IMG/VR virus record: IMGVR_UViG_3300046507_000908
Coordinates: 1 to 29,407 of that record
Length of the DNA stretch: 29,407 nt
DNA from: a virus
Strand: one strand, 5' to 3'
Position 1 is the stretch's first letter. Every line of letters begins with the position of its first letter. Positions 1 through 29,407 of this stretch are shown here, one piece after another. The notes below the pieces were generated by a model. It did not search any database, was not told the origin of the DNA, and saw only the letters and a list, made by a program, of their open reading frames with translations. The position numbers and the translations under genes were made by a program.

Positions 1-678
1 TCAGGAAGCCCATCGACCGTCTCCCTTGCCGCAAGATCGACGGTCGACATTGCCGATCCGGTTGCGCAGCCATCCCTTGAGGAAGGCGCGCAGTTTAACG
101 TTGGCGGCGGCCAGCCGACGATATTCCGCCGCTTGCCGGGCATCGAGTGCGTCGAGCGTCGCGGTGCAAGCTCGGACGGCGCCGAGCTTAGCCTGCAGCA
201 TCCGATACGCGGCGACGTCGGCAGTACCCAGCGCCGCCGTGCTGTCGGGCAGGCGCGTCCCGCCCAGCGCGTTCATCGTCAGCCGGTACCAGCGATTGGG
301 TCGCCGCGGCCCCATATTGACCGCCGTATCGATCAACTCGCCGGCAATTGCGGGTTCGATATTCACCAGCGGCATATAGCCGGGTGCGGCGATGTAGCTC
401 CGCACATAGACGGCATCGGCGCAAATGGTCGCGGGCCCATCGCAATGCTGCGGAAACCGGCGCATGTCGCCACGATACCCATAGTCGCGAGCGACTTGCT
501 CGGTAACGCCATAGCTCGTGGCGCCACCGGGATCGCGAGCGTCGTCCACATAGCCGCCCTCGACCGCATAGACGCCGGCAAGGATCACGGCGACGGCCGC
601 CGCGATGGCGCCTTTGCCTGTCCAGCCGGCACCCGCCGCCGGGTCGCTTTCAACCCGGCTGTCGACAGCTTCAGCCAT
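1..678 (-). CDS. GH108-type endolysin with N-terminal SAR-like membrane segment
   Basis: This 225-residue protein is a peptidoglycan muramidase of the GH108 family, which cuts cell-wall glycan at the end of the lytic cycle. The family signature is plain: EGGYVDDARDPGGATSYGVT at residues 40-59, whose Glu40 is the expected catalytic acid. The C-terminal half fits the predicted peptidoglycan-binding domain usually paired with GH108. A weakly hydrophobic Ala/Gly/Val-rich stretch at about 24-39 runs directly into the catalytic Glu. That resembles the signal-arrest-release (SAR) segment of phage endolysins, which is held in the membrane until the holin acts. The ATG at 678-676 overlaps the holin-like gene by 8 bases. 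The stop codon is at the very edge of the window, so the gene is complete. The enzyme family is quite certain; the SAR mode is inferred. Confidence 0.9.
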   Translation of the reverse strand: MAEAVDSRVESDPAAGAGWTGKGAIAAAVAVILAGVYAVEGGYVDDARDPGGATSYGVTEQVARDYGYRGDMRRFPQHCDGPATICADAVYVRSYIAAPGYMPLVNIEPAIAGELIDTAVNMGPRRPNRWYRLTMNALGGTRLPDSTAALGTADVAAYRMLQAKLGAVRACTATLDALDARQAAEYRRLAAANVKLRAFLKGWLRNRIGNVDRRSCGKGDGRWAS

Positions 679-955
679 GGGGCGTTGCCTTCTTCTGCGC
701 CACGATCCGCGCCACCATGATGGCGACGAACAGGATCACCGGGACCGAATGGAGCAACGGTGCGGGAAGATACGCCCGCAACTCGGACGGCACGGCATTC
801 CACGCGGCTAGCAGGGCGTCGGGAAACCACTGCGCCAAGGCAGCAGCGATCGCCCCGAATGCCGCCAGCCGGATGCTCCAGAAACGCCACCACAGGCGCG
901 CGTCATCGATCAGGCGGGCGCGCACAGGCGCCCACCATTTGCGTAGCAGGGTCAT
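671..955 (-). CDS. Holin-like small membrane protein
   Basis: The gene encodes 94 residues. Two hydrophobic stretches are visible, one around residues 22-40 (IRLAAFGAIAAALAQWF) and one near the C-terminus (VPVILFVAIMVARIVAQKK), and the protein ends in basic residues. Size, topology and position immediately before the endolysin gene, which it overlaps by 8 bases, fit a phage holin that permeabilises the inner membrane or releases a SAR endolysin. I chose the ATG at 955 because GGAGG lies five bases upstream; a GTG at 967 in the same frame lies within that Shine-Dalgarno region. It resembles DUF7940-type phage proteins, but the exact family is not certain. Confidence 0.72.
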   Translation of the reverse strand: MTLLRKWWAPVRARLIDDARLWWRFWSIRLAAFGAIAAALAQWFPDALLAAWNAVPSELRAYLPAPLLHSVPVILFVAIMVARIVAQKKATPHG

Positions 956-988
956 GCTTTCCTCCACTTGCGGCCGAACGCCGCCGGA

Positions 989-1240
989 TCAGGCTTGGTC
1001 GTAGGTCTCGGCGATCGCGGCGGTTGCGCGGATCAGCGGATCATTGGCGAGCGCTTCGTCAGCCTCGCGAATCAGGGTGTCGATGTCGGTGCGAGGCGGT
1101 GCCGGGCTGCGCGGTGCGAGCAACCCGGCCGCGATATGGACGGCGCCGATACGGGGTCGAGCAATCGTGACGTGAAGCGGCGGAACCAGCATCAGCGCAA
1201 CCGCCAGCGTCATCAGGAGCAATCCCGCGCCTTCCATCAT
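989..1240 (-). CDS. Small single-pass membrane protein of the lysis cassette
   Basis: The protein has 83 residues. One hydrophobic N-terminal segment (residues 5-25, LLLMTLAVALMLVPP) is followed by a soluble tail with a Pro/Arg-rich stretch and a short acidic helix. Its ATG (1240-1238) overlaps the stop of the upstream coiled-coil gene by four bases (ATGA), which indicates translational coupling. It sits 33 bases before the holin-like start. The size and topology would fit an accessory lysis protein (spanin component, antiholin or holin partner), but no family is recognised and the role is inferred only from position. A longer reading of this frame to 1564 is an artefact, since the upstream part overlaps the coiled-coil gene in another frame. 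Confidence 0.65.
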   Translation of the reverse strand: MMEGAGLLLMTLAVALMLVPPLHVTIARPRIGAVHIAAGLLAPRSPAPPRTDIDTLIREADEALANDPLIRATAAIAETYDQA

Positions 1241-1503
1241 CTCGCCACCTCCTTGGCGGCGGCGCCGGTGGGCAGGATCACCTCCAGCTTCGCCTCTATG
1301 CGCGCCGTCCGTTCGTTGATCTTGTCGAGCTTGTCCGCATCGGATTCGCGGCGCGTTTCCAACGCGCTCAAGCGGCGCTCGTGATCGGCCAGCTCGTTGA
1401 TCTTGCCACCGGTCGACAACAGAAAGCCGGTGATCAGCGCAAGAGTCGTGACCACGGGAAGCCACGCCAGCCATATTGGGGCGGACTTGGTCGACATTGT
1501 CAT
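1237..1503 (-). CDS. Small membrane-anchored coiled-coil protein
   Basis: This 88-residue protein has an N-terminal transmembrane helix (about residues 8-28, IWLAWLPVVTTLALITGFLL). A charged heptad-like segment follows (INELADHERRLSALETRRES and on to IEAKLEVIL), which should form a coiled coil. This layout recurs in phage lysis cassettes, for example in XhlA-like and some inner-membrane spanin-like proteins, and the position at the head of the four-gene lysis block agrees. Two ATGs are possible, at 1503 and 1497, and neither has a strong Shine-Dalgarno sequence. The gene is divergent from the acyltransferase gene that starts 30 bases away. The precise role is unknown. Confidence 0.65.
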   Translation of the reverse strand: MTMSTKSAPIWLAWLPVVTTLALITGFLLSTGGKINELADHERRLSALETRRESDADKLDKINERTARIEAKLEVILPTGAAAKEVAR

Positions 1504-1533
1504 TGGGGTGGGGTCTTTCGCCGGAGGGGAAGG

Positions 1534-2676
1534 ATGGGCAAATGTGAGGTGGACTTTCTTGCAAGCCTGGGACCAGCTACGGCCCCAAGGATGGCGACCC
1601 CACCCGCTCAACACCTAATCAAGCCGCTCACCAGCATCCGGTTCTTCGCGGCGATGATTGTGATCATGTATCACTCGGGATCAGGCTTCATAAACACGTT
1701 GCCGAATGCACCCACGTCGCTGAAATCGTTCTTGCTCAACGGTTACGTCGGGGTGCCCTTTTTCTTCTTGCTCTCAGGCTTCATCCTACATCTTACCTAT
1801 CGCGGCCGGCTTATCGACAGAAAGAGCCTTTGGAATTTCGCCGTCGCCCGCTTCGCTAGGATATATCCGGTATATCTATTGGCGATCGTAGTGATGGTGC
1901 CGTTCGTCTCGCCTTTTCAGGGTTGGCGCGACGTGCCGCAGTTCTTTGGGCTACAATGGTGGGTCACATCCCCAAACCCCTTCAGCACGATGTGGAACGG
2001 ACCATCTTGGACGGTTTCCGTCGAAATATTCTTCTACTTCTGCTTCCCGTTTTTGTCTGCGATGGCCGGGCGGCTCAGGTGCCGATCGATCGCCATCATG
2101 ATCGGCGCAATACTAGCTGTATGTCTGATCACCGGTAGCCCATCGTTTTGGTGCCTACGTCCTGCCAATTTCGATTGGTTACGCTGGGTGCCGACACCGA
2201 TCGTGCGTCTTCCAGAGTTCCTTCTCGGGGTGCTGGTAAGCGAGTTGCACCTTCGGCGAGAAGGCCGGCCATTTCCGATCCCGGCATGGTTGCCTCCCGC
2301 GGCCGCGGTAGCGATAATGTGCGTGTCGCACGATCAGTGGGTTGGTACTGCGGTAACATTCCTGGCCGCGCTGGCAGTCGTCGCCATCGCCGGATCTCCG
2401 ACAACGCGGTTCACACATTTTCTTCAGCATCGTTGGCTAGTGCTGATGGGTGCCGCCAGTTACTCGCTGTATCTGCTCCATCAATTCGTACATTTTTCCA
2501 CCGTCGCCGTGCTCGGACCAAGCAAGGCGACGGTGCTGATCCAATACCCTGCCGTGCTTATTTTATCAGTGATCGTGTTCCTGCGTTTCGAGGAGCCTGC
2601 TCGGGAATGGATCCGTCGTCGCGGTCAGATGAAGCCGTCAGCCATGGAGCAAGTTGTTGGTAAGGCCGATCCATGA
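1534..2676 (+). CDS. Acyltransferase 3 family membrane protein (probable surface-glycan O-acyltransferase)
   Basis: This 380-residue multi-pass membrane protein belongs to the acyltransferase 3 (OafA/NodX-like) family, which transfers acyl groups, often acetyl, to extracytoplasmic sugars. Family marks are the R-x10-H motif (Arg36 to His47, IRFFAAMIVIMYHSG), the GYVGVPFFFLLSGF loop, the SWTVSVEIFFYF motif, and about ten hydrophobic segments. It runs opposite to the late operon between the tail fibre and lysis genes, and its DNA is visibly more AT-rich than its neighbours. Both points suggest an acquired moron expressed in the lysogen. The ATG at 1534 has GGAGG six bases upstream; a second in-frame ATG at 1591 starts closer to the first helix. 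Lysogenic (serotype) conversion is the known role of similar phage genes, and I infer it here. Confidence 0.88.
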   Translation: MGKCEVDFLASLGPATAPRMATPPAQHLIKPLTSIRFFAAMIVIMYHSGSGFINTLPNAPTSLKSFLLNGYVGVPFFFLLSGFILHLTYRGRLIDRKSLWNFAVARFARIYPVYLLAIVVMVPFVSPFQGWRDVPQFFGLQWWVTSPNPFSTMWNGPSWTVSVEIFFYFCFPFLSAMAGRLRCRSIAIMIGAILAVCLITGSPSFWCLRPANFDWLRWVPTPIVRLPEFLLGVLVSELHLRREGRPFPIPAWLPPAAAVAIMCVSHDQWVGTAVTFLAALAVVAIAGSPTTRFTHFLQHRWLVLMGAASYSLYLLHQFVHFSTVAVLGPSKATVLIQYPAVLILSVIVFLRFEEPAREWIRRRGQMKPSAMEQVVGKADP

Positions 2677-2865
2677 GCTCGCCACCGTACTGTCCGCAGC
2701 TAGAGGAGTATGTGGTGCTTCACCCGTAAGGTGTTGCAGGTGGTCGCTCGTATTACCGGTCGATCACTCGCAGCAGGGTACCGGGCACCGCAAATGCGGC
2801 GATCCGCTCGGTCCGGGCGACCCGTATTTTCTGTGGAGTGCCGCGACCTTTGGAGTTGGTAGGCT

Positions 2866-3813
2866 TTACAGCACTTCGCCAACGTCACTGAGAATATCCC
2901 GCCAGAAAACGAAGGCGTCGTCCATTTCGCCGCTCGACAGCTTTTTGGTGTAGATCGCAAAGCCAGCGACCGTCGCCGCTGGAGTGGTCGTGGTATAGTA
3001 TCCGGTGCGCAGCTTCCGGCTGGTGCTCCCCACGGGGTTCGACGTGCGAGGACCAGCCACTGCGGAGCCGACCCGAGCCGGGCCGGAACGTTGGATGAAG
3101 CCTTGACCGGCCGTCAGGTCATACTGCGAGACGCCCATGCTCCACGTCGCCGCGCCGTTGACGAAGCCGGACGACGTGGAGACGTTGACCACTGCCGATG
3201 CACTGTCGCGGCCGAAGGTTTGGATATCGAATGCGGCCGGCACCAGCATGCCCATAGTGCCGCCGTTGACATCATCCATCAAGATGCCCTGGTTGATTGG
3301 CGCCTTGTAGATGGCCAAGAGGGTGAGCGCGCTCCCGATGTTGAAGATGTCTCGCGTAAAGCCCGGCGCTTCGAAGCAGCGGGTGAAGGCGCGCATCGAA
3401 CTCGAAGGCGTGTTCACGCCGCCAGTGAGGTTATAGGTGCCCGCGCCACCCGTGCCGGTGCCAAACGACGAGATGATCCCGAGACTGCCGCCCGCGCCCG
3501 TCGCCAGTTCGATCGTCTGGCCGATTACGAGAGGATCGCCAGACACCGTGCCAGTGACCGTCAACAGGTTGCCGCCAGTGATCGCCCCGGAGAAGGACGT
3601 CGCCATCGGTCCGCTCGATAGACCAACTGCGCCAGGGGAGCCGATCAAGCGCCCATCATTCGCGCCCGTGAACAGGTTGACGGTCGGCGTGTCGTTCAGC
3701 GACGTGCCAAACATATAGGCGGCATAGCCGGCGCCGTAGGTCGGGCAGGACCGGGTGCGCCCATAACCGAATCCCGACGCGTCAAATCCAGTGTAGGGAA
3801 TTCCAATTCTCAT
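2866..3813 (-). CDS. Putative tail fibre / receptor-binding accessory protein
   Basis: The protein has 315 residues, rich in Gly, Ser and Thr, with a jelly-roll-like middle part and no transmembrane segment. Its ATG overlaps the stop of the large tail-fibre gene (ATGA, 3810-3813), so the two are probably co-translated. The C-terminus has a pattern seen in lectin-like phage adhesins (GFAIYTKKLSSGEMDDAFVF, common where a concanavalin-like fold ends in an alpha-helical segment). I do not recognise a named family. Location and composition suggest the distal, host-range-determining part of the tail. It is the last structural gene before the lysis block and the acyltransferase. Confidence 0.6.
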   Translation of the reverse strand: MRIGIPYTGFDASGFGYGRTRSCPTYGAGYAAYMFGTSLNDTPTVNLFTGANDGRLIGSPGAVGLSSGPMATSFSGAITGGNLLTVTGTVSGDPLVIGQTIELATGAGGSLGIISSFGTGTGGAGTYNLTGGVNTPSSSMRAFTRCFEAPGFTRDIFNIGSALTLLAIYKAPINQGILMDDVNGGTMGMLVPAAFDIQTFGRDSASAVVNVSTSSGFVNGAATWSMGVSQYDLTAGQGFIQRSGPARVGSAVAGPRTSNPVGSTSRKLRTGYYTTTTPAATVAGFAIYTKKLSSGEMDDAFVFWRDILSDVGEVL

Positions 3814-5933
3814 GTCAGGGGCACCTCACAAATAGGCAGCCAGCGATACATCGGCAGGCGCAGTCCATAGGGATCGAAGATCAGCGTGGAGTCGGCGCGG
3901 GTTTCGGCGATGTTGGTCCACCCCTTGGTGTTGTTGCCGTTATAGCCGCAGCGGAATTTCCAGGCGTTGGCGGGCGCCGTCGGCGCGTCCCAGACGATGC
4001 GATCGCGAGCCACCACGCGCGGATTGCTGAGCGTCTTTGCGGCGCCGCCGGAATCGACCGCGGCAACGCCCCAATTAGCCAGAACAGTTGTGTCGGCAAC
4101 GGTCAGGCCGCCAGCTATCGCGTGGCCAAGCCTGACCGGGAAGGTCGCGATAATCTGGGAGTTCTGCGCGGTGAAGGTCGGCACCATCGGCCCGATACGC
4201 AGGCCATCAAACATCAGTCGTTTGAGATGCCAGCCGAAATAGGCGCCCATCTGTTTGCTGCCGGCGCCCGTCATGTGGACGTCGTTGACGCCGTTCTGCA
4301 CGCCATACTGAATGCAGGCGAGGATGAACTCCTGGTGATCGAGCGCGAGCTGGAGCTGGTCAAGCGCGACGTGCGGGGTCGGCGCGAGGTAGGACGGGTT
4401 GGTGTGCGTCGCTGTCTGCCCGATCAGGAGCGGCAGGATCGCATTGGGACTGATGAGTTTTTGCGCGATCGCCTTCGCCTGCCGCTGTGCTTGGACTGTC
4501 TGCGCGCGCGTATAGAACCACTTTTCGTTGCCGATCGGGTAATAGATCGCATCGCTGGCGTTGTCGTTCGTGCCAGTGATGATCATCTGTCCGGCAGGCG
4601 CATAACCCTTCCCGAGTCCGCCATAGAGCGCTTGGGCTTGTGACCAAGAGGCATATACGCGCTGAGCGGTCATGCCGACATTGGTCTCGTCCTCTGTCAT
4701 GATGCTGCCGCCATTACGGCCATCATCGGCCAGCAAGAAGCGCATGCCCGACCCAAGGAAATCGATGCCGTCCTCGTCCCTGAGAAGTTGCACGATCATC
4801 TGGGCACACCCGGTCAGCGGGGTTTCGCCGTGGCTGGTCCAGTCATCAGTATCGGGGCCGTAGGTGGTTTCAACTGCTGGTGTGAGCGCGGCACGGTTTG
4901 AGATCAGATCGGGATCTGACACGCTCGAGATGTCGCTGATGTCGTCCGGGACGATGCTGGCTTTCGTGAGCCCGGCATTCCCGAACATATCCGAGGTCGT
5001 GCTTGTGCCCACGGTTACGACTGGTGACCCATGCCCAAGCGACAGGGATTCGCCGGACATATGCAGGCCGATGCGCTCCGCAATGATGCGCATATTAGCG
5101 ATCGACGAATCGGCCGGTCCACGAAGGGCCGCCACGATCCGGTTCGACATCGTCTCGATGACCTTGTGCTGCAGGGTGGTCGGCGATGCCTTCAGCCAAT
5201 TGTAGCCGTTGCTGTCGACCAACGAAAAGGTCGCGGCGCCGGGCGTGCCAATCAGCGGCAGCTTGGAAGCATTGGCTTCTAGAGCCGCTAAGCGCAATTT
5301 GATCAGGTCGATCGCGGCGTGCTTGATGTCCGTGAGCGTGATGTTGAGCCAGCGATAGCCCGCCGTATCGGTAAGAGCGAAACCTGCTGGGCCGCGGAAA
5401 AACCACCCGATTGAGGCCGCACTCGCCGCCGCCGCGGCAGCAGAAGTCGCCGCGGCCGAGGCGCTCGATATCGCCTGTCGGATCAGCGACGCGCCGCCCA
5501 AGGCCAGGTCCGCCGCCACCAAAGCTATATTGCTGGCGCCACTCAACAGATCCGCGGCGACGGTCCCGATCTTGCTCGCCGCGCCGAGCGCCAGGTCGGC
5601 GACGACTGCAACGAACCCGGGAGCGGTCGTGGCCGCGGTGACCGATGCCACCTGCGCATTCAACTGCGTCAGGTCGTACAATTGCAGATCGTGCACCTTC
5701 GGCGCGAGATACGATCCGTCCGCCGATGCTATCTGCACGTCATAGGCACCGTTGGCAGCGGCGAACCCCACCAGCCCGGACATCGCCGCCGTCATCGGAT
5801 TGGTCAGGCCTGCACCGCTATTGTCGAAGATCGATGCCAACGTCGTCGTGCCCGCGAGAAACACGGTGACCTTGGCAAGCGGCAACACGGCCCCCGTGTC
5901 GCCACGGGAGGCGATGAACTCGTAATATTGCAT
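3810..5933 (-). CDS. Tail fibre/tailspike with SGNH esterase-like domain
   Basis: This 707-residue protein starts with a domain typical of phage tail-fibre N-termini (residues 1-90, ending in GAYDVQIASADGSYLAPKV). An Ala-rich stalk follows (about 95-175), then two copies of a short module containing F-x-L-x-D-x-x-GYxWL (about 184-200 and 236-251). From about residue 280 there are SGNH-hydrolase-like motifs: MSGESLSLGHGSP with candidate nucleophile Ser296, MIITGTNDNAS with Asn456, and NDVHMTGAGSKQMGAYFGWH with candidate His553. Such domains deacylate glycans in other phage spikes. The block V spacing (D-x-H rather than DxxH) is not textbook, so activity is inferred. The C-terminal ~130 residues look like a beta-rich domain that could bind ligand. 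It overlaps the following fibre gene by four bases. Confidence 0.75.
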   Translation of the reverse strand: MQYYEFIASRGDTGAVLPLAKVTVFLAGTTTLASIFDNSGAGLTNPMTAAMSGLVGFAAANGAYDVQIASADGSYLAPKVHDLQLYDLTQLNAQVASVTAATTAPGFVAVVADLALGAASKIGTVAADLLSGASNIALVAADLALGGASLIRQAISSASAAATSAAAAAASAASIGWFFRGPAGFALTDTAGYRWLNITLTDIKHAAIDLIKLRLAALEANASKLPLIGTPGAATFSLVDSNGYNWLKASPTTLQHKVIETMSNRIVAALRGPADSSIANMRIIAERIGLHMSGESLSLGHGSPVVTVGTSTTSDMFGNAGLTKASIVPDDISDISSVSDPDLISNRAALTPAVETTYGPDTDDWTSHGETPLTGCAQMIVQLLRDEDGIDFLGSGMRFLLADDGRNGGSIMTEDETNVGMTAQRVYASWSQAQALYGGLGKGYAPAGQMIITGTNDNASDAIYYPIGNEKWFYTRAQTVQAQRQAKAIAQKLISPNAILPLLIGQTATHTNPSYLAPTPHVALDQLQLALDHQEFILACIQYGVQNGVNDVHMTGAGSKQMGAYFGWHLKRLMFDGLRIGPMVPTFTAQNSQIIATFPVRLGHAIAGGLTVADTTVLANWGVAAVDSGGAAKTLSNPRVVARDRIVWDAPTAPANAWKFRCGYNGNNTKGWTNIAETRADSTLIFDPYGLRLPMYRWLPICEVPLT

Positions 5934-5968
5934 CAGGGCGGCCTTTCGGGGCTGCGGGGTGAGGGGGG

Positions 5969-8911
5969 CTACAGCGTCGGCTGTACTTTGTAATTGTGCG
6001 ACAGCACGCCGTCGGACACGTAGGTATGGGCATCGCCGACGGTGATCTTAGCGACGCGCGCTTCGCCGGTGGCGACGCCTATCTCTTCCATCATCACCCA
6101 GCGATGATCGCGCCAGAACCGGTGACGCGGCGTTGCCTTGGGATAGCCGTCGGCGGCGAACACCGGATCGAGCGAGAACGAGATCGCGGTGACCGGATAA
6201 GCGCCCCAAGCCAACGTGATCTCGTGTTGGGTCCAGACCCAGTCGCCCACCTCGACCGCCGACGCCGGCTTCTGGAGTCCCGGCCCGGAGCGCTCGGCGT
6301 CGGCCATCAGGATCAGCGCTGAATCGATCACGCAGCGGCCGTTATAGCCGCCACCGCCATCGCCACCCCCGCCCGGCGAACTGCCGCCGCCGGTGGAGAT
6401 GGTGAACGTCTGCTCGGCGGATAGGTTGAGGAAGGCGGGGTCGGCGGTCCAGCCGTCATAGGCGGCGATGCGGCCATAGTAGGTGCCGGCCGCCAGGCCA
6501 TAGACGGTGATAGACGGAATGCCGGCCGACAGCACTCCGCCCGAGGTGGAGGGATTGAACCCGCTGGTCGACGAATAGAACATGACATAGCCGGCGAGAT
6601 CCGGGTCGGTCGAGGCGGCGCATGTCATCGTGCCGTTGGTCGTGCCGCCAACCGCCGCCGGCGACGACACTGCGGGCGGAGCATTGTTGGTGACGACCAG
6701 CCAGGATGACGGCGGCGCATCCCCCGCCGCGTTCGAGGCGATGACCTCGACATGATAGACCCGGCTCACGCCGTCCTGCGCCGCCAGCGCGGACGTATAG
6801 GTGGCCGCCGGGGTGGAGGTCACGATCTCGCGCTTGAGCGTGGTCCGGTCGGCCAGATAGAAACGAAATTTATAGGTCACTGCGCGCGCCGAGGGATCGC
6901 ACACGACCGACAGCGAACTGCCGTCCCAGGCATGGGCAAGCGCGAGGCCGGTTACCGGATCGGGCAGTGCCGTCGAGGGCGTGAGCGACACCGTGTAAGG
7001 CGACAGCGCCGACAAATCCTCGGTCTCCTGGCCGAAGATGTTGAACGACGGGAATTTGACGTAGATCGTCGAGCCGACGTTGAGGCTCGCATAGCTGAAC
7101 TTGAACACCGCATCGTCGAGCCGGATGAAACGCTGGCCGACGGCATGGCTTGCCGGCAACGTTCCGGCGAATCCGCGGCGCAAGGTAGTCAGGCTATAGG
7201 TGCCGGCCCCCGTCAGCGTCGCGGTCTGATAGGCAACCAACTCGTCACCGACCATGCATAGCGAACCACCGGCATTGGCCTCGGCCGCCGTCGCCGACCC
7301 GAGCTCGCCGCGTGACGCGGTGAGGTCGACCGCGAGCGTGTTTGCCGTGTCGGGATCGGCATGGCTGGCCAGCGCAGCCGCCAGCACGCCATAGCGCGCC
7401 GGCCCGTTGATCGTGCCGGCGCGGGAATAGGTGACGTTGTCGACACTCACCCAAATTTCGCAGCCACCCCAATTCGGCGACGACGACGCGACGGCGCACC
7501 ATATCTCCGGGTCGCCGTTGGTGAGCGAGGTTGGCGCATTGATTAGGGCAGGCGTCGAAACCGAACCCGGAGCGTCCGCCGCATTGGGCTGGCGATCGGG
7601 TCCGCTCGAATGCGAGGCATAGAGCGCGGCCGATGCGGTGCCGACCGGCACGCCCTCGGCAGTAATCGACAGCAGTCCGTCGGCGTCCTCGCCAATCTCG
7701 GTGATCCGCACCAGCACCCGGTTGAGCGACAGCGAGTCGGTGGTCGTCGTCAGCGTGACGAGATCGGTCGGCTCGAGCAGTGCGAAGTTCCAGGGCAGTT
7801 TGAACGTGTATTTCTCGCGCGTGTAGAGCACGCGCTGGCCGTAAAGCTGGACCGCTTTGCGCGCGATCGCCGCGTCGCAGATGCAATGGACATTGGTCGG
7901 ATCCTGCTTGCGCCGGCCATAGGTGACGATGTTATCGAGATCCTGGGCGGTCGCGATGCCGACATTATATTGCTGGCTGCGATCCAGGAATTCGAACTGG
8001 ACGATGTTATAGGCGTCGGACTGGTCGACGATTTCGATCGAGACGGCGTTGCCGCTGTCGTCGACCACCAGATCGTCCTCGGTCAGGTCGTACACCGGGA
8101 TCAGGTTCGGCGTCCAGGTCACCGAATTGCCCGTCGCCGCGGCATCGCCATACGGCCGGATCTTGAGCATCCCTTCCGACCAATAGACCGCCGCGTTGGT
8201 CGCGGTCAGCCATTCCTCCAGGATCGACGCCGCGCTCGACTGCGATTCGAGCATTGGCGAGAGCAGCAGGTTGTTGGCGCGGCAATAGAGGGAATAGTCA
8301 GACAGATCGCCAATCAGGCCCGATCCCCACATCGGCACGCCGTACGCGGGGTTGGTCAGGAAATCGGCGATGATATCCTTCGGATCGGCATCGCACACGC
8401 CGCCGCCGAGCTGGGTCGTGAAGTCGATCTCGAAACTGTGATTCGACAGGGTGGCGCTGTCGGCAAGATCGTAATCCTGGGCATAGACATAGGCGATGCC
8501 GGAATAATTGATCGCCTGAGCGGGGAATTTGGACGTCAGATAGCCCCAGACCGGCTGGGTTGCTGCGCCCGTTGCCAGGCTCAGCCCGGCGGCCGAGAGC
8601 GTGGTCAACACCGCGGTATCCTTGTAGATCGTGCGGATGCCCTGAATGCCGCTCGCACCTCCTTCGCAGATGCCCATGACGATCGAGGCGGTATAGGTGT
8701 AGGTCGTGTTCTTGGACCCACCGCCCAGGCCCTTGCCCGCACTGGTCTTGGTCGTGTGCGGGATCGCCGTGAAAGCGTTGTACCAGATGAGATTGCACTT
8801 CATCCGGCCGCGACCCCAGCCAAGCGAGATCGGCAGGCCAAGGGTAGACGATTGGACCTGCAAGCCGTTGAGCTTTGGTGATGTGGTCGAGGTAGACTTG
8901 CCGCCCATCAT
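5969..8911 (-). CDS. Tail tip / host-specificity protein with fn3-like region and C-terminal Hint domain
   Basis: The product has 980 residues and is the tail-tip protein equivalent to the large last gene of the GTA cassette. The N-terminus carries the usual Gly-rich segment of these proteins (GKGLGGGSKNTTYTYTASIV, about 60-79). A phage-tail domain spans about 170-480, and a fibronectin III-like region about 690-835 (YHVEVIASNAAGDAPPSSW and a second copy ending in YYGRIAAYDG). A Gly-rich linker (about 840-859) leads into a 114-residue Hint domain, Cys860 to Asn973, described separately. The start is the ATG at 8911, which overlaps the stop of the peptidase gene (ATGA). An open extension upstream to 9172 overlaps that gene out of frame and is rejected. 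The protein should sit at the distal end of the tail. Confidence 0.87.
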   Translation of the reverse strand: MMGGKSTSTTSPKLNGLQVQSSTLGLPISLGWGRGRMKCNLIWYNAFTAIPHTTKTSAGKGLGGGSKNTTYTYTASIVMGICEGGASGIQGIRTIYKDTAVLTTLSAAGLSLATGAATQPVWGYLTSKFPAQAINYSGIAYVYAQDYDLADSATLSNHSFEIDFTTQLGGGVCDADPKDIIADFLTNPAYGVPMWGSGLIGDLSDYSLYCRANNLLLSPMLESQSSAASILEEWLTATNAAVYWSEGMLKIRPYGDAAATGNSVTWTPNLIPVYDLTEDDLVVDDSGNAVSIEIVDQSDAYNIVQFEFLDRSQQYNVGIATAQDLDNIVTYGRRKQDPTNVHCICDAAIARKAVQLYGQRVLYTREKYTFKLPWNFALLEPTDLVTLTTTTDSLSLNRVLVRITEIGEDADGLLSITAEGVPVGTASAALYASHSSGPDRQPNAADAPGSVSTPALINAPTSLTNGDPEIWCAVASSSPNWGGCEIWVSVDNVTYSRAGTINGPARYGVLAAALASHADPDTANTLAVDLTASRGELGSATAAEANAGGSLCMVGDELVAYQTATLTGAGTYSLTTLRRGFAGTLPASHAVGQRFIRLDDAVFKFSYASLNVGSTIYVKFPSFNIFGQETEDLSALSPYTVSLTPSTALPDPVTGLALAHAWDGSSLSVVCDPSARAVTYKFRFYLADRTTLKREIVTSTPAATYTSALAAQDGVSRVYHVEVIASNAAGDAPPSSWLVVTNNAPPAVSSPAAVGGTTNGTMTCAASTDPDLAGYVMFYSSTSGFNPSTSGGVLSAGIPSITVYGLAAGTYYGRIAAYDGWTADPAFLNLSAEQTFTISTGGGSSPGGGGDGGGGYNGRCVIDSALILMADAERSGPGLQKPASAVEVGDWVWTQHEITLAWGAYPVTAISFSLDPVFAADGYPKATPRHRFWRDHRWVMMEEIGVATGEARVAKITVGDAHTYVSDGVLSHNYKVQPTL
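5993..6334 (-). other. Hint (intein/hedgehog-like) autoprocessing domain at the C-terminus of the tail-tip protein
   Basis: These codons encode residues 860-973 of the tail-tip protein. The domain starts with Cys860 after a glycine-rich linker (CVIDSALILM), followed by VEVGDWVWT as in Hint block A. A TxxH motif (TPRH, Thr927-His930) matches block B. The end reads ITVGDAHTYVSDGVLSHN, the block F/G pattern with the His972-Asn973 pair. All residues needed for thioester formation and Asn cyclisation are therefore present. The residue after Asn973 is Tyr, not Cys, Ser or Thr, and only seven residues follow. Ordinary intein splicing is thus unlikely, and cleavage of the bacterial intein-like type is the expected chemistry. 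Confidence 0.8.
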
Positions 8912-9336
8912 TGATCCTCGAACAAGGTGAAGAATTTGACCGGCCGGGAGCGCAGCTCCTCGTCGCGGTCGGCATTGCCGCGCACGACGCCGCCGCCGCG
9001 GATTACGGCGTGCAGCACGTCGGGCAGGTCGATGACGATCGCCGCGTGCGAATAGCAGCGGCCGTATTTCCAGATAGCCAGGTCGCCGGGTCCGACCGCT
9101 GCGCGCGGGATTTCGCGCGCGAACCGCGTGATCCAGCCCAGGAACTGCTCCTCGTCCCGATGCAGCATCCATTGCGGCGAGTAATCCGGCTCGACCCGCG
9201 GGATCAGCCCTACCGCTTCATAGACCGCCGCCGGCAGCATCGCGCAGTCGACGCCGACGCCGCGCAGCCGCGCCCGGTGATGATATGGCGTTCCTTCCCA
9301 GCCGAGTGCCTCGCGCACCACATCCTCGCGCGTCAT
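8908..9336 (-). CDS. NlpC/P60-family tail peptidase
   Basis: This 142-residue protein belongs to the phage and GTA branch of the NlpC/P60 cysteine peptidases, which open peptidoglycan during DNA entry. The nucleophile is Cys31 in VGVDCAMLPAAVYE, the catalytic His is His97 in RCYSHAAIVID, and the third polar residue is probably His109. The length matches GTA gp14-type proteins. Its ATG overlaps the stop of the DUF2163 gene by four bases, and its stop overlaps the start of the tail-tip gene by four bases. The three genes therefore form a tightly coupled unit. Confidence is high for the family. Confidence 0.9.
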   Translation of the reverse strand: MTREDVVREALGWEGTPYHHRARLRGVGVDCAMLPAAVYEAVGLIPRVEPDYSPQWMLHRDEEQFLGWITRFAREIPRAAVGPGDLAIWKYGRCYSHAAIVIDLPDVLHAVIRGGGVVRGNADRDEELRSRPVKFFTLFEDQ

Positions 9337-10199
9337 CCGAACGCCGTTTCAGGCACCGGCACGTACGGCGTCGCCTTGAACCGCCCGAGATTGTTGAAGC
9401 GGACCGAACATCGGCTCTGCGTCAGATCGCACCCCAGATAGGCGGTGAAAGTGTTGCCGGCGACCGGCAGCGCGGGGAGGGGAGAGACGAGCTGGAACAG
9501 CCCCACCGCATCGTTCGACATGATCGTTGCCGAGACGCCCGTATTCGGTCCCGACGTGAACACGATCCGTCCTTGCGCGAAATCATTGGCCGGCGGCGTC
9601 AGGCTGGTGTCGAACATTGTGAGCGTCGGCGTCGGCGACGTGCCGATTGTGCCGGTGACCGCGAACGCCGTCGGATTAAGGGCGCAGCCGGTATCATAGA
9701 CCGCATGCAGGCAGGCCGCCTGATAAAGATTGGCCGGCATGTTGGCGTTGAGCAGCACGGTCCAGGACGACACGGTGATCGTGGCGCCGTCGCCGGTGAT
9801 CGCGCTGATCGCGGTGACGCGTCCCGAAAACCGCAGCACTGTACCGACCACCGGCAGGCCCCAGTCGGTCAGGAAGGCGCGGTCCAATCGGACATTGGCG
9901 CCATCGAATCCGTGCCCCCGGATGAACGGGATGATCGGCACGCCGTTGATCAGGTCGTCGGGGCTCGCGGTGATCGCCATGTCGACTGTCGTGACGTCTA
10001 GCCCGATCTTCTCGCTGATGTCCTGCCGCTCGATCAGCGGGCCGAGCGTATGGACATGACCGCCCGACACGATCGGCACGTCGCCGCCTGACCACCGGAT
10101 GACGGCGCCGCCGACCAGCGTGATCGTCCACAGGTCGACCATCTGAAAGTCCGCGCCGCTGTTGAGCAACGCGATCAGTGCGGGCGAAGCAGCTTTCAT
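9333..10199 (-). CDS. DUF2163 / phage BR0599-like minor tail protein
   Basis: The protein has 288 residues from the ATG at 10199. The N-terminal half contains the DUF2163 pattern (FQMVDLWTITLVGG, then VTTVDMAITASPDDLING) and the C-terminal part the BR0599-type region (FTAYLGCDLTQSRCSVRFNN). In GTAs and related siphophages the equivalent protein (gp13) is a hub component of the tail tip, next to the peptidase. Six cysteines are present, several in pairs (ACLHAVYDTGCALN; GCDLTQSRC). The gene begins two bases after the stop of the DUF2460 gene and overlaps the next by four. A longer reading to 10295 lies over the upstream gene and is rejected. Confidence 0.86.
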   Translation of the reverse strand: MKAASPALIALLNSGADFQMVDLWTITLVGGAVIRWSGGDVPIVSGGHVHTLGPLIERQDISEKIGLDVTTVDMAITASPDDLINGVPIIPFIRGHGFDGANVRLDRAFLTDWGLPVVGTVLRFSGRVTAISAITGDGATITVSSWTVLLNANMPANLYQAACLHAVYDTGCALNPTAFAVTGTIGTSPTPTLTMFDTSLTPPANDFAQGRIVFTSGPNTGVSATIMSNDAVGLFQLVSPLPALPVAGNTFTAYLGCDLTQSRCSVRFNNLGRFKATPYVPVPETAFG

Positions 10200-10201
10200 G
10201 G

Positions 10202-10858
10202 TCAGGCCTTGGTCGTGGTGAAGGAGAGCCCGTCCTGCGACCACAGGCTCTGCATCATCTGATTGAGCTCGAGCGCGTCGTCGTCGAAACGGCACACGAA
10301 CATGAATCGCCCGGTCCAGGTCAGTATCTTCCCGGCCGCGGGCGCGCCGGCGAAGGTGATCGATCCGCGCGGTCCTACCGTGAAGCTCGCGATCGGCGTG
10401 GCGTCGGCAAACACGGTCGGGGTTCCCAGCACGCTGCCGACCGGTTCGGAAAAGCTCGCGCTGCCGAACGCCATGCTTCGAACGAGCTGGAACTTGGTCG
10501 TTACTCCGTCGCCGACTCCGAACTTCTGTCCGGTGACGGAATTGTCCCCAGGATCGAAGAACAGGAACTCCTGATATTGCCCGCCGTGCAACAGGAAGAA
10601 CGCGGTCAGTCGCTCCAGGTCCGGCGTCGACGGCAGGTCGCGCAACACCTCATAAGCGACCTTGAACTGCCAGCGCGGATAGGACCAGGTCTTGCGCCGT
10701 CGCTCGCGTCCGGAAGAGGCCGTCGCGATCTTCGTCGCCCACATGGGCTTCTTCACCATCAGGAACGACTGCCCGATCAATGTCGGGAACACGTCGGCGT
10801 CGTCGATCGACGGATCGGCGGTGACCAGCCAACGGGTCGGCAAATAGAGCGTGGGCAA
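10202..10858 (-). CDS. DUF2460 tail-tip protein
   Basis: The protein has 218 residues. It carries the DUF2460 (GTA gp12-like) pattern: FPTLIGQSF and PMWATKIATASSGRERRRKT, then WSYPRWQFKVAYEVLRD and LTAFFLLHGGQYQEFLFFDP. These proteins form the distal tail ring between the tube and the hub. No ATG fits the start; I chose the TTG at 10858-10856 because GGAG lies six bases upstream and the next in-frame ATG would cut into the conserved core. Readings to 11014 add residues with no family similarity. It is separated from the tape measure gene, its normal neighbour, by about 1 kb holding an opposite-strand gene. Confidence 0.85.
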   Translation of the reverse strand: MPTLYLPTRWLVTADPSIDDADVFPTLIGQSFLMVKKPMWATKIATASSGRERRRKTWSYPRWQFKVAYEVLRDLPSTPDLERLTAFFLLHGGQYQEFLFFDPGDNSVTGQKFGVGDGVTTKFQLVRSMAFGSASFSEPVGSVLGTPTVFADATPIASFTVGPRGSITFAGAPAAGKILTWTGRFMFVCRFDDDALELNQMMQSLWSQDGLSFTTTKA

Positions 10859-11126
10859 TCTCGTCTCCAATCGGATGGCTGCGCGGATCGCCGGAGCGAT
10901 CGGAAGGGTGGTGGCGCGGACGCGATCACGCGCGGTGCCGGCTCGGGCCCAAGTAGATCCGGAGCGACCGCCGGACGATCGCATCCAAATTGGAGCTATC
11001 GGTCGGCCATCCATCTTGTGCGGCTATGCTGTCCTGCTAGCTCTGCGGCTTGCAATTCGGGCATCGGTTCAAGGGCATGTCGGACAGGTTCGCGATTCGA
11101 ACGCGGAGACGGCGGGGAGAGATGGG

Positions 11127-11831
11127 ATGCGGTACGCGTTGGCATTGTTCGCAATGGCGGCGATTGGGATGGCTTCGCCCGCGCTGGCCCGCAAAGAGGA
11201 TAAGAAGGCCGATGACGTGATCGCGGTGATCCAGGCGCGGATCGGGCAATTGCGTGCCGACCCACAAGGCAGGAGGTGCCTCGGTGCCGATGCCGTTACC
11301 TGCCTTGCAAGCCTCAGTCTTGGCGTTACGCCTACGTCAGCGATAGGCGGCGTTTTTGCGCTGCCGGGACCGGCCGGTCACGATATCTATGGCCGAAATG
11401 TTTCGGCGACGATGAGCTTTCTCATTAAATTCAATGCCAGGAATCGCGATCTTTTCGATGATGAAGAGGTCGACGCCCAAATGGATCTCAGCGATGGCGA
11501 ACATATCGACAGTATGTATTTCTCTCTCAACCAAAGTCCGCTCTTTGCCGATACGGAGAGCGACTGGGATGCAACCCGCGTATTTGAGCTAGCCACGGCT
11601 GTGCTGGGCCCAGCTTGTGTAGGAACCGATCGGATGGCCTTCTACCGGCGCTATGACGCGATACAGAGGCAATCTAGCACTGATTACGTCGACCGCGGTT
11701 ATCCTCGCGGCAGCCGCTACTCGTTACTATCCGGCAATATGAAGATCTGCGGCGTGACCATGTCCGTCCAATCGAGCAGCCAATATTCCCGTTCGATGGG
11801 ATACGGAAGCTCGCTTAGGTTCACGCTATGA
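11127..11831 (+). CDS. Secreted four-cysteine protein of unknown function (moron)
   Basis: This 234-residue protein has a clear Sec signal peptide (MRYALALFAMAAIGMASPALA, cleavage expected after Ala21). A lysine-rich start follows, then about 210 residues with four cysteines (in RRC, VTC, PAC and KIC), enough for two disulfides in the periplasm. No transmembrane helix or family is recognised. The ATG at 11127 has GGGGAG seven bases upstream. It lies on the opposite strand inside the late operon, between the tape measure and DUF2460 genes, and has a more AT-rich composition. Those are hallmarks of a lysogen-expressed moron. Superinfection exclusion or envelope modification are possible roles, but nothing in the sequence proves them. 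I see no convincing promoter in the 268 bases upstream. Confidence 0.8.
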   Translation: MRYALALFAMAAIGMASPALARKEDKKADDVIAVIQARIGQLRADPQGRRCLGADAVTCLASLSLGVTPTSAIGGVFALPGPAGHDIYGRNVSATMSFLIKFNARNRDLFDDEEVDAQMDLSDGEHIDSMYFSLNQSPLFADTESDWDATRVFELATAVLGPACVGTDRMAFYRRYDAIQRQSSTDYVDRGYPRGSRYSLLSGNMKICGVTMSVQSSSQYSRSMGYGSSLRFTL

Positions 11832-11869
11832 CGCTATCGTGCCAGCATCAGGCGCATCGACGTTCATCC

Positions 11870-14515
11870 TCAACCCGGTAACGTGAAGCCCAGCTTACCC
11901 TCGCGGTGAGCCATTTTCATCGCCTTGGCGAAGGCGTTGCGGTTGGCGATGATCTGGCTTTCGGTCAGCCCGCGCGCACTGTGGTCGTGATAATGATATC
12001 CGCTCGAGGCATCGTTTGCGGCGACCGGCGCATTCGAATTGGCGGCGGCGCCTCCCAGCATCGACCGCAACGGTTGTGCGGCCCAAGCGGGAAGGACCAT
12101 TTCCCGCTCGTGCAGCATGGTCAGTCCGCCATCGACGTCCCAGATGCCGCCGGCCCCGCTGGGAATGGCCAGAGTGGAAATGAAGGACATCGCAGCGGAA
12201 TACGCGGTCGCCGCTGCCGCGGGCGCGAGACCTGGTCCGACGACGGGGATGGCTGCCGTCGCAGCATAGGCGCCTGATCCCGCGACAGCGGCATTGCCGG
12301 AAATCTCACCGGCTGCCGCCGTCTTGCTCGCCGCCCCGCCCATCAACAGCGCGGAAAGATGCTGCACCAGCCATTTCTGGATGATCTGCGCCAGCGCGTC
12401 GGACAGGATACCGACCATGCCTTTGTAGAGATTCTGGAGGGTGGTCGCGAAGGACTGCTGGAAAGTGAGCAGCTTGGAGATGTTCTGGCCCCATAGCTGC
12501 GCGGTGGCGTTGATCGCCTGGCGCTCGACTTGCGTACGCTCGAGCAGCGCCTTGCGCTCAAGGTCGGCGATCTTCCCCTTCGAGGTCTTGACCGCATCTT
12601 CCTTCTTTTTCTGCAGCGCCTTCCAGTCCGCCGAATCCTTCAAATAGAGCTTCTGCTCGTCATCGAAGAACTTCTCCTCGTTAGCCATTCTGACCTGCTC
12701 GGCCTTGATTTCTTCCCCCAGCAATTGGCCTTGGGTTTTGACCCCCATCTGGACGAGGAATTCACCCGACTTCTGAGCGACGTCGATGCGCTCTTGCTGG
12801 TTCTTTTCAAAATCCTGGATCGCTTTATCGTCGATCTTGCTCACGGCGGCCGCGGTCTTGCTCGCCGAGGCAACGATCTGCCCATCGGCCTGCCCGGCGC
12901 TCTTGGCCTTCTGGTCGGAAACAGGAGTGGTCTTGCTGCCGCCCCCGCCAGCCGCGGTCCGGCGCGTGCCACCGCCGCTGCCGCCGGACGCTCGCCTGTT
13001 TCCCCCACCATTGCCGTCTGTCTTGCCGTCGGAGCCAGGCACATGCGCGATCCCGCCAGTAGGAGCCGGGCCGGGAACGGCTTGCCCCTTAGTCGCTGCC
13101 GCCACGGTCTTCGCAAGATCGGCATAAGCAGCCTTGATTTGTGCCGCCGTCTCGATCGCATGTTTCTGAATGCGGTCCAGCCCCGACTGCCAATCGCCTT
13201 GGATCGCGCCCCAGTTCAGTGTGAACACATCGCGCGCGATCGTGCCCATCATCGTCAGCTGGTCGATGAACCCGATGATCAAACCCTTGATCACCAGGAT
13301 GACGATCGTCACGCTGTCCTTCAGGATTTGCCATGCATCTTTGAACAGGTTGAGCGACACCTCAGCCAATTTTGTAGCGCCCGGCGTCTTGACCCCAAAT
13401 GCGTCGCTGATGTCGCTGACCAGCGCGCCGACAATATCCGACGCGGCGTCCCACAAAGCCTGAAAGATGCCCGCCAGCGCGTTGATCACGATGCCGACGC
13501 GCTCGATCACCTGAACGATTACCTGGAAGATCCCGGCGACTATGCCGCCCGAATTGTAGCTGTCGATACAGGCTTTGACCAAGCCGGTGAAGCTGTTGAC
13601 GACTTCAGTCAGCACCGGCGCCAGCGCATCGGTCAGCACATTACCCATGCCCGTCCAGGCAAGCTGCGCCTCGTTGACCGATTCGCCCAGCTTGGTTCCG
13701 CGTTCGATTGCTCGATCGTTGGCGGCACCATAAGATTCAGTTTTCTGCGCCAGAGTAGAAATCGCCGCGCCGCCCTGGTTCAGGAACGGAATCGCCTCGG
13801 CGCCCGCCTGACCCATCAGCTTGATCGCCATCGCGGTCTTTTGCGGACCATCGGCGGTCTTGGCGAACTTGTCGGCCACCGTGGTCAGGATCGTCATCTG
13901 GTCCGATCCGGCCTTGATATCGATGCCCAGTTTCTTGAACGTGTCGGGGCTCTTGCTGAAATTCTTGTCCAGCGCCGCGGTGCTCTGCGACAATTTGGTA
14001 AAGTCAGTCCCCGTCGCTTTCGCCATCCCCTGCAGCAATTGGACCTGATGGGTCGACATGCCGAGTTGCTTCGACAACACGGTGACCTTCTCGGACGACT
14101 CTCCCATCGCTATGATCGCCTCGGCCGCCTGCTTGCCGACTTCGATCAGACTGCCCGCCATCTCCTTGGCGCCCTTGATCCCTTCGACCAGCTTGCCGAA
14201 CCCGCTTTTGCCCTCACCGGACTTGGCCGCCATTTCCTGCAACGCAGCGCTGTTTTCCTTCAGCGCGCTGGCCATCTCGTTGAGGCCGCTCACGATCTCC
14301 TGCGGTTTCAATCCGCGCATGCTGGCGGTCAGCGTATCCATCGATTGCGCACTGCGCTCGACCGCGCCGCGCATCCCGGTAAAGCCTTCGGTCATGCTGT
14401 CCGCGGCGCCCTGGACCGTGCTCTTCAGCTCGCCCAGGTCGCCGCGGACCTCCTGTATACCCGCCTCGACTCCGGATGTGTCGGCCGTGATCCTAATGGA
14501 GACGGTATCGCTCAT
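11870..14515 (-). CDS. Tail tape measure protein
   Basis: The 881-residue protein is the longest tail component apart from the tip and should set tail length and span the envelope during DNA ejection. The N-terminus (SIRITADTSGVEAGIQEVRG) is the usual tape measure start. A helical region follows with weak repeats, then hydrophobic stretches at about 325-352 and 402-424. After that come a Gly/Pro-rich linker (about 475-545), a second helical region, and a C-terminal domain with a Gly/Ala-rich hydrophobic part and MLHEREMVLP near residue 815, frequent in lambda-type tape measures. The ATG at 14515 overlaps the stop of the frameshifted chaperone extension by three bases. This arrangement is characteristic of siphophage tail modules. 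Confidence 0.93.
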   Translation of the reverse strand: MSDTVSIRITADTSGVEAGIQEVRGDLGELKSTVQGAADSMTEGFTGMRGAVERSAQSMDTLTASMRGLKPQEIVSGLNEMASALKENSAALQEMAAKSGEGKSGFGKLVEGIKGAKEMAGSLIEVGKQAAEAIIAMGESSEKVTVLSKQLGMSTHQVQLLQGMAKATGTDFTKLSQSTAALDKNFSKSPDTFKKLGIDIKAGSDQMTILTTVADKFAKTADGPQKTAMAIKLMGQAGAEAIPFLNQGGAAISTLAQKTESYGAANDRAIERGTKLGESVNEAQLAWTGMGNVLTDALAPVLTEVVNSFTGLVKACIDSYNSGGIVAGIFQVIVQVIERVGIVINALAGIFQALWDAASDIVGALVSDISDAFGVKTPGATKLAEVSLNLFKDAWQILKDSVTIVILVIKGLIIGFIDQLTMMGTIARDVFTLNWGAIQGDWQSGLDRIQKHAIETAAQIKAAYADLAKTVAAATKGQAVPGPAPTGGIAHVPGSDGKTDGNGGGNRRASGGSGGGTRRTAAGGGGSKTTPVSDQKAKSAGQADGQIVASASKTAAAVSKIDDKAIQDFEKNQQERIDVAQKSGEFLVQMGVKTQGQLLGEEIKAEQVRMANEEKFFDDEQKLYLKDSADWKALQKKKEDAVKTSKGKIADLERKALLERTQVERQAINATAQLWGQNISKLLTFQQSFATTLQNLYKGMVGILSDALAQIIQKWLVQHLSALLMGGAASKTAAAGEISGNAAVAGSGAYAATAAIPVVGPGLAPAAAATAYSAAMSFISTLAIPSGAGGIWDVDGGLTMLHEREMVLPAWAAQPLRSMLGGAAANSNAPVAANDASSGYHYHDHSARGLTESQIIANRNAFAKAMKMAHREGKLGFTLPG

Positions 14516-14898
14516 GACATATCCTTCAGTCTCTGGAGTATCGCGCGCGACGCTGCCGTCGTGTCGCCGCCGGCGATCGGCATGGCGACCTCGGCGGACA
14601 GCCGTGCGAGGGTCGGCTGCGTCGGCGAGAGTTCCCTTGTTTCGGCCGAGCTACGGTCCTTGCTGGGAATCAGATCGACTCCCAGCGCTCGCGCGATCGC
14701 GACCGCGGCGATGTTGAGCGGCGGGCCGGTCCGTCGCCAGGTCTGATATTGGGCATCGACATCGGCCAGTCCCCAGTCGCGTTCGATCGCGGCCTTCGAC
14801 CCGCCTTCGATACCGGCGGCGATCAGATCGTGGACGAGCTCGGCAAGTCCGTGCTCGAGGCTCCCGTCGGCGCCGTTTCCGTGGGAGCCGCCGCTTCC
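14512..14898 (-). CDS. Frameshift extension of the tail assembly chaperone (gpT-like part of a gpG-T fusion)
   Basis: There is an open frame with no start codon of its own in the -1 frame relative to the upstream chaperone, running to the TGA at 14514-14512, where it overlaps the tape measure ATG. Read from the candidate slip site it adds 128 residues, including ELVHDLIAAGIEG and DWGLADVDAQYQTWRRTG and ending in AILQRLKDMS. The fusion would have about 228 residues. This is the layout of lambda G/GT, where a small fraction of ribosomes shift to -1 and the long form recruits the tape measure. The conserved position, the lack of a start codon and the clean open frame support it. The slip heptamer itself is only a candidate. 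Confidence 0.72.
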   Translation of the reverse strand, partial: GSGGSHGNGADGSLEHGLAELVHDLIAAGIEGGSKAAIERDWGLADVDAQYQTWRRTGPPLNIAAVAIARALGVDLIPSKDRSSAETRELSPTQPTLARLSAEVAMPIAGGDTTAASRAILQRLKDMS

Positions 14899-15197
14899 CC
14901 CTGGCGCTTGAGTCCCGATTCTTCGCTCAGGTCCAGGAAAGCCGTCTGTAGTCCGACGAACTCGTCCATCGACACGTTCGCCTCCAGATAATCGGCGGTC
15001 AGCACCGGATCGATCTTGACCAGCCCGATCGACAGCACGTTGAGCAGATCGACCGCCGAGTCCATCAGGTCGGACAGCGATCCGCTGCCATCGGTTTTCC
15101 GCTGGATATTGTCGATGAACGGCGCGGCCCGGCGCAGTTCGCCTAGTTTATAGGGCGCGATCGCGAAATCGCGCCCCAGGATGTGGATGTTGGCCAT
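14823..15197 (-). CDS. Tail assembly chaperone (gpG-like short form)
   Basis: This 124-residue protein lies between the tail tube and tape measure genes, the standard place for the tail assembly chaperone that coats the tape measure before tube polymerisation. The N-terminus (HILGRDFAIAPYKLGELRRA) is of a kind seen in phage chaperones of this position. The last ~24 residues are low-complexity Ala/Ser/Thr/Pro, as expected for a zero-frame tail that is dispensable. It starts one base after the tail tube stop. From about residue 100 the -1 frame remains open into the tape measure start, so a longer product by frameshifting is expected (see the entry at 14512-14898). Confidence 0.8.
   Translation of the reverse strand: MANIHILGRDFAIAPYKLGELRRAAPFIDNIQRKTDGSGSLSDLMDSAVDLLNVLSIGLVKIDPVLTADYLEANVSMDEFVGLQTAFLDLSEESGLKRQGEAAAPTETAPTGASSTDLPSSSTI
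14895..14901 (-). promoter_or_regulatory. Candidate -1 ribosomal slippage site
   Basis: In the minus strand the chaperone frame reads CAG GGG GAA at residues 99-101. The heptamer G GGG GAA contains five consecutive Gs, so the P-site tRNA-Gly can re-pair perfectly after a -1 slip, and the -1 frame is open from here to the tape measure. The A-site re-pairing (GAA to GGA) is imperfect, and this is not a textbook X XXY YYZ site. It is the best candidate I can find in the overlap. A GC-rich region follows it that could form a stimulatory structure. Confidence 0.4.
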
Positions 15198-15198
15198 C

Positions 15199-15960
15199 TT
15201 ACTGCGCCGACCCCCATTTCAACACGTTGCCCGACGGATCGGCGAACGCCGAGAAATCGAGTTCCGGGATCATGAAGTCATCGACCTTGGTTTGCAGCGC
15301 GAGCTTGTTCGAGACGCACGCGAACAAGGTCAGCGCTAGACCGTTGCCGCCGAGCTGGTTGAAGAAATCGGCGCGGAAGGTAGGTGCCTGGCCCATCTGC
15401 ATGTTCTGCACGACGGAGGTCTTCGCGACAGTGGAGGTCGCGGTGTAGCTGTAGTTGATGAAAACCACCTTGCCGGTGTCCGCAGCTGCGAACAGATAGG
15501 CGCCGGCGGTAACGCTATATTGGCCCGCGGTAGGGGCGGAGGCGACACGCGTCATCGGGTTGCCGCTGGCGTCTCGCACGCCCAGGTCGCCCGCCCAGGT
15601 GCCGCTGCCCGGCACGGTCGGAGTGATCGTGAACGGCGTCGAAGGAATGGCTGCCCCGGTCACATCGTTGACGATGCTGTAGAGGCTCGACGTCACCGTC
15701 TGACCAAAGAACAGGCTGTTCATCACCGCGCCGTTGAACTGGCCGTATTTGCACTTGCCGGTGATCTTCATCTTGCCGCGGCCGACCGCGACCGGGAATT
15801 GGTTGGAGCCATAAAGCTCCTTGATGTCGCCCTGGATGTCGATCGAGACTTCCTGCGTCACCGCCAGCATCAGCGGGGTAGGATTGGCGATCGCCGCACC
15901 CGTCGCGTCGAAGGTCGGCGTGCCCCACAGCACTCCGGCACCGAAATTGTACATGGCCAT
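15199..15960 (-). CDS. Major tail tube protein
   Basis: The 253-residue protein sits directly upstream of the tail assembly chaperone, as in most siphophages. The sequence has a central VSIDIQGDIKELYGSNQFPVA stretch and a later NYSYTATSTVAKTSVVQNMQMG stretch, both consistent with the beta-sandwich tube fold that stacks as hexameric rings. A segment around residues 110-170 (after TITPTVPGSGTWAGDLGVRD) looks like an inserted Ig/decoration-type loop region. I chose the ATG at 15960 because GGAG lies seven bases upstream; the ATG at 15954 is second. An intrinsic terminator lies only 15 bases before the start, so expression probably depends on read-through or a closer start site. Confidence 0.82.
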   Translation of the reverse strand: MAMYNFGAGVLWGTPTFDATGAAIANPTPLMLAVTQEVSIDIQGDIKELYGSNQFPVAVGRGKMKITGKCKYGQFNGAVMNSLFFGQTVTSSLYSIVNDVTGAAIPSTPFTITPTVPGSGTWAGDLGVRDASGNPMTRVASAPTAGQYSVTAGAYLFAAADTGKVVFINYSYTATSTVAKTSVVQNMQMGQAPTFRADFFNQLGGNGLALTLFACVSNKLALQTKVDDFMIPELDFSAFADPSGNVLKWGSAQ

Positions 15961-15974
15961 GCCATTTCTCCAAT

Positions 15975-15997
15975 AAAAAAGCCCGCAAGTAGCGGGC
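15975..15997 (-). terminator. Intrinsic terminator before the tail tube gene
   Basis: Read on the minus strand, GCCCGC-TACTT-GCGGGC forms a six-pair GC stem (15997-15981) with a five-base loop, followed directly by six T residues (15980-15975). This is a textbook Rho-independent terminator. It lies downstream of the small gene ending at 16030 and just before the Shine-Dalgarno sequence of the tail tube gene. Confidence 0.82.
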
Positions 15998-16029
15998 ATT
16001 GGCGTTCGTGGTTGAAAGTGATTGGTAGC

Positions 16030-16293
16030 TTAGGCGGGCGTGCAGCCCGCGCGCGCGATCTGACGCCGCTCGTCGTCGCTCAGATCGGAGGGCGCAGTAA
16101 GTACGCCATTTTCAACGCCGATCTCGCGCCCGGTCGACAGGATGATCGCGCTGACATGGTCAGGCGCCCTGAAGCGCGGCGGCAAAGGCGACGTAGTTAG
16201 GACGGGGGCAGAGATCGTATCGCCATCCGCCTTCGGCGTCGTGGGATCGGTGTCGGCCAAGGCGGATTGCGATCGTGCCACTGGTGTCTCCAT
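16030..16293 (-). CDS. Hypothetical phage protein
   Basis: The protein has 87 residues. The first half is low in complexity and rich in Ser, Thr, Pro and Asp. The second half holds a short ordered segment (RAPDHVSAIILSTGREIGVENG) and ends in an acidic/basic helix (LSDDERRQIARAG). There is no membrane segment. The ATG at 16293 is five bases from the stop of the tail terminator-like gene. A position between tail completion protein and tail tube is often occupied by small, poorly conserved genes in siphophages. I do not recognise a family. Confidence 0.6.
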   Translation of the reverse strand: METPVARSQSALADTDPTTPKADGDTISAPVLTTSPLPPRFRAPDHVSAIILSTGREIGVENGVLTAPSDLSDDERRQIARAGCTPA

Positions 16294-16298
16294 TATCG

Positions 16299-16730
16299 TT
16301 AGGGAAGGATGATGGTGATCGGCACAATCAGCATGGCCTGACCGTCCAGGTCGCCATTGTCCTTATGGATCGTGCCGTCGATAAATGCCCGATAGACGAG
16401 ACCGCCGAGCGTCTGCCGCGCGCCGGGAAGCGCGGGGCGAAACGCGGCTTCGACCGCGTCGAGGATCGCGTTGCTGGTTTCCGCGGGCGTTGCCGCCTGA
16501 TCCTTGCCGCCGCGATGGTAGATGATCCAGCTCGCGCGCAGGCTATGCTTGTCGAGCTGGCCATCGAGCGAGGCGACCGTCTCGGTGCCCTCGATCTGGT
16601 ATAGCCCGGGTACCGGCGCCTTGTCCCACATCTTGAGCCGGCGCGAGCGCTCGACGAACGCTTCGTCATTGCCCCAACGGACGTCGGCGAGCGCCAGTAA
16701 TGCATCGAACACCTGATTGCGCATGGTCAT
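16299..16730 (-). CDS. Tail terminator / tail completion-like protein
   Basis: The protein has 143 residues. It begins with a helix (MTMRNQVFDALLALA) and ends in a beta strand region (GQAMLIVPITIILP), the general alpha/beta pattern of small tail terminator proteins (lambda gpU/HK97 gp10-adjacent group) that cap the tail tube at the head side. Its ATG overlaps the stop of the preceding connector gene by four bases, and the next gene follows after five bases. The position between the morphogenesis protein and the tail tube supports the call. Sequence similarity alone would not be enough. Confidence 0.68.
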   Translation of the reverse strand: MTMRNQVFDALLALADVRWGNDEAFVERSRRLKMWDKAPVPGLYQIEGTETVASLDGQLDKHSLRASWIIYHRGGKDQAATPAETSNAILDAVEAAFRPALPGARQTLGGLVYRAFIDGTIHKDNGDLDGQAMLIVPITIILP

Positions 16731-17215
16731 CCGATCGCCTCCTGCGCGGCCGTTATCGCCGCCAATTTCAAGGCAGCAGCGATCTCGTCGCTCTCGTCAC
16801 TCAGCGCGCTCGCCAGATAGGGCCGGGCCGGAAAGCGGGATCCGGGATGGTGGACCACGCGCGCGAAGACGTGCTTGCCGCCGGCCGCGAAGGCGAGCGC
16901 CTTGGCCTTGTCGGGTACGATGTCATGCGGCGACGTATTGCCGCCGCGTTGCAGGATCGCAGCGTAAGGTACGCTATCGTTGACGAATACCTCGCCGACT
17001 ATGGTGTCACCCTTCACCTCGACCGTGCGTTCGATTGCGCTTGCCAGGCGGCCAGTGCGCGCATTCAACATCTGGCCGTGAAGCTTGTCGCCGATCACGT
17101 GCCGCTGCAGCTCGGCGGTTGCGGCGTTCACCTTGGCTTCGACCGCCGCCGATACTTGCGACGACAGACGATCGAGCCCGGCGCTCAGCGCCTCCGCATC
17201 CAGCGTCACGCTCAT
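16727..17215 (-). CDS. HK97 gp10-like head-tail / neck morphogenesis protein
   Basis: The 162-residue protein has the pattern of the HK97 gp10 family: an N-terminal helix with heptads (ALSAGLDRLSSQVSAAVEAK), a middle segment RTGRLASAIERTVEV, then PYAAILQRGG, and a conserved end HHPGSRFPARPYLASAL with the PARPYL motif typical of these proteins. Members join the head to the tail or help to close the tail tube. The gene overlaps its neighbours by four bases on both sides (ATGA), which points to coupled translation with the connector before it and the tail terminator after it. Confidence 0.82.
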   Translation of the reverse strand: MSVTLDAEALSAGLDRLSSQVSAAVEAKVNAATAELQRHVIGDKLHGQMLNARTGRLASAIERTVEVKGDTIVGEVFVNDSVPYAAILQRGGNTSPHDIVPDKAKALAFAAGGKHVFARVVHHPGSRFPARPYLASALSDESDEIAAALKLAAITAAQEAIG

Positions 17216-17772
17216 AGCGGCGCCGCCAACATGTAATTGCTGAGCCGTGCCAACACCGCCTGATGCATCGCCTCGCGGCTGAACGCGACGGTGGTCGCAC
17301 CCGAACTCGCATGGCTGGTCTCGCCGATATGCGTGCGCGCCGAATAGGATTCGCCCACCAACTCGGTGACGGCCAGCATTAAGTCGGCGGGGACGGCATC
17401 ATATCCCGCGACATAGGTCACTCGCACCGGCCGATCGTATGGTGTGCGCGATCCAACCAGGATCACACTGCGCCCATCGGTCGCAACGCCCGAGGCGTTA
17501 CCGATCGCGTCGACCACAGTGTCGATCCGCGTCTCACCCCATTCGACTGACGTCACCGACTGGACCGGCCAGTTCCTCAGCAGGAACCGCGATCCGCCGG
17601 TCCCGCGATAGGTTTCGACATGCGTTGCCGTAAGGACATTACGCTGGATCGTGTTCTCGACGAACGCCGACACTTGCGTGACCAGATCGGCCAACAGCGC
17701 GTCGTCATTGTCGCTCGAAATGTTGAGCCAGCGTTTGACCGCCGACAAATTGGTGAGATCGCCCGCTGCCAT
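17212..17772 (-). CDS. gp6-like head-tail connector (DNA packaging) protein
   Basis: The 186-residue protein matches the phage gp6-like connector family. An N-terminal helical pair (NLSAVKRWLNIS, then DDALLADLVTQVSAFVENTI) is followed by a strand-rich part (SRFLLRNWPVQSVTSVEWG), a VTYVAGYDAVPADLMLAVTEL motif characteristic of the family, and a C-terminal helix. These proteins form a ring under the portal after DNA packaging. It lies four bases after the preceding small gene and overlaps the gp10-like gene by four bases. Confidence 0.86.
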   Translation of the reverse strand: MAAGDLTNLSAVKRWLNISSDNDDALLADLVTQVSAFVENTIQRNVLTATHVETYRGTGGSRFLLRNWPVQSVTSVEWGETRIDTVVDAIGNASGVATDGRSVILVGSRTPYDRPVRVTYVAGYDAVPADLMLAVTELVGESYSARTHIGETSHASSGATTVAFSREAMHQAVLARLSNYMLAAPL

Positions 17773-17776
17773 GACG

Positions 17777-17971
17777 TCATCGACCTACGAAGCTGAAGCC
17801 GTGGGCGAGCAACTCTGCCGCTGCCGCCACCGGTACGGTCACGACTCCCGCGCCATCGGGCACGAAAGATTGTCCGCGCCAACTGCATCCGGCGCGGTCA
17901 GCATGACGCATCGCGACGCTATCGACGGACGCCGCTTTGGGCGCACGGCGCGGGGAAGAATTGTCGGCCAT
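17777..17971 (-). CDS. Small phage head-region protein of unknown function
   Basis: The protein has 64 residues. A short basic N-terminal region is followed by CSWRGQSFVPDGAGVVTVPV and AAAAELLAHGFSFVG, a pattern of a short beta-hairpin and a helix that I have seen in small proteins next to phage capsid genes, without a named function. The ATG at 17971 has GGAG seven bases upstream. It is the first gene after the capsid terminator and precedes the connector gene by four bases. It could be a head completion or decoration factor, but this rests only on location. Confidence 0.65.
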   Translation of the reverse strand: MADNSSPRRAPKAASVDSVAMRHADRAGCSWRGQSFVPDGAGVVTVPVAAAAELLAHGFSFVGR

Positions 17972-17987
17972 GCGGTGTCTCCTCTCG

Positions 17988-18024
17988 AAAAAAGAAAGGC
18001 CCCGCCGGTCGTCGCGGCGGGGCC
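17988..18024 (-). terminator. Intrinsic terminator after the major capsid gene
   Basis: On the minus strand GGCCCCGCC (18024-18016) pairs perfectly with GGCGGGGCC (18006-17998) around a nine-base loop. It is followed by TTTCTTTTTT (17997-17988). This nine-pair GC stem with a T-rich tail, 45 bases past the capsid stop codon, is a strong Rho-independent terminator. It would keep capsid mRNA more abundant than the connector and tail messages downstream. Confidence 0.87.
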
Positions 18025-18069
18025 AGGAAAGCCCGGGAAGCAAGGGGTGGGTGCCCGGGAGGGAGGAGA

Positions 18070-19599
18070 TCAGCCGTTGGCGATATTGGCGATTACGCCC
18101 ATCGCGAACGGCGCGTAAACCGCCAGCGTCTCTTCGACATACACGCCCGACATTTCGGCACGCGTCGTGATCGGCCAGTCGATCTGGTAGTAATCGCGGC
18201 GCACCTTCATCTCCGCGACATTGGGCACCTCGCTCGATTGGTATTGGACCGGCAGGTCGCCCGCCCAGCCCAGGATCGTCCCCGCCGACACATTGGGATG
18301 CAGGCGGATCGGAATCTTCTTGTTGAGATACGGATTGTAATAATATTCGACCACGCCGCCGGCGGTCAGCGCGACTTCGCCCGCCTTCGGATCCTGGAAG
18401 TAATTGAGTAGCGAGGCTGAGCCCGACGCCAGCACCTTCTTGGTGATATTCCGCTGCTCCTGGCTGTTCACATAGAGCACGTCGACCGAGCATTGATAAT
18501 TGTCCCACATCGATTGCATCATCACGTCGATCTCGGTCACCGATCCCTGACCCGACGAGGTAAGGGTGGTACCCGCACCCGGCGTGCCGGTGGCGAGATA
18601 ATTGACGTACGCGCCCGACCCCGGCTTCAGCGCGGTAGTCAGCAAACCGTCGAACGCGGTCGAGTTGGTCGAGCAGTCCGCACTGACCGCGCTCGCCGCC
18701 TGGCCGGTGCCGGCCAGCGGTTTGGCGAACACCACGCTGTTGGTCGAACTGATCGCCTCGAGCTTCTCGCTGCCGGCGGTGCCGACGAACCAGGCATAGC
18801 CTGCCGCGCCTTGGATCGCCGGCACGCTGCACGACAATGCCTGGCCGGCGGTCGTCGCCTGGCTTGCGGCCGACGATTTCATCGACGACCCGCCGTTGAT
18901 CGAGAAGCTCTTGCCATCGGCGCCGGTCACCGATTTCGACGTTGCGACGCCGTTCGCCAGCGTACTGTTGCGCATGCCTTCCATCGTCAGCGCGACGACG
19001 ATCACGGAGTAGGTAACCGATCCCGGCAAGGTCGATCCGGTACCGCCAGCACTCAACGTCGGCGCGCTCGGCGTGCCCAATGCCAGCGAGGCATTGCCGA
19101 AGATCACCCCGGCTTCCTCTTTCAGCATCGTCTTCTGCAGCAGACGCTGCGTCATCGACGCCTTGATGTCCTCGAACGTGCGGCCGGCCGAGATTGCCTC
19201 GAACGTCGCCTGGTCTTCCTCGCCCAAAGTACGATACGGCGCGGCGCGGTCGGCGGTGGTGTACGCCATCTGCCCGGCACGCTGGCCCTCGGGCACCCAG
19301 GGCGTGTTGTCGAAGCCCGATCCGGTCAGCGCGGTGACCGACTTCCAGTTGGTTGCGGTGCCGCCGCCGCCACCGACGCGCGGCAGCGATTTGATGATCG
19401 GCGTGTTGACCGGATACAGGTTCTTGGCCGGCGCCTGCAGGTCATAGGCGACCAGGCCGGTGCCGGTCGAAATCGCTTTTTCCACCATGTCGGGGCGGCC
19501 GCCCGCCATCAGCATGATCGCACGCGAAATATTCTCGTCGGGGTTCGACAAGCTGGAGACGAGCGACTTCTTGATCTCGTCGGGAGTGAGGTTGGTCAT
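18070..19599 (-). CDS. Major capsid protein with Ig/fn3-like insertion
   Basis: The 509-residue protein follows the prohead protease gene and precedes the connector genes, as the major head protein does. The N-terminal part (about 1-170) has the N-arm and E-loop character of HK97-fold capsids (TNWKSVTALTG; FDNTPWVPEGQRAGQ). The end has VRRDYYQIDWPITTRAEMSGVYVEE and a C-terminal strand. Residues about 175-300 look like an inserted beta-sandwich (SVTYSVIVVALTMEGMRNST; GAAGYAWFVGTAGSEKLEAI), a likely surface decoration. The upstream AAAGGA near the ATG at 19599 is a modest ribosome site. An intrinsic terminator follows the gene. I am confident of the role, less so of the domain limits. Confidence 0.88.
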   Translation of the reverse strand: MTNLTPDEIKKSLVSSLSNPDENISRAIMLMAGGRPDMVEKAISTGTGLVAYDLQAPAKNLYPVNTPIIKSLPRVGGGGGTATNWKSVTALTGSGFDNTPWVPEGQRAGQMAYTTADRAAPYRTLGEEDQATFEAISAGRTFEDIKASMTQRLLQKTMLKEEAGVIFGNASLALGTPSAPTLSAGGTGSTLPGSVTYSVIVVALTMEGMRNSTLANGVATSKSVTGADGKSFSINGGSSMKSSAASQATTAGQALSCSVPAIQGAAGYAWFVGTAGSEKLEAISSTNSVVFAKPLAGTGQAASAVSADCSTNSTAFDGLLTTALKPGSGAYVNYLATGTPGAGTTLTSSGQGSVTEIDVMMQSMWDNYQCSVDVLYVNSQEQRNITKKVLASGSASLLNYFQDPKAGEVALTAGGVVEYYYNPYLNKKIPIRLHPNVSAGTILGWAGDLPVQYQSSEVPNVAEMKVRRDYYQIDWPITTRAEMSGVYVEETLAVYAPFAMGVIANIANG

Positions 19600-19661
19600 T
19601 GCTATCCGTCCTTTGGATAGGCGCAGGAGTGAGGCCCGGGCGCGATGGCGCGGGCAACAGC

Positions 19662-21122
19662 TCAGGCGGCTGCGCGGGCCGCGTGAACCAAAGTCGGGTT
19701 GGACAAGGCGATGCGCAGCAGGAACTGGCCGCGCTCCTGCTCGGGCAGGGTGTCGATCACTTTCTTGAGGTCATCGGCACTGATCGCCGATGCGCCGTTG
19801 GCGGAATTGGGCGAGGCATCCTCGGTCTTGCTCACCGCGCGCAGCGGCCCGGCAGCAGTTCTGGGGGCGGCGGGCTCGGCCTCGACGCGCTCCAGACGTT
19901 TAGTCAGATCGCCGATCGTCGTGTTGAGCATCGTGATCGTTTCGCCGAAGCGCTTGGCCAAATCGGCCATCATGCCGTCGCCGAGCGCGTCTCGGCGCCG
20001 CAGCTTCTCGGTATCTTCCTCAGGCTCGGGAGCGGGCGCCACAGCCTGCGGGCGAGGGCGTCCGGCAGCATCCGCAGACGGCTGGTCCGCGTCGCCGCAA
20101 TTCTCCTTGCAGCATTGCGCGCCCAGCGCGACGAGATGGTCGTGCGCCGCCTGGACGCGATCGGCATCGGCCTGGGCAGCTCCGGCATCATTGCCGGTGT
20201 CGCTCACGTCATCGGCATCGCCGCCGGTCGCGACGCGCTTCACGCGGTCCTTGTCACCGGTCGCCGGCTTGGTTTTGGGCTTGGGCGGCGGTGCGTCGTC
20301 GTCTGCATCGGTCGAGGCGTCGCCCTCGCTCGCCGCGTCGGAAGTGTCCGCATCGGCATCGCTATCGGCTCGTTGGTCGGCTGACTTCGGTTTCGGTTGC
20401 GGCTTGGCGGAGGGTTGCTTGTCCTGATCCTCCGGCTTGCCACCGTCCACATCCGCGGCGGGAGCATCGTTGCCGTCATCGGCTTCGGCCGTCTCCGCAT
20501 CCGGATCGCGATCCTCATCCTGATCGTCCTCGTCATCGTCGGCCAAGTCGCTGGCCAGCGCCGCGGCGATCAGCCGCTCGCGCGCCTTGAACAGGAAGTC
20601 CTTGTACCGCCGCGACCCCGCATCCTCGGCCAACTCGCGGGCCTTCGCGACCACTTCGTCGCCACTCGGAACATAATCCATATCGGCCTTCCACATGTTG
20701 ATGACGGCGTCGGGGTTGCACGGGCTGTCGACCAGGCTGATCTCGACCAGCTTCAGCGCGGTGATCACACTGCGGTCGGCGGTGTCGCGCTTCAGCACCT
20801 TCCCGCCAATCGAGAAGCCGGCATAGACCCCCGCGCGCACCTTGGTGATCGCCAGCGGATCGACGACATGCGCGCAGATCTGGGTGATGCCATGGTCGTC
20901 GACATCGGCTTCGACGACACGGCCGGCGGCACTAGGCTCGTGCATCTCGCGCAATGCCGGGAAGCGCTCATAATCGGGCAAAGCCGCCTTCATCGCTTCG
21001 GCGGTGATCGTCTCGCCCTGCTGGTCGCGCGTCTCGGACGAGGCGATGCCCCAGACCTTGATCGTACCGTCTTCCTGATCTTCGATCTTGGTGATCGCGC
21101 CAAACTGGCGGAACCGCGTCAT
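19662..21122 (-). CDS. HK97-type prohead protease fused to a scaffold-like C-terminal region
   Basis: The protein has 486 residues. Residues 1-150 form a prohead protease of the peptidase S78/XkdF-like type: REMHEPSAAGRV (His61), AGVYAGFSIGG (Ser104) and KLVEISLVDSPCNPDA (Glu128) give the expected His-Ser-Glu triad. The rest is unlike an ordinary protease of about 200 residues. A long Asp-rich, Lys/Pro-punctuated region (about 190-320) is followed by a Cys cluster (Cys337, Cys338, Cys342), a predicted coiled coil (about 384-416), and a helical end (DLKKVIDTLPEQERGQFLLR). The downstream part could act as scaffold and be cut during head maturation, which is known for some fused proteases and is inferred here. 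Confidence 0.87.
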   Translation of the reverse strand: MTRFRQFGAITKIEDQEDGTIKVWGIASSETRDQQGETITAEAMKAALPDYERFPALREMHEPSAAGRVVEADVDDHGITQICAHVVDPLAITKVRAGVYAGFSIGGKVLKRDTADRSVITALKLVEISLVDSPCNPDAVINMWKADMDYVPSGDEVVAKARELAEDAGSRRYKDFLFKARERLIAAALASDLADDDEDDQDEDRDPDAETAEADDGNDAPAADVDGGKPEDQDKQPSAKPQPKPKSADQRADSDADADTSDAASEGDASTDADDDAPPPKPKTKPATGDKDRVKRVATGGDADDVSDTGNDAGAAQADADRVQAAHDHLVALGAQCCKENCGDADQPSADAAGRPRPQAVAPAPEPEEDTEKLRRRDALGDGMMADLAKRFGETITMLNTTIGDLTKRLERVEAEPAAPRTAAGPLRAVSKTEDASPNSANGASAISADDLKKVIDTLPEQERGQFLLRIALSNPTLVHAARAAA

Positions 21123-21209
21123 GCGATGGCTGTCCTTTCAATGGGCGCGAGTGGACGCGCCGCGTCTGCGGCGAGCAAGAACTCGGCTCTGTGTTCGATG
21201 ATGCGGGGC

Positions 21210-22538
21210 TTAGACGCCCGCGGCACTCAGCTCCGACGGCGGATCGACAATGCGCTCCATCAGAACCGCGCCTTGCGTCGTATAGATCATCGGCCGTGCG
21301 CCCAGGCCGTCAGCGAGTGGATCATCCCCCCGTGCATGTCGCACTTCATCGATCGTCTTCGACCCATTCCGCACATCGCGATCGTCGATCTCCGACTGTA
21401 CCTGCGGGTCAATGCTGCTCGCCTTGACGAAGGCGAATTCCAAGTCGGGATAGCCGAACTCGATCTGGATCACGTCGTCGATCCAGCGCTTCATCCATAG
21501 CTGCAACGGCTCGAGCCCTTCCTCGAGCGACCGCTCCTGATCCTCCATCGCGGTCGATCGGTTCATCTGGCGCACGAATGGGGTAGGGGGCAGCGAAAAG
21601 GCGAAGGCGACGATCCGCGCCAGCCATTCGTCGAACTCGTCCTTGATCGGCGCCGCCTTGAACGCGGTGAATTGCGATCCGTGCGGTCCCCAGATCAGCT
21701 TGTTCTGCTCGGCGGCGTTACCCGCGATCCGGTCGTCGAACCATTGCTGCAATTCCTGGATCTTCGCCGCGTCCCATCCTTCGGGCGCGTTGAGCAACCC
21801 TGCCGGCACATTGCCTTCGGTAAAGTAGCTCAGTTGCGCCGCCTGACGCCGCAGGATGGTGTTGATCGTGACGACGATCTGCTCGACCGGCCCGAAGCCA
21901 TAGAGATGATGCGGCCGCACGTTGCGCGGCGCGTAGAGCAGGTCGGCGTTGGTCAAATTCGCCCAAACCACGCCCTTGATCACTTGCTGATAGGCAATGT
22001 CGGTCGGCCCGCGCGGCCGCCGCCCGGTATCGTCGACCATTGGGTGGATCGTGTCGCCTGGCACGATCTCCAGCGCGATCAGCTTGCCACCGCGGTTGCG
22101 CCGTTTCTCGAACGCCGGCGCGTCGAGCGTCAGCAAATCCTCCAGGCTCGACCGCATGAAGGTGGCAAACGGCGTGACCCCATCGGGCTTGCGCCAGAAC
22201 CGCGTCAGCTCGGCGATGCGAGGATCGCCGGCGATCTTGGCGGCACCGTCGACCGGCTTGATCTGCCAGTCGAGCCGTTCGACCTGATCCTTGCGCGTCT
22301 CGATCGCCAGCCGCACCAGTTCGACATTGGCGAACGCCCGCAGCGCCGGGAACCCGGTCTGTTCATAGGCGCGCGGCTGCAGCGTGGCATTAATGTTCGG
22401 CTTGAAGTCATACCCGCGCACCGGCTGCTGCACGACCGGCGTGAGCGGAAAGCCGGGCGAGAACGGTCCCCACGCATTCTCGTTGCTGCTGTTGCTCCAG
22501 CTATAGGTGATGTTCGCCTGCGTGCCACTTTTGGGCAT
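21210..22538 (-). CDS. Portal protein
   Basis: This 442-residue protein is the dodecameric portal of the head vertex. It follows the terminase and precedes the prohead protease, the usual order. Family-like segments are AFANVELVRLAIETRKDQVERLDW and WQIKPVDG near residues 70-100, the NAPEGWDAAKIQELQQWFDDR helix, and the HARGDDPLADGLGARPMIYT end, all typical of HK97-like and SPP1-like portals. The ATG at 22538 has GGAG six bases upstream. An open reading to 22643 lacks similarity and is rejected. There are 138 bases between this start and the stop of the DUF1835-type gene, with no recognisable promoter or terminator. Confidence 0.88.
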   Translation of the reverse strand: MPKSGTQANITYSWSNSSNENAWGPFSPGFPLTPVVQQPVRGYDFKPNINATLQPRAYEQTGFPALRAFANVELVRLAIETRKDQVERLDWQIKPVDGAAKIAGDPRIAELTRFWRKPDGVTPFATFMRSSLEDLLTLDAPAFEKRRNRGGKLIALEIVPGDTIHPMVDDTGRRPRGPTDIAYQQVIKGVVWANLTNADLLYAPRNVRPHHLYGFGPVEQIVVTINTILRRQAAQLSYFTEGNVPAGLLNAPEGWDAAKIQELQQWFDDRIAGNAAEQNKLIWGPHGSQFTAFKAAPIKDEFDEWLARIVAFAFSLPPTPFVRQMNRSTAMEDQERSLEEGLEPLQLWMKRWIDDVIQIEFGYPDLEFAFVKASSIDPQVQSEIDDRDVRNGSKTIDEVRHARGDDPLADGLGARPMIYTTQGAVLMERIVDPPSELSAAGV

Positions 22539-22676
22539 CTGGTTCTCCTCTGGGCGCGTGTGGCGCCGGTTTTCAGCTGGTAAGGAATGGAAACGCAGGG
22601 CGTGGCGGCATGGCCGCCGCGACGGTCGGATCTTCCGCATCAAAAAGGCTGCGTTCGGAACGCGCCGGAGATAAGC

Positions 22677-23435
22677 TCAGAGAGCTCTCGAATTAGGCAA
22701 TCGCAGCTCGCATTTCTGCATCCACCACAATTCGCCGCGCCAATCGAGGTCGCCGCGCTCGGCCAGCGCGACCAAACGGGCCAGCAGCAACAGGTCGCTG
22801 GTCTGATAGACACCCGTCTCGGACTGATCCATCAATGTCGTGCCGACGATCCTCGCCATCTTCTGCCATTCGCCACTGACATTCGCCATCAACGCGGCGT
22901 CGAAATGATCGATCGGCGCGGACACCAGGTCGTCGCCTTCGACAATCCTGAGCGGCGCATTCTCATGCTGCAATCGTTCCCAGCGAGCGCGATAAGCAGC
23001 GCGATCCCCGTCCGATAACGGAAGCTCCCGTCCAAATAGTGCCGCAACCTTGGGGTCTTGAAGCAGCGGTAGACTGTTCGCCCGGACGATCGAGCAAGGC
23101 CGGTCACCGATCTGCGACAGCCACCACAGGAAACCCGCAGCGATCGACGCGACGTTCGGCGAATACCAGGCGATGATTTCGCCGGCTGCGGATCGCGATG
23201 CGGCCAGCACGTCATCGCCGCGGTCGATAACCTCGCACCAATCCTCGATGCCAATTTCGGTATCAATCCATTTGTAGCGTTCCTCAGCGTCACCGGAGGC
23301 GATCGGGCCCCATGCCAGATTGTCGAACGTGCAGACGACACGATCCTGGTGTCCGCTTTCCTTGAGCGCCAGCCGCAATGATCCGGCGAACGACGGATTG
23401 AAGGCTATGTGGAGTGGAAGCGAGGCTGACGTCAT
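22677..23435 (-). CDS. DUF1835/DUF3658 domain accessory protein
   Basis: The protein has 252 residues. The N-terminal part carries the DUF1835 pattern (LHIAFNPSFAGSLRLAL near residues 7-23 and a TFDNLAWGPIASGD segment at about 37-50), and the C-terminal half the DUF3658 pattern (PIDHFDAALMANVSGEWQKM, ARIVGTTL). The domain pair is widespread in bacteria but its biochemical role is unknown to me. It is not a structural component of phage heads, yet here it is embedded in the packaging operon between terminase and portal, on the same strand. The ATG at 23435 has GAGG five bases upstream; an extension to 23801 overlaps the terminase gene and is rejected. Cargo expressed with the late genes, for example a host-modifying factor, is a plausible inference. 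Confidence 0.8.
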   Translation of the reverse strand: MTSASLPLHIAFNPSFAGSLRLALKESGHQDRVVCTFDNLAWGPIASGDAEERYKWIDTEIGIEDWCEVIDRGDDVLAASRSAAGEIIAWYSPNVASIAAGFLWWLSQIGDRPCSIVRANSLPLLQDPKVAALFGRELPLSDGDRAAYRARWERLQHENAPLRIVEGDDLVSAPIDHFDAALMANVSGEWQKMARIVGTTLMDQSETGVYQTSDLLLLARLVALAERGDLDWRGELWWMQKCELRLPNSRAL

Positions 23436-23479
23436 GCTGACCTCGCAGCCTAGCGATGAGGTCGATGGGCGACAACGAC

Positions 23480-25189
23480 TTACGCGTTGATACCGATACT
23501 CGCCGCCGCATTCGCTATCCGCACGAGATCGAGAAACCCGACCGACGCCACTGCGTCCTCCGCCGGCCAAAACGCCATCACCAGCGCATCCGCCTTGTTC
23601 GGCGACCTCGTGCCTTCCGGCTTCTTGTCCACCACCAGTTTCAGTGCGCCGTTCACCGCGCGCGTCGCTTGGCTCAATTCCTTCCGCAGCGATGCCAGCC
23701 CCGGCATGCCGCTCGGCAGGCTGATCAGGTCGGCGGGGTCGTAGACCTCGCCCGCCGTCACTGCCTTGTGCGTGCGCTCGAAACGCAGCCGCAATTGCCA
23801 CCAGGCCTGCGCCTTGAGGTTTGCGTAGAAATCGCCATTGACCGGCGTCTCACTATCCCCCGGCACGACATGCTCGCGTGGACGCAGCGGTGAAGCTCCG
23901 GCGTTCCACGGCCGAAACGTGATCCCTACGGGCAGCAACGCCAGCCCACCGGCGTCCACGTCATCGCGCAGCCGATTGGCCTCCGACTTCACTCCGGCGC
24001 CGACGCCGATACTGTCATATTGCAGCGCGACCGTTCGTCCGCGCAGTCGGTCGACCGCCAGCCGCGTCGCCTTGCCGACATCGCCTTCGCCCCAATCGTC
24101 GACCGAATGCACGATCGATCCCTTGGCGATGGCCAGCGCGTGCCGGTCGCCACCCTCATCGGCCGGGTCCAGCGCGGCACGCCACGCGCCTTCGTCGTCG
24201 AATCCGAGCGCGATATGCGCGTCGATCGCGCTCGCCACCCAGTCGCCGAGAATGATGATCCCCTCGACCGCGGCAGTATAATTGCGATCGACTTCCTGCG
24301 CGAAGACATGGAGCAGCCCGTCCGCCGCCGCCTTGGCCCGCCGCCCGGCATACCAGGCGGCATCCTTGGCCGGATGGTCGCGCCAGTCCATCACGAATAC
24401 ATTGGCCCGATCGGTGGCGAGCGTGGCGCCCGGCGCCCATTCGGCCCCGTTTTCGCGCCGGCGATGGAACACGTTGCCCGGTCCGTTGACCGAGCTCATA
24501 TCGATCTGCACATTGGTCGTGTCAGCCAAAGCGGCCTCGATCTTCTCTGGCCGCTCGTAATGCGCGCTCTCGTCCTTGAAATAGATCAGCTTGCGCCCGC
24601 CACGCCCGATATTGTCGCCGGACTCGCCGGTGATCGTCGCGCCATTTGCGCGGTTGACGATCTTCATGCTCGGCATGTCGTCGCGCGGATCGAACCCGGC
24701 GGGCAGCATCAGCCGGGGCAAGTGGCGGATGATGATCCGCATCTTTTCGAAAATACTGTCGGGGTCACCGATCTTGTCGACCAATTGCTCCTTGCGCGAG
24801 CCCCATCCTATGGCGGCGCCGGGACGGTATAGCCACAACCATACCGAGAACGCGCAAGCCAGCCATGTCGCGCCCATGTCGCGCGCCTTCTCGATCAATC
24901 CGCTCTGCTGCTGGTCGACACAGGCGTGCAAGAACGCGATCATCTCGATCTGGCGGGGAAAGGGCACCAACGGCATCACCGTCGGTGCATCGCTCGCCGC
25001 CTTGCGCGGGTCGTAGGTGACTGCCCAATGCGCGATCCACCCGGCCGGATCCTCGCGATACCGCTCGGCCAGCCCGGTGCGGAGCCCGGCATCGGCCTTC
25101 AGCCGCCGCAACCGATGCTGCCGCGCGATCAACTCGGCAACATAGTCCGGCGGCCATGCCGTAAAAGCCGACGTGGAGCCCTCCGTCAC
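23480..25189 (-). CDS. Terminase large subunit
   Basis: The protein has 569 residues: an N-terminal packaging ATPase and a C-terminal RNase H-like nuclease. The Walker A region is the deviant EKARDMGATWL (about 100-110), Walker B is KLIYFKDES (Asp206-Glu207). Nuclease acidic residues are likely Asp344 (DPADEGGDRHALAI), Asp392 (QYDSIGVGAG) and Asp534 (SPNKADALVMAF). The lack of the usual Lys in GK[ST] is shared with other phage terminases in which an earlier Arg or Lys takes the role. The start is a GTG at 25189 that overlaps the stop of the small subunit by four bases (GTGA). The C-terminal 20 residues are helical and may bind the portal. The role is secure. Confidence 0.93.
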   Translation of the reverse strand: MTEGSTSAFTAWPPDYVAELIARQHRLRRLKADAGLRTGLAERYREDPAGWIAHWAVTYDPRKAASDAPTVMPLVPFPRQIEMIAFLHACVDQQQSGLIEKARDMGATWLACAFSVWLWLYRPGAAIGWGSRKEQLVDKIGDPDSIFEKMRIIIRHLPRLMLPAGFDPRDDMPSMKIVNRANGATITGESGDNIGRGGRKLIYFKDESAHYERPEKIEAALADTTNVQIDMSSVNGPGNVFHRRRENGAEWAPGATLATDRANVFVMDWRDHPAKDAAWYAGRRAKAAADGLLHVFAQEVDRNYTAAVEGIIILGDWVASAIDAHIALGFDDEGAWRAALDPADEGGDRHALAIAKGSIVHSVDDWGEGDVGKATRLAVDRLRGRTVALQYDSIGVGAGVKSEANRLRDDVDAGGLALLPVGITFRPWNAGASPLRPREHVVPGDSETPVNGDFYANLKAQAWWQLRLRFERTHKAVTAGEVYDPADLISLPSGMPGLASLRKELSQATRAVNGALKLVVDKKPEGTRSPNKADALVMAFWPAEDAVASVGFLDLVRIANAAASIGINA

Positions 25190-25656
25190 CCCAGTTCTTC
25201 CCGATAACGTTCCGCTGCCTCGCGCGCCGACATGTCAGGCGTAATCGTCTCCGCGGCGCGCGCGCCATGCGGATCGGGCGCCGAACCCTCGCGCCGCCCC
25301 GCGCGCGTCTTTTCCCACCACAGCATCGCCGTGGTGTTCCCGTTCATCGCGGTCTCGAACAAGGTCAGCGCGATCCGCGCATTGGCCACTTCGACGCCGG
25401 CATCCAGCTCGGCGCGGCACCGTCGTTTCAACGTCGTCGCGCTCAGGCCCATGATCCGCGCGATGATCGCATAAGGTGTTCCGATCTCGGCGAAGCGCCG
25501 TACGTCCGCCCGCATCGCATCGGTGATTTCGATCGGCGCCCGCCTGCTTTTAGGAGCAGCATTGGGAGCAAGCGCTGGGGCAGGAGAGGCCGAGCCGGCG
25601 GGGCCAGCGGCGCCCTTGGCCGACGTTCTCGACCTCGCACGCTTCCGCTCCGCCAT
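25186..25656 (-). CDS. Terminase small subunit
   Basis: The protein has 156 residues. A basic, Ala/Pro-rich N-terminus (residues 1-40) precedes a helix-turn-helix (GTPYAIIARIMGLSATTLKR, about 59-78) of the terminase small-subunit type, which recognises the packaging site. A second helix pair follows (VANARIALTLFETAMNGN, then TAMLWWEKTRAG, a common small-subunit pattern). The ATG at 25656 has GGAG five bases upstream. An upstream ATG in the same frame at 25677 would add seven residues, but its ribosome site is weaker. The gene starts the late operon and overlaps the large-subunit gene by four bases. Confidence 0.87.
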   Translation of the reverse strand: MAERKRARSRTSAKGAAGPAGSASPAPALAPNAAPKSRRAPIEITDAMRADVRRFAEIGTPYAIIARIMGLSATTLKRRCRAELDAGVEVANARIALTLFETAMNGNTTAMLWWEKTRAGRREGSAPDPHGARAAETITPDMSAREAAERYREELG

Positions 25657-25809
25657 CCGAACTCCACCTGATCGCATCCGTCTGAAGCGCTGGAACAACC
25701 CGCTCCAGCAACGTGCGGACGTTGCCGGACGAGCGTCCCAGAACCGGTGGATTTTCTGCGAGAAAACTGCGCGACGCCGTTTCGGTCGAACGCAAATTTG
25801 GATGATTGC

Positions 25810-25837
25810 TACATACACGTTTTCTCGTGGCAGTCAA
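25810..25837 (-). promoter_or_regulatory. Late-operon promoter upstream of the terminase genes
   Basis: On the minus strand, TTGACT (25837-25832) and TATGTA (25815-25810) lie 16 bases apart, a good sigma70-type promoter in an AT-rich patch. The spacer contains CACGAGAAAACGTG, a short dyad (CACG...CGTG), and the sequence CGAGAAAAC recurs inverted at 25759-25767. Both could bind a regulator. The transcript would begin near 25803, giving a leader of about 147 bases before the terminase small-subunit ATG. I see no other gene in the 255 bases between the terminase and monooxygenase genes. Confidence 0.6.
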
Positions 25838-25911
25838 GAAGTTTTCACGGTTTGTTCTTATTTTTCCGGTTGGACGGAGGAGCAGTCGATACCGCCCCAC
25901 CGTCCGATGGT

Positions 25912-27429
25912 TTACGCTGTCGTCGCCGGCCCGAACCAGGTCGTCAGCGCCTCGGTCAGCCCGTTGTCATTCCCGTTTCCCACCCAGGCAACATGCCCGT
26001 CGGGCCGGACCAGCACCGCGGCCGGCGTGGGAACCGCGCCGATCACCGGCAGCTCCCATTTGCCTTCATAGCTGGCATCGAGCAGCTTCACCCGATCCGC
26101 CCAGGGCGAGATGTCCAGCGCGCCCGGCGCGCCCAGATTGATCAGCACCGGTCGTGCATCGTGCAGCAATGCGAACACCCGCACCGGGCCATCGGCGGTA
26201 ACCAGGTCGAGATCGGGCATCCGCCGCCCGAGCAGCGCGTGCCCCTCGCCAAGATGGTACTGCACATCCAGTCCCGACATCATCCCCGCCACCCGCCGGC
26301 GCGGTTCGTCCATGCCCAGCAATTCGGCGACGATCTCGCGCAGCGCGCCGAAGCGCTCGTCGGCGCGCCGAAGGGCGACTTGCGCCATCGTGCTGCGCAG
26401 CACGCGCGCCGCGGCCGGATGACGTTCGGCATGGTAGCTGTCGAGCAGGCTGTCGGGCGCCGTCCCCGCGGCGACGCGCGCCAATTTCCACCCCAGGTTC
26501 ACCGCATCGTGCAACCCGATGTTGAGGCCTTGGCCACCATCGGGCGAATGGACATGCGCGGCGTCGCCGGCCAGCAATATCCGGCCTTTGCGATACGTCG
26601 CCGCCTGCCGCGTCGTGTCGCTGAAGCGCGAGATCCAGCTCGGATTGTGCACTCCGTAATCGGTGCCATACACCGCGATCAGCCCCTCGCTCAGATCGCT
26701 CAGTCCTGGATCGCCGCCACGCCCGGCCTGCTGCTCGGTGATCATGACGCGCACCGTCTTGCTGTCGTCCATCTGGCTCAGCCCGTGCAGCCCGATCGCA
26801 TCGCGCCGCATTCCCCATTCGGGCTCCTCTTCCAGCTCGACCTCGGCGATCAAATTGCTGATCGTGGGATCCCAGCCGGGAAAGTCGATTCCCGCCGTCT
26901 TGCGGATCAAACTGCGGCCGCCGTCGCACCCGATCAGATAGCCGGTTCGTAGCGAACTCCCGTCGGACAATGCGACGTCGACACCTGCTTCATCCTCGAC
27001 AAACCCGATCACATCGCGTGCGCGATAGGTCGGTACCCCCAGCTCCGCGACCCATTCGGCCAGGATCCGCTCGATATGGTTCTGCCACAAAGCCAGCCCG
27101 TAATTATGCCGCGTGGGAAAGTCGCTGATATCGAGCCGAGTGAGCGCGAAGCCCGTAACTTGCATCGTCTCTCCGGCGGCCAGGAACCGATCGGCGATGC
27201 CGCGTTGATCGAGCAGCTCGATCGAACGAGCATGCAATCCACCCGCCCGCGACCCTGCGAGGTGTTGATCGGCCCGCCGCTCGACGATCGCGACATCGGC
27301 GCCCGTCAGTGCCAGTTCACCGGCCAGCATCAGCCCGGTCGGCCCGCCGCCGCAAATCACGATCGCATGATCGGTCGCCTTCGTACCGGCGTCCTCGTGC
27401 AAGTCATAAGTAGATGATACCGCCCGCAT
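25912..27429 (-). CDS. FAD-dependent monooxygenase of the rifampicin/aromatic hydroxylase type
   Basis: This 505-residue flavoprotein hydroxylase adds one oxygen atom from O2 to an aromatic substrate with NAD(P)H. Signature motifs are the Rossmann GGGPTG (27-32), the GLHARSIELLDQRG region (64-77), the DG motif GCDGGRS (167-173), and the GD motif ILLAGDAAHVHSPDGGQGLN (284-303). The pattern VYGTDYGVHNPSWISRFSD and the C-terminal thioredoxin-like end resemble rifampicin monooxygenases (Rox group), although the substrate cannot be read from sequence. The ATG at 27429 has GGGAG seven bases upstream; a longer reading to 27492 is not supported. No such enzyme belongs to a phage virion, so this is cargo or a host gene inserted between the regulatory and packaging genes. 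Resistance or catabolism are inferences. Confidence 0.85.
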   Translation of the reverse strand: MRAVSSTYDLHEDAGTKATDHAIVICGGGPTGLMLAGELALTGADVAIVERRADQHLAGSRAGGLHARSIELLDQRGIADRFLAAGETMQVTGFALTRLDISDFPTRHNYGLALWQNHIERILAEWVAELGVPTYRARDVIGFVEDEAGVDVALSDGSSLRTGYLIGCDGGRSLIRKTAGIDFPGWDPTISNLIAEVELEEEPEWGMRRDAIGLHGLSQMDDSKTVRVMITEQQAGRGGDPGLSDLSEGLIAVYGTDYGVHNPSWISRFSDTTRQAATYRKGRILLAGDAAHVHSPDGGQGLNIGLHDAVNLGWKLARVAAGTAPDSLLDSYHAERHPAAARVLRSTMAQVALRRADERFGALREIVAELLGMDEPRRRVAGMMSGLDVQYHLGEGHALLGRRMPDLDLVTADGPVRVFALLHDARPVLINLGAPGALDISPWADRVKLLDASYEGKWELPVIGAVPTPAAVLVRPDGHVAWVGNGNDNGLTEALTTWFGPATTA

Positions 27430-27558
27430 ATCGCGTCTCCCTGCGAATCGATGGGGCAGGGGCTTTACGGCAAAGGGCGGGTCTTGAAGCAAGGCCCTTG
27501 CGAACTATATCTCGAAAGTGCGGGGGAGATACGTCTGCCGCACACCCCCAAAATCTCA

Positions 27559-28293
27559 TCACGTCGATCCGAGTAACTCGCCTGCGCCCAGTCGCGCGTA
27601 CACTTCCTCGACATCCTCCCGATCCACATCCCGTCGCGCTGCTGCGGCCATGTCGGGCCACATCCGCAACGCGGTGATCAGCCGTTTGCGTGCCGTCCGC
27701 CACTGCATCCCATGCGCACGCGCCAGTTGCACGAACGACTGGTCGCTCAGGACCATGTCGAGCACCATCGTTCTCGGCTGCGGGATCGCCTCGCACCACG
27801 CGCGATAGGCGACCTCCAGTCGTATTCGTTTCAATGACTCGACCAGCTGATCCCGCCCCGAATTGGCGAAGTCGACGCGCGTTTCGAGCGATACCGACCG
27901 TATCGATCCGGCGCGCCGGATGCGCTCCGCCACGCCGGCAATTTCTTCGGCCGCGGCGCGCTCGTCCGCACTGATCTTGCCCAGCCGCTCCATCCGGTGG
28001 AGCGGTGATTGCCGCCGCCGTTCGGGCAGCGCATTCGCCTTTTCGTGCGTCTCGGGCGTGCCCTCATTCTTGTGCCGCCAGCGCGCGATCATCGCCTCGT
28101 GCCGCCGCTCCGATTCCTCGCGCCGGTGCAACGCGGCGGTCAGGCGGTCCGCCGCATCGGGTCGCTTGTCGCGCTGCGGAAGGGCCGCCAATCGGCGTGC
28201 GGCACTGGCGCGGATCATCGCGAGCCGGTCACCCGCGGTGCCGCTATCGCGTCGCGCGTCCGTGTGCTGGATCTTCGGATGGATATCCGCCAA
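27559..28293 (-). CDS. HTH-containing phage regulatory protein, DUF6456-like
   Basis: The protein has 244 residues. It has a long, very basic N-terminal half (about 1-95) that is probably disordered or helical, then a domain starting SPLHRMERLGKISADERAAA that resembles DUF6456-type proteins. A second helical part holds SFVQLARAHGMQWRTARKRL (about 187-206), a helix-turn-helix-like segment. It could be a late-gene or early transcription regulator; the position between the repressor and the packaging genes suits that. The start is a TTG at 28293 with AGGAG (GGAG eight bases from the start codon) because no ATG is near. It is transcribed from the operator-covered promoter at 28414-28444. The function is inferred. 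Confidence 0.65.
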   Translation of the reverse strand: MADIHPKIQHTDARRDSGTAGDRLAMIRASAARRLAALPQRDKRPDAADRLTAALHRREESERRHEAMIARWRHKNEGTPETHEKANALPERRRQSPLHRMERLGKISADERAAAEEIAGVAERIRRAGSIRSVSLETRVDFANSGRDQLVESLKRIRLEVAYRAWCEAIPQPRTMVLDMVLSDQSFVQLARAHGMQWRTARKRLITALRMWPDMAAAARRDVDREDVEEVYARLGAGELLGST

Positions 28294-28413
28294 CGTCTTT
28301 TCTCCTGATGATTTCAGTGTTCGATTTGGCTGGTGCGACGGCTCAGCCGGTCCGCGGTTCGCCCGGTGGCGATCCGCTGGCGCGTTCGGAGCAAGCAGGA
28401 TTGGTCATTGGCG

Positions 28414-28444
28414 ATAATATTGGACATATTGTCCAACATATCAA
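28414..28444 (-). promoter_or_regulatory. Leftward phage promoter with repressor operator in its spacer
   Basis: On the minus strand a TTGATA -35 (28444-28439) is followed, 17-19 bases on, by an AT-rich -10 region ending in TATTAT (28419-28414). The space between holds the perfect 17-base dyad TTGGACATATTGTCCAA (28420-28436). A bound dimer would block RNA polymerase. It would drive the HTH/DUF6456-like gene. The same promoter-operator arrangement recurs at 28891-28921 with 24 of 31 positions identical. Confidence 0.65.
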
Positions 28445-28459
28445 TCGTCATTTGGCGCT

Positions 28460-28487
28460 TTGACGCTGACTCAGGTCGTGGTACAAT
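28460..28487 (+). promoter_or_regulatory. Promoter of the repressor gene, predicting a leaderless mRNA
   Basis: TTGACG (28460-28465) and TACAAT (28482-28487) are spaced by 16 bases. Transcription is expected to start about seven bases after the -10, which is the A of the ATG at 28494. There is no Shine-Dalgarno sequence before this ATG. This is the arrangement of lambda cI transcribed from PRM. Confidence 0.65.
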
Positions 28488-28495
28488 TTGTCCAT
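28479..28495 (+). promoter_or_regulatory. Imperfect repressor operator over the repressor promoter and start codon
   Basis: TGGTACAATTTGTCCAT matches the perfect dyad at 28420-28436, read in the orientation TTGGACAATATGTCCAA, at 13 of 17 positions. It covers the -10 and the start codon of the repressor gene, so binding should shut off its own synthesis at high repressor level. Confidence 0.5.
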
Positions 28496-28829
28496 GGCAA
28501 ATCCGATCACACCCGACGAATTCGACGCGCTCTACATCGCGAGGGTGAAAGCGCTTCGCCAACTCAGGGGGATGACGGCAGAACAGATGTCGACCCTGCT
28601 TGGCGTGCCGGCCGAGCGCTATCGCAAATACGAATCGCGCACGCCGATGCCGCATGCGTTGATGGAGCAATTTGCCTTGATTACGGGAGTGTCGGTCGAG
28701 TTTCTCCTCACCGGACGACGCGTGGCTGGAAAGGGACCCTATCCTGACGTGCCCGGTCCGCACATGATCGAAAAATGGCGCGCCGGACAGCTCGCCAATG
28801 ACGGCAAGCCTTTGCAAAAAAGCGGCTGA
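28494..28829 (+). CDS. XRE-type phage repressor (Cro/CI-like)
   Basis: The protein has 111 residues. The helix-turn-helix of the XRE family spans about residues 13-66 (VKALRQLRGMTAEQMSTLLGV, then PAERYRKYESRTPMPHALMEQ and GVSVEFLLTGR). The C-terminal tail of about 35 residues has no CI-like protease domain, so this is a short repressor with no visible self-cleavage. The ATG at 28494 lies exactly where the mRNA should start; a TTG two codons upstream is the only other choice. It is divergent from the DUF6456-like gene. Three related dyads around it are its probable operators. Without a peptidase domain, induction would need another signal. Confidence 0.82.
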   Translation: MANPITPDEFDALYIARVKALRQLRGMTAEQMSTLLGVPAERYRKYESRTPMPHALMEQFALITGVSVEFLLTGRRVAGKGPYPDVPGPHMIEKWRAGQLANDGKPLQKSG

Positions 28830-28890
28830 CTTGGCCAGATCGTCCTACTGAAGGCTATGTTCCGGATCGAGCTATCTCCCATCCGCGACA

Positions 28891-28921
28891 TTGAATTGTT
28901 GGACAATGTGTCCCATATAGG
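28891..28921 (+). promoter_or_regulatory. Rightward phage promoter with repressor operator in its spacer
   Basis: A TTGAAT -35 (28891-28896) is followed by the near-perfect dyad TTGGACAATGTGTCCCA (28899-28915) and a -10 region at 28914-28921 (CATATAGG). The 31-base stretch matches the leftward promoter at 28414-28444 at 24 positions. It precedes the last gene of the window, which starts at 28955. The repeat of the whole promoter, not only the operator, suggests duplication and shared repression. Confidence 0.6.
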
Positions 28922-28954
28922 CTTTCCGCCGCTCTTCCGGCGCGGGAGCAATCA

Positions 28955-29407
28955 TTGCCACCTGCCGCTCTTCAGCCCTCGCCCGACCTCCATCCCGAAT
29001 GCGTTCGGCTGCTCGCGGCCGATTGCTGGACCCGTGATCCGGCGGTTGCCGTGCTGATCGAGTCCGCACGCGCCTTGATCCCGATTGCGGAGAGGCTGCG
29101 TGACCTGTGTACCCGGCGTCCCTCCGTCGATCGGCTGATCGCCGATGAAATCGGTGTGCTCGTTTGGGAGACGATCGAGACGGGGCGGATCAATGTCTGT
29201 CGGCGAGAACCGCGCGCCAGCGGCGTCATCGGCGCGATCTGGACCGAGCTGGAAAGCTTGCGCGCGCGCTGGATCGCCGCACGCTTGCGGTCCGAAGGAT
29301 TCTCGCCCGCCGCGCAGGACGTCGGACCTTGGTACGATCGATTACAAGTGCTCGAAGAGGAAGCGCCGGCGGTGGCGGTGCTATGGAGCAATGGCCCGGC
29401 CGCCTAA
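28955..29407 (+). CDS. Unrecognised protein under repressor control
   Basis: The protein has 150 residues. The sequence is mostly helical, with a charged middle (IAERLRDLCTRRPSVDRLIAD), a RASGVIGAIWTELESLRARWIAARL helix, and an acidic end (DRLQVLEEEAPAVAVLW). There are no transmembrane segments or known motifs. The start is a TTG at 28955 with GGGAG six bases upstream. It stops with TAA at the last base of the window, so it is complete. The repressor-type operator in its promoter places it among the first genes expressed on induction, a position often filled by replication or anti-repressor genes; nothing in the protein shows which. Confidence 0.62.
   Translation: MPPAALQPSPDLHPECVRLLAADCWTRDPAVAVLIESARALIPIAERLRDLCTRRPSVDRLIADEIGVLVWETIETGRINVCRREPRASGVIGAIWTELESLRARWIAARLRSEGFSPAAQDVGPWYDRLQVLEEEAPAVAVLWSNGPAA

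Follow-up and report, generated by a model that had tools for sequence, protein, structure and literature searches.

A predicted self-processing Hint domain caps a phage tail hub protein and recurs on unrelated tail proteins

The C terminus of a tail hub protein encoded in IMG/VR virus record IMGVR_UViG_3300046507_000908 is a catalytically complete Hint domain, predicted from its sequence and structural model to be active. It belongs to a large and apparently undescribed family of Hint domains on phage tails. The active-site residues are invariant in all members collected, and the domain is carried by tail proteins of at least three unrelated kinds.

The window, that is, the whole stretch of DNA that we analysed, comprises positions 1 to 29,407 of the record (29,407 nt). 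Its features relevant to the hub are as follows.

3810..5933, minus strand: tail fibre gene, next after the hub gene and a possible partner (PHROG_4201 tail fibre, 9.9e-27)
5969..8911, minus strand: tail hub protein of Megatron/J type, 980 aa, with C-terminal Hint domain (ORF and translation; PF13550, PF23666, PHROG_1101, 8gtc_M)
7694..8245, minus strand: Phage-tail_3 domain, hub residues 223-406 (Pfam)
7124..7399, minus strand: Rcc01698_C domain, hub residues 505-596 (Pfam)
6335..6391, minus strand: Gly-rich linker GGGSSPGGGGDGGGGYNGR, residues 841-859, from the last hub domain to the Hint domain (sequence)
5993..6334, minus strand: Hint domain, Cys860-Asn973, 114 aa (fold by profile, AlphaFold and Foldseek; family)
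6332..6334, minus strand: Cys860, block A, predicted thioester-forming residue (invariant in 112/112 domains)
6122..6124, minus strand: His930, in the block-B motif TPRH (invariant in 112/112; aligns with the block-B His of DnaB inteins)
5993..5998, minus strand: His972-Asn973, block G, predicted Asn-cyclisation site (invariant in 112/112)
5972..5992, minus strand: C-terminal flank YKVQPTL, without a +1 nucleophile and with Lys at +2 (sequence)

The first-pass annotation had named the carrier a tail-tip protein, and domain searches agree. The two domains that mark the Megatron type were both found in the hub by Pfam (Phage-tail_3, PF13550, 1.7e-32; Rcc01698_C, PF23666, 5e-20), PHROG_1101 (tail protein) matched it at 3.4e-114, and the match to the solved Megatron 8gtc was weak but specific (2.2e-5). 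Against the full-length Megatron equivalog NF048004 it scored 167.5 bits, below the cut-off of 800, and is a partial, shorter homologue. We preferred a start at 8911 because MMGG opens five homologues at the same place. Near the right end of the window lies a bacterial metabolic gene, an aromatic-ring hydroxylase/FAD monooxygenase (PF01494 and PF21274; 25912-27492, minus strand). This gene is probably host flank, and the window therefore appears to be a provirus with some host DNA attached.

The translated hub ends in ...GGGGYNGR-C860...H972-N973-YKVQPTL-stop. The earlier boundaries at 5993-6334, from Cys860 to Asn973, proved exact (the codons start at 6334 and end at 5993), and the 114-residue domain has no homing endonuclease insert. 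Queried as a single sequence, it was borderline for intein_Cterm (15.1-15.4 bits, cut-off 15.6) and had zero matches in Pfam. A family profile built from 24 relatives matched inteins in the PDB, namely the DnaB, DnaX and RecA class 1 mini-inteins (E = 5.8e-7), and matched structures of bacterial intein-like (BIL) domains at 0.003-0.024, with 2lwy weakly at E = 0.024. AlphaFold modelled the domain with a pLDDT of 93.6 and a pTM of 0.86, and a Foldseek search with this model returned 27 PDB matches at E ≤ 0.001, every one an intein, BIL, Vint or Hedgehog structure. The best was BIL2 of Tetrahymena BUBL1 (6y75, 6tmm; E = 4.4e-7, TM 0.77, 19% identity), and the others included DnaB inteins, a Vint domain, a clostridial BIL and Hedgehog (1at0). 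Both the profile and the model thus recover a Hint fold, and the earlier proposal of a complete domain stands, as does its statement that all residues for thioester formation and Asn cyclisation are present. Compared with its five nearest hub homologues, the domain has a dN/dS of about 0.07-0.29, which indicates purifying selection. A chance motif is ruled out by the family profile, the AlphaFold model, the Foldseek matches, the invariant catalytic positions and this selection. Sequence matches to the cholera toxin A chain were weak (E about 0.55) and at the level of chance.

We collected relatives with four IMG/VR scans and genome searches, which gave 112 distinct domains that fall into 64 clusters at 70% identity; the census depends on the patterns searched for and does not cover the family exhaustively, and the relatives are mostly metagenomic fragments. 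Four residues are kept in 112/112 domains (Cys1, the His of block B and the His-Asn pair at the end), and other motif positions vary: a block-F His is present in 92/112, the block-B Thr/Ser is variable, and the block-F position that is Asp in class 1 inteins is Lys or Arg in 94/112. At +1, the nucleophiles of ordinary splicing are almost absent (Cys in one domain, Thr in two, Ser in none), and the commonest residues there are Ile, Lys, Ala, Leu and Val. In 55 of the 64 clusters, Gly and Pro make up at least 40% of the 25 residues ahead of Cys1. A few members match PF07591 (PT-HINT), weakly in each case. Because its pattern was narrow, a scan of genome contigs yielded two Sphingomonas loci only. 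Hint-profile matches occurred in 5 of 399 Sphingomonadaceae genomes (four of them strong), and a relative was present in only one of 50,697 phage records.

Beyond the terminal Asn, one feature is conserved: a Lys at +1 or +2 in 60 of the 64 clusters, with no other conservation at the positions after it. Some scan patterns had touched His-Asn, and an artefact of the search was therefore considered; a recount restricted to loci from a scan blind to the Lys position still gave 24/26 clusters against an expected 7% or so (P about 4e-26, with clusters treated as independent). An origin of the Lys as a by-product of the Shine-Dalgarno sequence of the next gene was rejected as well, since proteins with 45-980 residues past Asn carry it too. 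We compared 22 alphaproteobacterial Hint domains that retain His-Asn but lie outside the family: the Lys occurs in 10 of them and Cys, Ser or Thr at +1 in 7; the Lys is thus enriched in the tail family and not exclusive to it. Six alphaproteobacterial Hint proteins outside the family end 1-5 residues past VHN-K, so that a short Lys-bearing tail exists outside phage tails too.

Carriers were classed by similarity of the sequence N-terminal to the domain, and the classes were identified from PHROG and Pfam, with the solved nozzle 8ck1 (3.5e-17 and 3.7e-59) identifying the nozzle class. The largest class comprises 55 proteins resembling the J/Megatron hub, with 1-12 residues past Asn (the single 1 being a contig end). 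A further 14 carriers are N-terminal parts of podovirus tail nozzles, with 5-11 residues past Asn, and 13 are lambda gpI-like tail assembly proteins with 6-14 residues past Asn. The remainder are mostly unknown proteins, frequently with long Pro-rich C-terminal flanks. As judged from sequence, at least three kinds of tail protein with no relation to one another carry the Hint domain as an exchangeable C-terminal cap, joined through a linker rich in Gly or Pro. A quick tree of 63 domains, half of whose inner branches are weak, intermixes nozzle and J/hub copies, and the nozzle label needs five changes, at least two of them on starred branches; this mixing indicates that the module was passed among tail proteins that are themselves unrelated. 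Eight loci hold two Hint copies, one on a gpI-like protein and one on a protein resembling a fibre or the C-terminal part of J about 2.5 kb downstream, and searches of the whole records for three of these loci found the same two copies. J itself is divided into two ORFs in the two-copy phages. In six very large phage proteins the same Hint lies mid-protein between Pro-rich stretches, with 186-980 residues past Asn and Lys at +1; one of them (L091) is of the PHROG_358 type. The family-wide Lys, the exchange among tail proteins and the two-copy phages are not visible from one protein.

The cap is optional. In Pseudomonas phage KT1 and Acinetobacter phage vB_AbaSI_5, the homologous hub ends just after the last repeat before the linker and has no Hint, and a Sphingomonadaceae prophage hub with 77% identity across 646 residues finishes in an entirely different Gly-rich C terminus. 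Hubs without the Hint evidently function. A trigger by host contact, or a role in receptor binding, had been put forward for the domain; neither is supported. The module also sits on gpI-like proteins and nozzle N-terminal parts, which are not obvious sites of host contact, and is dispensable in close relatives of the hub.

In every nozzle-class locus with both parts visible, the gene is broken at the Hint: ORF A encodes nozzle residues about 1-110 and an FCCH-like domain, with the Hint at its end, ORF B encodes the rest of the nozzle, and the start of ORF B overlaps the stop of ORF A (TAATG, TGATG or ATGA). In one locus (L032:5374-5920), the FCCH-like domain, of the type found in ubiquitin-activating E1 (PF16190), was seen within the nozzle N-terminal part, adjoining the Hint linker. 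The nozzle is one continuous gene in the seven Hint-less phages inspected. The same split, with a Pro/Gly tail and no Hint, is present in four Sphingomonadaceae prophages, so that the nozzle break and linker are independent of the Hint; in Xanthomonas phage 10KY502B (L196:2429-5505), the nozzle is split at a different place, also with no Hint. Rejoining of the nozzle halves by trans-ligation as a needed function of the Hint was rejected on the grounds that the four prophages share the split without it and 10KY502B is also split. In locus L142 (5377-8183) and loci L199-L202, the split falls at a fixed point, 8ck1 residues about 111-120, where stop and start overlap, whether or not a Hint is present.

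Among known systems, the A-type BILs (Clostridium thermocellum, 2lwy; Magnetospirillum, with Tyr at +1) are similar in fold, Cys1, block-B His, His-Asn end, lack of a +1 Cys, Ser or Thr, lack of an endonuclease and location in variable protein regions. The tail family has the A-type features (His-Asn in 112/112, Tyr at +1 in the hub, and a variable location, the C termini of relatives being unrelated) along with those of the Hint superfamily at large, namely the fold and Cys at position 1 with the block-B His; it differs from A-type BILs in capping the C termini of phage tail-tip proteins, usually with 4-14 residues past Asn. BIL2 of Tetrahymena BUBL1 is closest in fold and comes from a ciliate, in a ubiquitin-like setting. 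The class 1 mini-inteins (DnaB, DnaX, RecA) are nearest by sequence profile and share blocks A, B and G, but they need a +1 nucleophile and sit in conserved sites of essential enzymes, neither of which holds for the tail Hint. An ordinary intein is likewise excluded for the hub, as the first-pass annotation had concluded from the Tyr at +1; only seven residues and a stop follow Asn973, and Hint-less homologues merely end or differ at this place. The PT-HINT domains of polymorphic toxins are also autoprocessing Hints near a C terminus; a toxin-release Hint of this kind was rejected, as no toxin domain follows the hub Hint, only the seven residues, and there is no Pfam match. The C-terminal (Hog) domain of Hedgehog shares the fold and the Cys1 thioester chemistry, whereas the hub Hint is without the sterol-binding extension and retains His-Asn. 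The RcGTA megatron, the Megatron hub of R4C-type phages and lambda J are homologous in the hub region, but the Megatron/J profiles stop before the Hint, which is an add-on in the hub.

We consider it fairly probable that the Hint is an A-type-BIL-like module that sheds itself in the infected cell during tail assembly. Cys860 would convert the peptide bond before it into a thioester, Asn973 would cyclise and thereby cut off the seven-residue tail, and, with Tyr at +1 instead of Cys, Ser or Thr, either water or an amine would resolve the thioester. Three main products would result: a hub whose C terminus is the Gly linker, the released Hint and the released YKVQPTL peptide. Attack of the freed peptide would yield hub-YKVQPTL as a minor product at most, and the mature tip would have lost the Hint largely or entirely. 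BILs without a +1 nucleophile mostly cleave, and the Magnetospirillum BIL with Tyr at +1 splices only once this residue is mutated to Cys (PMC4031507, PMC7664689). Self-shedding is further favoured by the agreement of fold and active site with inteins and BILs, by the four invariant catalytic residues with a near-universal Lys, and by the purifying selection. The Asn is kept even though the hub, gpI and nozzle classes have only 4-14 residues beyond it, so that the C-terminal reaction, and not only thioester formation, seems to be selected. On the other side, the case is made from sequence and a predicted model, the Lys or Arg in place of the block-F Asp may alter reaction rates, and hubs manage without the Hint.

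Other readings overlap with self-shedding, several sharing the self-cleavage and differing in the acyl acceptor, and their probabilities are therefore not exclusive. The conserved Lys, the sole conserved feature past Asn, suggests an intramolecular finishing reaction, in which the freed alpha-amine or the Lys of the tail would attack the thioester and leave hub-YKVQPTL joined by a peptide or isopeptide bond. Splicing by aminolysis without a side-chain nucleophile has been proposed for A-type BILs (PMC4031507), but published A-type BILs mostly cleave, the Lys could just assist Asn cyclisation, and its presence in 10/15 nucleophile-less Hints outside phages means that it need not be tail-specific; we regard this reaction as possible, with considerable doubt. 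The amine might instead come from the host surface or from a different tail protein, such as the fibre whose gene comes next, so that the end of the Gly linker would become amide-bonded to it. The linker is flexible and would let the hub end extend towards a partner, the tail fibre of RcGTA attaches to the megatron at its C-terminal domain (PMC7296036), the nearest solved fold is a BIL from a ciliate ubiquitin-like locus, and the module recurs across several tail-tip proteins. Such conjugation is nevertheless unlikely: a fibre gene with a similar N terminus, compared by eye, also directly follows the Hint-less hub of KT1, hubs with a Hint are followed by genes of several kinds that are unrelated to one another, split nozzles work without the Hint, and a search for a partner motif found none. 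Taken family-wide, a phage-specific conjugation or finishing tool, in which the thioester on a flexible tail-tip end passes to an amine (that of the short-tail Lys, of an adjacent protein of the tail or of a protein on the host surface), is a speculative suggestion with rather low odds; it would be a self-removing built-in enzyme that uses Lys in place of a +1 Cys, Ser or Thr and leaves a covalent bond at the tail tips of numerous phages.

An inactive relic, that is, a former intein retained as a folded C-terminal knob, would fit with the functioning of hubs that have no Hint, but catalytic losses would then be expected and none of the 112 domains has lost Cys1, the block-B His, His or Asn; the carriers are also non-canonical hosts for inteins, and we consider a relic improbable. 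A self-removing folding aid, like the chaperone domains that cleave themselves off some tail spikes, shares with the Hint the C-terminal site, the presumed self-removal and the occurrence on tail proteins; a long flexible linker separates the Hint from the folded hub, the carriers differ in structure (hub, gpI, nozzle N-terminal part) and close relatives fold without it, all of which make this role quite improbable. Bacterial defence that attaches ubiquitin-like proteins to the central tail fibre exists (reviewed in PMC11676413), and several Hint carriers are homologues of the central tail fibre J, so that shedding of the C terminus could in principle remove the attached proteins. Nothing places a modified Lys in the shed part, and we regard this speculative counter-defence as highly improbable.

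The first-pass annotation had called a Hint device at the tail tip novel, and it does seem to be undescribed in openly searchable papers. The open-access literature yielded reviews of inteins and BILs and intein-containing terminases, and no description of a Hint or BIL on phage tail proteins; BFVD already lists phage proteins named Hint or fibronectin-Hint, for which we found no description of a role in open-access papers. If the domains are active, they would represent self-processing that recurs across phage tails and is not described in searchable papers, with the same single-turnover enzyme borne independently by differing tail-tip proteins of siphovirus-like and podovirus-like phages. 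The predicted composition of the virion would then lack the Hint and have a modified linker end. Active domains may also offer new autocleaving or ligating tags, with Lys in the C-side flank instead of the usual nucleophile, and would call for caution in annotation, as the encoded C terminus of phage receptor-binding proteins may differ from the mature one.
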